NCBI RefSeq assembly: GCF_013911645.1
Contig: NZ_JACESV010000002.1
Span: 1 to 64,000, forward strand
Reading direction: 5' to 3'
Source of the DNA: Allomuricauda sp.
GTDB taxonomy: Bacteria > Bacteroidota > Bacteroidia > Flavobacteriales > Flavobacteriaceae
DNA: 64,000 nt
Position 1 is the first letter of the stretch; each line of letters begins with the position of its first letter. The position numbers were made by a program, and so were the translations under genes. Of this stretch, positions 1 through 64,000 are shown one piece after another. A model generated the notes under the pieces. It saw only the letters and a program-made list of their open reading frames with translations, made no database searches and was not told the DNA's origin.

Positions 1-110
1 ATACCCATAGAAGACTGACCGACAGAGAACCGGTTCAGTCAACACGGCGTTCATGCTGGGTCGTACCGACCACACGAACGCTAGTTATTGCCAGTAGTTT
101 TTTATTCCGT

Positions 111-398
111 TTAATATGGTTCAAATTTTCCGTTTTTAGGAAATCCGTGATAATAAATGACTTCTATATTAAAAGCTGTTGCTCCATTCCAACGTTTAAA
201 TTCATTCCATTTCAGCGAGTCTAATAATTTGTTCGATTTAGATAATACCTAGGAATCCAATTTCGATAATTTTTGATACCCAATTTGGGCATCTAATTCT
301 TTTGGTATTTCTCCATAGAATAAATCGATAAACCGAATTCTCACTCTTTTTCGTGCGTTTATTAATTCCGTCTGAATACAAACTAAATGTAAGAAATT
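111..398 (-). pseudogene. Remnant of an unrecognised gene, 3' part
   Basis: Read on the minus strand, one frame gives about 95 plausible protein-like residues (for example RFIDLFYGEIPKELDAQIGY, and WNEFKRWNGATAF near the end) closing with a TAA at 113-111. An in-frame TAG at 251-249 interrupts it, and a probable frameshift near 398 joins it to another frame upstream. I do not recognise the family. Codon choice and residue composition look like real protein, so I read it as a decayed gene of the integrated element. No function is assigned. Confidence 0.4.
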
Positions 399-868
399 TC
401 AATAGATTAATAAATCTGAAATTCCGTAAAGATTCCAAATAGTTTTATCCTATTAAGGATCATGGCAAAAAATACACTTAGATTTCAGACTTGAATAACA
501 TTGTATTTTTGTTTAGCAGTGCTAAGAGGAAATGGTAAAGCAAGAGGGCAACACGGCAGGCCGGTGTTGCGTAGAATAATTTTCGAATAACCTACTGTAA
601 AACAGCGGTATATTATTCAAGAGGTTTTTGAAAAGTGCTCCTAGCGATTGAAATTTGCGGCAAATACTCTTGAAAACCCTATAAACAGGCCTGAATTTGC
701 GGCAAAATTCAAAAAACAAACTTAATTCTTTAAATAGGGTTTAGTAAGTGCTCAAAATTAGGAAAAGAAAAGCTATAATAAGATATACTCCATAATGTCG
801 TGGTCAATTCCCTTACAAATAAAGAATTGTCATTCATAATGGTGCCATGGTGGGCAAAGGAATATTCT
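399..868. other. AT-rich intergenic stretch with one hairpin
   Basis: No gene is supported here. It contains a 7-9-7 hairpin at 548-570 (arms GCAACAC and GTGTTGC) preceded by AAAGCAAGAGG. There are also two copies of AATTTGCGGCAAA near 650-710. A 35-codon reading frame at 837-730 on the minus strand directly follows the AbiEi-like gene, but it resembles nothing I know. Confidence 0.5.
548..570. repeat. Hairpin, member of a small intergenic family (copy 1)
   Basis: Arms GCAACAC (548-554) and GTGTTGC (564-570) enclose 9 bases and are preceded by AAAGCAAGAGG (537-547). The copy at 2084-2106 has the same leader, the same 7-9-7 geometry and different but still complementary arms. Confidence 0.5.
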
Positions 869-1909
869 TTAAAGCTTTGGTTTGATATGCTCATTATAAA
901 TCGTTCGTGCTATTTCAAAATTCCTAGGTTCACCGGAATAGATTAATTCGGCATATACTAAAACTGGAGGTACAACATTTATATCATTTAAAAAGTTTGC
1001 CACACTATCCCTTTGGCTGGTTTGTAACCAAAACGGTTTGTATAATTTGACATTCCCTTTGGAATTTGGAACAAGCTTTAATGTTTGCATTATGTCCTTA
1101 TTACTTTCAAAGGTCGTGAACATGCTGAATTTTTCTGGAAAAAAATTATTCGTAAGCAGAGCCGCAGCTGGTTCCCCACTCCAAAACATCTGGGGGCGTA
1201 AATATTTTTTATTCCACTCATTTTGCATACCCCCCGAAAAAGAAAATGTACCAATGTGGTATTTGGGCAATATCTTTTCGTTGACCAATGGAATCCATCG
1301 ATCTAAAAGTTCTTCATACTCCAAAAGTTGGTATTTATCATTCCCGTCTTGGGAAACTAGATACCCATACTCAGAGAGACCCTGCATAATCTTACTAACG
1401 CTGCCCAATGATATCATGCTATTATCCGCCAAATACCGTTGTGTTTCATTGACCAGTTTTGGATCTTGTAGAAATTGAAATATTAATTGTCCCCCTGCTT
1501 GGGTAAATATCTTGGAAGAAGGTTTCACATAGGGCGATGCATTGTTGTTTTCCAAATACACTTTTAGCGGAGATAGGTTCAAATAGGCATTACCATAACT
1601 GTCCAAATAATTGAACCTACATTCACGTAACATTTCCTTGGCCTTAGGTGTTAGGTAGTTGGCTACAACTAGAATAGGAAGTTCTTGTTTTTCCCTAATT
1701 ATGGCCGGAATATTGTGCTGACGGATTTCATTTCTAAAATACACGGACACTTTATGGCCTTCAAGTGAATAGATTGGCAATTCTGAAGTTTGTTGAGCAT
1801 CCAAAAATTTGCCCTCGATTTCAATATCCAGGGCCTCTAAAAACTTCATGAATGTTATAAAATCAAATGATATGTTCACTTTTTTTATATGTTCATGAAA
1901 CATGAACAT
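869..1909 (-). CDS. AbiEi-family antitoxin / transcriptional regulator, orphan
   Basis: A 346-residue protein resembling the AbiEi antitoxin family of type IV toxin-antitoxin systems (the AbiEi_2 type common in Bacteroidota). Recognisable parts are the central stretch around residues 78-110 (VVANYLTPKAKEMLRE and YLDSYGNAYLNL), a winged-helix-like section at about 140-195, and a conserved C-terminal part with WSGEPAAALLTN and VYAELIYSGEPRN. Family members repress their own operon and neutralise a nucleotidyltransferase toxin (AbiEii). Here no toxin follows: downstream is 470 bases without a credible gene. The first ATG (1909) lies inside a perfect inverted repeat, so translation may instead begin at the internal ATG at 1849 (residue 21). 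Family call fairly firm; role without a toxin is unknown. Confidence 0.75.
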   Translation of the reverse strand: MFMFHEHIKKVNISFDFITFMKFLEALDIEIEGKFLDAQQTSELPIYSLEGHKVSVYFRNEIRQHNIPAIIREKQELPILVVANYLTPKAKEMLRECRFNYLDSYGNAYLNLSPLKVYLENNNASPYVKPSSKIFTQAGGQLIFQFLQDPKLVNETQRYLADNSMISLGSVSKIMQGLSEYGYLVSQDGNDKYQLLEYEELLDRWIPLVNEKILPKYHIGTFSFSGGMQNEWNKKYLRPQMFWSGEPAAALLTNNFFPEKFSMFTTFESNKDIMQTLKLVPNSKGNVKLYKPFWLQTSQRDSVANFLNDINVVPPVLVYAELIYSGEPRNFEIARTIYNEHIKPKL

Positions 1910-1914
1910 ATAAA
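1884..1914. promoter_or_regulatory. Perfect 14-bp inverted repeat at the AbiEi start, candidate operator
   Basis: Arms TTTATATGTTCATG (1884-1897) and CATGAACATATAAA (1901-1914) are perfectly complementary around a 3-base spacer and span the ATG of the AbiEi-like gene. AbiEi proteins of other bacteria bind inverted repeats at their own promoter, so autorepression is a reasonable inference. Confidence 0.6.
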
Positions 1915-2494
1915 TATAATGAACAAAATTAAAAGATTAATCCCGTGAAAGAAAAATAATAGCTGTTTATATTATCATTCATCCCTTTTTTATGCTGAAA
2001 GACCAGCATGCTCCTATCATCATTCTCGGTTAAATGGAGGCTTTCATTTTGTCCCGCAAGCTGAACGAAAAAAAAGCAAGAGGATAGCACGCTGGCGCGG
2101 TGCTATTGATTCATTTTCCTTCCGAAAAGCCCATATTCAGGCCATTTTTCAAAAACATTGATCAATGCCTTTTCTCTCATTTTTGACTAAAAAAGGCCTC
2201 AATCCCAACAAAATCAATGGATTTTTGACTAAAAAGATATTCTTTGGTGTGTGCATAGGGTGGTGATTTGCCACAATTCATGTAATCAACTGAAATTTCA
2301 GGATTGATGCCATTTTTAGCATAAAAACCCGTTTAGCCCAGTAGAATCGGGGAATTTTTAGCGTAAGAATCGAAACAACCACACTTTTAAGGATATATTA
2401 TCTTTGTAACCTCCTAAATAGCCACTTGTATTTTATTGAATCTGATTTGTAAATTACCATCGGTTTATTGTGGGAAACACCCTATATTTGAGAT
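1915..2494. other. Intergenic region with repeats and hairpin, no gene
   Basis: No coding frame is supported. It holds the second 7-9-7 hairpin (2084-2106), two copies of TTTTTGACTAAAAA between about 2180 and 2240, and two related ATTTTTAGC elements near 2310 and 2355. Two matches to the TAnnTTTG promoter element precede the XRE gene, at 2399-2406 (TATCTTTG) and 2483-2490 (TATATTTG). Confidence 0.5.
2084..2106. repeat. Hairpin, member of a small intergenic family (copy 2)
   Basis: Arms ATAGCAC (2084-2090) and GTGCTAT (2100-2106) enclose 9 bases. The leader AAAGCAAGAGG (2073-2083) is identical to that of the copy at 548-570, while the arms differ in a compensatory way. Confidence 0.5.
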
Positions 2495-2908
2495 ATGCAG
2501 ACAAAGACCAAGAACAACCATATAGGTAGAAAGATTAGTAGGATCAGGGAACTCCGTGGAATGAAACAGGAGACGTTGGCCGAGGAACTGGGCGTCAGCC
2601 AGCAAGCCATTTCCAATTTAGAAAACAGCGAAAAAGTAGATGATGCCAAGCTGGAGGAGATTGCTAAGGCTCTTGGCGTATCCAAAGAGGCTATTGAAAA
2701 TTTTTCTGAGGAATCAATGATTAACTATTTCAACACCTTTAATGAAAAGGTGTCCAGTAGCAACTTTGGCCACAATAATACTTGCACATTCAATCCTTTG
2801 GATAAATTAATTGATGCATACGAAGAAAACAAGAAGCTTTATGAGCGTTTGTTACAAGCTGAAAAGGATAAGGTTGAATACCTAGAAAAACTTTTGAATA
2901 AGGAGTGA
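2495..2908 (+). CDS. XRE-family helix-turn-helix regulator
   Basis: A 137-residue DNA-binding protein. Residues about 12-65 form a typical Cro/C1-type helix-turn-helix (RELRGMKQETLAEELGVSQ, then QAISNLENSEKVDDAKLEEI). The C-terminal third (YEENKKLYERLLQAEKDKVE) is predicted helical and may dimerise by coiled coil. This two-part form is common in Bacteroidota mobile elements and stress loci. A TATATTTG promoter-like element ends 4 bases before the ATG, which would give a nearly leaderless transcript. It stands alone, so its target is unknown; autoregulation is likely but not shown. Confidence 0.85.
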   Translation: MQTKTKNNHIGRKISRIRELRGMKQETLAEELGVSQQAISNLENSEKVDDAKLEEIAKALGVSKEAIENFSEESMINYFNTFNEKVSSSNFGHNNTCTFNPLDKLIDAYEENKKLYERLLQAEKDKVEYLEKLLNKE

Positions 2909-3134
2909 TTCCAATACTTGCCTCGCTCAGTAGTATTAGTTTGTGTAAGATTTGGGGCTTGCAGCACTTCGCTCCGCTTCGTTCGCTTTTTTATTCAGTT
3001 TCCTTTTGCGACCCGCCGGGAGCAAAAGCAAGATTGTCATGACAATGACACATCTTGAATTTCCACTTCGTGGAAAGCTCCAAAGATGATATAATCCTTC
3101 AAAACATATTCGTTGAAATGTAATTTCTGGTCTG
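2909..3134. other. Intergenic region with nested hairpin
   Basis: At 3029-3057 the strand can fold as CAAGAT-TGTCAT-loop-ATGACA-ATCTTG with a one-base bulge, preceded by AAAGCAAGA as in the hairpins at 548 and 2084. A second small stem (TTTCCAC / GTGGAAA) follows at about 3060-3077. The stretch CGACCCGCCGGGAGCAAAAG and the purine/pyrimidine-biased text before it remind me of mobilisation regions of Bacteroidota conjugative elements. That is an impression, not a proof. Confidence 0.4.
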
Positions 3135-3164
3135 TTGGGAAATAGAGATTTGTACCTTTATACA

Positions 3165-3452
3165 GTGGATAAACAACAAAATATAGCGAGTATTTTCCCA
3201 AAACACCTTTTTTGGGACGTTGATATGAACAAGCTAGATCTTCAAAAGGATAAAGGCCTCATTATTCCCAGAGCTTTGTTTGCCACAACTGAGAGTACTT
3301 TTTCAAGAGACATAACACGTCTGGAGAGCTTGTATTCCCAAGAAGAAATTTTAACTGTTCTGAAAACCACCAAAGAACTCATAAGCAACAATGTTTGTAA
3401 ATGGGTAGCTGACAGATATGCCGTAAATGGATTTGAGCGTTTCAAGTTATAA
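3165..3452 (+). CDS. DUF6922-like small protein
   Basis: About 95 residues; the core (SIFPKHLFWDVDMNKLDLQK, then IIPRALF and EEILTVLK) matches my memory of the DUF6922 family, small Bacteroidota proteins often found just upstream of AbiEii-type nucleotidyltransferase genes. I chose the GTG at 3165 because a TACCTTTA promoter-like element lies at 3153-3160. A TTG at 3135 would give 105 residues. The pairing suggests an antitoxin-like role, but this is inference, and no nucleotidyltransferase directly follows. The next genes, 260 bases on, are a separate AbiEi/AbiEii pair. Confidence 0.6.
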   Translation: MDKQQNIASIFPKHLFWDVDMNKLDLQKDKGLIIPRALFATTESTFSRDITRLESLYSQEEILTVLKTTKELISNNVCKWVADRYAVNGFERFKL

Positions 3453-3540
3453 TTTCCTTGTTCATATTTTTGTTTATAATATACTGTCTTCAAAGACTTT
3501 AATTTATTGACTTTCTCGCGAATAAAAACTAACTTCGATT

Positions 3541-3561
3541 CATCATTTTTAAAAAATGATG
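3541..3561. repeat. A/T hairpin
   Basis: Arms CATCATTTTT and AAAAATGATG are separated by a single A. It lies downstream of the DUF6922-like gene and just before a longer GC-rich hairpin. It could help end transcription, but there is no classic GC stem plus T run. Confidence 0.4.
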
Positions 3562-3574
3562 GAAACCAGACCCA

Positions 3575-3612
3575 CCGGGCACTTGGCTGTTGTCCAACAG
3601 CCAAGTGCCCGG
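3575..3612. repeat. Perfect 18-bp hairpin between two genes
   Basis: Arms CCGGGCACTTGGCTGTTG (3575-3592) and CAACAGCCAAGTGCCCGG (3595-3612) pair perfectly around a 2-base centre. It is GC-rich in an AT-rich surrounding and lacks a following T run, so it is not an ordinary intrinsic terminator. It may be a palindromic repeat or a remnant of a mobile element end. Confidence 0.7.
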
Positions 3613-3665
3613 TATAATTTAATGCCCTTTGTTACTTTCCAACAATATCACACCCATTAATGATC

Positions 3666-3694
3666 TGTCACAATTTTTCATTAAATTTGTGACA
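3666..3694. promoter_or_regulatory. Inverted repeat upstream of the AbiEi/AbiEii operon
   Basis: TGTCACAA (3666-3673) and TTGTGACA (3687-3694) form an inverted repeat with a 13-base spacer, ending 19 bases before the TTG start of the antitoxin gene. The position fits an autorepression operator of an AbiEi protein. Confidence 0.5.
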
Positions 3695-3713
3695 AAATTT
3701 ACTTGCATAACAC

Positions 3714-4337
3714 TTGGAATCTATTGAAAATACTATTAGAAAGGTAATTTCGAACCATAAGCGTGGAAAAATATTTTTCCCGAATAGTTTTACGAAATTT
3801 GGTTCACCTACAGCCGTCAGACAAGCCTTGAACCGATTAGAAAAAAAAGGCTTGCTGATTAGGCTGGCCCAAGGTATTTATCTCTATCCCAAAAAACATA
3901 AGGTACTCGGTATTCTTTATCCTTCGCTGGAAGAAATAGCCGTGGCCATATCCAAAAGAGATAAGGCAAGAATCATCCCCACTGGAATTCAAGCTCTCAA
4001 CAAACTAGGACTTTCCACTCAGGTTCCGATGAACTTAGTTTATTTGACAGATGGAACTCCAAGAACAGTAAAGATTAAAAATAACACCATAAAGTTTAAG
4101 ATTGCTTCTCCAAAAATTCTTGCTGCCAAGAATGAAACAAACATTTTAGTGATACAAGCATTGAAGGAGATTGGAAAAGAAAACATTGATAAAAAGACAA
4201 TTGAACAGATAAAAAACATTCTTAGACAAGTGGATAAGGAATCCATAGTTCATGACATGAAACTAGCTCCTGTTTGGATTTCTCAAATAATGGAAAAATC
4301 GCTAACCGAAAAGAATCAGGATGAAGGAATGGTTTGA
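3714..4337 (+). CDS. AbiEi-like antitoxin (DUF6088 type)
   Basis: A 207-residue protein. The N-terminal ~60 residues form a winged helix (GSPTAVRQALNRLEKKGLLI, then RLAQGIYLYPK), the signature of DUF6088/AbiEi antitoxins. Residues 80-140 (RIIPTGIQALNKLGLSTQVP) form the second conserved part. The start is a TTG, preceded by an inverted repeat. The end overlaps the toxin gene by 17 bases (ATG at 4321), the usual translational coupling of type IV pairs. It should bind the operator and silence or counteract the toxin. It appears intact although the toxin gene is broken. Confidence 0.8.
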   Translation: MESIENTIRKVISNHKRGKIFFPNSFTKFGSPTAVRQALNRLEKKGLLIRLAQGIYLYPKKHKVLGILYPSLEEIAVAISKRDKARIIPTGIQALNKLGLSTQVPMNLVYLTDGTPRTVKIKNNTIKFKIASPKILAAKNETNILVIQALKEIGKENIDKKTIEQIKNILRQVDKESIVHDMKLAPVWISQIMEKSLTEKNQDEGMV

Positions 4338-5324
4338 CTTATCGGAAGCGGACAGAAGAGAGATCATCGTTCAAACCAGTATATCCAAAGGTCTGCCACA
4401 GGCTGCCATAGAAAAAGATTGGTGGGTAGTCACAGCTTTACGCGCTCTTTTCGAAACTAAGTATGCTAAACATCTAGTTTTCAAAGGAGGGACTTCTTTA
4501 AGTAAAGCTTGGAGATTGATTGAACGTTTTTCAGAAGACATTGATGTAGGGATGGATAAAACTTTCTTTGGGTTCGAAGGGAATCTTTCACGTAAACAGG
4601 TCAAAAAACTCAGGAAAGCATCATGCAAATTTGTCAGCAAAACTTTTCCTAAGGATTTAGAGGACAAACTCCATGAAATGGGAGTTAAAGATTTTACTGT
4701 CCATGTTCGTGAATTTGAGGAATCCGACACCGACCCCTTGGCAGTAGAAATACAATACAGGTCATTAGTTGAGAAAGTTCCCTATTTAGAACCCAGAATT
4801 CTGGTGGAAATAAGCTCCAGATCCTTAAGGGACCCTTACGAAAACATGGAGGTGATATCTTTTATTGGAGAAAAGTACAAAGGTAGCCCATTCGCCGATA
4901 AGGTAATTAAAATTCCTACGGTGTTACCTACTCGAACCTTTTTGGAAAAGCTCTTCCTTTTACATGAGGAATTTCAAAAACCAAAAGGAAGAGGAGCCAT
5001 AAGAAGTCATCGAATGACAAGACATCTTTATGATATATCCAGAATTATGGATACAGAATATGGTGAATCCGCTATAAATAATAAAGAGTTATACAATACA
5101 ATACAATTGTAAAACATCGTCAAGTATATGCACGAATATCATGGATTGATTATACAAAACATGCTTCGACCACTTTGAATTTCATACCACCAAAAAAAAT
5201 ACTGACCGAATGGGAAAATGATTATAAAGCAATGAAGGAGAGCATGTTTTACGGCAAAACTGAATCCTTTGAAGATTTAATCCAAAAACTTCAAGGCTTA
5301 AGGGATAGATTTAATAAAGAATAG
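4321..5324 (+). pseudogene. AbiEii-type nucleotidyltransferase toxin, frameshifted near the 3' end
   Basis: The reading frame gives 263 residues to a TAA at 5110-5112. The nucleotidyltransferase core is intact: FKGGTSLSKAW (residues 54-64) followed by RFSEDID (69-75), the GGT/S...K and D-x-D type motif of AbiEii/AbiGii toxins, which target translation by modifying tRNA or a related RNA. At 5091-5107 the sequence contains tandem AATAC units. Removing one 5-base unit restores a frame that runs 70 more sensible residues (VKHRQVYARISWIDYTKHAS to LQGLRDRFNKE) to a TAG at 5322-5324, giving about 332 residues, the usual family length. So the protein made here lacks its C-terminal helical part unless slippage restores it. 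Confidence 0.8.
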
Positions 5325-6177
5325 TAAATATTGAAATTTAGCTAACCGGTGCCCCCTATTTGGGTTGTACTTTAATCTAGCTATAAAATATAGCTTAAGG
5401 TGAAAACCTATAAAAACCGAATTTTTTTATCCATAATGTTCATCCACTTCCCACATAGCGCTGTAGCTAATTCGTTTAAGCCCTAAAATCCATCATTGAG
5501 AAAGAATATTTCTCGGGCCAGACTTCTTCCCTGTTCCATCTAGGTTTTTAGTAGCAGTAAGGCCAGTATTGAGAGCAGCAGTCAATTTTTCCTTTTTTCA
5601 TGAGTATTATCAGGTTTTCACCTTGCCTTCTATAGCACTTAGACTGCCAGTGAAAGAAAAAATAGTCAATGGGCAGGACAATATTGATAGGGCCTCCCGT
5701 CATATTTGGCCCGGAACCAAGCTTCTTTATTCGTTTTCGGGACTGGAAAGGCCAGCGTGGAAACTATGTCAATGTTGCGGGCTTTTTCACAGTCTATGGC
5801 ATTTCTATTTTTTTTTCTCTCATTGTCTCAAGTTTTGTTATTCCTCCTACCTTTTTACCTAACCCAATGATGACCCGGGTTTACAAGCTAGGTCAGATGT
5901 TTTTTCAACTTACCTATCGTACCCTTTAGGTAGGTTAGGTAACCTTTCGGTAAGATGGAAGTTATATATCCTACCTTAGGTTTTGCCCCATGACCATTGG
6001 CTTTATTCTGCTTTAGGTAACTAGGTAGGTATTATTCTTCTTTCTTTGCAAATTCCATTTCCCAAGGGCTTCACCAAAGAGTAATCTGGACAAATAGCCG
6101 TGAATCTGTCTTTAGGGGTGCTTTCTCTCTTGATTTATTTGTTCCTTTCGCTCTGCGTTCCGTTTCCAACGAAATTT

Positions 6178-6380
6178 TGATGATTTGATGACAAACCTCT
6201 GGGAGGCCTTATAAATACTGGTAGTTCCCCCGTCATCATTTTGTCATCGTTTCATCGTTTTTGTTTTTTTCTTCATTGTTCCTGTCATCATTTTTTATTT
6301 TGATGACAGAATGATGACAAAGTGATGACAGCCTGAGCCCTTATAAGCACTGGGCTACTATCAATCTGTCATCAAATCAT
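6178..6380. repeat. Iteron-like array of TGATGACA sites in two modules
   Basis: TGATGACA or its complement, two of the copies matching 7 of 8 bases, lies at 6186, 6232, 6242, 6283, 6301, 6312, 6323 and 6367 (orientations +,-,-,-,+,+,+,-). Within each half the sites flank a related centre: CTTATAAATACTGG near 6208 and CTTATAAGCACTGG near 6339. In the second module the centre is framed by AGCCC and GGGCT. Such arrays are typical of replication initiator or excision protein binding sites. The protein is not identifiable here. Confidence 0.6.
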
Positions 6381-6469
6381 CAAATTTTTGGCATGTAATT
6401 TTATTTTTTCCTCAGTTCATCATCCATCTAACCGAAGTGTAAATAAAAAGCCTATTTTGCCCTAACGAC

Positions 6470-6486
6470 AAAAAGGGGTACAGAAT
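6470..6486. repeat. 17-bp direct repeat flanking the integrase, left copy
   Basis: AAAAAGGGGTACAGAAT is identical to 7891-7907, on the other side of the recombinase gene. A shortened copy (GGTACAGAAT) follows the right one at 7909-7918. The most likely use is as arm-type binding sites of the recombinase. Confidence 0.6.
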
Positions 6487-6511
6487 CGAGCTCCCAACTT
6501 TGGCCTGGACA

Positions 6512-7855
6512 CTAAAAATTGATCACACTGTCCAATGCCTCATCGGCTTCCTTATGGATAAAATTGGCTTGGTAGTTCAAGGTAGTTTTTAAATCGCTAT
6601 GGCGATAGAGTTTTTGAAGCATCAACGGATGAATCTTGTCTCCGGCAATATTCCCAAAACTGTGACGCGCAATATGGTTTGAAAGGGGTTTTTCTATTTC
6701 ACAGAGCTCAGCGATTCGCCTGAGATATTTATTACATAGTTTTGTTGCATTTCTTGTTTTTACAAAAACAGCTTTGGTGTCCTTGGGATTGACATCCTTT
6801 AGAAAGGTAAAAACATAGCCATTATTTAACTCTTTGTCATTCGTATATAAATCCAAAATGACCTGCGCTTTATCCGGGATTTTTAAGCTTACCGGTTTAG
6901 AGTTTTTGCTCATAACATAGAACAAGCGATTGTTTTTAAAATCACTCCACTTAATCTGTACAATATCCGAAATACGTATTCCGGCAAAATAAAACGCCAT
7001 TAACCATACATTACGCGTGTGCCAAATAGAAGTCCCTGGCTCTAACTCCAATTGCTCGATACTTTGAACTTCTTTAATCGTCAGACCGATTTTATGGCCT
7101 GAACCAATCCTTATTTTTTCCTTGTCACCAGCAAAGGGGTAGTATTTAGATGGAACTATTCCGTCTTTTATAGCTACATTGAACAAGGTACGGATAAAGA
7201 TAAGTTGATTAGTTATGGTTCGTTCTTTATGCCCGAGATAAATAGCACAAAAATTCTTAAACTTTTCAATAAAGCGCTCATTGATATCTATAAATCTAAG
7301 TGAGGGTTTGTTTTTGAAATAACGTACGGAATCATAAAAATCGGTTTTCGATTTTCGTCCATCACTGATGCGTTTTTTTCTTCGGCTTTTAATGCGTTCA
7401 ATGATTTCATCCTTCTTCAAGGAGCGTTTAAGGTTTAAAAATTCATCAATATTGAAAAGAATTGACATCTCGGCCTTGGCAACAGAAATGGTTCCCCTAT
7501 CGTATTTATCCTTTATACGTTCTGCCGCTAGAACAAAAAATGGTTTTTCCCCTTCTACTCCCTTCAATTTTTGCTTCGCCTGTTTTGGAGTTAGGCTTTC
7601 TTCCTTCAAATCAAAATAAATATCATTGGCCTCTATCATCTTTTTCATAAGAAAGTTGTTCAACTTTTTATAATTGGGATGTGATCTTTTAACCGTGGAA
7701 GTAGTTTTATTCCAATCCTTTTCAAGGATGTACTGGCCCAAAAACCGATAACTTGTTCTGTAATTATCACTTATTCGCAATGCAAGTGGCGCTGAACCGT
7801 CCTTTCTTTCTTTATTTTTTCGTCGAACAATCTTAATACTGGCCATAATTCTCAT
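6512..7855 (-). CDS. Tyrosine recombinase (integrase) of an integrative element
   Basis: A 447-residue tyrosine recombinase of the Bacteroidota type: N-terminal arm-binding domain (residues 1-90), core-binding SAM-like domain (105-235) and catalytic domain (255-440). The catalytic set is visible: R294 in AGIRISD, K317/K320 in MSKNSK, H394 and R397 in HIARHSF, H419 in YRHSDL and the nucleophile Y428 in TTLNYQ. Translation may begin at the fourth codon (MASIKIVRRK, 7846), the usual family start. It should insert and excise the element by recombining at the tRNA 3' end found about 165 bases upstream of its start. It is flanked by a 17-bp direct repeat. All catalytic residues are present, so the enzyme may still work although the cargo is decaying. 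Confidence 0.92.
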   Translation of the reverse strand: MRIMASIKIVRRKNKERKDGSAPLALRISDNYRTSYRFLGQYILEKDWNKTTSTVKRSHPNYKKLNNFLMKKMIEANDIYFDLKEESLTPKQAKQKLKGVEGEKPFFVLAAERIKDKYDRGTISVAKAEMSILFNIDEFLNLKRSLKKDEIIERIKSRRKKRISDGRKSKTDFYDSVRYFKNKPSLRFIDINERFIEKFKNFCAIYLGHKERTITNQLIFIRTLFNVAIKDGIVPSKYYPFAGDKEKIRIGSGHKIGLTIKEVQSIEQLELEPGTSIWHTRNVWLMAFYFAGIRISDIVQIKWSDFKNNRLFYVMSKNSKPVSLKIPDKAQVILDLYTNDKELNNGYVFTFLKDVNPKDTKAVFVKTRNATKLCNKYLRRIAELCEIEKPLSNHIARHSFGNIAGDKIHPLMLQKLYRHSDLKTTLNYQANFIHKEADEALDSVINF

Positions 7856-8020
7856 CTTTTATCCTTAATAAAAGTACAACTTTTAACAAAAAAAAGGGGT
7901 ACAGAATAGGTACAGAATAATTTGATATCAAATGTATTTATTTGATATTATTTAACATTTAAAAAATATTAATTAATTAATTTTCAGTGTTTTAAGTGTT
8001 TATTGATGTATAGCTTATGA
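7856..8020. repeat. Integrase promoter region with repeated GGTACAGAAT and A/T inverted repeat
   Basis: Contains AAAAAGGGGTACAGAAT (7891-7907) and a second GGTACAGAAT (7909-7918), followed by AATTTGATATCAAAT and TTTGATATTATT, which form an A/T-rich inverted repeat near 7919-7955. This is the expected place for recombinase binding sites and for repression of the integrase promoter. Confidence 0.5.
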
Positions 8021-8067
8021 AGCTCATAACCCGAAGGTCGCTGGTTCGAGTCCAGTCCCCGCTACTA
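8021..8067 (+). tRNA. Displaced 3' end of initiator tRNA gene (attachment site)
   Basis: From the anticodon loop onward this is tRNA-fMet: CTCATAACCC gives anticodon CAU with three C residues for the G-C stem typical of initiators. The T arm is GCTGGTTCGAGTCCAGT and the acceptor strand CCCCGCT ends in ACTA. The 5' half is missing: upstream bases do not match a D arm or acceptor. It is therefore the fragment left when an element integrates into the tRNA 3' end. The functional tRNA should sit at the other end of the element, left of the window. Not a working tRNA. Confidence 0.8.
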
Positions 8068-8072
8068 GAAGT

Positions 8073-8106
8073 AAAAAAGCCGAGAAGATTTTCTCGGCTT
8101 TTTTTG
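8073..8106 (+). terminator. Intrinsic terminator of the displaced tRNA
   Basis: Stem AGCCGAGAA / TTCTCGGCT with a short loop and a run of seven or more T. It directly follows the tRNA-fMet 3' fragment and is probably the original tRNA terminator. Confidence 0.85.
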
Positions 8107-8244
8107 TATTCTCACCTCAGTCCCTCAGTTTATATAGCTTTCTAGGGGTAAACTTTTATCGGGGCTTACCTACTTTAATAGTTTGTTAACGTTTTTAACA
8201 CAGTATTTTCATAAATTGTTAATACTAATTCATCATCAATCAAA
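8107..8244 (+). promoter_or_regulatory. Upstream region of the membrane AraC regulator with conserved 20-bp element
   Basis: AGGGGTAAACTTTTATCGGG lies at 8144-8163 and ACCTA at 8168-8172. The same element with one change lies at 9758-9777 before the second AraC gene. A TTTG at 8182-8185 and TATTTTCA at 8204-8211 (18-base spacing) resemble the -33/-7 promoter pair. Confidence 0.55.
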
Positions 8245-9765
8245 ATGAGACAATCTACCAACTATATTGTCTTACTGTTTCTATGGCTAAACCTCATGTT
8301 TGCCTATGGCCTTACCCTTAACAGCGGTTATGGTGGTTTTCCTGCACCCACAGCAGAAACCTTTAAAGACTCCCTCGATTGGGCAGACTACTATTTTAAT
8401 ATTCACCGGTTTAAGGAAGCAGTACCCCTCTATAAAAAAAATCTTGATGTAACCGATAAGGAACAAAAAATTCACATCTTAAAAAAGTTAGCGCTTAGTC
8501 AGGCAGCATTGAAGAAACCAGAAGAATCAATTGGATATATATACGATTATTTCAAAATAGATTTTCAGCCCACTTTTTTATTGCACGAGGATTTTGACCA
8601 CATCAGGAACAATGAGGATTTCATCAAACTATCAGGAACCGTATTACCAAAATTCACAGGTTGGTCAATTTTTTACTTTTTTGTTTCCCTAATTGGCTTT
8701 TATGTCACCTTTATTTTATTGATCAACAAAAAAATTGACAAACAGGCGAGAATTCTGATTGCCATTTTTGTCTTTATCCATTCGCTTTTCATTTTAAATA
8801 TATGCATCAACCAGACCAATTATGTGTTCGAGTTTCCACACACCTATCTCATGTCAACTTGGTCTTCCTTTTTATATGGCCCCTTACTTTTCCTATATTT
8901 TAAGCGCGTTTCAAAGTCAACGAATCTTAAAAAAAACGACCTATGGCATTTTTTGCCCACATTGGTTTTAACTGTATATCTAATTTTTACAGTTTATGGT
9001 TTTTCAGGATCAGAAAAAGTGAACCAAATGCTGCAAAGGTTGCAAGAAGGGTTAAACCCAGGGGATTCTACCAAATTATTGTTGATGGTCGTTCTCAAAG
9101 CAACTTCATTAGGGGTTTATGCATTTTTTGTACATCTGATTTTAGCCAACAACAAAATGGGACTGAGCAAAAAAACCAGAACTTGGCAAAAAAATATCTA
9201 TTTTATACATGTAAGCTATGTAATGGTTTATATAATCTATGGTATATACATTAATATAGGGGTAAATAGTGGTGTATTCTATCATGCACCTATTGTTTTG
9301 ATGAGCACCATGGTCTTGTATGTAGGATATGCCGCTAATGTACAACCCGATGTGTTTAGCGGTTTATATGCCTATACCAATCGGCTGTTCCCAAAATATG
9401 TAAAATCCGGTCTAACAGACAGTCTTTCACAAGAGCTCAAAAAGAACCTGACTGACCTATTTCTAAAAGATAAGCTATATCGCAAAAATGACATCAATCT
9501 TGACATGGTGGCCGAAAAACTCGACACTACCCGACACAATGCCTCGCAACTCATCAACGAACATTTTAATATGAGCTTTAGGGAGTTTGTAAATTCTTAC
9601 CGTATACAAGAAGCCAAAGAACTCCTTGAAAAAGAAAATGAACTCAACATTATAGACATCGCCTACGAGGTGGGTTACAACAATAAGGTATCCTTCAACA
9701 AAGCTTTCAAAAAAGACACCCATCTCACTCCCAGCGAATACCTCAACCACTTAAAACAGGGGTAA
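8245..9765 (+). CDS. Membrane-anchored AraC-type regulator
   Basis: A 506-residue protein with a signal or first membrane segment (1-22), a soluble helical section like a short tetratricopeptide region (35-110), about seven hydrophobic segments between 134 and 365, and a cytoplasmic AraC DNA-binding domain (about 410-503, with INLDMVAEKLDTTRHNASQL, then DIAYEVGYNNKVSFNKAFKK). This layout senses something outside or in the membrane and regulates genes inside. It is the first gene to the right of the tRNA scar, so it belongs to the host chromosome. It precedes a second AraC gene and a SusC/SusD operon, its likely target region, though that is inference. Confidence 0.85.
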   Translation: MRQSTNYIVLLFLWLNLMFAYGLTLNSGYGGFPAPTAETFKDSLDWADYYFNIHRFKEAVPLYKKNLDVTDKEQKIHILKKLALSQAALKKPEESIGYIYDYFKIDFQPTFLLHEDFDHIRNNEDFIKLSGTVLPKFTGWSIFYFFVSLIGFYVTFILLINKKIDKQARILIAIFVFIHSLFILNICINQTNYVFEFPHTYLMSTWSSFLYGPLLFLYFKRVSKSTNLKKNDLWHFLPTLVLTVYLIFTVYGFSGSEKVNQMLQRLQEGLNPGDSTKLLLMVVLKATSLGVYAFFVHLILANNKMGLSKKTRTWQKNIYFIHVSYVMVYIIYGIYINIGVNSGVFYHAPIVLMSTMVLYVGYAANVQPDVFSGLYAYTNRLFPKYVKSGLTDSLSQELKKNLTDLFLKDKLYRKNDINLDMVAEKLDTTRHNASQLINEHFNMSFREFVNSYRIQEAKELLEKENELNIIDIAYEVGYNNKVSFNKAFKKDTHLTPSEYLNHLKQG

Positions 9766-9785
9766 ACTCTTATCGGGAACACCTA
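9758..9785 (+). promoter_or_regulatory. Second copy of the 20-bp AraC upstream element
   Basis: AGGGGTAAACTCTTATCGGG (9758-9777), then ACCTA at 9781-9785. It differs by one base from 8144-8163 and contains the stop codon of the first AraC gene. It lies about 63 bases before the ATG of the second AraC gene. Confidence 0.55.
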
Positions 9786-9840
9786 AAAACAGGGGTTTTA
9801 TTGCTAACTAGTGGTCATCAATCAAAAATCATCAATCATT

Positions 9841-10323
9841 ATGAAACGACTACTAAAACAACTCGTTTTTAAGTACATTGGGCAGAAGGAGCTGACCTCC
9901 GGCCCATTAAACAGTCATGAAAAGTACAAGAAGTCCGGACTTACGGAAGAAGAAGCCCTTGCTATTCGAGGGAAAATTAAAAGGGCCTTTGAGGAGGACA
10001 AGATTTACAGGAACAACACCATTTGTCTTGACGAACTTTCGGAACACATTCAAGACAATAGGTACAAGGTGTCCCAAGTAATCAATACTTACTTCTCCAA
10101 AAACTTTTATTCCTTTTTGAACGAATACAGAATAAAAGAAGCCAAACATCTTCTGGTATCGGACCCCACTTTAAGTGTAAAGGCCATTATGTACGAAGTA
10201 GGTTTCAACAGCAAGAACAGCTTTTACGGTGCCTTTAAAAAAGTAACAGGGCTTAGCCCCAACGATTACAGATCTGTTGCCACTACTGTGGATTTCAATC
10301 AAAACAACATACAGATGGCGTAG
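9841..10323 (+). CDS. Small AraC-type regulator, paralogue of the preceding DNA-binding domain
   Basis: A 160-residue protein from the ATG at 9841 (a GTG at 9811 would add ten residues). It is almost only an AraC helix-turn-helix pair (IYRNNTICLDELSEHIQDNR, then KAIMYEVGFNSKNSFYGAFK) and aligns with the C-terminal domain of the membrane regulator before it, lacking the sensor and membrane parts. Both genes share a 20-bp upstream element and similar leader text (CATCAATCAAA). It may have arisen by partial duplication and could compete with or assist its neighbour. A terminator follows. Confidence 0.8.
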   Translation: MKRLLKQLVFKYIGQKELTSGPLNSHEKYKKSGLTEEEALAIRGKIKRAFEEDKIYRNNTICLDELSEHIQDNRYKVSQVINTYFSKNFYSFLNEYRIKEAKHLLVSDPTLSVKAIMYEVGFNSKNSFYGAFKKVTGLSPNDYRSVATTVDFNQNNIQMA

Positions 10324-10355
10324 CAGAACCCATTAAATCGTTCAGAGTTATTCGC

Positions 10356-10386
10356 AAAAACCTCTTGGATTTCCAAGAGGTTTTTT
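10356..10386 (+). terminator. Intrinsic terminator
   Basis: AAAACCTCTTGGA / TCCAAGAGGTTTT stem with a two-base centre and T run, after the small AraC gene. Confidence 0.85.
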
Positions 10387-10694
10387 CACATCCCATTATC
10401 AAATTGTTATCAAATCCATTTTTATGTGTTAAAAACGGTACTTCCCCATGGGCACCCTTGCTTTTCAGGTTCTTGCCGTTTAAAAAGTACCTACTCCACG
10501 ACACTTATAAGTTGATTTGTTATGCAATTGTAAAGGTAGGGCGGTGAGAGGCTCTGCTTCTTAAAAAGACAAAATCCATTAAGTTTTGTTCACTTCCCAG
10601 AAGTATTATTTGAATTAGCTATCATTTTCCCAGTGCCGTCCACCTTTCTCAGTTGCCCTAACTCATTTCAAATTACTAACAAAACTTTATTCGT
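10387..10694 (+). other. Intergenic leader of the first SusC operon
   Basis: No gene seen. No close match to the TAnnTTTG promoter element is obvious near the SusC start, so the operon may depend on an activator such as the adjacent AraC proteins or an ECF sigma factor elsewhere (inference). Confidence 0.35.
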
Positions 10695-13600
10695 ATGAAA
10701 GTAAAGAAACTGTTTGGAGCACTGGTGGCCATGTGTCTATCGATAGTATTTGCCCATGCTCAAGAAAAAACGGTCACCGGAACGGTCACCGACCAAGAAG
10801 GGGTACCCTTGCCCGGTGTTAACATTGTTGTTAAGGGAACCGTTCGAGGCACACAGTCCGATTTTGATGGCAATTATGCTATTGAAGCCAGTGAAGGAGA
10901 TATTCTTGTATTCTCCTATTTGGGACAAAGAACGCAAGAAAGAAGTATTGGTGCAGGGAGTACCATTAACGTACAAATGGCCGAAGATGCATCCCAACTT
11001 GAAGAAGTAGTGGTAACCGCTCAAGGTATTGTTCGAGAGAAACGATCCCTAGGATACTCCGTAACCACTGTGGAATCCGACAAAGTGGAATCCAGACCGG
11101 AGGCCGACGTTGCCCGTGTATTGAACGGAAAAGTCGCCGGGGTCAACATTACATCCAATAATGGAATGTCCGGTTCAGGCACCAACATTATTATCCGTGG
11201 ATATTCCTCAGCAACACAATCCAACCAACCGTTGTTTATTGTGGACGGCATCCCTTTTGATTCTGGCACCAACACACAGACCAACTTTTTGGATGGAAAC
11301 ACCGAATCCAGTCGATTTTTAGACCTTGATCCGAACAATATAGAAAGTGTAAGTGTATTAAAAGGGTTGAGTGCAACCGTATTGTACGGTAACCGAGGTA
11401 GAAATGGTGTGATTTTAATTACCACCAAAGGTGCCGCCACAGGTGACACCCCCTCAAAAACCGAAGTTTCCGTTACACAGTCGGTATTTATGTCGAATGC
11501 AGTGCTCCCAAAATTCCAAGATAATTACGGAAGTGGGTTTCACCAAGGTTTCGGGTTTTTCTTCAGTAACTGGGGACCTCGTTTTGATCGTACAGATGAT
11601 GATGGCATAGCCACGGCAGCACAATATATTCGTACTGGTCCAAACGGAGTTGCATTGACGCGACACCCATTCAACTATATTGCCGACCCTACTCTGATTG
11701 CAGGTTACGAAGACCTTTTGGACGACGAATATCCTTATAAACCCTACAATGGCGTCGAAGAATTCTTCAGGACCGGTTATGTGTACAGTACATCCGTTAA
11801 TGTTCGCGGAGGTTCGGAAAAAGTAAACTTTAATGCCAATTATGGCCGCACAGAAGATATTGGGGTTACTCCCGGGAACAGATTATTGCGCAACAACTTT
11901 AGTTTGGGAGGCAATGCTACTTTGTCCAACAACTTTACCGTTTCAGGTGTTTTCAATTTTGCAAGGACAGGATATAAATCACCTCCAAATGCAGTAAGTA
12001 CCGGTAGTGGGGCCGCCTTTAACGGTTCTGCCATTTTTGGGGATGTGCTTTATACCCCAAGGAGTGTCGATTTAACCAACATTCCGTTCCAAGCAGCAGA
12101 TGGCAGAAGTTTATACTATCGCTCAGGAAACGATATCCAAAACCCATATTGGACCGTGGCCAACTCAAAAACCTCTCAGGAAACCGACCGTTTTACAGGA
12201 AATGTTTCCATGAGCTACGCCATTAACGATTGGATGAACCTCACCTATCGTGTTGGTTTGGATACCTACACCGAGTTAAACTCCTATGGACAAAACAAAG
12301 GTGGAGTAGATGGGCCAACCTTGGGTATTTTAAGGACATCATCAGTAAGGAACTCCATTTGGAACCATGATTTGATTCTAAGTGCTGAAAAAAGTCTTTC
12401 CGAAGATGTAAACCTTACCGCAACTTTGGGTGCCAATAGCCGTAGGGACACCTATGCACAAGATGGTATTGAAAGTCAAGGACAATTGGTGTTTGGAGTG
12501 CTCGAACACTACAACTTTACCACCCCATCATCTGTTAACTCTTTCTCTGGAGCTAATTTGAATCAAAATTTTGAGGAAAACCTAGTTGGAGTCTATTTAG
12601 ATGCAACCCTCTCATATAAAGATTTGCTCTACCTCAATGTGGTAGGAAGAAACGATTGGTCCTCAACATTGGAAAGGGAAAACAACTCCTTGTTCTATCC
12701 AGGAGCCAGTTTATCCTTTATTCCAACAACCGCATTCCCTGCACTGCAAGGAAACGTACTGAACTATGCCAAACTTAGAGTGGGCTATGGTTCCTCCGCA
12801 GGTTTCCCTACCCCATTTAATACACGGGATGTCCTCACCTTGGGCGCAAGGACCTTTGTAGATTTCAATGGCAATGTAGTATCAGGAAACACAGTTTCGG
12901 ATGTTTTGGGGAACAGGGATTTATCACCAGAGAGAGTTCAAGAACTGGAAATAGGTTTGGACACTCGATTGTTCAACAGCCTCAATTTTAATGTGAGCTT
13001 GTACCAAAAATCAACAACCGACCTGATTACCAACCGTACTTTGGACAGTTCCACAGGTTTCCGTTCCACTTTTGTTAACATTGGTGAGGTAGAGACCAAA
13101 GGTGTCGAGATTGATTACGACCTTAATCTATTAAGGGAAAGTGAAGCTGGAATAGGATTTAATCTAGCTGGAAACTTTACTGCCAACGAAACCATTGTTA
13201 CCGATTTGGCCGAAGGCACCAACAACATCCTATTGACGTTTGCCGTAGCCGGCGAAGCAGCCAACTACGCCGTGGAAGGCAGACCCTTTGGTGTTTTGCT
13301 CGGAAGCACCATTCTAAAAGATGACAATGGCAACAAAGTTGTAGGCCCAAATGGTCGCTATTTGGTAGACAATAATATTACCGAAATCGGTGACCCCAAT
13401 CCAGATTGGACCACTGCATTGATTCCAACCATTACCTTCAAAAACTTCACCCTATCGGCCAACTTACAGTATCGCCACGGCGGTGATGTTTACTCTGTAA
13501 CCACTGCAGGATTGATCGGTCGTGGTGTGGTTGATCTGGACGATCCGATCCACAGGGAGTCCAATTATATTCTACCGGGAGTTTTTGCTGACGGCACACC

Positions 13601-13937
13601 CAATAATGTTGCCATTTCGTCCACAGAATTCGGATTCAACACCCTTTTTGCCGGTGGCATCAACGAAGCAAATATTTTTGATGGCACCACTATCCGTGTC
13701 CAAGAAGCTTCATTGGGGTATTCCATTCCTAAGAAAATGTTGGATAAAACACCTTTTGGCAGTTTATCCTTTACACTATCTGGCACCAACTTATGGTACA
13801 AGGCGGTAAACTTCCCAGATAATGTTCGTTACGATACCAACTCATCAAGTACCGGTGTGGGCAACGGGCAAGGAATTGATTTCTTCACAGGCCCTTCCAC
13901 CAGAAGGTATGGTCTTACCGTAAGAGCATCATTTTAA
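10695..13937 (+). CDS. SusC/RagA-type TonB-dependent outer membrane transporter
   Basis: 1080 residues with a signal peptide ending near AHAQEKTV, an N-terminal carboxypeptidase-regulatory-like domain (about 24-105, VTGTVTDQEGVPLPGVNIVV), a TonB plug (about 125-245, with IIIRGYSSA and ATVLYGNRGRNGVILITTKG) and a 22-strand barrel ending in aromatic RRYGLTVRASF. It imports oligomers across the outer membrane using TonB energy, with the next gene product as the lid. Starts an operon with SusD and a third lipoprotein. No enzyme is encoded beside it, so the substrate cannot be named; the SusD class suggests it may not be a polysaccharide. Confidence 0.95.
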   Translation: MKVKKLFGALVAMCLSIVFAHAQEKTVTGTVTDQEGVPLPGVNIVVKGTVRGTQSDFDGNYAIEASEGDILVFSYLGQRTQERSIGAGSTINVQMAEDASQLEEVVVTAQGIVREKRSLGYSVTTVESDKVESRPEADVARVLNGKVAGVNITSNNGMSGSGTNIIIRGYSSATQSNQPLFIVDGIPFDSGTNTQTNFLDGNTESSRFLDLDPNNIESVSVLKGLSATVLYGNRGRNGVILITTKGAATGDTPSKTEVSVTQSVFMSNAVLPKFQDNYGSGFHQGFGFFFSNWGPRFDRTDDDGIATAAQYIRTGPNGVALTRHPFNYIADPTLIAGYEDLLDDEYPYKPYNGVEEFFRTGYVYSTSVNVRGGSEKVNFNANYGRTEDIGVTPGNRLLRNNFSLGGNATLSNNFTVSGVFNFARTGYKSPPNAVSTGSGAAFNGSAIFGDVLYTPRSVDLTNIPFQAADGRSLYYRSGNDIQNPYWTVANSKTSQETDRFTGNVSMSYAINDWMNLTYRVGLDTYTELNSYGQNKGGVDGPTLGILRTSSVRNSIWNHDLILSAEKSLSEDVNLTATLGANSRRDTYAQDGIESQGQLVFGVLEHYNFTTPSSVNSFSGANLNQNFEENLVGVYLDATLSYKDLLYLNVVGRNDWSSTLERENNSLFYPGASLSFIPTTAFPALQGNVLNYAKLRVGYGSSAGFPTPFNTRDVLTLGARTFVDFNGNVVSGNTVSDVLGNRDLSPERVQELEIGLDTRLFNSLNFNVSLYQKSTTDLITNRTLDSSTGFRSTFVNIGEVETKGVEIDYDLNLLRESEAGIGFNLAGNFTANETIVTDLAEGTNNILLTFAVAGEAANYAVEGRPFGVLLGSTILKDDNGNKVVGPNGRYLVDNNITEIGDPNPDWTTALIPTITFKNFTLSANLQYRHGGDVYSVTTAGLIGRGVVDLDDPIHRESNYILPGVFADGTPNNVAISSTEFGFNTLFAGGINEANIFDGTTIRVQEASLGYSIPKKMLDKTPFGSLSFTLSGTNLWYKAVNFPDNVRYDTNSSSTGVGNGQGIDFFTGPSTRRYGLTVRASF

Positions 13938-13967
13938 AAGCAGCTAACTAGAATCAAAAAATATATT

Positions 13968-15683
13968 ATGAAAAAAATATCAAATATACTAAGTCTCATA
14001 ATCGCTGCACTGACAGTTATGCTGGGCTGTGAGACCACATCCTTGGATGTTGTGGAGAGTCCGAATGCATTAAACCCTTCGCAGGCGAGCGTTGATTTCT
14101 TTCTAAATCAAATACAACTCATGACCGCGCAAATCCATTCCGGTGAAGAGGGGCGCGCCGAAAACGGCCTCAGTCAATTTGGAATGGAACCGGTAAGAAT
14201 GCAACACGGGTTTGGCCCAACGTATCGTGAAAGTTACGACCCATCGGATTTTGATAGGGTCTGGGACAATGTTTACGCAAGGGCTTTGATCGATATCAGA
14301 ACCATGAACCCCTTGGCAGAAGAAGCTGGACAATACACCCATCTTGCCATTGGGCAAATTTTAGAGGCCTACATCATGATGTCCATGGTGGATTTCTTCG
14401 GAGATGTGCCCTATTCGGAGGCAGTATCTGGCGGTGAAGGTATTCTAAACCCCACCGTGGATTCAGGAGCCTCCATCTATCAAGCAGCAGACCAACTTTT
14501 AGTCGATGCCATTGCCAACCTGAATAAAGATGAGACGTCCTTACCATCCAATGACCTTTTTTACGACGGCAACGAAAGTCAATGGAAAAAAGTCGCCAAT
14601 ACCATGCGATTGAAGCTATACCTGCAAACACGTTTGGCCAGTGCCGATGGGTTTGGGGCATCCGTTTCTACCTCGCGCATCAACGAGTTGATCAGTGGAA
14701 ACCAGTTGATTTTAGATCCTTCCGATGATTTCTTGTTCCAATGGGGCACCAACAACGCCTCCCCAGATAGTAGACATCCATATTTTGATGCCAACTACGA
14801 TGGCGCAGGGCCAAGTTCAGACTTTTATACCTGTAACTATTATATGGATTTGATGGCCAATCAGTATAGTGACCCAGACCCAAGAATACGGTACTACTTT
14901 TACCGACAACAATCAGATTATTCAGGTGCCGATGTTGTTACCAAAGAATGTGTTACGGAAATATCCTTGCCCGCTTGGTGGGATCCTTCACAACCCTATT
15001 GCTTAGTGCCCGCAACCAATGGTTTAAGCGGATATTGGGGAAGAAACCACTTGGATGATGACGGAATTCCACCAGATGACGCCTTTAGAACACTACATGG
15101 TACATACCCTGTTGGCGGACCGTTTGATGATGACTCATTTAGAAATGTGTCCGGTTCCGGAGCTATAAATGAAGGTTTGGTAGGAGCCGGTATTTCACCC
15201 ATTCTAATGTCCTCCTACACCTATTTTATGTTGGCCGAAGCAGCGTTGACATTGAACACCACTGGAAATGCCAGGGACTACTTGGAAACAGGAATCAGAC
15301 AGTCCATAGGCACCGTGGTTGACTTTGGAGCATCTTTGGCAAGTGGCACGGGATACGAACCCACCTCAACGGCCATCGACGATCATGTAGCGGAAATATT
15401 GGCCAATTATGATGTCGGGGATGATACGGACAAACTTCGCATTATTGTAGAGCAATACTTTATAGCATTGTGGTGCAACGGAATAGAGGCTTATAACACC
15501 TACAGAAGAACCGGTCAACCGGACAACCTAACTCCTGCTTTTACCACCAACGACCCGGGGCCGTTCCTAAGATCTATGTGGTATTCGCAGACCGCAGCGG
15601 ACAGCAATACGAACATTACACAGAAAAGTGCCCCTAGCACTCCTGTGTTTTGGGACACCAACCCAGACGGATTCGTTGATTGA
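13968..15683 (+). CDS. SusD/RagB-type nutrient-binding lipoprotein
   Basis: 571 residues with a lipoprotein signal (MLGC, Cys21). It has a helical tetratricopeptide-based fold with motifs of the SusD-like_2 class, e.g. GQILEAYIMMSMVDFFGDVP (residues ~126-145) and KVANTMRLKLYLQTRLA. Forms the lid over the preceding SusC transporter on the cell surface. It lies 30 bases downstream of SusC, one operon. The internal stretch with VAGLSGYWGRNHLDDDGIPP-like text is typical of this class, whose members sometimes serve peptide or unknown substrates. Confidence 0.92.
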   Translation: MKKISNILSLIIAALTVMLGCETTSLDVVESPNALNPSQASVDFFLNQIQLMTAQIHSGEEGRAENGLSQFGMEPVRMQHGFGPTYRESYDPSDFDRVWDNVYARALIDIRTMNPLAEEAGQYTHLAIGQILEAYIMMSMVDFFGDVPYSEAVSGGEGILNPTVDSGASIYQAADQLLVDAIANLNKDETSLPSNDLFYDGNESQWKKVANTMRLKLYLQTRLASADGFGASVSTSRINELISGNQLILDPSDDFLFQWGTNNASPDSRHPYFDANYDGAGPSSDFYTCNYYMDLMANQYSDPDPRIRYYFYRQQSDYSGADVVTKECVTEISLPAWWDPSQPYCLVPATNGLSGYWGRNHLDDDGIPPDDAFRTLHGTYPVGGPFDDDSFRNVSGSGAINEGLVGAGISPILMSSYTYFMLAEAALTLNTTGNARDYLETGIRQSIGTVVDFGASLASGTGYEPTSTAIDDHVAEILANYDVGDDTDKLRIIVEQYFIALWCNGIEAYNTYRRTGQPDNLTPAFTTNDPGPFLRSMWYSQTAADSNTNITQKSAPSTPVFWDTNPDGFVD

Positions 15684-15706
15684 TTCAAAACTAAAAAACA
15701 ATACAG

Positions 15707-16507
15707 ATGAAAAGTAATTTTAAATACATATTAGGTCTTATTCTCCTAATTTTGGGAATTGTAGCTTGCGAGGACAACGACAAAAATCCGATCAATGTTT
15801 TTGAACTGGAAGATTCAGCAGCTCCTTATGTTAGGATTTTGTTGGATGAAACCATTGTTGCTAAAGGCGATTTGGCCAATTCCACGTTTTCTGGTACAGT
15901 TGACGACCCTAGCGACAATGTAGCTTCGTGGGATTTAAGCGTAACCTTGGAATCGGGCGGAGTCTCCACCGACACAGTACCGTTGGCAACAATAACGGAA
16001 TTTCCAAGTGACATTTCCATTCCCTATACCGATATCGCAAGTGCCCTGGGCATAACCGTTGATGATATTTCGGGGGGTGACTTTATCCGATTTTTAGGCA
16101 AATCCACTGGAGTTGATGGTACAGAAACTACTGCGGAAAACTATAGTGCCACCGTAACCGGACAGCCAGAACAGTTACAGGCCTTTAATTTTATAGTACT
16201 GGTCAAATGTTCCCCAATTTCCGGAACCACAGTTCCCGGGACTTGGGTAATTGATATGCAGGACCTTTATGGCGATGGATGGGATGGTGCCTTTGTTACT
16301 TTTGAAATTGATGGCGTAACTACGGACTATACTTTTACCGGAGGTGATGCAGCAACTTTCAATGTGGATGTACCAGAAGGAACAAGCTCATTGGTAATTT
16401 CCTATACCAGCGGCGCTTTCGAAGAAGAACATGTTTACACTATTGAAACACCGGATGGCGAAGTACTGGGACCTTTTGGGCCCAACCCGTCACCCTGTAT
16501 CAATTGA
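15707..16507 (+). CDS. Surface lipoprotein of the first SusCD operon
   Basis: 266 residues with a lipoprotein signal (GIVACEDN, Cys21), beta-rich throughout. Near residues 180-200 it has WVIDMQDLYGDGWDGAFVTF, a DxYGDGW(D/N)G motif common in secreted Bacteroidota proteins and probably a metal-stabilised beta sandwich. It lies 23 bases after SusD and is closed by a terminator, so it is the last member of the operon. Position suggests a surface binding protein for the same substrate; no enzymatic motif is seen. Confidence 0.8.
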   Translation: MKSNFKYILGLILLILGIVACEDNDKNPINVFELEDSAAPYVRILLDETIVAKGDLANSTFSGTVDDPSDNVASWDLSVTLESGGVSTDTVPLATITEFPSDISIPYTDIASALGITVDDISGGDFIRFLGKSTGVDGTETTAENYSATVTGQPEQLQAFNFIVLVKCSPISGTTVPGTWVIDMQDLYGDGWDGAFVTFEIDGVTTDYTFTGGDAATFNVDVPEGTSSLVISYTSGAFEEEHVYTIETPDGEVLGPFGPNPSPCIN

Positions 16508-16526
16508 TCTTTACATATTGTTCAAA

Positions 16527-16558
16527 AAAAGTCCCGACCTAAATGGATCGGGACTTTT
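16527..16558 (+). terminator. Intrinsic terminator
   Basis: AAAAGTCCCGA / TCGGGACTTTT stem with an eight-to-ten-base loop and flanking A and T runs, ending the first SusCD operon. Confidence 0.88.
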
Positions 16559-16798
16559 GTTTTTGGAACAAATAGGTTCTACTAAATCGGGAATGGTACT
16601 TGTAGTTGAGGATTTCCGCAAAAAATAATCCATCCACGTAATTTTAGCGTATATAAAAAGTAATCCTCATAACAGCCTTGAACCCAAAATATCTTTTCAA
16701 AAGTATTTGTTTCATTTTTTGAATGTATTTGAATTAGTCCAATCCTCAAGGCTGTTTTTCTTCCTCAGGTAATTCAAAATAGAATTAAGTAAAAATCC

Positions 16799-16832
16799 TT
16801 GCAACTTCTTCCTGCAATAGGACTTACCTTTG
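16799..16832 (+). promoter_or_regulatory. Bacteroidota promoter of the MFS gene
   Basis: TTG (16799-16801) and TACCTTTG (16825-16832), spaced 23 bases, match the TTG / TAnnTTTG consensus. Transcription should begin a few bases later, which rules out the TTG codon at 16830 as start. The rest of 16559-16798 shows no gene. Confidence 0.65.
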
Positions 16833-16850
16833 CGCTTTAAGAAAATAAGC

Positions 16851-18047
16851 TTGGACAACACTTCTCGATCAACCAACAAAAAAGCACTTTTATCTCTTGC
16901 CATAGGCGGTTTTGGTATAGGCCTAACGGAATTCGTGATTATGGGAATTCTTCCCAACATTGCTGAATCCATGGAAATTTCCATACCTAAAGCAGGACAT
17001 TTTATCGCCATCTACGCCTTGGGCGTGGTAATCGGTGCCCCTGTAATGGCTCGGATCACAAACAACTTAAACCCTAAAAAAACTTTGTTGTTCCTGATGT
17101 TGTGGTTTACGGTTTTCAATACCTTATCCGCATTTTCCGGCAACTATTGGGTCATGATGCTCTTTCGGTTTTTATCCGGAATGCCGCATGGTGCTTTTTT
17201 TGGTATAGGTGCCGTAGTATCGGGATATTTGGCCAAACCGGGCAAAGCGGCCCAAGCCATGGCCATTATGTTTTCCGGATTGACCATTGCCAATATTTTA
17301 GGAGTTCCTTTGGGTACCTATATTGGACAGGAATTACATTGGAGCTATTCGTTTATGCTGGTGGGCATTGCAGGTATTGCCACTTTATCCAGCCTTTATT
17401 TTTGGATGCCCAAAGAGGATTTGGAAGAAAAGGTCGATGACCCACACGCCAAAAGCGCATCACCAGGTTTAAAAAACAAAAAACTATGGGCCTTGATTGC
17501 TTTGACCACTGTGGGAACCGGTGGTTTTTTTGCTTGGTACAGCTACATTGCCCCTTTAGTGATCTCCGTAACAAAACTGCCCGAAGCAAACGTAGGATAC
17601 GTGATGATCGTGGCTGGGCTGGGAATGTTTTTTGGCAATTTTTTGGGAGCAAGGATGGTAGAAACATTCAACCCCGTAAAATCGGTGGTCATTAGCATGC
17701 TGTCCATGACGATCATCTTGATCCTCAACGCGCTTTTTGCCAGTAATGGCATTGCCATATTTGTCTTAAGCTTTTTTGTTGGGGTCATTACGTTTACCAT
17801 TGCAGCACCTATCCAAATTGCAATAATAAAAGCCGCGAAGGGTGCAGAAAAATTAGGTTCTTCCATGAACCAAAGCGCTTTTAACATGGGAAATGCCTCG
17901 GGTGCCTATTTTGGTGGACTGCCCATGGTTTTTGGTCTCGGGGTTAACTATGCCAGTGTTGTGGGAGGTATTTTGGCTTGCATTGGAGCCTGTATCGGAA
18001 TTGCAATCCTTTATATGGATAAACTTTCCAAAAAGAATAAAGGATAA
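16851..18047 (+). CDS. Major facilitator transporter, DHA1/AraJ type
   Basis: About 398 residues with 12 predicted membrane helices. The N-terminal GIGLTEFVIMGILPNIAESM and the loop MARITNNLNPKKTLL (DHA1 motif A position) place it in the AraJ/YdhP group of drug or sugar efflux pumps. The longer frame begins inside the promoter element, so I take the TTG at 16851 (MDNTSRSTNKK). It lies between two glycan loci with its own promoter. It may export or exchange sugars or small molecules; substrate unknown. Confidence 0.85.
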   Translation: MDNTSRSTNKKALLSLAIGGFGIGLTEFVIMGILPNIAESMEISIPKAGHFIAIYALGVVIGAPVMARITNNLNPKKTLLFLMLWFTVFNTLSAFSGNYWVMMLFRFLSGMPHGAFFGIGAVVSGYLAKPGKAAQAMAIMFSGLTIANILGVPLGTYIGQELHWSYSFMLVGIAGIATLSSLYFWMPKEDLEEKVDDPHAKSASPGLKNKKLWALIALTTVGTGGFFAWYSYIAPLVISVTKLPEANVGYVMIVAGLGMFFGNFLGARMVETFNPVKSVVISMLSMTIILILNALFASNGIAIFVLSFFVGVITFTIAAPIQIAIIKAAKGAEKLGSSMNQSAFNMGNASGAYFGGLPMVFGLGVNYASVVGGILACIGACIGIAILYMDKLSKKNKG

Positions 18048-18164
18048 AAAAATTCTTGCTGAAATAACACTTTGGAACAAAACCATTAAGCATCTAAAAA
18101 GAGCTCTAGTTTTATACTTAACTTTATCTTTATAAGTTTCGATGCATATTTAAAATAGTTCGGT

Positions 18165-20960
18165 TTGAAGCCCCACATTTTTTATTTTCTGTTGTTCTTT
18201 TGCTTCACCCTGGTGGGTCAAGAACTGCCGCCTATCCGAAATTATACCCCAAAAGAATACAGCGGGGAGTTTCAGAATTGGGGAATAACGCAATCCCCTT
18301 CAAAAAACATCTACGTGGCCAACCATACCAGCCTTATGGAGTTTGATGGGAGCAAATGGCATCAATATAAACTGCCAACCTCCCCCATAATTAGATCGGT
18401 AAAGGCAGTTGGGGATAAAATCTATACCGGCTCCTACCGTGAATTCGGCTTTTGGACAAAAATGACAAACGGTGAACTGACCTACACTTCATTATCCCAA
18501 AAAATGGAAATACCCATGGCCGAAGACGAAGAGTTCTGGGATATTTTGGTCGTGGACCAATGGATTCTTTTTCAATCCTTGGATAGAATTTATATTTATG
18601 ACAGTGCAGAGGATACTTTTAAAGTTATAAATGCAAATTCGGAAAAAGCGAACCTTAGCATTGTAAACGGTGATGTTTATTTCCAAATAGCCCGGAAAGG
18701 GCTGTTTACCATTCAAAATGGGGAGCCCAAATTGGTAAGTGACAACCAAGTTTTTACAGACCAACCCATTATTGGGCTATACACCATGGGCAATGATCTT
18801 TTGGTAATTACCGAAGGTTCCCGTTTTTACAAATATAATTCAGAAACCATCATGCCGTTGAAAACAGCTATGGATTCCATCAATGTAAAACTCTACAGCA
18901 GTATGCAACTTAAGGATGGTTCTTTTGTGCTGGGCAGCATTTCCAATGGTTTTTATCATCTTTCGCCAAACGGACAGACCATCATCCGGAACATTGACCA
19001 AGAAAAAGGGCTAAACAACAATACGGTATTAACACTTTTTGAGGATTCGGAAAATAATTTGTGGTTGGGGTTGGACAACGGTATTAGTGTCGTAAACCTT
19101 TACTCTCCCTTTAACGAATACGTGGACAAACTTGGGAACCTAGGTTTGGTTTATGCGGCCTTAAGCCACAAAGGGTACTTGTATTTGGGCACCAACCAAG
19201 GTCTGTTCTACCGCAAAACCGGTTCTGAGGATGCCTTTCGTATGATTGAAGGTACAGAAGGCCAAGTGTGGAACATTCAGCTTGTGGATTCCACTATTTT
19301 TTGTGGGCACAATAATGGTACGTTCGTTGTGGAAAATAACTTGGCTGAACTTATCTCTGATTTTCCGGGCACTTGGGGCGTAAAACCTATACAAAATCGT
19401 AAAAACTTACTTCTTCAAGGAAATTACAATGGGTTGAGTATACTCGAAAAGGTGCAAGGCTCATGGAGATTCCGAAATACCATTGATGGTTATACAATTT
19501 CCAGTCGTTTTTTTGAAATGGATTCGCTTGAGGTAGTCGTGGACCACGAAAAAAAAGGGCTATATTTTATTGAGCTGGAGCCGAACCTGAGAAAAGTTAA
19601 ACAAGTTACCAATAAGGAGCGAATCGGCCACAGTTCCAATATTTTCAGTTTTCAGGATAAACTCTATTACAAGACCAATGCAGGAATCTATAATATTGAT
19701 GGCGAAAACAACATCGTCCTGGACAGTACTTTGACCCAGTTGATTTTAGATGAAAATGATGGACAGGTCAGCATCATAATTCCTGAAAGTTCGGAACAAC
19801 GGTTGTGGTTCTTTACCAACGATGGCATCCAGTACGTTACCCAAAGTACACTTAGCAACAAACTGAGTGCCTCCCATATTTCCATACCCAAGGACATTAG
19901 GGCCAATTTGGGAGTTTCAGGTTTTGAAAATATTTCAAAAATATCCGATTACACTTACTTGATAGGAAGTTCCAACGGCTACGTATCCTTGGACCTTACC
20001 AGAGTGGAGCCCACGAACCAGCAAGTGCACATCAATTCGGTTTATTATGGGGATTACCAAGAAGTATCCTCCAAGGCATCTATTGACACAACAGGCACTT
20101 TTAAATACTCCAACAACAACGTTAGGTTGGAATTTAGCGTACCGGAATTCGATAAATACACCGAGGTAAAGTACCAGTATAAAATGGACAACGTATACGA
20201 TGATTGGAGCGAATGGTCCGAAAATACGGATGCCACATTCAAAAACCTATCTTTTGGTGATTATACCTTTACTGTAAGGGCCATGGTAGGCAGTACCATG
20301 AGCGAAAATACTTCTTCGTACAGTTTTAGCATATCCCGACCATGGTACCTTTCCAATCTTGCACTTATCCTTTATATGCTGTCCATTGCATTGCTGTTTG
20401 TACTTGTACACAGACTTTACAACAACTATTATCAAAAAAAACAAGAGTCCCTCATAAAAAGGAATAAAAAAGAATTGGAGCGCAGGGAACTGGAAGAAAA
20501 AGAACGAATTGCCAAAATACAGACGGAAAAACTCCAAAACGAAATTGACAGTAAAAACCGCGAGTTGGCCATTTCCACGATGAGCCTGGTAAAGAAAAAT
20601 AAATTCCTCTCTGCACTAAAAGCGCAACTCAGGGAAGTTCCCAGCAAGGATAAGAACATAAAATATGTAATCAAGGAAATAGACAGGAACATTAACAGCG
20701 AAGACGATTGGAAATTTTTCGAAGACGCATTCAATAATGCCGACAAAGACTTTTTAAAAAGAATAAAAACAAAACACGACAGCCTTACCAACAACGATCT
20801 TCGACTGTGCGCTTATTTAAGGTTAAACCTTTCCTCTAAAGAAATTGCACCATTGCTTAACATTTCTGTAAAAAGTGTGGAAATGAAACGTTACAGGCTC
20901 CGTAAAAAGTTTAACCTACCACACCACGACAACCTTATAGATTACATTTTAAACTTTTAA
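18165..20960 (+). CDS. Membrane-spanning sensor regulator with propeller, Y_Y_Y and LuxR-type HTH
   Basis: 931 residues from a TTG start that begins a clean signal peptide (KPHIFYFLLFFCFTLVGQEL). Periplasmic two-component-type propeller repeats (about 25-620, e.g. NNTVLTLFEDSENNLWLGLD), a Y_Y_Y domain (about 635-715, VKYQYKMDNVYDDWSEWSEN), one membrane helix (about 728-748), a coiled coil (755-815), and a C-terminal helix-turn-helix (865-931, NDLRLCAYLRLNLSSKEIAP, then SVKSVEMKRYRLRKK). There is no histidine kinase: the sensor is fused directly to DNA binding. Such proteins control adjacent SusCD loci by sensing oligosaccharides. Here the likely target is the SusC operon starting at 21235. 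Confidence 0.88.
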   Translation: MKPHIFYFLLFFCFTLVGQELPPIRNYTPKEYSGEFQNWGITQSPSKNIYVANHTSLMEFDGSKWHQYKLPTSPIIRSVKAVGDKIYTGSYREFGFWTKMTNGELTYTSLSQKMEIPMAEDEEFWDILVVDQWILFQSLDRIYIYDSAEDTFKVINANSEKANLSIVNGDVYFQIARKGLFTIQNGEPKLVSDNQVFTDQPIIGLYTMGNDLLVITEGSRFYKYNSETIMPLKTAMDSINVKLYSSMQLKDGSFVLGSISNGFYHLSPNGQTIIRNIDQEKGLNNNTVLTLFEDSENNLWLGLDNGISVVNLYSPFNEYVDKLGNLGLVYAALSHKGYLYLGTNQGLFYRKTGSEDAFRMIEGTEGQVWNIQLVDSTIFCGHNNGTFVVENNLAELISDFPGTWGVKPIQNRKNLLLQGNYNGLSILEKVQGSWRFRNTIDGYTISSRFFEMDSLEVVVDHEKKGLYFIELEPNLRKVKQVTNKERIGHSSNIFSFQDKLYYKTNAGIYNIDGENNIVLDSTLTQLILDENDGQVSIIIPESSEQRLWFFTNDGIQYVTQSTLSNKLSASHISIPKDIRANLGVSGFENISKISDYTYLIGSSNGYVSLDLTRVEPTNQQVHINSVYYGDYQEVSSKASIDTTGTFKYSNNNVRLEFSVPEFDKYTEVKYQYKMDNVYDDWSEWSENTDATFKNLSFGDYTFTVRAMVGSTMSENTSSYSFSISRPWYLSNLALILYMLSIALLFVLVHRLYNNYYQKKQESLIKRNKKELERRELEEKERIAKIQTEKLQNEIDSKNRELAISTMSLVKKNKFLSALKAQLREVPSKDKNIKYVIKEIDRNINSEDDWKFFEDAFNNADKDFLKRIKTKHDSLTNNDLRLCAYLRLNLSSKEIAPLLNISVKSVEMKRYRLRKKFNLPHHDNLIDYILNF

Positions 20961-21178
20961 TAAGCTCTACTTTTGCACATCATTGCCCTACAAACCTTAA
21001 AATTACCTCTACAATAACTCTACATATCCTCATTTTGTTCCGTTTTACCACATTGTTCAGGATGATTGCAAAAACGCTAAATATTTTAAAATCCTCATAT
21101 TTTATAGGGTTTGAGTGATAAAAAATCAATTTTACCCCTTTCCAATTAACAATGTAGGTTTTTTATAGAGGTACATCA

Positions 21179-21211
21179 TTTGTTAACAAGACGTTAAGCC
21201 ATATACCTTTA
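21179..21211 (+). promoter_or_regulatory. Promoter of the GH16 glycan locus
   Basis: TTTG (21179-21182), 21 bases, TACCTTTA (21204-21211), 24 bases before the SusC ATG. TTTGTTAAC also occurs at the membrane AraC promoter (8182). The remainder of 20961-21178 shows no gene. Confidence 0.6.
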
Positions 21212-21234
21212 ACTCAAATTAAATTCACTCAAAA

Positions 21235-24213
21235 ATGAGATATGGCATTTTAACCTTAATGGTACTTTTATGTACTGCTTATGGATATTCACAAACAAAA
21301 ACTGTTACCGGCACCGTTTCTGATAATATTGGGCCCATGCCGGGTGTTAACGTACTTGTTAAGGGAACAACCAATGGGGTTGTCACCGATTTTGATGGTG
21401 AATTTACCATTGACGATGTTTCCAATGAAGACATCTTAGTTTTCAGCTACATTGGTTTTGTGACCCAGGAGGTTCCTGTCGGGACCCAGGAGGAAATCAA
21501 CATTGTATTGAATGAAGATACCCAAGCCCTCGACGAAGTAGTTGTTGTGGGATATGGTACCCAAAAGAAAAGTAATGTAATCGGATCTGTGGCCAGTGTT
21601 GAAGTAGAGGAAGCCACCAATGTACCCACAACAAACGTATCCGAAATGTTAAGAGGTAGAGCGGCAGGGGTTCAAGTAAACTTGGGCGATGCACGGCCAG
21701 GAGGTAATTCCAATATCGTAATCAGGGGTAATGTATCCGTTGCACCCGGCGGAAACTCTCCGCTGATCATCGTAGATGGACTTCCTTTTGACAACCTAAA
21801 TGATGTGGCTCCCGATGACATTGCCAACATTGAAATATTGAAAGATGCATCCTCAACGGCCATTTACGGTTCCCGAGCATCCAACGGTGTAATCTTGGTG
21901 ACTACAAAATCAGGAAAAGTAGGAAAGGCAACCATAGATTACCATGGATATACCACCGTACAAACCTTGACCAAAAACTTCAACCAATATACTGGACAGC
22001 AATTTATCGACCTAAGAAGAGAAGCTAACAGAAATAGGTTTACCGGGGATTACCTGAACGATGAGAACATTTTCTCGCCATTTGAGCTGGAGGCCATAGA
22101 AAACCAAAACTTTGTGGATTGGGAAGACTTGGTGCTTCAAGATGCCATTATCCAGAGCCATTCGCTTAGTTTTTCGGCAGGTAGCGAAAAAACGAAGGTC
22201 TTTTCAAGTGTAAATTACTTTTCGCAAGAAGGTATTATTCCCAATTCGGGTTTTGACAGAGGCACATTTAAACTAAACTTAGAACAAAAAATATCCGATA
22301 AGTTATTGTTCCGTGGAATAATCAACTATCAAAATGCAAAACAGGACAGGGAAACAGGTGGAATCAACTTTACCACAATTACTCCACTGGCACAACCTTA
22401 TACAGCAGATGGCGAGCTCCAGAAATTCTACTTGGGGCCATCCAACACAGCAGTCAACCCATTGTGGGACCAAAGAGAGTCTGTGGATGAGACCAAAATC
22501 AACCTTACGGATATAAACCTGAGCCTTATTTATGACATTGCACCAAACCTGAGCTATACCCTAAAAACGTTTTTAAGGAACCGTAACTCCAACCAAGGTG
22601 TTTACAGGTCTTCTCTTCACTCCGCTGGGGATGAAGGAATTGATGGAATCGGAGTATTATCCAACACCCTGTTCAAACAGGTGCTGGTAGAAAATATTTT
22701 GAACTATACACCACAAATCCATGATGATCATAGTTTGGACTTAACGGCTGTTCACGCATTTGATGAACGCCGTACCGAGTACACCCAATTGGACAAATCC
22801 GGCTTTACCAACGATGCCTTACGCTTTAACGGAAATGCCACCAACCTGCTAAACAACGTAAGGGATGTTTCTCAACGTAGGCTTTTGTCCTTCTTGGGCA
22901 GGGTACGATATGGTTATCTGGACAGATATCTTTTGGAGGCCACCGCTCGTGCCGATGGTGCTTCGGTATTTGCCGAAAACAACAAATGGGGTTTTTTCCC
23001 GGCAGTGTCCGTAGCATGGAAAATGCACATGGAACCTTTTATGGCTGATGTAGATGCCATCAACGAAATGAAGTTTAGGGTAAGCTACGGTGCCACGGGT
23101 AACCAGGGAATCAACCCTTTGGAATCTTTGGGCGTTGCGGACGACCTACCTTATGTTTTTGGAGATGAAACAGTGGCCGGCGCCACAGCATCGTCTCGTT
23201 TGCCCAACCCAAACCTAAAATGGGAGACCACAACAACTTTGAATGCAGGTGTGGATTTCAGGTTGTTCAACAATTTTTTCCAAGGAACTTTTGAATACTA
23301 CAAAGCCAACACCAACGACCTATTATTGGATAGATCCATAGCAGGAACCACCGGATTCAATGTAATCCGGTTTAATTCCGGTGAATTGCAAAACCAAGGT
23401 ATTGAAGCCTCTTTGACCTCGAACATTATTCGTAAAGAGAACTTTAGTTGGTCTTTGGGGATGGTTTTCTCCAGAAACAGAAACAAAGTAATCTCATTGA
23501 CAGGAGAACTGGATGATAATGGCAACCCCATCGACATAACCGATATTGCATCGGGAAGGCGTTTATCCGTAGGGCAGTCCATCAACAACATTTGGCTCCC
23601 CAAATATGATGGTATATACCAAGAAGGTGATGATATTGCAGGGTCAGGAAACCCATTGGCCCAGCCCGGTGATGTCCGCGTGGTGGACCAGGATGGAAAT
23701 GGACAGATAGACAATCGCGATAACGTATTCACAAATACCGATCCCGATTGGTATGGTTCCATTACCAACACCATTACCTACAAGAACTTTGATCTGTTTG
23801 CCGATATTTATATTGTTCAAGGAGCAACAAACCTAAACCCTGTTCTTGCCAATGGAGAACTTTGGAAGGGTGCCATAAACGGGATCAGAACCAAATATTA
23901 CACACCGGAATATCCATCTACCGAATACCCAAGACCAAAGCCGGATACACACTTGCACCTGTTCCCTTTTGCTGTGAGGGATGCATCTTATGTGAGGTTG
24001 AGAACCCTTACTTTGGGATACAACATACCCAAAGATGCCTTCTCCAAGCTTGGGTTGCAACGGGCCAAAGTATACCTCACGGGGACCAACCTGTTCACTT
24101 TTACCGATTTTAGATCGTACAGCCCGGAACAAACCCCACTAAACAATGACCAAAGTGGCTCTGCATTCCCTGAGACCAGAAACATAACCCTAGGTGTAAA
24201 ATTAGGATTCTAA
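21235..24213 (+). CDS. SusC-type TonB-dependent transporter of the beta-glucan locus
   Basis: 992 residues with a signal peptide ending at AYGYSQTK, a carboxypeptidase-regulatory-like domain (about 21-100, VTGTVSDNIGPMPGVNVLVK), a TonB plug beginning at DEVVVVGYGTQKKSNVIGSV and containing IEILKDASSTAIYGSRASNG, then a barrel ending ETRNITLGVKLGF. It differs clearly from the SusC at 10695. It imports the oligosaccharides released by the surface enzyme of this operon; the GH16 downstream suggests laminarin-type beta-1,3-glucan. First gene of a four-gene operon. Confidence 0.95.
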   Translation: MRYGILTLMVLLCTAYGYSQTKTVTGTVSDNIGPMPGVNVLVKGTTNGVVTDFDGEFTIDDVSNEDILVFSYIGFVTQEVPVGTQEEINIVLNEDTQALDEVVVVGYGTQKKSNVIGSVASVEVEEATNVPTTNVSEMLRGRAAGVQVNLGDARPGGNSNIVIRGNVSVAPGGNSPLIIVDGLPFDNLNDVAPDDIANIEILKDASSTAIYGSRASNGVILVTTKSGKVGKATIDYHGYTTVQTLTKNFNQYTGQQFIDLRREANRNRFTGDYLNDENIFSPFELEAIENQNFVDWEDLVLQDAIIQSHSLSFSAGSEKTKVFSSVNYFSQEGIIPNSGFDRGTFKLNLEQKISDKLLFRGIINYQNAKQDRETGGINFTTITPLAQPYTADGELQKFYLGPSNTAVNPLWDQRESVDETKINLTDINLSLIYDIAPNLSYTLKTFLRNRNSNQGVYRSSLHSAGDEGIDGIGVLSNTLFKQVLVENILNYTPQIHDDHSLDLTAVHAFDERRTEYTQLDKSGFTNDALRFNGNATNLLNNVRDVSQRRLLSFLGRVRYGYLDRYLLEATARADGASVFAENNKWGFFPAVSVAWKMHMEPFMADVDAINEMKFRVSYGATGNQGINPLESLGVADDLPYVFGDETVAGATASSRLPNPNLKWETTTTLNAGVDFRLFNNFFQGTFEYYKANTNDLLLDRSIAGTTGFNVIRFNSGELQNQGIEASLTSNIIRKENFSWSLGMVFSRNRNKVISLTGELDDNGNPIDITDIASGRRLSVGQSINNIWLPKYDGIYQEGDDIAGSGNPLAQPGDVRVVDQDGNGQIDNRDNVFTNTDPDWYGSITNTITYKNFDLFADIYIVQGATNLNPVLANGELWKGAINGIRTKYYTPEYPSTEYPRPKPDTHLHLFPFAVRDASYVRLRTLTLGYNIPKDAFSKLGLQRAKVYLTGTNLFTFTDFRSYSPEQTPLNNDQSGSAFPETRNITLGVKLGF

Positions 24214-24223
24214 AAAAATTGTC

Positions 24224-25840
24224 ATGAAAACCATATTTCAATATTTAACATCAAAAAGAATATGTGCAATACTACTTGCTATTGCAACATTTACATCGTG
24301 CGAAAAGGATTTGTTGGAGGATGAACTGTTATCCAACACCTCTGTCGATTTTCTATACTCCACGCCCGAAGGTTTGGAGAACGCCGTTGTAGGCCTGTAC
24401 ACCCTCAACAGAAACTTATACCAAGACTTGAGCCTAAATGGTACTTATCCTCTAATTCCACAAGCCAAAAGTGATCTTGGGGTTGGGATTACAGGGGAGG
24501 TTTCTTTATACAGCCGTTTGCTTTGGGGGGCTAGTCTAGGGGATTTCGGTACTACCTCGGGAATTAATGCATACTGGGTCAACTACTATAAAATAGTGGA
24601 TAGGGCCAACGCTGTGATTCAGGGAGCAGAAAATTTGGAAGATATCGAGGAAGGCAGAAAAAATCAGATTCTTGCTGAGGCCAAATGCATGAGGGCCCAT
24701 GCCTACTTTACCTTGTACCGCCTTTTTAACAACATCTTCATCACCACGGAGCCCACTACCCCAGAAAATGCCTTTGATGTACCACAGGACAAATCTTCGG
24801 AAGAAGAAATCTTTTCGCTATTGCGTTCCGATTTGGATTTTGCCATAGACAATTTGGATTATTCCACGGCACAATTTGGACGTTGGGGACAGGGAGCCGC
24901 AAGACATCTCAGAGCAAAAGTGGCCATGTGGGAAAACGATTGGACAGAAGCCGCTGCCCAAACCGATGCCTTGATCACTAGTGGAAGTCATAGTTTGACC
25001 ACTACCACGGCAGAAGTATTTGCCGGTGAACTTAATCATCCTGAGACTCTCTTTGCAATCAACTTTGAAAGAGAAACCATTGGTGGCGGGAGTCCACATA
25101 TCTTGAACTGGAACATGGTCTCCTCCTATGCCGATGCACCAGGCCTTGTTCAATCCGTAGAGAATGGCGGTGCGGGAGCGGGATTCATTTCATTAAACCA
25201 ATACACCATCGACCTGCTCAATGAGGATCCGAACGATGACCGAAAAAACAACACCTATTACATTTTTGAGTATGCCTACAACGACGAAACTGCTTTACCG
25301 GAAGGGAAAGAGTTAGGCGACCCATTGGATTTGTACGAAAACAGTGAAACGGACCAAAACGAGTTTATGCTCTATTACAGAAGGCAGAACCCGGGCATCC
25401 TTAAATTTTTTGATGAAACCGTGGAACCTACAGACAGAAATCATTTTAAAAATATTATGATCTACAGGTTGGCCGAAACCTATTTGATCGGTGCCGAGGC
25501 CCACATGATGCTGAACAACACCACCAAAGCCCTTGAGTACCTAAATACAGTGCGAACAAGGGCAAATGCAGCTACTGTAAACAGTATCGACCTTGAAATT
25601 ATTCTGGAAGAGAGAGCAAGAGAGTTAGCCTTTGAGGGGCAGCGCTGGTTTACCTTAAAACGTACCGGATTGTTGTACGAGTATCTTTTGGACCATATGA
25701 ACAATGATAACATGAACGAGTCCTATCCTGAAGGAAATCCAAAGGATATTCTAAGGGAATACATGCAAAACTGGCCCATTCCACAACAACAAATGGACCT
25801 TTTGGGACCAAACTACCCACAGAACGACGGGTATAACTAA
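24224..25840 (+). CDS. SusD-type glycan-binding lipoprotein
   Basis: 538 residues with a lipoprotein signal (TFTSCEKD, Cys26) and the classical RagB/SusD fold: N-terminal SusD-like part (about 40-210, with EAKCMRAHAYFTLYRLFNNI) and C-terminal RagB part (about 290-538, RLAETYLIGAEAHMMLNNTT, then RARELAFEGQRWFTLKRTG). The distance of 10 bases from SusC and the usual pairing make it the lid of that transporter. Followed by the repeat lipoprotein and GH16. Confidence 0.94.
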   Translation: MKTIFQYLTSKRICAILLAIATFTSCEKDLLEDELLSNTSVDFLYSTPEGLENAVVGLYTLNRNLYQDLSLNGTYPLIPQAKSDLGVGITGEVSLYSRLLWGASLGDFGTTSGINAYWVNYYKIVDRANAVIQGAENLEDIEEGRKNQILAEAKCMRAHAYFTLYRLFNNIFITTEPTTPENAFDVPQDKSSEEEIFSLLRSDLDFAIDNLDYSTAQFGRWGQGAARHLRAKVAMWENDWTEAAAQTDALITSGSHSLTTTTAEVFAGELNHPETLFAINFERETIGGGSPHILNWNMVSSYADAPGLVQSVENGGAGAGFISLNQYTIDLLNEDPNDDRKNNTYYIFEYAYNDETALPEGKELGDPLDLYENSETDQNEFMLYYRRQNPGILKFFDETVEPTDRNHFKNIMIYRLAETYLIGAEAHMMLNNTTKALEYLNTVRTRANAATVNSIDLEIILEERARELAFEGQRWFTLKRTGLLYEYLLDHMNNDNMNESYPEGNPKDILREYMQNWPIPQQQMDLLGPNYPQNDGYN

Positions 25841-25877
25841 ATCGGCACTAACTAGAATTAACTTATAACATTGAAAA

Positions 25878-28058
25878 ATGAAAAAGCATAACAACAAGAA
25901 GAACCTCAACAGCACAAGATTACCCATCTTGTTCCTGTTGACGGCCATAGGTATTTTGGGCACTATCATTTCTTGCGAAACCGAGGACGATTTGCCCCCA
26001 CCCTCTGCCTATGTTCCACCAGAACCGGAACCAGAGCCAGAACCAGGCGAGGATTGTACATTCTCCACTATAGTTCCAGAATTGGCAGATGGAATGGATT
26101 TTGAGTGTGGAGGACCGGAAGTGACCTTTTTTGGGGAAAAAGACGGTTCCTTTACCCTTGATTATGTTGAAAATCCGGATCCATCCGGCATCAACACCTC
26201 TGAAACCGTTGTTGAATATACCCAAACAGCCGATATTGAACCTTGGGCAGGCTTCTTTTTTGATTTGGCCAGTAAAGTGGATTTTAACGAGATGCAGACG
26301 GTCAAAATTAAAGTGTACTCCCCTGCCGCAGATCAAATTGTACTGATGAAGTTTGAGGACAAGACCGATAACTCCATTGCAAAAGAAGTTCAGGCAACCA
26401 CAACTGTGGCCAACGAATGGGAAGAACTGTCCTTTGTTTTTTCACCCAGTGATTCCGATAAGTTTGATCGAATGATTTTGTTCTTTGACTTTAACGGAGA
26501 AAAGAGTGCCGAGACCACCCACTATTTTGATGACATCGAGATGAGTGAAGGTGGCGAAGTAGAAGAACCTGTTGAAACTGGCGAACCGACCGCCACCGCA
26601 CCCGACCCCACTATTGATCCATTGGAAGTGGTTTCGTTGTTTAGCGACGTCTATACCAACGTTGCCGTGGATACCTGGAGAACCGATTGGTCCGATGCCA
26701 CATTGGAAGACATTGAAATTGAAGGCAATGCCGTTAAAAAATACAGCGAACTTAGTTTTGTGGGCGTAGAAGCGGTGTCCAACACTATTGATGCTACCAA
26801 CATGACCCATTTTAGAACTGATATCTGGACCGGTGACGCTACAGAATTCAGAATAAAGTTAGTTGACTTTGGTGCTGATGGCGCTTTTGATGGCGGTGAT
26901 GATGTAGAGCACGAAATAGTGATTGAAGCACCCACGCAGCAAGAATGGGTAACGCTGGATATACCGCTTTCAGATTTTACAGGACTGACCACTAGGGGCA
27001 ATATCGCCCAATTGATATTCGTGGGAGCACCATCAGGCGCAAATACAGTATTTGTGGACAATGTGTTCTTTTACAACGAAGCAGGTGTTTCCAACGCGCC
27101 CACATCGGGTGCCCCTGCACCTACACTAGCGGAAGCAAGCGTGATCTCCGTGTTCAGTGATGCCTATACCGATGTCGCAGGAACGGATTATAATCCAAAT
27201 TGGGGGCAGGCCACTATAGTTACACAAGAGGAGATTGCAGGGAACAACACCTTAAAATATGAAAACCTTAACTATCAAGGAACGCAGTTTGCAGCTCCAT
27301 TGGACGTTTCTGGAGCTACTATGGTGCACGTGGATTATTGGACACCCGATTCCTCACAGCTAAATTTATCCTTGATCAGTTCAGGACCTGCAGAAATTCC
27401 ATATTCTTTTGATATCACCAATGGTGAATGGGTAAGTGTGGATATTCCATTAACAGTGTTTTCGGATGTAGTGGATCTTACCGATGTGATACAATTAAAA
27501 TTTGATGGTAACGGAACCATTTATTTGGACAACATCTACTTTTATTCACCACCTGCAACGGAACCAACAGCCGCAGCGCCAACTCCAACTGTTGCAGAAG
27601 CGGATGTGATATCAATGTTTAGCAATGCATACACTAATGTTTCCATTGACACTTGGAGAACAGATTGGTCGGTTGCTACACTTGAGGATATTATGATCGA
27701 TGGTAACGATGTAAAAAAGTATAGCGACTTAAATTTTGTGGGGATAGAATCCGTAACCACTCCAATCGATGCAACGGAAATGACACATTTTCATACCGAT
27801 GTTTGGACAGCGGATGCCACTGAAATTAGAATAAAACTTGTTGATTTTGGTGCCGACGGTGCTTTTGATGGAGGAGATGATGTGGAGCACGAAATTACCA
27901 TCGCCAACCCAGAACAAAACACTTGGATTTCATTGGATATCCCGTTATCAGAATTTGTTGGACTTACCACTAAAGCAAACATTGCACAACTTATCTATGC
28001 AGGCCAACCCGCTGGTTCAACCACAGTATTTGTGGACAACGTATATTTTCACAAATAA
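25878..28058 (+). CDS. Repeat-built surface lipoprotein, probable glycan-binding protein
   Basis: 726 residues with a lipoprotein signal (TIISCETE, Cys33) and a Pro/Glu spacer (46-57). A jelly-roll-like domain (60-222) is followed by three modules at about 240-399, 411-557 and 565-726. Modules 1 and 3 are nearly the same (DTWRTDWS, KKYS, LVDFGADGAFDGGDDVEHEI, IPLS), while module 2 is diverged and lacks the FGADGAFDGGDD calcium-like segment. Each module ends in a VFVDNVYF-type strand typical of carbohydrate-binding beta sandwiches. It lies between SusD and GH16, the position of the SusE-like surface glycan-binding protein in laminarin loci. Binding substrate is inferred. Confidence 0.8.
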   Translation: MKKHNNKKNLNSTRLPILFLLTAIGILGTIISCETEDDLPPPSAYVPPEPEPEPEPGEDCTFSTIVPELADGMDFECGGPEVTFFGEKDGSFTLDYVENPDPSGINTSETVVEYTQTADIEPWAGFFFDLASKVDFNEMQTVKIKVYSPAADQIVLMKFEDKTDNSIAKEVQATTTVANEWEELSFVFSPSDSDKFDRMILFFDFNGEKSAETTHYFDDIEMSEGGEVEEPVETGEPTATAPDPTIDPLEVVSLFSDVYTNVAVDTWRTDWSDATLEDIEIEGNAVKKYSELSFVGVEAVSNTIDATNMTHFRTDIWTGDATEFRIKLVDFGADGAFDGGDDVEHEIVIEAPTQQEWVTLDIPLSDFTGLTTRGNIAQLIFVGAPSGANTVFVDNVFFYNEAGVSNAPTSGAPAPTLAEASVISVFSDAYTDVAGTDYNPNWGQATIVTQEEIAGNNTLKYENLNYQGTQFAAPLDVSGATMVHVDYWTPDSSQLNLSLISSGPAEIPYSFDITNGEWVSVDIPLTVFSDVVDLTDVIQLKFDGNGTIYLDNIYFYSPPATEPTAAAPTPTVAEADVISMFSNAYTNVSIDTWRTDWSVATLEDIMIDGNDVKKYSDLNFVGIESVTTPIDATEMTHFHTDVWTADATEIRIKLVDFGADGAFDGGDDVEHEITIANPEQNTWISLDIPLSEFVGLTTKANIAQLIYAGQPAGSTTVFVDNVYFHK

Positions 28059-28144
28059 TGGATAAAAAACAAATCGTAATTTGAGTTAGTTAATTAAGGG
28101 AAAGGTTCCACTCTTTAAAAAAGGGTGGAACTTTAATCCAAGCA

Positions 28145-29299
28145 ATGTTTTCTATGAAAAACAAAACATACATTTATCAAAAATTAAAAATGAGCATTTT
28201 AAACATATCCTTATTATCCTTGGTATTTGCGCTTTCGTGCAGCTCTGGGGACTCCGACTCCACCGATGTTCCCACCAATTTAAATGTGGACATTTCCATC
28301 ATTGGTTCAAACGACAATAACCCGAATGGCGATGGTTCTGGGACTGTACAGGTATCCGCATCGGCCAATAATGCGGTACGTTATGCCTTCCGTTTTGAAG
28401 GTGGCGACCAAATTAACAGTGAAACGGGATCCATCGAACATACCTTTACCCAAAATGGCACTAATACATACAACATAACTGTATGGGCTTATTCAGAATC
28501 CGGTGGGTTCATTAACCAAAGTTATAGTGTGGATGTATACAAATCCGATGAAGCTTTTGCCACTTTGGTCTTTTCCGATGAATTTGATAACGAAGGTAGG
28601 CCAGATGACCAAAAATGGCATCATCAGGTTATTCCCCCGAACAATGGAAGCTGGCACAATGATGAACTACAACACTATACGGACAGGCCAGAAAACTCCT
28701 TTGTGAACGATGGTTCCTTAAAAATCAAGGCCATCAAAGAACAATATTCGTATAACGGAAGCACCAAAGAATATACTTCTGCTAGATTGAATACAAAATT
28801 TGCCTTTACCTACGGCCGGGTAGAGGTACGAGCCAAACTTCCAAGCAATGCAGGTACTTGGCCCGCTATTTGGACCTTGGGCGCCAATGTAAACGAAACC
28901 GGAAATTATTTCGGGGACCAATACGGCAGCGTTGGCTGGCCGCTTTGCGGAGAGATTGACATTATGGAGCAAACGGGATGGGACAAGAGCAATACCATAT
29001 CCCACTTTCATTGGGGCGACCTAAACACCGAGGAATATATGGATACCGGTGGTGAAACTACTGTTGCCAATGCATCCTCCGAATATCATATCTATGCTAT
29101 GGAATGGGATAGTGAAAGTATTAAGACCTATGTTGACGATACCTTGGTTTTTGAATTGCCCAATACCAATAACAAACCTTATAATCACGAACATTATTTG
29201 ATTCTGAACATTGCCATAGGCGGAAATTTAGGTGGTGATGTACCAAGCAATTTTACAGAAGATACCTTTGAAATTGATTATGTAAGGATATATCAGTAG
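28145..29299 (+). CDS. GH16 family endo-beta-1,3-glucanase (laminarinase-type) lipoprotein
   Basis: 384 residues (start could be the fourth codon, MKNKTYIYQ). Lipoprotein signal at VFALSC (Cys32), a PKD-like beta sandwich (about 45-132), then the GH16 catalytic domain (140-384). The active-site motif GEIDIME is at 269-275, with E270 as nucleophile, D272, and E275 as acid/base, in the extended ExDxxE form of laminarinases rather than the shorter ExDxE. WPAIWTLG and WHNDELQHYTD line the cleft. It should cut beta-1,3-glucans at the cell surface for import by the preceding SusC/SusD pair. Confidence 0.93.
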   Translation: MFSMKNKTYIYQKLKMSILNISLLSLVFALSCSSGDSDSTDVPTNLNVDISIIGSNDNNPNGDGSGTVQVSASANNAVRYAFRFEGGDQINSETGSIEHTFTQNGTNTYNITVWAYSESGGFINQSYSVDVYKSDEAFATLVFSDEFDNEGRPDDQKWHHQVIPPNNGSWHNDELQHYTDRPENSFVNDGSLKIKAIKEQYSYNGSTKEYTSARLNTKFAFTYGRVEVRAKLPSNAGTWPAIWTLGANVNETGNYFGDQYGSVGWPLCGEIDIMEQTGWDKSNTISHFHWGDLNTEEYMDTGGETTVANASSEYHIYAMEWDSESIKTYVDDTLVFELPNTNNKPYNHEHYLILNIAIGGNLGGDVPSNFTEDTFEIDYVRIYQ

Positions 29300-29389
29300 T
29301 ACCTGAGAAATTGGCAAGAGGTGGATTACTGTTTACGATCAACTTCAAGATTTTGGAAAAGGGTTCCATCAACTTATTCCAATCAACCC

Positions 29390-29420
29390 AAAGCCGGAGT
29401 TTTAGACCTTCGGCTTTTTT
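29390..29420. terminator. Terminator between convergent genes
   Basis: AAAGCCGGAG / CTTCGGCTTT stem with T run, between the GH16 gene and the minus-strand CPXCG gene. The right flank overlaps the end of the latter. Confidence 0.8.
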
Positions 29421-29605
29421 TATTGCCCTGACCCGTCCTTAACATCAAAAAAAACAAGTTCCCGATTATTAAATTTCGCCGTGGCCTCAATAGGGTTGCA
29501 GCATACTTCACAATCTTCCACATAGGTTTGATGCGGCACAGAACTATCCAAAAGAAAGGATATTTCTTCCCAACAGTATGGACATTGAAAAAAATGCTCG
29601 TACAT
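29420..29605 (-). CDS. CPXCG-motif cysteine-rich protein
   Basis: 61 residues, a conserved small Bacteroidota protein. Cys8 and Cys11 (QCPYCWEE) with Cys32, Cys35 and Cys36 (DCEVCCNP) can bind a zinc ion as a small ribbon. The length matches the family. Function unknown; it lies alone between the glycan locus terminator and the efflux operon, three bases after the TolC stop, so it may be transcribed with that operon. Confidence 0.85.
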   Translation of the reverse strand: MYEHFFQCPYCWEEISFLLDSSVPHQTYVEDCEVCCNPIEATAKFNNRELVFFDVKDGSGQ

Positions 29606-29608
29606 CTT

Positions 29609-30934
29609 CTAAAAATCTACATTGAGCAACTGACCGCTAACTTGAAGCATTTGAAGTTCCGCCAATTTTGCATTGTATTTGGCCTGACTTTTGGCCAGTT
29701 CTGCATTTAACAAGTTCAACTGGGCCTGCCTAAATTCTATTGAGGTTATTTGCCCCAGTTTGTAGCGCTCATCGGTACGCTTAAAGTTGTTTTGGTTGGT
29801 CTGTAGGTTTTTCTCCTGAACCTCCAGTACGTACAGCGCATTGGTATAGCTGTCCCAAGCATTGCGAATATCCCTTTCTACTTCCAACTGTATCTGCTTT
29901 TTCGCTATCTCTTGGTTTTTATAGGCGATTTTGGCATTCTTTATCCCAGTTATGGTAGTTCCGCCATCAAACAAATTCCACGTTAAGTTTATAGTTCCCG
30001 TAACCCCTGTAGAGGTGTTTTGCAAAACAAAAGCCAGTGGACTGTTGTTGTTGGACTCGTTCCAACCGTAAGTTCCTGTCAATCCAATGGTAGGCAAATA
30101 ACCGCTTTTGGCTACCCGAATGTCGTTAAGGCCCATATTGATGTCCTTTTCCACAATTTGAAGCCTTACATTGTTCATTTGGGCCTCATTGTACATATTT
30201 TCCATTTGAAGTCCAGGAACAAAGGTTACCGTGGTATCCGCAGCAAATTGGGCAGATAGATCACGATTCAATATCAAATTCAAATCCCTCATGGTATTTC
30301 TGAGCTGTTGCTTGGAGTTCAATAAATTAATGCTATCCGTGTTGATGTCCACTTCGGCATTCAATACATCCAACCCTGTATTTTGTCCGTATTCAAATTG
30401 ATATTGCGCCCTTTTTAATCTATCCTTGGAAATCTCCAGCGCTTGCTCCAATGTTGCGGTATTTTCGGTAAGGCGGGCTGCTTCATAATAAACTGTAAAC
30501 AATTGTAAAATGGTGTTTTCAATGGTCTGCCTGACCTCTAGCTCGGATTGTTCGGACCGTTCTTGAAAACTTTTGTAATTATAATACCTTCCCAATCCAT
30601 CGAACAAAGTATAGTTTACATTAACCGCAGCATTATACCTTCTGGTTTCGGCCCCTTCTGCTGTACGGGTATCTCCATTGCCCAGAACCCCTTCGGAATT
30701 TTGCTTGTCTATACTTCCGCTGGCATTTCCTGTTACCGATGGCAAATAGCCAGAGTTAAGGATATCGGCATTATTGTCATCTATCAGTTTGGTATTACGG
30801 GCCACTTTGATATCCAGGTTGTTTTCCAAAATCAAATCAATGGCTTCTTGTTTGGTGAGTATTTGATCTTGGGCGTTTGCCATTGGACCAAAAAACAACA
30901 AAATCAGGGATACTGTATAAAAAATGCTTTTCAT
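29609..30934 (-). CDS. TolC-family outer membrane efflux protein
   Basis: 441 residues with a signal peptide (FFGPMANAQDQ) and two repeated coiled-coil halves characteristic of TolC/OEP proteins (e.g. YYEAARLTENTATLEQALEI, then GLDVLNAEVDI; second half TSIEFRQAQLNLLNAELAKS). It forms the outer membrane channel for the RND pump. The ATG overlaps the stop of the pump gene (TAATG at 30936-30932), indicating coupled translation. Confidence 0.92.
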   Translation of the reverse strand: MKSIFYTVSLILLFFGPMANAQDQILTKQEAIDLILENNLDIKVARNTKLIDDNNADILNSGYLPSVTGNASGSIDKQNSEGVLGNGDTRTAEGAETRRYNAAVNVNYTLFDGLGRYYNYKSFQERSEQSELEVRQTIENTILQLFTVYYEAARLTENTATLEQALEISKDRLKRAQYQFEYGQNTGLDVLNAEVDINTDSINLLNSKQQLRNTMRDLNLILNRDLSAQFAADTTVTFVPGLQMENMYNEAQMNNVRLQIVEKDINMGLNDIRVAKSGYLPTIGLTGTYGWNESNNNSPLAFVLQNTSTGVTGTINLTWNLFDGGTTITGIKNAKIAYKNQEIAKKQIQLEVERDIRNAWDSYTNALYVLEVQEKNLQTNQNNFKRTDERYKLGQITSIEFRQAQLNLLNAELAKSQAKYNAKLAELQMLQVSGQLLNVDF

Positions 30935-33900
30935 TATGTGGTCTCTTCTACAACTTTTGAGGTTTCTTCTCCATTCTGAGAAACGTTTTTACTATCGGTT
31001 CCGTTTAAGGCAACGCCATCTGCTTCCATCTCTTCCTCTTCATGCTGTTCGCGAATGGCCCGTTCCACTTCTTCGGACGTAACCTCTTCCCCTGTCCACA
31101 ACTTTTTGGCCGCAACCTTTACATTGTTTCCAAAGGAAAGCAGCAAGGGCAGCAGTAACAAAGTCAAAATAGTGGCAAAACCAATTCCGTAGGCAATGGA
31201 AATAGCCATTGGCTTTAAAAATTGGGCTTGACGGCTTTTCTCCAAAAGCAATGGTGCCAGGCCTGCAATTGTGGTAACCGAGGTCAAGAATATGGCCCTA
31301 AAACGGGAACGGCCTGCTTGGTACAAGGCATCATCGAAATTCATCCCTGTTCGAAGATTGGTATTGAATTTACCTATTAGTACCAGTCCGTCGTTTACCA
31401 TAATCCCAATTAATGCAATTATTCCCAACATAGAAAGAATGTTCACCGGGAATCCGTGCAGCCAGTGTCCCCAAGCCACGGCAGTCAAACTAAAGGGCAC
31501 CATAAAAATCAATAATAAGGGTTGACTTATACTCCTAAAGGTGAAGGCTATGACAATAAAAATCAGAAACAATACAATTGGTCCTACAAACCCTAAGGAA
31601 CCGATCAATTTATTGGCCTCTCTGTTCTGTCCTTCATAAGATGGGCTTATGGATGGGTATTTGGCCAGAATTTCCGGCATCACCTCATTTCGTATCCACA
31701 GCATGGCATCGGTTCCACTTGTAGTTTCCGGGTCGGTCAAATCTGAAGAAACTTGTATTTCCCTTCTACCTTCTAGGTGGTTGATGGCCACATCTCCCCT
31801 TTCAATGGTATAGCTTGCAATCTCTTTTAAGGGGATACGGTCTCCGCTGGGTGCCAAAATCCGCATTTCATCCAGATCTGAAATGGATGATCTGTTCTCT
31901 CTATCGTACCGGACCCAAACCCTAATTTCATCCTGCCCTCGTTGAAAACGTTGGGCCTGCGCCCCAAAGAAGCCACCTCTAACCTGGTTCATCACAGTTC
32001 TAAGGTCCAGACCGAGCAAATACGCATTTTCCTTAAGTTCCAAACGTATTTCCTTGATTCCGGCCGGGTCGTTGTCCGTTACATCCTTTAGGTTGGCATT
32101 TTCTTCCATGGCTTGTTTGAGCTCTTCTTTTGCTGCCTTGAGCTCGGTAATATTATTGCCCAAAAGGGAAACCGAAACCGGACTTCCACCAAAGTTACCT
32201 CCAGAACCATAGATTAAACTCTCTACGCCAATCACGGGGCCCACCAGTTCTCGAAGTCTGGTGGTCACCATATCGGCACGAATGCCATCAGGACGTTCTT
32301 CACCGGGCAGTAGGTTTATCTCTAATTCAGCAGCAGAAGAACCTGGTCCCAAGTTCTTGATCATATTTACAAAAAGCATCTTATCCATGCCTTGTAAATA
32401 TTGATCTGTGAGTTCCTGATTTACAATATGTGCTTTTTCCTGAATAAGGCTAATGATGGAATCCGTTACTTTTTCGTTGGTACCATTGGGCATGGTAAGT
32501 TGTATGGACACCTGATCACTTGCAATTCTTGGAAAGAATGAAGTACGGATAACTCCTCCCCCAATGGAACCTAAAGTTAATGCCAAAGCCATAAAGAACA
32601 GGGCAAAGGTCAAAAACTTATAGTTCAACATAAAGCGAAGTGCAGGGCTGTACCAGTTATCCCTCATGTAGTTCATTAACCTATCGCCCATTTTATTGAT
32701 AACCCTGAGTTTTGCAAAAACCTTTGCAACACCTGTTTTGGGTTTGGTATTTTTAGCTCGAAGCGCTTTGGAGTGCGCCAAGTGAGCTGGCAAAATAATC
32801 AATGCTTCTACCAAGGACACCACCAAGGTGAGAATTACAATCACGGACACCTCGCTAAAGAATTCACCGATACGGCTATCCAAGAAAAGGAAAATGGAAA
32901 AGGCCAAAATTGTGGTGATTATCGCTGAAATAATCGGTGGTATCACTTCCATGGTGCCATCCAAAGCGGCCTGTACCGGAGATTTCCCATCTTCATAATG
33001 TTGATAGATATTCTCTGCGATCACAATTCCATCATCCACCAAAATACCGATAACGATAATCATCCCGAACAGGGAAAGAACGTTAATGGTAACGTTGAAC
33101 ATGGGGGCAAAAACGAACATTCCCAAAAATGCAATGGGAAGTCCAAAGGCTACCCAAAATGCCAATCGGGTATTTAAAAAGAGGGATAAAAACACCAATA
33201 CCAAAATCATCCCTACGATGGCATTCTCGGTTAAAAGTTGGGTACGCTGTGTTAAAGTAGTTGAACGGTCATCTATAACGTTCAACTGTACATTGGTATA
33301 CTTTTCGTTGAACTCTTTAATGTACTGCCTAACTTTTTCTGCAGAGCCCATTAAATCCTCTGTATTTGTACTGGTGATGGTTATGTTAACGGCCAATTCC
33401 CCATCAAAATAGGAAGCATTTGGAGTCTCGGAAAACCTGTCCCGTATCGTAGCTACATCTGTTAAGCGTATGGTACGGCCTGCTGCATCACCTCGAACTA
33501 CAATATTGGAAAGCTCATCTCCATAATACGAACGGTTGTTGGCGCGTATTAGATATTCTTCGGTAGCGGTTTTAATATTACCTCCCGTTACCAAAATATT
33601 TGCATTGGAAACGGCTTGTGCTACATCGGCAAAAGATAGGTTATAGGCCAAGAGGCTGTTCTCATCTACAGCAATCTCGATTTCTTCATCGGGATAGCCG
33701 GCTATTTGAATTTGAGAGATTCCATCAATGGCCCTAAGGTCGTTTTCTATTTGGCGGCCAATTTGTTTTAAGGTAGCCAAGGGAATATCCTTTCCGCTTA
33801 CGGCAAAACTTATGGTAGGCCTGACCGGTTCTTGCTTGGCAACAATCAAAGGTTCCATGCCCGTAGGAAAGGTAGGTACCCTATCCACGGCATTTTTAAC

Positions 33901-34224
33901 CTCTAACAACATGAAGTCTACATTCCTCTCTTTCTCAATCTCCACATTGATTGTACCACTGTTTTCCCTTGATGTAGAGGTTACCCTTTCCACACCTTCG
34001 AGCCCTTTTAGGTTATCCTCAATTTTTAGGACGATACCTTCCTCGACTTCTTGTGGCGAAGCACCTGGGTAAGTAATGGTAATTGTAATGTTACGTGCCT
34101 CGGTAAGAGGAAAAAAGGATGATTTTAAGGAAAGTATTCCCACAACCCCAAAAACAAAAAATGCCAAAATAAAGACATTCACTGCCATGTGGTATTTAAT
34201 AAAATACGAGATAAGTTTTCTCAC
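30934..34224 (-). CDS. RND efflux pump, inner membrane subunit
   Basis: 1096 residues with 12 membrane helices and two large periplasmic loops. The proton-relay aspartate pair is in helix 4 (GILVDDGIVIAENI), and repeated architecture is seen (FRSISQPLLLIFMVPFSLTA in the second half). A hydrophilic acidic tail (residues ~1060-1096) extends past the last helix. AcrB-like HAE-1 type proteins export drugs, detergents or bile-like compounds. Middle gene of the adaptor-pump-channel operon. Substrate not predictable. Confidence 0.94.
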   Translation of the reverse strand: MRKLISYFIKYHMAVNVFILAFFVFGVVGILSLKSSFFPLTEARNITITITYPGASPQEVEEGIVLKIEDNLKGLEGVERVTSTSRENSGTINVEIEKERNVDFMLLEVKNAVDRVPTFPTGMEPLIVAKQEPVRPTISFAVSGKDIPLATLKQIGRQIENDLRAIDGISQIQIAGYPDEEIEIAVDENSLLAYNLSFADVAQAVSNANILVTGGNIKTATEEYLIRANNRSYYGDELSNIVVRGDAAGRTIRLTDVATIRDRFSETPNASYFDGELAVNITITSTNTEDLMGSAEKVRQYIKEFNEKYTNVQLNVIDDRSTTLTQRTQLLTENAIVGMILVLVFLSLFLNTRLAFWVAFGLPIAFLGMFVFAPMFNVTINVLSLFGMIIVIGILVDDGIVIAENIYQHYEDGKSPVQAALDGTMEVIPPIISAIITTILAFSIFLFLDSRIGEFFSEVSVIVILTLVVSLVEALIILPAHLAHSKALRAKNTKPKTGVAKVFAKLRVINKMGDRLMNYMRDNWYSPALRFMLNYKFLTFALFFMALALTLGSIGGGVIRTSFFPRIASDQVSIQLTMPNGTNEKVTDSIISLIQEKAHIVNQELTDQYLQGMDKMLFVNMIKNLGPGSSAAELEINLLPGEERPDGIRADMVTTRLRELVGPVIGVESLIYGSGGNFGGSPVSVSLLGNNITELKAAKEELKQAMEENANLKDVTDNDPAGIKEIRLELKENAYLLGLDLRTVMNQVRGGFFGAQAQRFQRGQDEIRVWVRYDRENRSSISDLDEMRILAPSGDRIPLKEIASYTIERGDVAINHLEGRREIQVSSDLTDPETTSGTDAMLWIRNEVMPEILAKYPSISPSYEGQNREANKLIGSLGFVGPIVLFLIFIVIAFTFRSISQPLLLIFMVPFSLTAVAWGHWLHGFPVNILSMLGIIALIGIMVNDGLVLIGKFNTNLRTGMNFDDALYQAGRSRFRAIFLTSVTTIAGLAPLLLEKSRQAQFLKPMAISIAYGIGFATILTLLLLPLLLSFGNNVKVAAKKLWTGEEVTSEEVERAIREQHEEEEMEADGVALNGTDSKNVSQNGEETSKVVEETT

Positions 34225-34235
34225 GGCTGGGGGAT

Positions 34236-35357
34236 TTAGGATTTACTTTCGTCAAAAGTTTTAACCAACATACCTGCGTAGGCACCGGTAATGGGTTTTG
34301 CCACTATAACTTCTCCATCGGGAACGTTCTTAAGCACTACGGTTTTGTCCGTAAAAAAGATAGGCTTTACATCCATTAGGTCTAAAATGGAGTCCCTGAC
34401 CACAAAAATCTGGTTGTTTTCCAACAACAAGGACCGACTGATTTCTATGGCATCTGGCTCTTCTTTTGCTTCTAGGTTGGCTTCAAGATACTGACCTTCT
34501 TTTAAATTATCGCCACTTACTTCAATGTAAACCGTTATGGTCTGGGAGTTTTGGTCCACTCGGCTGTTCACACGGGTTACTTCGCCCATGTATGTCTGTG
34601 TTTTTTCAAGATTGGACAATTCCACTTTTCTACCCACACGCAAAAAGTCTCCGTAGGTCTTGCTGACGGAAACTTCCAGTTCGTACAGTCCCGTATCAAT
34701 AAATTCTCCTAGTTTTTGTCCCGATCTGACCAATGTTCCCTCCGTGACCAAAGCTTCGGTCAATACTCCTGTAAAAGGGGCGGAAATGGTATACTTGGAC
34801 AGTCGCTGTTCCAAATTCTTTACGTTATAATATGTAGTGATAATTTCTCTTCCCGTTATGAAGAATTTTTCTTTTTCTGAATCCATCTTGGGTAACTCGG
34901 GAGTGGTTTTCTCCAAATCAAACCCATTGAGGTATTGTTGCCATTTTGGATAAATTTCTGGGTAATCCAACCGTAAATCTGGCATTATGGACGTAAGCAA
35001 GTTATATAGATTGCTTTTGGCCGATTGCACGCTAGCGTAATACTCGTTTGCATCTATTCTGATAAGCGTTTGTCCTGCCGTATATTGCTGTCCTGTTCGG
35101 AACAATTTGCTTCCCGATCTAAATACTCCTTGCACTTCGGAGTAAAGTTCTACGCGTTTTTTGGCGGTAAGGTTACCATTGGCAGGCACCATTATGGGAA
35201 TGGTCGTATTTTGTACTGTATCCACAAAAACAGTTTTTACCACCTTTTGGGAAGGGGGCCTTTTATTGTCCTTGCTGCCAGCAATAAGGCCAGCAAAATA
35301 TAGAGAGGCCAATATGATAATACCTCCGGCAACTGCCGATATTATAAGCTTTCGCAT
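34236..35357 (-). CDS. RND periplasmic adaptor (HlyD/AcrA type)
   Basis: 373 residues with an N-terminal anchor (IISAVAGGIIILASLYFAGL), a lipoyl/barrel-sandwich region (RVELYSEVQGVFRSGSKLFR and YTISAPFTGVLTEALVTEGT), a helical hairpin between them, and a beta-barrel domain. First gene of the minus-strand efflux operon, joining pump and channel. No metal-binding motif, unlike the adaptor at 60676. Confidence 0.92.
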   Translation of the reverse strand: MRKLIISAVAGGIIILASLYFAGLIAGSKDNKRPPSQKVVKTVFVDTVQNTTIPIMVPANGNLTAKKRVELYSEVQGVFRSGSKLFRTGQQYTAGQTLIRIDANEYYASVQSAKSNLYNLLTSIMPDLRLDYPEIYPKWQQYLNGFDLEKTTPELPKMDSEKEKFFITGREIITTYYNVKNLEQRLSKYTISAPFTGVLTEALVTEGTLVRSGQKLGEFIDTGLYELEVSVSKTYGDFLRVGRKVELSNLEKTQTYMGEVTRVNSRVDQNSQTITVYIEVSGDNLKEGQYLEANLEAKEEPDAIEISRSLLLENNQIFVVRDSILDLMDVKPIFFTDKTVVLKNVPDGEVIVAKPITGAYAGMLVKTFDESKS

Positions 35358-35505
35358 TCGTTAGTTGGTTTAATAGCTACAAATCTATTCCCTACTTTTT
35401 TTACAATGGTTAAATATTTCATAAAATGCATTTTTAACTGGGTCAAATGCAAAAAGGGGACCCCAAACGGCATCCCCAAACCAAACAAACTAAAGTAATA
35501 ACTAA

Positions 35506-36393
35506 CTACTCGTTTTCGTTTTCATCCTCGAATTTGGTATCTGCCATTCGAGTACGGTCTATTTGAATATCCATAAATTTTGGGTTCAATGTTTTATCAT
35601 CGGTATCGAACACCAAAAACTGTTTCGCATCCATACCATGTAAGGCGTTGAAAGAGTTGAACCTATTATTTTGAAGTTGTAATATTTTTAAGTTTGCCAA
35701 TTGGCCAAACTCCTTGGGAATTTCGCCTCCCAATTGATTATTCGACAAGACCAATTCCTTTAACTGGACCAAATTCCCAATTTCTCGTGGTATCTGACCT
35801 TCCAATTTGTTTTCAAAAAGACCCAATGCCTCTAAGTTTGATAGGTTTCCAATGGATTCGGGTATTGTTCCTTTGAGATTGTTACTGGATAGGTTTAACT
35901 CTTTTAACTTTTTGAGTTCCCCAAATGTTTCTGGAATAGGTCCGGTTAAAAAGTTGTTGAACATAGAGAATACCTCCAACTCCTTAAAATTGGCGACTCC
36001 TGTTGGGATACCACCCTTGATTCGGTTCATCTCCAAACGGAAAACCTTAAGCTTTTCCAATTTCACAATATCTTTAGGAAGCACTCCGGTAATCTGGTTG
36101 AAAGCCAGATTCAAATTGGAAAGGTGCCTTAAATCTCCTATGCTTTCTGGAAGTACGCCATTTAAATTATTCATAAACAGTGTTAGGCCCACTACATGCC
36201 CTTTATCGACCTCTACACCCTTCCATGTGTCCACGGGTGCGGTCAAATCCCAAGAAACATTCCAATCTTCGCCATTGGTGCTATTGTACAAATCTACCAA
36301 GGCAGATTTTTCTTTAGGGGAAATCTGTCCACTGGCAAAAGATATACCCGCAGAGAACATCAAATAAAAGAAAAAAAGAGCCGCTCGAATCAT
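35506..36393 (-). CDS. Exported leucine-rich-repeat protein, plant-type repeats
   Basis: 295 residues with a signal peptide (1-21, SAGISFASGQ). An N-terminal cap (ALVDLYNSTNGEDWNVSWDL) like that of plant receptors is followed by about seven 23-24-residue repeats of the form LxxLxxLxLxxNxLxGxIPxxIGxL (68-255). The tail is acidic (DENENE). Such repeats bind proteins or glycans. No membrane anchor or type IX sorting domain is visible, so the place of action is periplasm or outside. Stands alone between the efflux operon and ABC-F. Confidence 0.85.
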   Translation of the reverse strand: MIRAALFFFYLMFSAGISFASGQISPKEKSALVDLYNSTNGEDWNVSWDLTAPVDTWKGVEVDKGHVVGLTLFMNNLNGVLPESIGDLRHLSNLNLAFNQITGVLPKDIVKLEKLKVFRLEMNRIKGGIPTGVANFKELEVFSMFNNFLTGPIPETFGELKKLKELNLSSNNLKGTIPESIGNLSNLEALGLFENKLEGQIPREIGNLVQLKELVLSNNQLGGEIPKEFGQLANLKILQLQNNRFNSFNALHGMDAKQFLVFDTDDKTLNPKFMDIQIDRTRMADTKFEDENENE

Positions 36394-36528
36394 TAATTAC
36401 TTATTAAATCACAACGAATTTACTTACAAAATACAATAAAGAAGAAATAACTTACAAATATAATCGTCAAATACACTCCGATTTGTTGTGAATTCGGTAA
36501 AATTCGATGTAAAAACTGAAATGTTAGG

Positions 36529-38442
36529 TTAATCAAGAGCCTCTAAAGCTTCGGACAAGTTCTCCCAATCTTCCATTAAGGACTCCAAATCTTTCTTTTT
36601 TCCCTCGTAATTATCAAAAAAATTAGGCTTTGCAATGGTGGCATCGTAGTCCATGAGCAAGTCGTGGTCAATATCGGCAATCTGTTTTTCCAGTTGGGAA
36701 ATCTTCTTCTCTACCCCACTAAGCTTGTTTTTGAGGGATTTTTGCTTCTTTTGGATTTGATAGTCGTTCTCCTTGCTTTTTTCCTGTGGTTTGTCTTCTT
36801 TCTTTGTGTCCCCTTTTTCAACACTTCGGAAATCCTCCATCTTACGCTGTTCCAAGTAAAAGTCGATATCTCCCAAATACTCCTTTATACCTCCGTCCTT
36901 AAACTCGTAAACCCTATCGGTCAACCCTTGAAGAAAGTCACGATCGTGAGAAACGAGAATCAATGTCCCCTCAAAATTTTGAAGCGCTTGTTTTAAAACA
37001 TTTTTGGATTTAATGTCCAAGTGGTTGGTAGGTTCATCCATTACGAGCACGTTAAAGGGCTGCAACAACATTTTGGCCAAGGCCAATCGGTTTCTTTCGC
37101 CCCCGGAAAGCACTTTTACATACTTGTCCACCTCATCACCCCTAAACAAAAAGGATCCTAAAATATCCCTTACCTTACTGCGGTTCTTCTCATTGGCAGC
37201 ATCGATCATGGTATCCAAGACGGTTTTGTTGCCCTCGAGGTATTCGGCTTGGTTCTGGGCAAAATAGCCCAACTGTACATTGTGCCCTGTTTTTAAATCG
37301 CCCTTGTAATCCAGTTCACCGACCAAAATTTTGGCAAGAGTTGTTTTTCCTTGGCCGTTTTGACCTACAAAAGCGGTTTTGCTTCCACGATCAATCATTA
37401 GATCTATATGTTGAAGCACTTTTTTGGGGCCGTAGTTTTTGGAAACACCGTTTAATTCTGCCACTACCTTGCCGGGGTTTACTGAAACAGGAAACCGAAG
37501 ATTCATCACACTATTGTCCTCTTCATCCACCTCGATGCGTTCCATTTTATCCAGTTTTTTAACAAGGGACTGTGCCATGGATGCCTTGCTGGATTTTGCC
37601 CTAAATTTTTCAATCAACCTTTCGGTCTGCTGTATCTGTTTTTCTTGGTTTTTTTGGGCACTTAATTGCTGTTCCTTTATTTCCTTTCGGTGCACCAAAA
37701 ACTGGGAATAGGGCTTGTTGTAGTCGTAAATCCTTCCTAATGAAATCTCAATGGTACGGTTGGTTACATTGTCCAAAAACATTTTATCGTGGGAAACAAT
37801 CACCACGGCACCGGTAAAGTTTCGTAAAAACTGTTCCAACCAAATAATGGATTCAATGTCCAAGTGGTTGGTAGGCTCATCCAGCAGCAATACATCGTTA
37901 TTTTGAAGCAAAAGTTTGGCCAATTCAATACGCATACGCCATCCACCGGAAAAAGTATCGGTTGGTTTATTGAAGTCTTCTCGCTTAAAACCCAACCCAA
38001 GAAGTACTTTTTCGGTATCACCTTGATAATTGTACCCTCCCAAGATTTCATACCGATGCGTTACATCGTTCAAATCTACCATAAGCTGATGGTACCCGTC
38101 GCTTTCATAATCGGTTCGCTCCGCCAAAGCAGTGTTGATCTCATCCAGTTTAAGTTCAAGCTCTTTGATTTCTGAAAATGCCTGATAGGATTCCTCCAAA
38201 ACGGTTCTTCCTTCTTCAAAATCAATATCCTGTTTAAGAAAACCGATTTTTATGTTTTTTTCAGTGGCTATGGCCCCTTCGTCCAAGGGCATTTCCTTGG
38301 CAAGGAGTTTAAGCATAGTGGATTTACCCGCACCGTTCTTTCCGATCAGACCTACTCTATCCCCGCCGTTAAGACGAAACGATATTTCCTCGAACAGATA
38401 TTCTCCTCCAAAGGCTACGGAAAGATTATGAATATTTAGCAT
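36529..38442 (-). CDS. ABC-F ATPase (ribosome-associated)
   Basis: 637 residues without membrane segments. It has two ATP-binding cassettes: Walker A GKNGAGKST (34-42), signature FSGGW, Walker B LLLDEPTNHLD; second GQNGQGKTT, LSGGERNRLALAK, VMDEPTNHLD. They are separated by the ABC-F linker and followed by a basic coiled-coil C-terminal domain (about 560-637, KKQKSLKNKLSGVEKKISQL). Proteins of this class act on the ribosome E site to aid translation or confer antibiotic protection. Its own promoter region is shared with the divergent DUF983 gene. Confidence 0.92.
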   Translation of the reverse strand: MLNIHNLSVAFGGEYLFEEISFRLNGGDRVGLIGKNGAGKSTMLKLLAKEMPLDEGAIATEKNIKIGFLKQDIDFEEGRTVLEESYQAFSEIKELELKLDEINTALAERTDYESDGYHQLMVDLNDVTHRYEILGGYNYQGDTEKVLLGLGFKREDFNKPTDTFSGGWRMRIELAKLLLQNNDVLLLDEPTNHLDIESIIWLEQFLRNFTGAVVIVSHDKMFLDNVTNRTIEISLGRIYDYNKPYSQFLVHRKEIKEQQLSAQKNQEKQIQQTERLIEKFRAKSSKASMAQSLVKKLDKMERIEVDEEDNSVMNLRFPVSVNPGKVVAELNGVSKNYGPKKVLQHIDLMIDRGSKTAFVGQNGQGKTTLAKILVGELDYKGDLKTGHNVQLGYFAQNQAEYLEGNKTVLDTMIDAANEKNRSKVRDILGSFLFRGDEVDKYVKVLSGGERNRLALAKMLLQPFNVLVMDEPTNHLDIKSKNVLKQALQNFEGTLILVSHDRDFLQGLTDRVYEFKDGGIKEYLGDIDFYLEQRKMEDFRSVEKGDTKKEDKPQEKSKENDYQIQKKQKSLKNKLSGVEKKISQLEKQIADIDHDLLMDYDATIAKPNFFDNYEGKKKDLESLMEDWENLSEALEALD

Positions 38443-38484
38443 TTAAATGTGACCTTGATTACAAAACATTAGTTGGCGAATTCA

Positions 38485-38492
38485 TACTTTTG
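38485..38492 (+). promoter_or_regulatory. -7 element of the DUF983 gene
   Basis: TACTTTTG matches TAnnTTTG and lies 17 bases before the chosen ATG. A longer frame starting at 38473 would begin upstream of it and is unlikely. Confidence 0.55.
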
Positions 38493-38508
38493 TACAAAAG
38501 CCCTGCAA

Positions 38509-38910
38509 ATGTTAAAAAAAGGAACCAAAATGTACAGCATTTTAACAGGAAACTGTCCAAGATGCCACCAGGAGAGCATGTACGAGAAATCCAATCCGTA
38601 CACACTTTCCAAAATTTTCAGTATGAACGAAAGGTGTTCGCATTGTGGCTTAAAATACAAGATTGAGCCCTCCTTTTTTTACGGTGCCATGTACGTGAGC
38701 TACGGTGTGGGCATTGCGTTTGCAGTTGCCGCCTTTGTAATCTCCTTTTTATTTATTGGCACTTCTTTATTGACCACCTTTATTGCTATTGTGGGTACTT
38801 TGATTGTTTTTATGCCGGTAATCATCAGGTTATCCAGAAATATTTGGATCAACTTTTTTGTGAAGTATGACCCCACTTCGGTTAAAAAACACGAAGCGGT
38901 AAAGAGTTAA
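38509..38910 (+). CDS. DUF983 zinc-ribbon membrane protein
   Basis: 133 residues from the ATG at 38509. An N-terminal double CxxC pair (Cys16/Cys19 in GNCPRC and Cys43/Cys46 in RCSHCG) forms a zinc ribbon, followed by two membrane helices (about 58-105) and a short basic tail. DUF983 proteins occur in many bacteria, function unknown. The 3' end overlaps by four bases the convergent oxidoreductase gene. Confidence 0.88.
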   Translation: MLKKGTKMYSILTGNCPRCHQESMYEKSNPYTLSKIFSMNERCSHCGLKYKIEPSFFYGAMYVSYGVGIAFAVAAFVISFLFIGTSLLTTFIAIVGTLIVFMPVIIRLSRNIWINFFVKYDPTSVKKHEAVKS

Positions 38911-39962
38911 CTGGAATAATATTTTTTGGTAAACCTTATAACATCCATTTCCGGATCCAAGTCGGTATTGTTTTCAATATAATCGAACAATTGCCTTGAT
39001 GCATACGGCCCTATCAACACACCCCTAGAACCAAATCCGTTCAAAACATACAAATTTTGATACTTCGGGTGCCTGCCCACCAAGGGTCTGCGATCAATAA
39101 CAGTGGGGCGAATGCCCGCTACGTGGTCAACAATCTCAAAATCACATTTTAAAAAGGACTTCAGTTTTTCCAATAGTTCGTTCTTGGACGCTTCGGTAGG
39201 TTCATTGGTCTTATCTTTCCACTTGTACGTGGATCCCACCAAATACGTGTCATCTTCCATTGGAATGGTAAAAACCGAGGATTTGATTACATTGTCTTCT
39301 TTGTAATTGGGCGCATGGATAATCAATAGCTCGCCTTTGGTCCCATTTAAGGGGAGGTAACCGAAATATGGATTTTGTTTGAGGCCGTAACCGCATGCAA
39401 AAACAATGTTCTTGGCGGCAATGGACTTATAAGCGACATGATCCTCTGCTATAGAAAGTGAATCAAAATCCATAGATTCTGATAAGAGTTTGCCTTTTAC
39501 TTCCAGATAACTTTTGTACGAACGCACTAAAGTACCCGTATCTATTCTTCCTGTATATTTTACTTTGCCAAATCCATGTGGTGCATCAATGGCCGGGTTA
39601 TTGTTGTGCAGAATTTTGGTTGAAAGAAAATAGTCCAACTCTGGGCGGTCAGCGGCCTCGAACCATAGATTTTGCTCTTCAATGGATGCAAACTTTCTCA
39701 GAACGGGATGCTCGAAATCCAATTTTACACCCAGTTTTTCCTCCAAATTTTGATAAAATGGCTTGGCCCCTTCCAACTGTTGCTTAGCCTTCCATGCCAT
39801 GGTGAACCGTTTTAAGATTATGGGATTGTATAGGCCACCAGCCACTTGTGAAGCTCTTTGTGATTCGTCCGTGATCACTGTAAAAGCTTTTCCCTCTTTT
39901 TCCAAAACTTCGCAGAACGAAATCCCGGCCAAACCTAAACCTACTACTATATAATCCAACAT
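38907..39962 (-). CDS. FAD-dependent amine/amino-acid oxidoreductase
   Basis: 351 residues of the D-amino-acid oxidase (DAO) fold. The FAD-binding GxGxxG is GLGLAG (8-13), near IVVGLGLAGISFCEVLEK. RPTVIDRRPLVGRHPKYQ and NGFGSRGVLIGPYASRQL form the C-terminal cofactor site. Substrate unknown; related Bacteroidota proteins are annotated as glycine or sarcosine oxidase-like without firm evidence. Stands alone. Confidence 0.82.
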   Translation of the reverse strand: MLDYIVVGLGLAGISFCEVLEKEGKAFTVITDESQRASQVAGGLYNPIILKRFTMAWKAKQQLEGAKPFYQNLEEKLGVKLDFEHPVLRKFASIEEQNLWFEAADRPELDYFLSTKILHNNNPAIDAPHGFGKVKYTGRIDTGTLVRSYKSYLEVKGKLLSESMDFDSLSIAEDHVAYKSIAAKNIVFACGYGLKQNPYFGYLPLNGTKGELLIIHAPNYKEDNVIKSSVFTIPMEDDTYLVGSTYKWKDKTNEPTEASKNELLEKLKSFLKCDFEIVDHVAGIRPTVIDRRPLVGRHPKYQNLYVLNGFGSRGVLIGPYASRQLFDYIENNTDLDPEMDVIRFTKKYYSS

Positions 39963-40021
39963 ACTGCAAAATTAGGCATCTGATCGATCAATCATCCATT
40001 CAAACTTTAGTTTAATGCAAA

Positions 40022-40048
40022 AAAACGCCGCACTAGGTGCGGCGTTTT
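40022..40048 (-). terminator. Terminator after gldN
   Basis: AAAACGCCGCAC / GTGCGGCGTTTT stem with TAG loop. A T run follows on the minus strand, ending the gld operon. Confidence 0.85.
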
Positions 40049-40082
40049 ACTGTATTGAATTGGAAATATTCTATGGACTTAC

Positions 40083-40991
40083 TTAATATGCCCACATATC
40101 CTGCTCTCTGTCGCGTATACCCTCTTTTATTCTTTGGGATTCCAAGAGCTGGAACAATGCATTATCAAAAATGTAATCGTTTATTTCACGATCTTCGTGA
40201 ACGTTTTCCTCCTTGTAGATAACTCCGTTGAATCGACGTGCGTTCAACAACATATCAAAGGAAATGGGTCTTGCCGAGTTCCGCTGGTTGTACACCTTGG
40301 CATCGTGCAAAATTTGCCTAGCCGCAGGGTACCATACCCAAAACAATTCTACTTTGTTCTGTCCTGGATCAATAGACTCATCATCGATAAAGTTAACATC
40401 GGGCGCAACCGGTGCAATTCCCAATAAACGATACTTAAGTTCTCCCTGGCGCTTGTCGAAATACCAGATTCCCTTTATACGAAACTCCTCTATGTCGGCA
40501 GCAGTAATATCCCTTTTGTTAATAAACTCCGGGGAAACCTGCTCACCAGCATTTACCTGCTCGTAACCAAGATCGGTGGTATCTACCTTTCTTAAGGTAG
40601 CCGAAAGGTCTTCCAACTTTCTTTTTTCGGTAAAGTAGGAGTCTGCATAAACCTCGGTAAGGTTTCCATTTTTAATGTTTTTCATCAAAACATGGTACAG
40701 CGACCTTCTATCTGCCCCAATACCTATGGTATCGGTTGGGTAATACAATGGAAAGTTAACTCGTTCGTCAAGATCGATGATTTCCCAAACGGTCTTGGAC
40801 CATAGGATATCCCTATCATCCACATAACCGTACGCTAAAGGCTCATCGGCATCTTGCTCTATTTGAGCTTGGGTTTTTTTACCTATATCCTCTGGCAACT
40901 TGGCATTTAAAATATTTGCCTGCGCCATGATTGATACTGGCAATACGCCCAACAATCCAATTAATAATGCGTTTTTCCAATTCATGATCAC
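40083..40991 (-). CDS. gldN: Gliding motility / type IX secretion protein GldN
   Basis: 302 residues with a signal peptide (ALLIGLLGVLPVSIMAQANI). Conserved GldN features include LWSKTVWEIIDLDERVNFPL, YPTDTIGIGADRRSLYHVLM and the C-terminal ARPISFDMLLNARRF. GldN and GldK form rings in the periplasm/outer membrane of the type IX secretion machine, driven by GldL and GldM. Last gene of gldKLMN; 21 bases after gldM. Confidence 0.95.
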   Translation of the reverse strand: MIMNWKNALLIGLLGVLPVSIMAQANILNAKLPEDIGKKTQAQIEQDADEPLAYGYVDDRDILWSKTVWEIIDLDERVNFPLYYPTDTIGIGADRRSLYHVLMKNIKNGNLTEVYADSYFTEKRKLEDLSATLRKVDTTDLGYEQVNAGEQVSPEFINKRDITAADIEEFRIKGIWYFDKRQGELKYRLLGIAPVAPDVNFIDDESIDPGQNKVELFWVWYPAARQILHDAKVYNQRNSARPISFDMLLNARRFNGVIYKEENVHEDREINDYIFDNALFQLLESQRIKEGIRDREQDMWAY

Positions 40992-41011
40992 TTGTATACT
41001 TTTTATACTTC

Positions 41012-42580
41012 TTAGTTAGTAAGCTCAACCATAACAGGAGATACTTTCTTTAACTTGTAGCTCTTGTTGTTTGTGATGTAAGCTTGGATATCGAATATCT
41101 GGACAGACTCGCCTCTACCTGCTCTCGCAAGTACAGATTTGGCTCTGCCATCCAATTTGTTTCCATTTACAACTACGGTAGGCTGACCCGGTACTTTAAA
41201 CTTAAACTGATTAACAGCTAGGTTCAAGTCAAAGTCGAAATCTTCCAACATTGCACTAACAGTTGCAATTTCAAGGTTTTTCCTTGGCATTTTAATGCTA
41301 CCTGATTCTCCACGAACGGTACCACTTGGCCTTGGAATATCCTTGATACGGAATTCGGACGAAGTACGGATTCCCTTACCATCGGGCAACGTTCCAGAAG
41401 CTGTAATGGTTACAGATCTACCTGTGCCGGGGTTCATTATGTAATTGCTGCCACTTCTTCTGCTCAAACCAGGAGCTGAAGCTGAAACCTTATTATCTGG
41501 AATACCAGGAATAGAGATGGTCATTGGGTTGGCAACACCACGGTAAACCACGTTCATCTTATCCGCAGAAATTACTGCTGCGTTAGGCATGGAGATGGTT
41601 GCAAAAGTGTTGTTCACTTCCACTGGCACCTCTACACCATCTTGCATGTATGTCATGGTTCCTTTAATGGTATGATCCCCTGGGGTACCGGCACTGATCA
41701 ACATTTTGATACCACCAGCTTCCAATTCATAGTCCTTACCCTCGGTCAATGGTCTTCCGTCCAAAGTCAATTCTGCTTTTACAGGCGTGGAAGTCTTGTC
41801 AGTTTTACTAACAATGATCTTACCATCGTACTTTTCCCCTGCGTAGTAAGCGGTTTTTGGAGCGGACAATGCACTTGCAAAGTTGGTCAAGGACACAGCC
41901 TCGGTCAATTCACCCTCCAAAAGGGTTTTCAACACTTCTTGTTCCGTGGTTTTGATATCTGCCTGCAACTGGGTCATTTTGGTCAAAGAGGCCACCAATG
42001 GGAACCCTTCGTAATGGTAGTTGATCCAATCTTGACGTGTGCCATCTCTCTTCTCAACTTTACCATCTTCATCACCAGTGGCAAAACGGGTTTCAACACC
42101 GGTTTTCAAAGATTTGTATTCATCTGGCAAAGCATTGATAACACCTTCACGGTAGGTATTGATCTGATCCATGAACTTTTTTCCTTCTGGGCCCAAATTG
42201 TCGCCTTGAAAGAATTTTTGGTCCAAATAATCAGACTTGTCCATAACCACATAGTCTTTGGGATCTTCCAAATCTGCGGTCATTTCTTTTTTCAATCCTT
42301 CCAAATAGTTATAGTAATTATCGGAAAGTTGTTTGATCTCTTGAGCATTTTGGTACAATTCTCCGTACTCCTCTTCATTTTCACTAGCCTTTGTTTCTAA
42401 GCTGGCCATAAAACTAGAGTTATTGGAGTCCATATTGGAATTGGAAGTTTCCAGCTTTTCGTTCATAAGTCCGAAAGCTGCAAGTACTTCCTTGCTCATA
42501 TTAAGTGCCAACATCGCGATGAAGATCAAGTACATAAGGTTGATCATCTTCTGACGTGGTGTTTGTTTTCCTCCTGCCAT
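41012..42580 (-). CDS. gldM: Gliding motility / type IX secretion protein GldM
   Basis: 522 residues. A single N-terminal membrane helix follows the conserved MAGGKQTPRQKMINLMYLIF (residues 1-20). Periplasmic helical and beta domains follow (GldM D1-D4), with the motif SGTVRGESGSIKMPRKNLEI near 415-435. GldM and GldL form the proton-driven motor of the type IX secretion system. Adjoins gldL by 68 bases. Confidence 0.96.
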   Translation of the reverse strand: MAGGKQTPRQKMINLMYLIFIAMLALNMSKEVLAAFGLMNEKLETSNSNMDSNNSSFMASLETKASENEEEYGELYQNAQEIKQLSDNYYNYLEGLKKEMTADLEDPKDYVVMDKSDYLDQKFFQGDNLGPEGKKFMDQINTYREGVINALPDEYKSLKTGVETRFATGDEDGKVEKRDGTRQDWINYHYEGFPLVASLTKMTQLQADIKTTEQEVLKTLLEGELTEAVSLTNFASALSAPKTAYYAGEKYDGKIIVSKTDKTSTPVKAELTLDGRPLTEGKDYELEAGGIKMLISAGTPGDHTIKGTMTYMQDGVEVPVEVNNTFATISMPNAAVISADKMNVVYRGVANPMTISIPGIPDNKVSASAPGLSRRSGSNYIMNPGTGRSVTITASGTLPDGKGIRTSSEFRIKDIPRPSGTVRGESGSIKMPRKNLEIATVSAMLEDFDFDLNLAVNQFKFKVPGQPTVVVNGNKLDGRAKSVLARAGRGESVQIFDIQAYITNNKSYKLKKVSPVMVELTN

Positions 42581-42648
42581 GTTTTTCTAATTAGATTTAA
42601 TAATTAATTTGATTTGGTTTTGTTTTCTGTTGATTTGAAAACTTCTAA

Positions 42649-43305
42649 TTAGACTTTTCCGCCCATGGCTGTAAGCATACCTCCGTACACTCCGTTCAAA
42701 GAAGATAGGTTGGTGGCCAAAGACTCCATTTGGTCTTTCAACGCACCTGCGTTCTGTACAACTTCTTCGTTAATGGAAGCTTGTCTGCTAGCACTTTCCA
42801 ATTGTACTTTGTACAAACTGTTCAAAGATTCCATTTGAGCTGCTGCGTGAGACAATTCCTCTGAGTACTTTTTAGTGTGCTGAATAGCATCTGTAGTTGG
42901 AGTGATGTTCTTGGCAGCACCTTCAAAACTCTTGATACTTTCTCCAAGGTTGGTAAAAAGTTCAGAATCGATTTTTGCTTCTTTAAGAAGGTTATCCAGT
43001 TTTTTGGAAAGCAATCCTTCAGCTTCTTGAGCATCTTTGGCTTGTTGTTTTTTAGAAGCGTCCGCTTGGCCACCGGCCAATTCCGGGTACACCAAAGACC
43101 AATCGAATTCATCGTCAACTGGTTCAAATGCAGAGATAGCAAAGATCAATGCTTCGGTAATAAGTCCAACCGCAAGAAGAAGTCCACCTGTAAGGGGCCC
43201 GAACTCCCAGTGAAGGATCTTGAACAATGCACCAATAATTACTACCGATGCCCCTAGCCCGTAGGCCATGTTAAACAGCTTTTTTGTTGATTTTGACTGC
43301 GCCAT
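42649..43305 (-). CDS. gldL: Gliding motility / type IX secretion motor protein GldL
   Basis: 218 residues with two membrane helices near the N terminus (LFNMAYGLGASVVIIGALFK and GPLTGGLLLAVGLITEALIF, about 10-58), then a cytoplasmic helical tail. The conserved glutamate in the second helix region (ITEALIF) is the one implicated in proton flow in the family. Works with GldM in the inner membrane to power secretion and gliding. Confidence 0.95.
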   Translation of the reverse strand: MAQSKSTKKLFNMAYGLGASVVIIGALFKILHWEFGPLTGGLLLAVGLITEALIFAISAFEPVDDEFDWSLVYPELAGGQADASKKQQAKDAQEAEGLLSKKLDNLLKEAKIDSELFTNLGESIKSFEGAAKNITPTTDAIQHTKKYSEELSHAAAQMESLNSLYKVQLESASRQASINEEVVQNAGALKDQMESLATNLSSLNGVYGGMLTAMGGKV

Positions 43306-43395
43306 AATTCTAGTTTTAATTAAGTTATATAAAAAATAAGTATTTGGTTACTACTCTTACTTGTTTATATAATGTTCTCTCGTGTTTTTGTTTTA

Positions 43396-44775
43396 TTATA
43401 GTCCGCTTCGGCTACCGTTGGTAGAGTCTTCCTCTCCCATATAATCCTGGACCGTTCTAAATCCTATGTAACTTCTCGCAGAATCTTGATATTCATAATC
43501 TCTGGTACTTACTTGAAGGAAGTAAGCTACATCTTTCCAAGAACCTCCACGAATCACTTTACGTTTGTTGTCCTGTGAACCAATATTCGGGTTCATCGTG
43601 GATAAATATTGGTAAGCACCTGGATCAAAACTGGAGTTTGTCCATTCCGATACATTGCCTGCCATATTGTACAAATTGTATTCGTTAGGCTCAAAGGATT
43701 TTGCTTCTACCGTATATAAAGCGGCATCTGCTGCGTAATCGCCACGTTGTGGTTTAAAGTTGGCCATAAAACATCCTGTATCGCTGATCACATACGGACC
43801 TCCCCAAGGATATGTCCCGCCTTCGATTCCTCCCCTGGCAGCATATTCCCACTCTGCCTCGGTGGGCAACCTAAATTGGTTCACAAACTGTTTTCCACGA
43901 CTTTTTTGATCATCGTTCTTAAATTTTGTTCTCCAATTACAGAAGGCTTTGGCTTGCATCCAGTTTACCCCGACAACAGGGTAGTCGCTATAGGCATCGT
44001 GCCAAAAATAATCGTTGTGCATTGGCTCATTGTAGCTGTATTCAAAATCTCGAATCCACACAGTGGTATCTGGGTAAATTTCCAGTTCTTCTTGTTTAAT
44101 GAAGTCCTTTCTATTACCCGATCGTGCCCTGGCCGCAGCTTCGATGTCCATCCAGTTGTACTTGTACTTGATTTTGGTAACATCTATGCTTCTAAGGCCA
44201 TTATAGCTTTCTTCTTCTGGAAGATACATGGAATCCATAACCTCTGCATAGTACTCATCCGGGTATTCCGATGTATCCCATATCAAATCCACATCTTTGT
44301 TCAATGCCCTGCCTTCATAATAGTTATCTCCCATACCCGCATAATTATCGAGCATGTATTTGTCGTAAACGGAAAGTTCAGTCGTATCGGTATCCTTAAA
44401 TCCGTACTCACCGATACCTTCATCTTCGGGCCCAATACCCAACTCGTCGGCCAAAATGGCCAATCTGGTTCTTACTATGGAATCCTTGACCCACTCCACA
44501 AACTGTCGGTACTCACTATTGGTGATTTCCGTATCGTCCATATAAAAGGAACGTACGGTAACCGTTCTTGTGGGAGCATTCAATGTTTTTGCTTGATCCT
44601 CATGGGCTTTCCCCATTACAAAGGCGCCTCTGGGAATCAATTCCATTCCATAGGGTTTTTCTGGATGCCATTTTTTTCCCTTTACCCCAACTAGTTCACC
44701 TTTTGACCTTGATTTAGAGCCACAACTGGCAAGCAAAAAAACAAGTGCTAGAGATGAAAAGAATAGCTTTCTCAT
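43396..44775 (-). CDS. gldK: Gliding motility lipoprotein GldK
   Basis: 459 residues with a lipoprotein signal (VFLLASCGSKS, Cys18). Formylglycine-generating-enzyme-like fold, recognisable by EAEWEYAARGGIEGGTYPWG, YNMAGNVSEWTNSSFDPGAY and RGGSWKDVAYFLQVSTRDYE near the end. GldK has the fold but not the enzyme role; it builds an outer membrane ring with GldN. First of gldKLMN. A 120-base leader precedes it. Confidence 0.95.
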   Translation of the reverse strand: MRKLFFSSLALVFLLASCGSKSRSKGELVGVKGKKWHPEKPYGMELIPRGAFVMGKAHEDQAKTLNAPTRTVTVRSFYMDDTEITNSEYRQFVEWVKDSIVRTRLAILADELGIGPEDEGIGEYGFKDTDTTELSVYDKYMLDNYAGMGDNYYEGRALNKDVDLIWDTSEYPDEYYAEVMDSMYLPEEESYNGLRSIDVTKIKYKYNWMDIEAAARARSGNRKDFIKQEELEIYPDTTVWIRDFEYSYNEPMHNDYFWHDAYSDYPVVGVNWMQAKAFCNWRTKFKNDDQKSRGKQFVNQFRLPTEAEWEYAARGGIEGGTYPWGGPYVISDTGCFMANFKPQRGDYAADAALYTVEAKSFEPNEYNLYNMAGNVSEWTNSSFDPGAYQYLSTMNPNIGSQDNKRKVIRGGSWKDVAYFLQVSTRDYEYQDSARSYIGFRTVQDYMGEEDSTNGSRSGL

Positions 44776-44897
44776 ACTTTAGGTTAAATTGTTCGATTCA
44801 AGATTTTATAACTGTACTACACAGATTCATTACTCTCAAAACTGATTTTTGAATGAATTATTGTGCAAAAACAATTAATGATCAAAATTTAATTTAT

Positions 44898-46055
44898 TTA
44901 GTTCAAGCCTTTTCTGTAGGCTTTGAACCACCTTTCAGGAATGTTCTGGTTGCAAGCATCCAAATAGTCCTCTTCGGTGCAAGGTAATAACGCCACCGAA
45001 TTTGTTTTAGTATGCTCTGCCAAAATTGTTGGTACTTCTACCCACCACCGTTCTGTGACATGGCTTTTGAAAAAAATCAACTCTTCCGTGTCCGTGGGTA
45101 CAGTAAACTTTGTGAAGTCTTCGTTCTTTGAACTTGGGTACTCTTTGATCCTGAAGCTTAGGCCCTCAATAAAATACCATATAATCTGGGCAATCATCTG
45201 AAATGCCTGGTGCGAGTTCTCCCCTTCGTAAATTCCAAACAGGGAAACTTTGTCGCTAATACCGGCGTAACGGGCAATGGTACATATCTCTCGACCTGTA
45301 AAACCATTTGGGGAAAAGTTACTTGTCATACCCATTTCGCTGGCCCGGATAGCCCGCAGGTCCAAGCTTACAATATCACTGCTTCGCAAAACAGGTTCCG
45401 CCAGTTCTATATTGGCGGCAATCTCACCTAAGCGATAGGCATCAAAAAAAAGGCGCTCCATTAAATCCTTCTCTTCCTGGGCATTGAAATAACTCTGGTA
45501 TCCAATGTTTGAAAAATTAAAAAGATTATTGGGCTTATCCGTAATAATTTTGCTCATATAAGAATGTGATGAAATCAATTCATCGTCCTCACCAAAGTCG
45601 AACCGACTATCAATGGAGACCAGATTCACCATATTCTTTATTTTATCAAAAGCGCGGTAAGTAGGGAAAGTAATATCCTGGGTAAGACCCAATACTATGG
45701 GTATTATGTTTTCCTCAAGTAATCCAGCTACAATTTCCTTTACAACAAAGTAGGTATCCTCCACAGTGTCGCCTTCCTCCACATCCCCTATATCAATAAT
45801 GGTGGAGTTCCAATTGCCCATCATTAAACGGTAGAGCTGAATACGGACTTCGTCCAAATCCAGTTTTTCTGGTTTTTTCTCAAAGGCATTTCTGGATTCC
45901 AATACGCCAAAAATGGCCACATCGGCATGGGCGAATACGGGAAGCCCATCCTTTTCGGTATGCATGTGGATGTTTTTTCCCAATGCTTGTTCTGGCAACA
46001 ATTCGGAATGTGCCAATACCTTGTCCTTTACCGGAACCAGAAAATCGAAGGCCAT
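44898..46055 (-). CDS. Arginase/formimidoylglutamase-fold protein with degenerate metal site
   Basis: 385 residues matching the arginase superfamily by order and spacing of its segments, and next to gldK and topA. The manganese ligands of active members (GGGHE/D, DAHxD, DxDxxD) are mostly lost: GLTQDIT at 123-129 replaces the His; IDSRFDF (148-154) keeps Asp149 and Asp153 but has Arg151 for His; DLRAIRAS (232-239) keeps Asp232 but has Arg234 and Arg237 in place of the later Asp residues. So it is probably not a metal-dependent ureohydrolase. Being retained between topA and gldK suggests a structural or regulatory role, perhaps linked to secretion; this is inference. Confidence 0.78.
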   Translation of the reverse strand: MAFDFLVPVKDKVLAHSELLPEQALGKNIHMHTEKDGLPVFAHADVAIFGVLESRNAFEKKPEKLDLDEVRIQLYRLMMGNWNSTIIDIGDVEEGDTVEDTYFVVKEIVAGLLEENIIPIVLGLTQDITFPTYRAFDKIKNMVNLVSIDSRFDFGEDDELISSHSYMSKIITDKPNNLFNFSNIGYQSYFNAQEEKDLMERLFFDAYRLGEIAANIELAEPVLRSSDIVSLDLRAIRASEMGMTSNFSPNGFTGREICTIARYAGISDKVSLFGIYEGENSHQAFQMIAQIIWYFIEGLSFRIKEYPSSKNEDFTKFTVPTDTEELIFFKSHVTERWWVEVPTILAEHTKTNSVALLPCTEEDYLDACNQNIPERWFKAYRKGLN

Positions 46056-46056
46056 A

Positions 46057-48549
46057 CTATTTTTTATTCTTAGCTTTTGCTTTTGACTTGGCTTTTTTCT
46101 TTGGTGATTTTTTTTCCAATAGGGCTTGTGCTTCTTCCAAAGTTACTTTTGTGGCGTCCACATCTTTGGAAATTTCAACTTTTACCTTACCTTTTATAAT
46201 ATTGTGTCTTCCCCAACGGGCTTTTTCTATCCTGATTTTTTCTTCGGGCCATTCTTGAACCAGTTTTTCGGCTTCCTTTTTCTTTTTGGCCTCGATCAAT
46301 TCAGCAATATCGCTTTCGGAAAGATTATCAAAGTCATATTTTTTGTTCACATTGATGAACATACCGTCCCATTTGATAAAAGGACCAAACCTACCTTTAC
46401 CTTTGGTAACTTCCTTTCCTTCATACGTGGCAATCGGTGCATCGGCCTTTTGTTTTTCCTTGATCAGTTCTATGGCACGGTCCATATCCACATCAAAAGC
46501 ACTTTCGCCTTTGGCGAGTGAAATGAATTTTTTCCCAAACCGTACATAAGGGCCATAGCGGCCTACATTCGCCTCTACTTCCTCACCTTCGTACACGCCC
46601 AATTTTCTTGGAAGCTCAAAAAGCGTCATGGCTTCTTCAAAAGTGATGGTGCCGATAGACTGGTCTGGCAACAAACTTGCAAATTGTGGTTTTTCCTCAT
46701 CGTCGACCGTTCCAATTTGTACCATGGGGCCAAAACGGCCCAATCTTACGGATACCTGTCTGCCCGTTTTGGGGTCCGTTCCCAACACACGCTCACCACT
46801 GGCACGTTCGGCATTTTCCTCGACCTCCAACACATTGGGGTGGAAATCCTTGTAGAAATTTTTCATCATTTCCTGCCAATCTTCATCACCAGATGCTATT
46901 TCATCAAAATCCTCTTCTACCTGAGCTGTAAAATTGTAATCTAGAATTTGGGTAAAGTGGGTCACCAAAAAATCATTTACTATCATCCCGATATCGGTCG
47001 GAACAATCTTCCCTTTCTCAGACCCCACCATTTCGCTTAGCTGGCTATCGGACACTTTTCCACCCTCCAATACCAACTGTGTATACTTGCGCTCGGAACC
47101 TTCAACGGTACCTTTTTCCACATATCCCCTATTTTGAATGGTGGATATGGTAGGGGCGTAGGTAGATGGTCGGCCAATGCCCAATTCTTCCAACTTCTTC
47201 ACCAAAGAAGCTTCTGAATAACGGTAAGGCGGTCTTGAGAATCTTTCTGTGGCCGAAATAAATACATTTTGAAGCGGCTCCCCCACAGCCATGGCCGGTA
47301 ACATACCTTCTTGTTCCTCCCCATCCTCATCATCAGTTCCTTCCAAGTATACTTTAAGGAATCCATCAAACTTCACCACTTCTCCGTTTGCTGAGAATTC
47401 CTCGTTGTGGGTACTTGCCTTTATTTTTACATTGGTGCGCTCCAACTGGGCATCGCTCATCTGCGAGGCAAGGGTACGTTTCCAAATCAGCTCATATAAT
47501 TTTGCTTGGTCGCGCTCCAATTGGGGCGATTGCAATTTCATATCGGTTGGGCGAATGGCCTCGTGAGCCTCTTGTGCCCCTTTGGATTTCCCTGTAAAAT
47601 TTCTGGTTTGACTATACTTTTCGCCATAGTTGTCCAGTATGGCACTTTTGGCGGCGGACAATGCTTCGTTCGAAAGATTAACACTATCTGTTCTCATATA
47701 GGTAATGAGACCTGCCTCGTATAGGCGCTGGGCTACCTGCATGGTGCGGCTCACCGAAAAATAGAGTTTTCGCGATGCTTCCTGCTGTAAGGTAGATGTG
47801 GTAAATGGCGCCGCTGGTGATTTTTTGGCCGGTTTTTGGGCCAAATCGGAAACCGAAAAATCCGCACCAATATTCTCTTTTAAAAATGATTCGGCCGCCT
47901 CTTTGGTCGGGAATGTTTTGTTCAGCTTGGCTGCAAATGTATTCCCCTCATTGGTTTTGAATTCCGCCTTTATCCTAAAAGATGCTTCGGGCGTAAACCC
48001 TTCGATCTCACGTTCACGCTCCACGATCAAGCGTACCGCAACGGATTGAACCCTACCTGCGGAAAGTCCCGGTTTTATTTTTTTCCAAAGTACCGGCGAT
48101 AGTTCGTAACCCACCAATCGGTCCAGCACCCTACGTGCCTGCTGTGCATTTACCAAGTTATAATTAATGTCCCTTGGATTTTCAATCGCCTTTTGGATGG
48201 CCGATTTTGTGATGGAGTTAAATACGATCCGCTTGGTCTTGTTCTTGTCCAAACCCAACTCTTCTGCCAAGTGCCAAGATATGGCCTCCCCTTCGCGGTC
48301 CTCATCACTTGCCAGCCAAATAGTTTCTGCTTTTTTAGCCAAATCCTTAAGCTTTTTTACCAAAGCTTTTTTCTCCTTGTCTACAGTGTATTTTGGCTTA
48401 AAATCGTTCTCCACATCTACACCGAGCTCTTTTGAGGGAAGGTCGGCAATGTGCCCAAAACTAGACTCTACTTGAAATTCTTTTCCTAGGAACCGTTCAA
48501 TGGTCTTAGCTTTAGCGGGGGACTCTACAATAACTAAATTTTTTGGCAT
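46057..48549 (-). CDS. topA: DNA topoisomerase I
   Basis: 830 residues with Toprim domain (EDREGEAIS around 83-91), catalytic tyrosine Tyr284 in GLITYMRTDS, zinc-less C-terminal repeats of the Bacteroidota type (GRFGPMVQIG, GRYGPYVRFG, GRFGPFIKW, RWGRHNIIKG) and a strongly basic tail (KKSPKKKAKSKAKAKNKK). Relaxes negative supercoils. Stop and the next gene are separated by one base, so the two form one transcription unit. A TACTTTTG promoter element lies at 48576-48569. Confidence 0.96.
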   Translation of the reverse strand: MPKNLVIVESPAKAKTIERFLGKEFQVESSFGHIADLPSKELGVDVENDFKPKYTVDKEKKALVKKLKDLAKKAETIWLASDEDREGEAISWHLAEELGLDKNKTKRIVFNSITKSAIQKAIENPRDINYNLVNAQQARRVLDRLVGYELSPVLWKKIKPGLSAGRVQSVAVRLIVEREREIEGFTPEASFRIKAEFKTNEGNTFAAKLNKTFPTKEAAESFLKENIGADFSVSDLAQKPAKKSPAAPFTTSTLQQEASRKLYFSVSRTMQVAQRLYEAGLITYMRTDSVNLSNEALSAAKSAILDNYGEKYSQTRNFTGKSKGAQEAHEAIRPTDMKLQSPQLERDQAKLYELIWKRTLASQMSDAQLERTNVKIKASTHNEEFSANGEVVKFDGFLKVYLEGTDDEDGEEQEGMLPAMAVGEPLQNVFISATERFSRPPYRYSEASLVKKLEELGIGRPSTYAPTISTIQNRGYVEKGTVEGSERKYTQLVLEGGKVSDSQLSEMVGSEKGKIVPTDIGMIVNDFLVTHFTQILDYNFTAQVEEDFDEIASGDEDWQEMMKNFYKDFHPNVLEVEENAERASGERVLGTDPKTGRQVSVRLGRFGPMVQIGTVDDEEKPQFASLLPDQSIGTITFEEAMTLFELPRKLGVYEGEEVEANVGRYGPYVRFGKKFISLAKGESAFDVDMDRAIELIKEKQKADAPIATYEGKEVTKGKGRFGPFIKWDGMFINVNKKYDFDNLSESDIAELIEAKKKKEAEKLVQEWPEEKIRIEKARWGRHNIIKGKVKVEISKDVDATKVTLEEAQALLEKKSPKKKAKSKAKAKNKK

Positions 48550-48568
48550 GCACTTGGTTTTGTGACAA

Positions 48569-48576
48569 CAAAAGTA
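48569..48576 (-). promoter_or_regulatory. -7 promoter element of topA
   Basis: On the minus strand TACTTTTG matches TAnnTTTG, 19 bases before the ATG. No clear TTG at the usual distance was seen. Confidence 0.5.
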
Positions 48577-48737
48577 TATTAAAATTTAAACTTCAGCATT
48601 TACAGGATAGGTTTTAGTCTTCAGAACCAAAAAAATTATCAAGCAAATTCAAAAACCCACATTAATGGCTGATCCATTACAACTCAGGGTGAAATATTTG
48701 TTATTTTTATGAAGACTAACTCATAACTCAACTAAAA

Positions 48738-51700
48738 ATGACCAACCGCTACTTGATCATGGTACTTGCCGTACTGTGTTTTTATCCCTCGAACGCTCAA
48801 CGAAAAAAGAACAAGAACAACGCTCCCCTATACAAGGAATCCCTTTACGATGGAATGAAATGGAGAATGGTGGGCCCACACCGGGGAGGAAGGGCCGGAA
48901 CCGTTGCAGGTGTAGCCAACGACCCCAACCTATATTATATGGGTACCGCAGGTGGAGGTGTTTGGAGAACTACTGATGCGGGCAATTCTTGGGAATGTAT
49001 TTCCGATGGCTATTTTGGTGGTTCCATCGGGGCCGTCACCGTTGCCGAATCCGACCCTAATATTATATATGTAGGCGAAGGCGAGCAGACACTAAGAGGA
49101 AATGTATCCTCGGGCAAAGGACTTTGGAAAAGTATGGATGCCGGTGAAACCTGGGAATTTATAGGCTTGAAAGATTCCGAACATATTTCCCGAATCCGAG
49201 TTCATCCCAAAAATCCGGACATTGTTTACGTAGCCGCCATTGGAAACTTGTGGAAACCGAACGAAACCCGGGGTGTATTCCGTTCTATGGACGGAGGAAA
49301 AAATTGGGAAAAAATTCTATACATAAGTGATAAAGCGGGTGCAGGGGACCTGATTATGGACCCGAACAACAGTAGAATCCTCTATGCCGCCACTTGGCAG
49401 ATGAAACGAAACGGTTATCGCATGGACAGTGGTGGTCCAGACAGCAAAATGTTTAAAAGTACCGACGGTGGCGATACTTGGAAGGATATTTCAGAACATT
49501 CAGGATTGCCCGGTTTTCCATGGGGAATTGTAGGGATAACCGTTTCCCCATTGGATTCTGACAGGGTATGGGCCATTATTGAGGCCGAAGACGGGGGCGT
49601 TTTCCGCTCAGATGATGCAGGGGCAACTTGGAAAAAAGTCAATGAAAACCGAGGACTAAGACAAAGAGCTTGGTATTACAGTAGAATTTATGCCGACACC
49701 CAGAACATTGACAAAGTTTGGGTAATGAACGTGAGCTATGGGGTTTCCACAGATGGAGGAAACACCTTTACACTTAAAACAGCCGGGCATAGTGATCACC
49801 ATGATCTATGGATCGACCCAAACAACAATCAAAGAATGATCATTGCCGATGACGGAGGCGCACAAATTTCCAATGATGGTGGAAACAACTGGACCACCTA
49901 TTACAACCAGCCGACCATGCAGTTCTACCGCATTGCGACGGATAGCATTTTTCCTTACAGAATATATGGAGCGCAGCAGGACAATACTGCCTTGCGAGTT
50001 TTCCATCGCTCCTCGGGCTCAAGCATCACAGAGGATGACTGGGAACCAACGGCCGGAGGCGAGAGCGCCCACTTGGCACCCGACCCCAAGAACAACCAAT
50101 TGGTTTATGGGGGAACCTACAAAGGCTACATGAACCGTTTGGACCATACCACCGGTCAAACTATCTCTACAAATATATGGCCCGACAATCCCGCTGGTTC
50201 GGGTGCTGAAGTAATGAAGTACCGTTTCAACTGGAACTATCCTTTGACGTTTAGCCGACACGACCCAAACGTACTCTATGCAGGGTCCAACTATTTGCAT
50301 GCCACTACGGATGGAGGGCAATCATGGAAAACCATCTCACCTGAATTGGCCAGAGGTATACCCGAGACCATTGAATCTTCAGGAGGACCCATTACGCAGG
50401 ACAACACGGGTGCAGAATTTTATTCCAACGTTTTTGTGATTACTGAATCCATTCTGGAAAAGGGCGTGATTTGGACAGGTAGTGATGATGGGCTCATTCA
50501 TGTAACTCGTGACAACGGAGTTACTTGGGAAAATGTCACCCCACCAGAATCCATGTCCCCAAAATTGAACATGATCAACTCAATAGATACCAGTCCATTT
50601 GATGCTGCCACTACATATGTTGCAGCTACGTCATACAAATTTGGTGACTACACACCTTATTTGTACAAAACGGATGATTATGGAAAAACGTGGAAATTGA
50701 TTACGGATGGCATCAAGGACAATTACTATACCCGGGTCATTCGTACCGATAAGGTTCGCGAAGGCTTATTGTATGCTGGTACCGAATGGGGCATGTATGT
50801 TTCTTTTAATGATGGAGAAAACTGGACACCCTTCCAGTTAAATTTACCTATCACTGCAATACGCGACCTACATGTTAGGGACAATGATTTGATTGCTGCC
50901 ACCCACGGAAGAGGTTTTTGGATGATTGATGATTTAACACCACTTCACCAGCTTTCGGAAGAAGTTGCAAACAGTGATTTCTATTTGTACAAGCCAGATA
51001 TGGCATATAGAATGCATCAGGATCGTGCTTGGCGGAAACCCAACACCAAGTTGGTGGGGGAAAATCATCCTGATGGAGCCATCATCAACTATTACCTAAA
51101 AAGCTTAAAGGAAACCGATACAGTGACCATGGAAATTTTGGAAACTGATGGCAGTGTCATCCAAAAGTTTTCCAACCATGCCAAACCAGATAGGTTAAAT
51201 CCGGCCTCAACTCAAAAATTAGAGGTTACCGAAGGAGGCAACAGATTTATCTGGAATATGCGATACCCAGGCTACCAAGAGTTCGAGGGAATGGTGTTCT
51301 ATTCCTCGCCCAACATTGGACCAAAGGCGGTACCCGGCAATTACAAAACAAGACTCACGGTCAACGGAAAATCTATGGAGCAAGCGTTTGCCATAGTCAA
51401 GGATCCAAGGGTATCGCTCAGTCAAAAAGATTTTCAAGATCAATTCGACTTTTTAATGAAGGTACGTGCCCAAGTAAGCCGTGCCAACAATGCCATCATC
51501 AATATTAGAAGCATTAAAAGGGATCTGGACTATTTAAAGGGGAAAACCAAGGAAAATGCGGAAATCCAGAAAATGGCCAAGGATTTTGAAACGGAGCTTT
51601 CCATAATCGAGAACAACATTCACATGACCAAAAATCAGAGTAGGCAAGATCCATTAAATTATGGTATCCGAATAAATAACAGATTGGCATTTTTGATGGT

Positions 51701-51875
51701 GGACTCGCAACGGGGCGACCAAAAGCCAACACAACAGGCCCAAGAGTTTTTTGTGGAGGTGACCAAGGAACTCGACAAGGAAATCAACGACTTAAATATG
51801 CTGGTGGAAAAACAAGCCACCTTAATCAATCGGAAAGTGGAAGAGAATCAAATTAAATTGATTTCCACCCAATAA
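48738..51875 (+). CDS. Large exported sortilin/VPS10-like propeller protein
   Basis: 1045 residues with a signal peptide (VLAVLCFYPSNAQRKK). Two successive sets of BNR/sialidase-like repeats carry the Asp-box motif SxDxGxxW (MFKSTDGGDTWKDI, FRSDDAGATWKKV, TRDNGVTWENVT, KTDDYGKTWKL), forming one or two ten-bladed propellers (about 40-720) of the VPS10/sortilin type. A C-terminal beta and helical region (740-1045) follows. Many Bacteroidota genomes carry this protein annotated as glycosyl hydrolase, without proven activity. Stands alone with a bidirectional terminator after it. Confidence 0.85.
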   Translation: MTNRYLIMVLAVLCFYPSNAQRKKNKNNAPLYKESLYDGMKWRMVGPHRGGRAGTVAGVANDPNLYYMGTAGGGVWRTTDAGNSWECISDGYFGGSIGAVTVAESDPNIIYVGEGEQTLRGNVSSGKGLWKSMDAGETWEFIGLKDSEHISRIRVHPKNPDIVYVAAIGNLWKPNETRGVFRSMDGGKNWEKILYISDKAGAGDLIMDPNNSRILYAATWQMKRNGYRMDSGGPDSKMFKSTDGGDTWKDISEHSGLPGFPWGIVGITVSPLDSDRVWAIIEAEDGGVFRSDDAGATWKKVNENRGLRQRAWYYSRIYADTQNIDKVWVMNVSYGVSTDGGNTFTLKTAGHSDHHDLWIDPNNNQRMIIADDGGAQISNDGGNNWTTYYNQPTMQFYRIATDSIFPYRIYGAQQDNTALRVFHRSSGSSITEDDWEPTAGGESAHLAPDPKNNQLVYGGTYKGYMNRLDHTTGQTISTNIWPDNPAGSGAEVMKYRFNWNYPLTFSRHDPNVLYAGSNYLHATTDGGQSWKTISPELARGIPETIESSGGPITQDNTGAEFYSNVFVITESILEKGVIWTGSDDGLIHVTRDNGVTWENVTPPESMSPKLNMINSIDTSPFDAATTYVAATSYKFGDYTPYLYKTDDYGKTWKLITDGIKDNYYTRVIRTDKVREGLLYAGTEWGMYVSFNDGENWTPFQLNLPITAIRDLHVRDNDLIAATHGRGFWMIDDLTPLHQLSEEVANSDFYLYKPDMAYRMHQDRAWRKPNTKLVGENHPDGAIINYYLKSLKETDTVTMEILETDGSVIQKFSNHAKPDRLNPASTQKLEVTEGGNRFIWNMRYPGYQEFEGMVFYSSPNIGPKAVPGNYKTRLTVNGKSMEQAFAIVKDPRVSLSQKDFQDQFDFLMKVRAQVSRANNAIINIRSIKRDLDYLKGKTKENAEIQKMAKDFETELSIIENNIHMTKNQSRQDPLNYGIRINNRLAFLMVDSQRGDQKPTQQAQEFFVEVTKELDKEINDLNMLVEKQATLINRKVEENQIKLISTQ

Positions 51876-51899
51876 AAATGTAATGCCGGGCAGCAAGTG

Positions 51900-51929
51900 A
51901 AAGCGCCCTTTTTTTAGAGGGCGCTTTTT
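51900..51929. terminator. Bidirectional terminator
   Basis: AAAGCGCCCT / AGGGCGCTTT stem with T runs usable on both strands, between the propeller gene (+) and the membrane protein gene (-). Confidence 0.85.
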
Positions 51930-51941
51930 GTTTATGGTCAT

Positions 51942-52670
51942 TTACACATCCATGGAAATTCCCACGGCCTCTTTATAAATAAAGTAGATGGGTATTTTAC
52001 TGAACATTGCGGTAAATAAAACCCCGACCAAACACAATATTACTCCAAGTTGAGCAACCATTCCGGTCACAAGTATCAAAAGAAATATCATCAACCAGTT
52101 TTTATTTCCAAGGGCAAACCCGGCTTTTACAATTTCCATGGCGGTAAGTTCTTTATCAAAAGAAAAAAATGCGGGGAACAAAGACATGGGCACCATTAAA
52201 TAGATAATACCCAATCCGCAGACCAATAAACCCAGCAGCGATAGCCCGACCATTATCAAAGAAAGAATCAATGCCTTTGACAAATATTCTTTTTTGAAGT
52301 AATAAAAATAATCGTCCCTCCCCTGCTCCTTTAAATCATATTTTCTGCAAATCCTTAAAAAAGCAGCGTTCAAACAAACAGCAACGGTCATTCCACCAAT
52401 CATAGATATGGGCATTACAAAAGTCATTAGCACGGCAAATGCTGGTGGCATTTCCTGTTGGTCGAAAGCATTAGGATCGCTGATACCCATAGCTATCATT
52501 GGGAGGTAAATCAGCAAATAAAAAGGAATTATGCTAACAAAAGTCAATAATAAGGTAAGAGACCCCTGTAGCCACACCTTTTTGAACAATTCAAAAGAGT
52601 TGTTGAACACAGACCCAAATTCTACTGGTGCACTTTGTTTTATTCTTTCGGATAGGTTGGTAAAATTCAT
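51942..52670 (-). CDS. Integral membrane protein, DUF-type, unknown function
   Basis: 242 residues with six or so hydrophobic segments (GSLTLLLTFVSIIPFYLLIY, VLMTFVMPISMIGGMTVAVC, SLIMVGLSLLGLLVCGLGII, LMIFLLILVTGMVAQLGVIL). A short cytoplasmic start (NFTNLSERIKQSAPVEFGSV) resembles the beginning of Bacteroidota beta-carotene-like or glycerophosphoryl membrane proteins without a firm match. The start is divergent from miaB. No function assigned. Confidence 0.75.
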   Translation of the reverse strand: MNFTNLSERIKQSAPVEFGSVFNNSFELFKKVWLQGSLTLLLTFVSIIPFYLLIYLPMIAMGISDPNAFDQQEMPPAFAVLMTFVMPISMIGGMTVAVCLNAAFLRICRKYDLKEQGRDDYFYYFKKEYLSKALILSLIMVGLSLLGLLVCGLGIIYLMVPMSLFPAFFSFDKELTAMEIVKAGFALGNKNWLMIFLLILVTGMVAQLGVILCLVGVLFTAMFSKIPIYFIYKEAVGISMDV

Positions 52671-52753
52671 TTTAAAAAAATAGGTTATGTTTTTAGTTTG
52701 AAGGTAACACTAACAGGCGATTCCGCAATATCTTCTTAAAAATTACTGCCAAA

Positions 52754-52785
52754 TTGTCACTAAACTGTAATAAGCATTATCTTTG
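52754..52785 (+). promoter_or_regulatory. Promoter of miaB and the following operon
   Basis: TTG (52754-52756), 21 bases, TATCTTTG (52778-52785): close match to the Bacteroidota consensus. It overlaps the TTG codon at 52783, so translation begins at the ATG at 52804. Confidence 0.75.
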
Positions 52786-52803
52786 CACCCCATTGAAACA
52801 TTT

Positions 52804-54258
52804 ATGATCGAGGAAAAAAGCGTGGAAAAAGTAATAGATGAAAGCCAACAAGGGAGCACCTTGTCGCTGGAAAACAACGAAAAGAACGGCCGAAAGCTCT
52901 ACATAGAAAGCTATGGTTGCCAGATGAACTTTTCCGACAGCGAGATTGTGGCGTCCATATTGGCCAAGGAAGGTTTCAACACCACCCAAAACTTGGATGA
53001 TGCCGATCTCGTTTTGGTAAACACCTGCTCCATTCGCGAAAAGGCCGAACAAACCGTTCGCAAGCGACTGGAGAAGTTCAATGCCGTAAAAAGAACCAAA
53101 CCCAACATGAAGGTTGGGGTACTGGGCTGTATGGCCGAGCGATTGAAAAGTAAATTCCTGGAAGAGGAAAAAATTGTGGACATGGTCGTGGGGCCCGATG
53201 CCTATAAAGACCTGCCCAACCTTATCCAAGAAATTGATGAAGGTAGAAATGCCGTAAACGTTATCCTTTCCAAAGACGAAACCTATGGCGATGTAGCGCC
53301 TGTCCGATTGAACACCAACGGAGTCTCCGCCTTTGTTTCCATTACTCGTGGTTGCGACAACATGTGTACTTTTTGTGTGGTTCCCTTTACACGCGGAAGA
53401 GAGCGTAGCCGCGACCCACAATCCATTTTGGAAGAAGTGAACGACCTTTGGGAAAAAGGGTTCAAGGAAATCACGCTTTTGGGCCAAAATGTGGACAGTT
53501 ACCTTTGGTACGGCGGTGGATTAAAAAAGGATTTCGACAAGGCTTCGGACATGCAAAAAGCAACTTCCGTAAACTTTGCCGGATTGTTGGAACTTGTAGC
53601 ACAAGCCCAGCCCAAAATGCGTATCCGTTTTTCAACATCCAACCCACAGGATATGACGCTGGATGTTATCGAGGCGATGGCCAAGCACGAAAATATCTGC
53701 AAGTATATTCACCTTCCAGTACAAAGTGGGAGCAACCGCATTTTAAAGGCAATGAATCGTTTGCACACTCGCGAGGAATATTTTGAGCTTATCGACAACA
53801 TCAGAAAAATTATACCCGATTGCGCCATCAGTCAGGATATGATCACGGGCTTCCCAACAGAAACCGAGGAAGACCATCAAGATACCTTAAGCCTGATGGA
53901 ATACGTGAAGTACGATTTTGGTTTTATGTTCGCTTATTCCGAACGCCCCGGAACCTTGGCCGAGCGTAAAATGGAGGACGATATTCCAGAAGCCGTCAAA
54001 AAAAGACGTCTTACGGAGATCATCGAACTGCAGCAAAAGCATAGCCATTGTCGCACGCAAGAGCATTTGGGCAAGATCGAGGAAGTGCTCATCGAGGGAA
54101 CTTCCAAAAAATCGGACGCCCACTGGATGGGACGAAACTCCCAGAATACCGTTGTGGTTTTTCCAAAGGAAAATTATAAAGTAGGGGATTTTGTCAACGT
54201 CAAAATCAACGAATGTACCTCCGCCACCCTTATCGGTGAGGCAGTAGGTTTAAGCTAA
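52804..54258 (+). CDS. miaB: tRNA-2-methylthio-N6-dimethylallyladenosine synthase
   Basis: 484 residues. The N-terminal methylthiotransferase domain has Cys39 (YGCQMN), Cys75 and Cys109 for the auxiliary iron-sulfur cluster. The radical-SAM Cys184-x3-Cys188-x2-Cys191 lies in [11 protein letters not shown], and a C-terminal TRAM domain follows. It adds a methylthio group to A37 of tRNAs reading UNN codons. The start was placed at ATG 52804 because the upstream TTG lies in the promoter. First gene of a housekeeping run. Confidence 0.95.
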
Positions 54259-55092
54259 GTGAAAAACATGCCGAAAAGCAAAAAAATAAACGTTAAGGGA
54301 ATTGATATTGTATTGTACGAGCAAAACAATAACGATTTTATTTCCCTAACCGATATCGCCCGGCACAAAGACCCCCATCATACCGACGACATTATTAAAA
54401 ACTGGATGAGGAATCGAAACACGATTGAGCTTTTGGGCTTTTGGGAAAGTATTTATTACCCCAATTTTAAACCCGTCGAATTCGACGGGTTTAAAAAGCA
54501 AGCAGGGCTTAACAGTTTTGTAATGACCCCAAAACGTTGGATTGAAAACACGAATGCAATTGGCATTGTTTCAAAGGCCGGAAGGTATGGCGGCACCTTT
54601 GCCCATAAAGATATAGCTTTGGAATTTGCTTCTTGGATTTCCATAGAGTTTAAGCTCTATGTCATCAAAGAATTTCAACGCTTGAAAGATGATGAAAACA
54701 ATCGCCTAAAATTAGAATGGGACCTACAGCGGGCCATTTCCAAAATCAATTATCAAATCCACACAGATGCAATAAAGGAAAACCTGATTCCAAAAGAAAT
54801 TACCAAGAAGCAAGCCAATTTTGTATATGCCACTGAGGCCGATTTACTCAATACCGCTCTTTTTGGAACAACTGCAAAGGAATGGAGACAAGAAAACCCA
54901 AACAAAAAAGGAAATATACGAGATTTTGCCACTTTGGAACAATTGGTCGTTTTAGGCAACATAGAAAGCATTAACGCTTTACTTATTGAGCAAAACCTTC
55001 CTCAGAGCGAAAGACTGATCCAACTCAATAAAGTTGCAATTACCCAAATGAAATCCTTAACTGAAAATACCACTATCAAAAAATTAAGATAA
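54259..55092 (+). CDS. KilA-N domain protein inserted after miaB
   Basis: 277 residues starting with a GTG that touches the miaB stop (TAAGTG), or the ATG at 54268. The KilA-N domain (about 5-140) has LTDIARHKDPHHTDDIIKNW, then RNTIELLGFWE, and KQAGLNSFVMTPKRWIENTN, with IGIVSKAGRYGGTFAHKDIA. The remainder is helical. KilA-N proteins are DNA-binding proteins of phages and mobile units, and a single-gene form is scattered in Bacteroidota genomes. Here it lies between miaB and the sigma-54 activator, which I recall as neighbours in related genomes, so it appears inserted. A perfect 32-bp palindrome lies inside the gene. Confidence 0.85.
   Translation: MKNMPKSKKINVKGIDIVLYEQNNNDFISLTDIARHKDPHHTDDIIKNWMRNRNTIELLGFWESIYYPNFKPVEFDGFKKQAGLNSFVMTPKRWIENTNAIGIVSKAGRYGGTFAHKDIALEFASWISIEFKLYVIKEFQRLKDDENNRLKLEWDLQRAISKINYQIHTDAIKENLIPKEITKKQANFVYATEADLLNTALFGTTAKEWRQENPNKKGNIRDFATLEQLVVLGNIESINALLIEQNLPQSERLIQLNKVAITQMKSLTENTTIKKLR
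54465..54496. repeat. Perfect 32-bp palindrome inside the KilA-N gene
   Basis: TTTTAAACCCGTCGAA followed directly by its exact complement, 16-bp arms with no spacer, centre GAATTC. It encodes the segment NFKPVEFDGFKKQ of the KilA-N protein. An arm of this length within coding sequence is unusual; the protein may bind it or it may be a recombination target. Confidence 0.8.
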
Positions 55093-55106
55093 GTTCACTT
55101 AACCCT

Positions 55107-56387
55107 ATGGAATCAGTCCAAAGCATAAAACAACGGTTCGAGATTATCGGAAACGATGTAAAACTCAATCGGGCCATAGAAAAAGCCATACAAGTCGCAC
55201 CTACCGATATTTCGGTTTTGGTGACCGGTGAGAGTGGAGTGGGAAAGGAATCCATTCCAAAAATCATCCATTCCCTGTCCCACCGCAAGCATGCCAAATA
55301 CATTGCGGTAAACTGCGGCGCCATTCCCGAAGGAACTATAGACAGTGAATTGTTTGGTCACGAAAAAGGGGCTTTTACCGGCGCCACCCAAACCCGTAGC
55401 GGTTATTTTGAAGTGGCCGATAAAGGCACCATCTTCCTGGACGAAGTAGGTGAACTTCCGTTGACGACTCAGGTTCGATTGCTACGTGTACTGGAAAATG
55501 GCGAGTTCCTAAAAGTAGGATCCTCCCAAGTGCAAAAAACCGATGTTCGTATCGTAGCGGCCACCAATATTAATATGTTCGAGGCCATTAAAAAGGAAAA
55601 ATTCAGGGAAGACCTTTATTATAGGTTGAGTACAGTTGAAATAAATCTGCCCCCGCTTCGCGATAGACGGGACGATATTCACCTGCTGTTCAGAAAATTT
55701 GCATCAGACTTTGGACAAAAATATAAAATGCCCACCATCCGATTGGAGGACGATGCCGTGGAGCTTCTTTTAAAATATCGCTGGCCCGGCAATATCCGTC
55801 AACTGCGAAACATTGCAGAGCAGGTTTCCGTGCTGGAAGAAAACCGAAATATTTCAGCAGCTACACTAAGCAGCTATTTGCCCAATGCAAGCAGTTCCAA
55901 TTTACCTGCCGTAGTAGCCCAAGCCAAAAAGGAAGGGGATTTCAGCAACGAGCGCGAAATCCTGTACAAGGTTCTTTTTGACATGAAGGGTGATTTGAAC
56001 GACCTCAAAAAATTAACCTTGGAGCTTCTTAAGGATAATGATTCCAATAAAGTTCAGCGCGAAAACGAAGGCTTGATTCGAAAAATCTATGGAAATCAGG
56101 AAGAAGAGGATGTAGAACACGAGGAGAAACCTACGGCGGAATTGTTACATCTTCCGGAACCTGTTGTTGAAGCATCGGCACCGACCACAACACATCAACC
56201 CCCAGAAGACCGCTATCATTTTGCCGAAGAGATCGAAGAGGAAGAAACCCTATCTTTACAAGAAAAGGAAATCGAGCTGATCAAAAAATCGTTGGAGCGT
56301 AACAAGGGGAAAAGAAAGGCCGCTGCTGCGGAACTTGGAATTTCCGAAAGGACACTCTACAGAAAAATAAAACAGTACGATCTTTAA
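55107..56387 (+). CDS. Sigma-54 interacting AAA+ transcription activator
   Basis: 426 residues, without a receiver or sensor domain in front. AAA+ domain: Walker A GESGVGKE (41-48), GAFTGA (88-93, needed to contact sigma-54), Walker B GTIFLDE, and RYRWPGNIRQLRNIAEQ near the sensor II. A charged linker (about 330-380) leads to a Fis-type helix-turn-helix (SLERNKGKRKAAAAELGISE, then RTLYRKIKQ). The lack of a regulatory domain suggests control by partner proteins or expression level. Followed by lptE at 19 bases. Confidence 0.93.
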   Translation: MESVQSIKQRFEIIGNDVKLNRAIEKAIQVAPTDISVLVTGESGVGKESIPKIIHSLSHRKHAKYIAVNCGAIPEGTIDSELFGHEKGAFTGATQTRSGYFEVADKGTIFLDEVGELPLTTQVRLLRVLENGEFLKVGSSQVQKTDVRIVAATNINMFEAIKKEKFREDLYYRLSTVEINLPPLRDRRDDIHLLFRKFASDFGQKYKMPTIRLEDDAVELLLKYRWPGNIRQLRNIAEQVSVLEENRNISAATLSSYLPNASSSNLPAVVAQAKKEGDFSNEREILYKVLFDMKGDLNDLKKLTLELLKDNDSNKVQRENEGLIRKIYGNQEEEDVEHEEKPTAELLHLPEPVVEASAPTTTHQPPEDRYHFAEEIEEEETLSLQEKEIELIKKSLERNKGKRKAAAAELGISERTLYRKIKQYDL

Positions 56388-56406
56388 TTTACACTTAAAA
56401 TTTTTA

Positions 56407-56934
56407 ATGGGAACAATGAAAAAAAATGGACTAAAGGCCGGACTGTTGGGATTGGTTTTCTTCCTACAGAGCTGTGGAGCATATAACTTTTCTGGAGCTG
56501 ACATCGGAACCGCTGAGAGTTTCCAAGTAAATTTTTTCCAGAATTACGCGGATCAAACACCCGGTTCAGTTATTGTACCGGGATTAGGCAGGGATTTTAC
56601 CTTGGCACTGCAAGACATGATCAATAATCTTACCAGCCTATCCCTCACCGGTAGTAATGGCGATTTATTATACGAAGGGGAAATCGTGGAGTACAAAGTG
56701 GTGCCCATGACGGCCACGGCCGATCAGCGGACTGCCCAAAACCGGCTTACCATGAGCGTAAATGTCCGGTTTTACAACACTACAAAGGAAGATGCTGATT
56801 TTGAAAAAAGGTTTTCTTTCTTTTACGATTTTGATGCAGCAGCACCGTTGCCATCCATACAAGCTGCTGCGCACGAAGAAATTTTTGAACGACTTACCCA
56901 GGATATTTTTAATGCATCCTTGGGAAATTGGTAA
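56407..56934 (+). CDS. lptE: LptE-like LPS assembly lipoprotein
   Basis: 175 residues (possible start at the fourth codon, 56416). Lipoprotein signal FLQSCGAYNFSG (Cys23), then the LptE fold: GADIGTAESFQVNFFQNYAD, TPGSVIVPGLGRDFTLALQD, VPMTATADQRTAQNRLTMSV. In the family it plugs LptD in the outer membrane for lipopolysaccharide insertion. Conserved location after the sigma-54 activator and before secG in Bacteroidota supports the call. Confidence 0.88.
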   Translation: MGTMKKNGLKAGLLGLVFFLQSCGAYNFSGADIGTAESFQVNFFQNYADQTPGSVIVPGLGRDFTLALQDMINNLTSLSLTGSNGDLLYEGEIVEYKVVPMTATADQRTAQNRLTMSVNVRFYNTTKEDADFEKRFSFFYDFDAAAPLPSIQAAAHEEIFERLTQDIFNASLGNW

Positions 56935-56940
56935 AAGTAT

Positions 56941-57858
56941 ATGAACGTTTCAGATTTTATACACATTCTTCAAAACTCGAATGCCATCCTATCTCCCAAA
57001 CAAACAAGGGAGCTGGAAGGCATTATTGAGGAATACCCTTATTTTCAGGCTGCTCGTGCCTTGCATTTAAAGGGACTTAAAAATCTGGATAGCTACAAAT
57101 ACAATAGTGCTTTAAAAGTAACCGCCGCCCACACAGCGGACAGGGATGTACTTTTTGATTATATCACCTCCAAAGAATTTATCCAAAACAATATTGCAGA
57201 TGCCATTGCCGGAAGGGGTTCCAAACTTGAGGACCAAGAAGCCGTTTCGGAAGAAATACGGCCCAATCCAAATGCGGCGAGTATGCTATCGGAATCCAAC
57301 GAACCTGCCCTGCCCCAAAATCTGAACGACGCAGAGCAAATTCTGAATCCAGAACTTTTCAAATCAAAAACTCCTGAAAAGCAAGCTGAAAAAGTTGAGG
57401 AAACCATAAAGGAACCGGACACTGATTTAAATTTGGGCAAACCCATCCCGTTCACCAAAAAGGAGAAGCACTCCTTTACCGAATGGCTCCAATTGACCTC
57501 AACCTCGGAAGAACCATCAGAAGAAAAGGAGAACAATATAGACCATCAGCAAGAAAATGTGATGGACGAGCTGGAGCGTAAAAAGAAATTTGAACTCTTG
57601 GACAAGTTTATCGAGAACAACCCCAAGATTGTTCCAAAGGAATCCAACCCCAAAGTCAAAATAAAAGAATCTACCAAAATCAACCAAAACGAGTTGATGA
57701 CAGAGACCTTGGCCAAGGTTTACTTAGAGCAAAAAAAGTATAAAAAAGCTATTCAAGCGTTTAAAATATTGAGTTTGAAATATCCAGAAAAAAGTGGTTT
57801 CTTTGCAGATCAAATTCAGGCAGTGAAGAAACTGCAACAAGAAAAAGATAAGAAATGA
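56941..57858 (+). CDS. Helical repeat protein of the lptE-secG operon, unknown function
   Basis: 305 residues. The N-terminal ~90 form a conserved helical domain (QTRELEGIIEEYPYFQAARA, then HLKGLKNLDSYKYNSALKVT). The middle is charged and probably disordered (125-235, Glu/Lys/Pro-rich), and the end (240-305, ETLAKVYLEQKKYKKAIQAF, then KILSLKYPEKSGFFADQI) looks like a tetratricopeptide repeat. No signal peptide or membrane segment, so cytoplasmic. Its stop overlaps the secG start (ATGA at 57855), so expression is coupled to secretion. The family is widespread in Bacteroidota but I know no assigned role. Confidence 0.75.
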   Translation: MNVSDFIHILQNSNAILSPKQTRELEGIIEEYPYFQAARALHLKGLKNLDSYKYNSALKVTAAHTADRDVLFDYITSKEFIQNNIADAIAGRGSKLEDQEAVSEEIRPNPNAASMLSESNEPALPQNLNDAEQILNPELFKSKTPEKQAEKVEETIKEPDTDLNLGKPIPFTKKEKHSFTEWLQLTSTSEEPSEEKENNIDHQQENVMDELERKKKFELLDKFIENNPKIVPKESNPKVKIKESTKINQNELMTETLAKVYLEQKKYKKAIQAFKILSLKYPEKSGFFADQIQAVKKLQQEKDKK

Positions 57859-58217
57859 GCACGTTTGCAATTTTTTTGGTACTGATAATTATCGTGTGCC
57901 TTTTGTTGGTCTTGGTCATTATGGTCCAAAACCCTAAAGGAGGAGGATTGTCCTCATCCTTTGGAGGAAGCGGCAACCAAGTTGTTGGTGGTGTAAAAAA
58001 GACCGGGGACTTTTTAGATAAAAGTACTTGGACCCTTGCCACCCTCTTGATTGTTTTGATATTGCTTTCCAACGTTTCCCTAAAAGGAAACTATAGCCAA
58101 GCAGATTCCAAACTACTCCAAGGCGACGATACGGAAATACCAGAAACGGTTCCAGAGGAAGTACCCGAACAACTTCCACCTGCCGACACAACAAGTCCAG
58201 TGGACACTATTGGATAA
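57855..58217 (+). CDS. secG: Preprotein translocase subunit SecG
   Basis: 120 residues. Two membrane helices (FAIFLVLIIIVCLLLVLVIM and STWTLATLLIVLILLSNVSL), with the conserved loop NPKGGGLSSSFGGSGNQVVG between them. The C-terminal acidic, Pro-rich tail (DTEIPETVPEEVPEQLPPAD) is longer than in E. coli. Assists SecYE protein export. Overlaps the previous gene by 4 bases and is followed by a terminator. Confidence 0.93.
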   Translation: MSTFAIFLVLIIIVCLLLVLVIMVQNPKGGGLSSSFGGSGNQVVGGVKKTGDFLDKSTWTLATLLIVLILLSNVSLKGNYSQADSKLLQGDDTEIPETVPEEVPEQLPPADTTSPVDTIG

Positions 58218-58239
58218 CAAAAAGTGACAAAGCATAGAA

Positions 58240-58273
58240 AAATGCCAGCTTGAAATGACAAGCTGGCATTTTT
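58240..58273 (+). terminator. Terminator after secG
   Basis: AAAATGCCAGCTTG / CAAGCTGGCATTTT stem with a six-base loop, then T run. Separates the miaB-secG operon from groES-groEL. Confidence 0.9.
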
Positions 58274-58363
58274 GTTTTCCAGAATGTCAGTTTTTGGGCA
58301 TTGGCACAATTTCTGTCCTTTACGTTCATGAATTTTTAAAACAAACACCTAAATAATTAAAAT

Positions 58364-58642
58364 ATGGCTAAAGTAAATATCAAACCATTGGCAGACAGGG
58401 TTTTGATCGAGCCTCTACAGGCCGAGACAAAAACTGCCTCCGGTATCATCATCCCGGACAACGCTAAAGAAAAACCACAAAAAGGAACTGTTGTGGCCGT
58501 TGGACCTGGAACCAAGGACGAAAAAGTGACCGTTAAAGTAGGCGACACCGTTCTTTATGGGAAATATGCCGGTACCGAACTTAAGTTCGATGGCACCGAT
58601 TATTTGATGATGCGCGAAAGCGATATTTTGGCAATAGTGTAA
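58364..58642 (+). CDS. groS: Co-chaperonin GroES
   Basis: 92 residues, matching family length. [20 protein letters not shown] at the start contains the roof/base loops; the mobile loop [18 protein letters not shown] (residues ~22-40) binds GroEL. Forms a seven-part lid over GroEL. Followed by groEL after 115 bases that hold a small inverted repeat (TTCCAAAA at 58650-58657, TTTTGGAA at 58721-58728). Confidence 0.97.
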
Positions 58643-58733
58643 CGCAAAATTCCAAAAACCAATAATCAAAATCCAAAGCAATCCCTATCAATACTTCCAG
58701 CATGGAATTTGGGAATTGAGTTTTGGAAATTAA

Positions 58734-60392
<1,659 letters not shown>

Positions 60393-60419
60393 CAACATCC
60401 CATTCGGATTAAAAATAGG

Positions 60420-60447
60420 AACGCCCTGATTTTCATCGGGGCGTTTT
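60420..60447 (+). terminator. Terminator after groEL
   Basis: AACGCCCTGAT / ATCGGGGCGTT stem (one G-T pair) with a T-rich tail. Confidence 0.85.
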
Positions 60448-60496
60448 CTTTTTCTTTTCTGTTGTACGGTTCTCTGGGAGAACCTAAAACCACAAG

Positions 60497-60592
60497 TTAC
60501 TTCTTCTTACCAGTAGCTTGGGCAGTCTTCTTTGCAACAGGCTTTACTGTTTTTGCAGGAGATGACTTTCCGTTTGACTTTGCTTGTTTCAT
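60497..60592 (-). CDS. 31-residue Lys/Ala-rich basic peptide
   Basis: On the minus strand ATG to TAA gives MKQAKSNGKSSPAKTVKPVA followed by KKTAQATGKKK. About one third of residues are Lys and none is acidic, as in histone H1 tails and small DNA- or RNA-associated peptides. It is short, but the composition is strongly non-random, and it has a separate place after the groEL terminator. A TACATTTA-like promoter element lies about 35 bases upstream. Possibly a nucleoid or ribosome-associated peptide; inference only. Confidence 0.55.
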   Translation of the reverse strand: MKQAKSNGKSSPAKTVKPVAKKTAQATGKKK

Positions 60593-60675
60593 CAGTCAAT
60601 AATTTAAATGTTGAAGTAAATGTATTTCAGTTTTGAATCCGAAAATTTTATTTGGCTAAAAATTAACTAAAACAG

Positions 60676-62409
60676 CTAGTCGATTGTTCCCACCACGCTA
60701 CCACATGTCAGCATAGCATCCCCATAGTAGGGATTTCGTATTTCTTCCTCCAAGCTGAGCCAATTGGCTCCATTATCATTATTAGCCATGGGGCAGTGCT
60801 GTACATACAGTTTTGTCTCCAGCATATTCATTTGTTGTGCTATCTGAATTATATTTTGAGAAAGTTGCACAAAATCATCACGTTGCTCCTCCAAATTATC
60901 TTTTGAAGCAATTTCTGAAAGTTGTTCGGCTAATTTTGATATGTGACTCTTGCCCATATCATCCATTGGCAAGCCGCTTATTTTTGAAGCAATCTCCGTA
61001 CCCTGTTGTGCCAACATTTGTGTTTGCTCTTGGTCTGATGCAACCAAGGCATCTTTCAAATTCAGATAAATATTTAAAAGATTATTGAACTTTGATTGTG
61101 CCTCTTTAGAAAATTTCATTTCCATGGTGCTGTCCATACCTGAATGCCCGTCATGATTCATGCTGGTTGTGGCTCCATCTTGATTCATCATGGATTTTTT
61201 GCCCTGCAACTGGGCAGCGGCATCTACCGTAAAAGTTCCTTTTGCCACTACCAAGTCTCCCGGTTTCAAGCCCGAATTAATCACATAACTGCCATTTCTC
61301 AAATTTCCGAGCTCCACCTCGCGCATTTCAAAAATGGCATTGTCTGGATTTGGCTGTACATAGACCAAGGAACGCTTTCCCGTCCACAAAACCGCACTTT
61401 CCGGTATGGTCAACGATTCGTTTTGATTGTTTGAAACCTCAACTTCGGCCTGTACAAACATTCCAGGTTTGAGCAACCCCTTTTGGTTATCAAGTTCTGC
61501 ACGAACCTCCAAGGTTCTTGTATTCTTGTTCAATGTGGGAGCAACAAAGGAAACTTTGGCAGGGAACGTTTCATTAGGGTATGATTTGGTGGTAACGTTC
61601 AACGTCTGACCTTCCTCAAACAAGCTCAATTGGTTTTCATACGCATCAAAAATGGCCCAAACCGAATTCAAATTGGCCACTTTCACCAAAGGTGAACCCG
61701 TTTTGATGTAATCGCCTTCCTCTACCATAATTTCGGAGATTACACCGCTTACATTGGAGTACACCGGAAAATTTTCAAGTACTTGTCCAGAGCTTTCAAT
61801 TTGGTTGATTTGTGCTTCGGACAGTTTCCAAAGTTTCAATTTGTTGCGAACGGCCTTGTACAATTGCGGTTGGGATTCCTTTAAATTGGACGCCGTCAAC
61901 AGTTCTTGTTGAGCCGAAACCAAAGCCGGGGCATAAATAGTGGCCAACTTTTGACCTTTGCGCACCGTTTCGCCTTCAAAATTGATAAAAATGTTTTCAA
62001 TCCTCCCATCAAAATAAGCGGATTGTACCGCATCCGACTCTTGGTTGACAGCTACTTTGCCCGAAATTTTAACTTGGTTGTCCCCATCAGCCCCGGAACC
62101 TACCATAACGGTTTCCACACCAGCCAAAACCATCGCGTTCTCGGTCATTTTAATTTGATTCGCCATCAGTCCCTCTCCGCTGCTTTCTGCTGGAATAAGG
62201 TCCATGCCACAAATGGGGCAAGATCCCGGTTCCGGTTGCATAATTTGTGGGTGCATGGAACACGTCCACATTTCGCCCGAAGCAATTTCCGTGCTATGGT
62301 CATGCTCCGCTCCGTTTGTGGCATTGGCACCATTTCCAAATATCAGGTATCCGGCCAATAATCCCACCACAACAGCAATTCCAATGTATATGATGTTTTC
62401 CTTTTTCAT
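60676..62409 (-). CDS. Heavy-metal efflux periplasmic adaptor (CusB type) with metal-binding domain
   Basis: 577 residues: N-terminal anchor (1-25), a His-rich stretch and the heavy-metal binding domain WTCSMHPQIMQPEPGSCPIC (residues 48-67) ending CGMDLIP. Then comes the adaptor core: barrel-sandwich/lipoyl (IENIFINFEGETVRKGQKLA; VFSNVSGVISEIMVEEGDYI-like hairpin) and beta-barrel domains. The C-terminal DUF3347-like segment (about 430-545) has MNHDGHSGMDSTMEMK. It should deliver copper or silver ions to an RND pump. The pump gene itself is not in the window. Confidence 0.88.
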   Translation of the reverse strand: MKKENIIYIGIAVVVGLLAGYLIFGNGANATNGAEHDHSTEIASGEMWTCSMHPQIMQPEPGSCPICGMDLIPAESSGEGLMANQIKMTENAMVLAGVETVMVGSGADGDNQVKISGKVAVNQESDAVQSAYFDGRIENIFINFEGETVRKGQKLATIYAPALVSAQQELLTASNLKESQPQLYKAVRNKLKLWKLSEAQINQIESSGQVLENFPVYSNVSGVISEIMVEEGDYIKTGSPLVKVANLNSVWAIFDAYENQLSLFEEGQTLNVTTKSYPNETFPAKVSFVAPTLNKNTRTLEVRAELDNQKGLLKPGMFVQAEVEVSNNQNESLTIPESAVLWTGKRSLVYVQPNPDNAIFEMREVELGNLRNGSYVINSGLKPGDLVVAKGTFTVDAAAQLQGKKSMMNQDGATTSMNHDGHSGMDSTMEMKFSKEAQSKFNNLLNIYLNLKDALVASDQEQTQMLAQQGTEIASKISGLPMDDMGKSHISKLAEQLSEIASKDNLEEQRDDFVQLSQNIIQIAQQMNMLETKLYVQHCPMANNDNGANWLSLEEEIRNPYYGDAMLTCGSVVGTID

Positions 62410-62413
62410 GTGT

Positions 62414-63121
62414 TTATTTTTTTCTTTTTACAACTTTTCTCATCGTTGGTGACGAGGTAAACCAAAGCAAAAATCCGCTCAACACGGTAATCAATCCCAA
62501 AAGGGAAAATGCCCGTAGCAAAGTGGTATTAAAATCATCACGACTTTCATAGTCCATCGTGTGGGTCATCCAAAGAAAATCGAACCATCTCCAATTCCGA
62601 TGTCGCACCGTTTGAAACGAACCATCGGCCACCGAAACGTAGGCCTTAATATTTTCTGGTGAATCATACGTAATCACATAAGCAGGCAATTTCTTTTCCC
62701 GATACTCATGATGCTTATCGGCCTCATGGATCACCTCAACCCCTTTAACATTTAATTCTGGTGACATTTGACGCTCAGCTACCGCCAAAGCCTCTTGTTC
62801 CGAAACACCTTCTTTTATGTTTCCGTTTTTAGCATCTACCAAATATTCGTTATTGATCCAGTAATACGGTTTTCCCGCTATGTCCTTCAGATTCAACGAA
62901 CTTATCTTTGATGGAATATTGATTTGTGAAAGCCCAATGAGTCCATCAAATGCAACGGGTTCATAATCCATGTTTCTGAAATGATCTCCATGGATTTCAT
63001 CAATGTCGGTCCAGCTGAAGTAGAGTCCACTGGCTGTCCACATGATGAATTGAATGCCCAAAAATATTCCCAAATACCTATGGGCTTTTCTAATCTTAAC
63101 CGCTGTTGTTCGTTTTACCAT
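62414..63121 (-). CDS. PepSY-domain membrane protein of the copper cluster
   Basis: About 235 residues from the ATG at 63121 (MVKRTTAVKIRKAHRYLGIF). One membrane helix near the start (LGIFLGIQFIMWTASGLYFS), a periplasmic part with two PepSY-like beta-alpha units (about 75-175, EGVSEQEALAVAERQMSPEL), and a final membrane helix (LLRAFSLLGLITVLSGFLLW). The order and the WFDFLWMTHTMDY segment resemble iron-uptake or reductase-associated PepSY proteins. It is translated next to the copper ATPase, whose stop is 8 bases upstream. Role in copper export or reduction is inferred. Confidence 0.8.
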   Translation of the reverse strand: MVKRTTAVKIRKAHRYLGIFLGIQFIMWTASGLYFSWTDIDEIHGDHFRNMDYEPVAFDGLIGLSQINIPSKISSLNLKDIAGKPYYWINNEYLVDAKNGNIKEGVSEQEALAVAERQMSPELNVKGVEVIHEADKHHEYREKKLPAYVITYDSPENIKAYVSVADGSFQTVRHRNWRWFDFLWMTHTMDYESRDDFNTTLLRAFSLLGLITVLSGFLLWFTSSPTMRKVVKRKK

Positions 63122-63128
63122 TTTATTT

Positions 63129-64000
63129 TTAGTCGATTGATTTAGTTCGTAATCGCAATGCATTGGCTATAACCGACACCGAGCTAAAGCTCATGGCCAG
63201 GGCCGCGATCATGGGCGAAAGCAAAATCCCAAAAAAGGGATAGAGCACCCCTGCAGCTACTGGAACACCAATGGTGTTGTATATCAATGCAAAAAATAAG
63301 TTCTGTTTTATGTTTTTCATCACGGCCTCACTAAGGTTCCGTGCTTTTACAATGCCGTGCAGGTCACCTTTCACTAAAGTGATCATGGCGCTTTCTATGG
63401 CCACATCGGTACCCGTACCCATGGCAATACCCAAGTCGCTTTTGGCCAATGCTGGGGCATCGTTGATCCCATCACCAGCCATGGCGACCACTTTGCCGTT
63501 GTTTTGAAGCTGTTCCACTTCTTTCATTTTATCCTCGGGCAAGGTTTCGGCCTTAAAATCATCCAAATGTAACTCACTGGCCACTGCTTTTGCGGTGGTG
63601 GCATTGTCTCCCGTAAGCATGATCACCTTTATCCCCTTATCCTGAATTGCTTTGATGGCCTTGGCACTTGTCTCCTTGATTTTATCACCAATGGCTACAA
63701 AACCGTGACATTTACCATCAATGGCCAAATAGGAAACAGTTTTACCTTTCTCTTGTGCTTTTTTGACCTTTTCCATCATATCATCAGAAATGTCAACATT
63801 GGCTTTTTCCATCAATTTGATGTTCCCCAAACGAATTTTAGAATCCTTGATCTTGCCTTCAACACCCATACCCGTCACAGCATTGAAAGATTCTGTTTTC
63901 AGAATTTTGACACCTTTCTCTTTGCCATATTTTACCGTGGCTTGTGCCAAAGGGTGTTCGCTATTAGCATTTACAGATACTAAGTATTGCAGCAAATCCT
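63129..64000 (-). CDS. copA: Copper-translocating P-type ATPase, 3' part
   Basis: About 290 residues, cut by the window end; the frame continues unbroken past 64000. It begins within the nucleotide-binding part (SEHPLAQATVKYGKEKGVKI contains the HP motif of heavy-metal ATPases) and includes IKVIMLTGDNATTAKAVASE, VAMAGDGINDAPALAKSDLG and the last membrane helices (NTIGVPVAAGVLYPFFGILL). Transports Cu+ out of the cytoplasm. N-terminal metal-binding domains and the CPx helix lie outside the window. Confidence 0.92.
   Translation of the reverse strand, partial: DLLQYLVSVNANSEHPLAQATVKYGKEKGVKILKTESFNAVTGMGVEGKIKDSKIRLGNIKLMEKANVDISDDMMEKVKKAQEKGKTVSYLAIDGKCHGFVAIGDKIKETSAKAIKAIQDKGIKVIMLTGDNATTAKAVASELHLDDFKAETLPEDKMKEVEQLQNNGKVVAMAGDGINDAPALAKSDLGIAMGTGTDVAIESAMITLVKGDLHGIVKARNLSEAVMKNIKQNLFFALIYNTIGVPVAAGVLYPFFGILLSPMIAALAMSFSSVSVIANALRLRTKSID

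Follow-up and report, generated by a model that had tools for sequence, protein, structure and literature searches.

A ureohydrolase-fold protein with incomplete metal sites, conserved beside topA and gldK in many families, is a candidate cytoplasmic part of type IX secretion or gliding

Pseudoenzymes are already known in the arginase superfamily. The available text of PMC11271267 describes MetCb, the inactive subunit that pairs with catalytic MetCa in metformin hydrolase, and cites further superfamily proteins of unknown role. MetCb has lost metal ligands, acts as a protein binder, and is encoded next to its catalytic paralogue. The same text cites an arginase-like protein of the eukaryote T. 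brucei (Hai 2015), described as having evolved without a binuclear Mn cluster. The type IX secretion system (T9SS) has a core operon of porP/porK-N or gldK-N genes, and its core protein GldL has a cytoplasmic domain (residues 59 to 189 in F. johnsoniae, according to the available text of PMC8986121). An arginase-fold T9SS component, or any account of the protein family described here, was not found in searches of the open-licence literature of PubMed Central. The accessible portions of PMC12635249, PMC10936215, PMC10994853, PMC12147357, PMC9169529, PMC8986121, and PMC11271267 contain no link between the arginase fold and T9SS, and the "arginase" of PMC9169529 is a biochemical test.

We analyzed a stretch of 64,000 nucleotides (the window) with near-identical loci in named Muricauda, Flagellimonas, and Allomuricauda records. 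On the minus strand, an open reading frame starting with ATG (44898..46055) encodes a protein of 385 amino acids that we call the pseudo-ureohydrolase, identified by its match to Pfam family PF00491 and its fold match to structure 2a0m. The genes around it are all on the same strand. Upstream is topA, encoding DNA topoisomerase I (46057..48549), with a single nucleotide between its stop and the ATG. Downstream, across a gap of 122 nt, follow gldK (43396..44775; FGE-sulfatase domain and place before gldLMN), gldL (42649..43305; GldL_N, E value of 1.8e-28), gldM (41012..42580; four GldM domains), and gldN (40083..40991; GldN, E value of 2.3e-66). Directly after gldN lies a FAD-dependent oxidoreductase-like gene (38907-39962), named after the family of a relative (L144:2244-3326), which is a recurring neighbor in 9 of 45 clustered loci. 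The window's family (L197-L201; window 44776-44897) has no porP between the pseudo-ureohydrolase gene and gldK, unlike most other linked families. Promoter and terminator scans of the cluster returned no more matches than were found in shuffled sequence.

The pseudo-ureohydrolase has the alpha/beta arginase fold. It matches PF00491 with 41.2 bits (E value of 1.8e-10; gathering cutoff, 22), and residues 38 to 303 of the predicted model align with Trypanosoma cruzi formiminoglutamase 2a0m over 220 residues (Z score of 21.4, 2.7 Å). The full-length model is of moderate confidence (mean pLDDT of 62.4), with residues 125 to 142 and 152 to 206 below 50. The best PDB profile match of the family is Bacillus subtilis HutG (3m1r; E value of 6.5e-17). 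The best NCBIfam model for the protein is likewise hutG (TIGR01227), but its score of 41.9 bits is far under the cutoff of 229.15, and four orthologues score 50.7, 75.1, 95.8, and 98.4. The original prediction had expected a mis-annotation as formimidoylglutamase; hutG is indeed the nearest model, but with such a score that model alone would not give the gene this name. A true HutG is encoded elsewhere in the host genome (295.4 bits, over the cutoff), as is an agmatinase (229 bits, over its own cutoff). Compared with HutG (TIGR01227; 3m1r, 2a0m/4mxr), the pseudo-ureohydrolase is alike in fold and in R71, D88, Q187, and G251, whereas it has H126, H151, and D234 replaced, carries an extra C-terminal extension, and belongs to a separate clade. 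No signal peptide-like N terminus was seen among 110 orthologue rows checked for N-terminal hydrophobicity; the first 45 amino acids are hydrophobic enough for a membrane segment in only one of them. Lacking a signal peptide-like start, the protein is expected to work in the cytoplasm.

Three of the six classical arginase ligands are present in the protein, as the original prediction had read from the sequence. In motif 1 (LGLTQDITF, residues 122 to 130; 45666..45692, minus strand), Q126 replaces the site-A His of GGGHE/D. Motif 2 (SIDSRFDF, residues 147 to 154; 45594..45617, minus strand) keeps D149 and D153 with R151 in place of the site-B His, and motif 3 (SLDLRAIRAS, residues 230 to 239; 45339..45368, minus strand) keeps D232 with R234 in place of the site-B Asp. 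Following the arginase literature, we take site A to be positions 126, 149, 153, and 232 and site B to be positions 149, 151, 232, and 234. We placed these motifs in a census of 110 orthologues from 69 family codes, an uneven sample with several rows from the same family, in which position 126 is Q in 69, H in 15, and N in 11; position 151 is R in 36, K in 22, and H in 3; and position 234 is S in 53, N in 15, G in 13, and D in 7. The census left out second or partial copies and weak hits (L195, L196, L202, L203-L232, L159/L229, and L230/L287), of which L203-L232 mostly repeat genomes already counted. The aspartates are mostly kept (D149 in 92, D153 in 87, and D232 in 96 of 110), and E277 is present in 68 rows. 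Rows with zero, one, two, three, and four of the six ligands number 3, 12, 11, 70, and 14, respectively. None has five or six, and the ligand losses extend far beyond Flavobacteriaceae. H151 and D234 occur together in no row, and 100 rows have neither. Twelve HutG-like comparison proteins, all fetched as weaker matches from outside the class, each have D149, H151, D232, and D234; seven have all six ligands, and in the others N stands at 126 (four proteins) or at 153 (one protein).

This distribution indicates that the site-B-only ligands, H151 and D234, were lost in the common ancestry of the pseudo-ureohydrolases, with the rest of the pocket apparently mostly retained and then decayed in some lineages. 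With these ligands lost in the ancestry, the two-metal hydrolase reaction, and with it catalytic activity, should be gone. The protein therefore stands as a candidate pseudoenzyme, as had been proposed, with the refinement that the loss is patterned rather than general. We considered whether it might instead be an active enzyme that works with only one metal, bound in site A (Q/H126, D149, D153, and D232), on a guanidino or formimino substrate. The three aspartates found together in 82 of 110 orthologues and the frequent E277 speak for such an enzyme, as does the H-to-N change at 126 in the four HutG-like proteins, which keep their other motifs. The consistent absence of the site-B pair speaks against it, as do the 21 rows that lack D149 or D232 and still carry the clade-specific residues described below. 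A further point against it is R or K at 151 (58 of 110 rows), which is commoner in rows with both D149 and D232 (52 of 89 rows versus 6 of 21; P = 0.016, uncorrected). Such a pattern would suit a side chain that takes the place of metal B or, alternatively, a retained site for a cation or guanidinium group. Overall, we consider a single-metal enzyme improbable.

The pocket is also better preserved where the gene is linked, which we count in favor of a T9SS or gliding role. D149 and D232 are kept in 39 of 41 families with the gene linked to gldK versus 19 of 28 unlinked families (P = 0.005), E277 is kept in 35 of 41 versus 13 of 28 (P = 0.001), and all three aspartates are kept in 36 of 41 versus 19 of 28 (P = 0.066), where no P value is corrected for kinship, family f13 counts as linked through its porP, and a family scores if any of its rows has the trait.

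The strongest constraint falls on residues outside the pocket and on a C-terminal extension that the original prediction had not mentioned. R208, E220, P221, R224, W293, F328, W337, C359, D363, and Y364 are each conserved in at least 105 of 110 orthologues and are found in none or one of the 12 HutG-like proteins. These include three residues of EPVLR (residues 220 to 224; 45384..45398, minus strand), namely E220, P221, and R224, present in 109, 105, and 109 orthologues versus 1, 0, and 0 HutG-like proteins, and W293 (45177..45179, minus strand), which is invariant in the 110 rows and found in 1 of 12. Columns conserved in at least 95% of the 110 rows and common to the HutG-like proteins (10 to 12 of 12) are R71, D88, G90, Q187, G251, G265, and G298. 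The C-terminal extension (residues 304 to 385; 44901..45146, minus strand; F328, W337, W338, C359, D363, Y364, P373, and W376) corresponds to gaps in all 12 HutG-like proteins. PDB profile matches stop near model position 308, and the extension has no counterpart in the matched PDB sequences. It is predicted to form four strands and two helices, and a PDB fold search with this part alone (model pLDDT of 65.6) gave no match at an E value of ≤0.001, a result that does not by itself make it a new fold. Among the 21 rows in which D149 or D232 is gone, 17 to 21 still carry each of the 10 clade-specific residues, so function seems to rest on these residues and not on the pocket. In family f19, the N-terminal half is badly degraded and the C-terminal part is kept (L171, L176, and L177). 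The weakest f19 rows (L167, L171, L176, and L177) score 104 to 147 bits, no better than HutG-like proteins (101 to 162), and were counted as orthologues because the clade-specific residues are present.

Purifying selection acts on the gene. Against 17 related loci, dN is 0.043 to 0.157 for the pseudo-ureohydrolase gene, 0.064 to 0.125 for topA, and 0.033 to 0.119 for gldK, with synonymous sites near or past saturation in the same comparison. A chance open reading frame, a pseudogene, or recent decay is rejected by these dN values, the conservation, and the wide range of the gene. In a tree of 84 rows, 70 pseudo-ureohydrolases lie on one side of a branch with support of 100 and 14 HutG- or agmatinase-type proteins lie on the other. 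The tree was built by a quick method with one or a few rows per family and without the f19 rows L167, L171, L176, and L177, and 42 of its 81 inner branches are open. The family most likely derives from a HutG-like ancestor and had separated from it by the time the sampled class radiated, if not before. A mirror-tree search for a partner among topA, porP, gldK, gldL, gldM, and gldN (41 loci) gave no robust candidate: porP first stood out (partial r of 0.38; permutation P = 0.0035), but the value fell to −0.09 without the fast or odd families f90, f120, f15, and f20, and with uncorrected distances topA was highest.

MetCb raises the alternative that the pseudo-ureohydrolase is the inactive subunit of a ureohydrolase. 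There is this precedent in the superfamily (PMC11271267, in its available text), and the host genome does hold the two catalytic family members noted above. However, the pseudo-ureohydrolase is the only PF00491 match in 8 of 21 genomes. These 21 were hand-picked, partly for small size, and two of them, G040 and G053, have a completeness of 88% and 86%. In general, pairing with a catalytic arginase is therefore unlikely. Unlike with MetCb, no catalytic arginase-family gene adjoins in the neighborhoods examined. We regard a two-subunit ureohydrolase as very improbable.

We surveyed the gene neighborhood at 103 loci grouped into the 69 family codes. The place next to gldK, on which the original prediction drew, proved old and widespread: in 40 of 69 families the next gene downstream on that strand is gldK, or porP/SprF followed by gldK, and this links the gene genetically to T9SS. 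In 26 families there is no gldK linkage within the retrieved sequence, and 3 could not be classified. The intervening porP was recognized by a Pfam match at L143 and by HMM matches elsewhere. topA lies upstream in 41 of 69 families, and its spacing to the gene is 55 nt or less in 44 of the 55 loci with topA, sometimes with a 3-nt overlap, as judged from mechanical start calls. The linked or unlinked label changes at least eight times on the tree, and the linked rows are spread over several deep branches, whose order in the tree is open; this would be expected if an ancestral cluster had been disrupted repeatedly. Flavobacteriales loci that have closed up without the gene show that it can drop out of the cluster: topA abuts porP in f12 (L295), and in f10 (L294) topA is followed by gldK, with the pseudo-ureohydrolase gene and porP both gone.

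The unlinked copies bear on the main rival to a T9SS or gliding role, that of a noncatalytic binder with a general cytoplasmic or envelope task, for example in wall metabolism, whose adjacency to gldK would reflect inherited order and cotranscription with topA. These copies sit beside assorted wall and envelope genes. In 11 of the 26 to 28 unlinked families, the gene has a head-to-head neighbor, an HpnA-like SDR (sugar epimerase-type) gene (L163, L174, L175, L312, L245, L266, L270, L271, L272, L280, L273, L275, L279, L284, and L286). An MurQ-type etherase gene is found in f22 and f23, and a D-Ala-D-Ala carboxypeptidase gene is found in f18 (L164). In f19 (L171, L176, and L177) and f107 (L258), the gene is convergent on murF. 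The constancy of topA, a neighbor in 41 families versus 40 for gldK, also suits a general role. On the other hand, the f19 and f107 loci again include T9SS-type genes: FGE-domain genes that we call GldJ-like from that domain, a PorP/SprF gene nearby in L171, L176, and L258, and a C25 protease (PorU-like) gene at L171. In the clusters, moreover, porP and gldKLMN are all T9SS genes, and retention of the gene order across 40 family codes, with at least eight changes of linkage, suggests selection. The host genome also has an HpnA-like SDR relative, away from the window.

We determined how the gene is distributed relative to T9SS. Profile A1 (29 orthologues) matches 281 of 296 class genomes at an E value of ≤0.001. 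Of these matches, G658 (E value of 4.4e-4, with stops) and G666 (4.1e-10) are unlikely to be orthologues, and the one in G521 is cut short by a contig end. Such near-universal presence, whether or not the gene is linked to gldK, is also what a general role would predict. A profile search of an order draw found a match in 149 of 196 genomes; the genomes shown without one are mostly reduced f16 genomes, and those listed are 0.3 to 0.6 Mb and also without GldM. A single-sequence search found a match in 153 of 395 phylum genomes. Among the class genomes, 280 have the gene and GldM, 10 have GldM only, 1 (G415) has the gene only, and 5 have neither. Of these five, G497 has SprA_N, and an assembly gap is probable there; G633 has a genome of only 1.2 Mb; and the remaining three are all from f25, a family that also holds two GldM-positive genomes without the gene (G450 and G587). 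Among the 154 GldM-positive genomes of the order draw, the gene is absent from 6 (G043, G044, G046, G056, G697, and G704). A seventh order genome, G047, has only an HutG-like hit, and its locus L297 is porP-gldKLMN without the pseudo-ureohydrolase gene.

The converse case, G415, has an intact gene copy with four ligands and lacks GldM, GldL_N, and SprA_N, again in favor of a general role. Its relative G060, in which GldL and GldM are present, likewise gives no SprA_N match, and the absence of SprA_N alone is therefore weak evidence in G415. Genus code g37 of f17 (L307 = G060, and G415) thus combines a genome with both GldL and GldM and a genome with neither of them, both being without an SprA_N match; T9SS may have been lost recently in this group. 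The phyletic profile rules out an obligatory T9SS role and leaves a T9SS role as such neither proved nor excluded: the gene is joined to the T9SS core operon in many families, yet its presence is not obligate. We rejected co-occurrence with T9SS as proof of function because there are too few informative losses. The job in secretion or gliding that had been proposed for the protein accordingly draws its support from the widespread gldK linkage and is weakened by the GldM-positive genomes without the gene and by G415. Taken with the unlinked copies, these results leave a general cytoplasmic or envelope role as a serious possibility that we nevertheless rate as somewhat doubtful.

We give an even chance to the reading that the pseudo-ureohydrolase is a noncatalytic, cytoplasmic ureohydrolase-fold binding protein that serves the T9SS or gliding machinery. 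Being encoded by the second gene of a topA-pseudoarginase-(porP)-gldKLMN cluster in most families, the protein has as its most likely job that of an adaptor or regulator of this machinery. By this account, an HutG-like enzyme ancestor would have lost the site-B-only ligands and, with them, two-metal hydrolysis. The residues around E220-P221-x-x-R224 and W293, together with the C-terminal extension, would most likely form a protein-binding surface, through which the protein could act as a cytoplasmic adaptor or regulator of type IX secretion or gliding, for instance by binding to GldL at its cytoplasmic domain. That domain makes GldL the first candidate partner. A single cation or a guanidinium-like ligand might sit among the retained pocket aspartates, basic residue 151, and E277 and tune the adaptor. 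A fuller version, which we regard as rather unlikely in all its parts, is that the protein is an unrecognized cytoplasmic part of T9SS or gliding: an inactive HutG-like enzyme bearing a C-terminal extension of its own, from an ancestral topA-pseudoarginase-porP-gldKLMN operon of the class, that docks on the cytoplasmic domain of GldL in the inner-membrane motor and relays to secretion or gliding a cytoplasmic cue read by the remodeled Asp/Arg pocket.

To our knowledge, few cytoplasmic parts of the type IX secretion and gliding machine are known, and how the proton-driven GldLM motor is controlled from the inside is open. A candidate for such a part is this near-universal protein, which is conserved on noncatalytic residues and in many families is encoded within the core cluster. 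The arginase-family label does not, in this case, mean urea or histidine metabolism. The pseudo-ureohydrolase would add an ancient, class-wide case of an enzyme turned binder to a superfamily in which most of the other pseudoenzymes still await an explanation.
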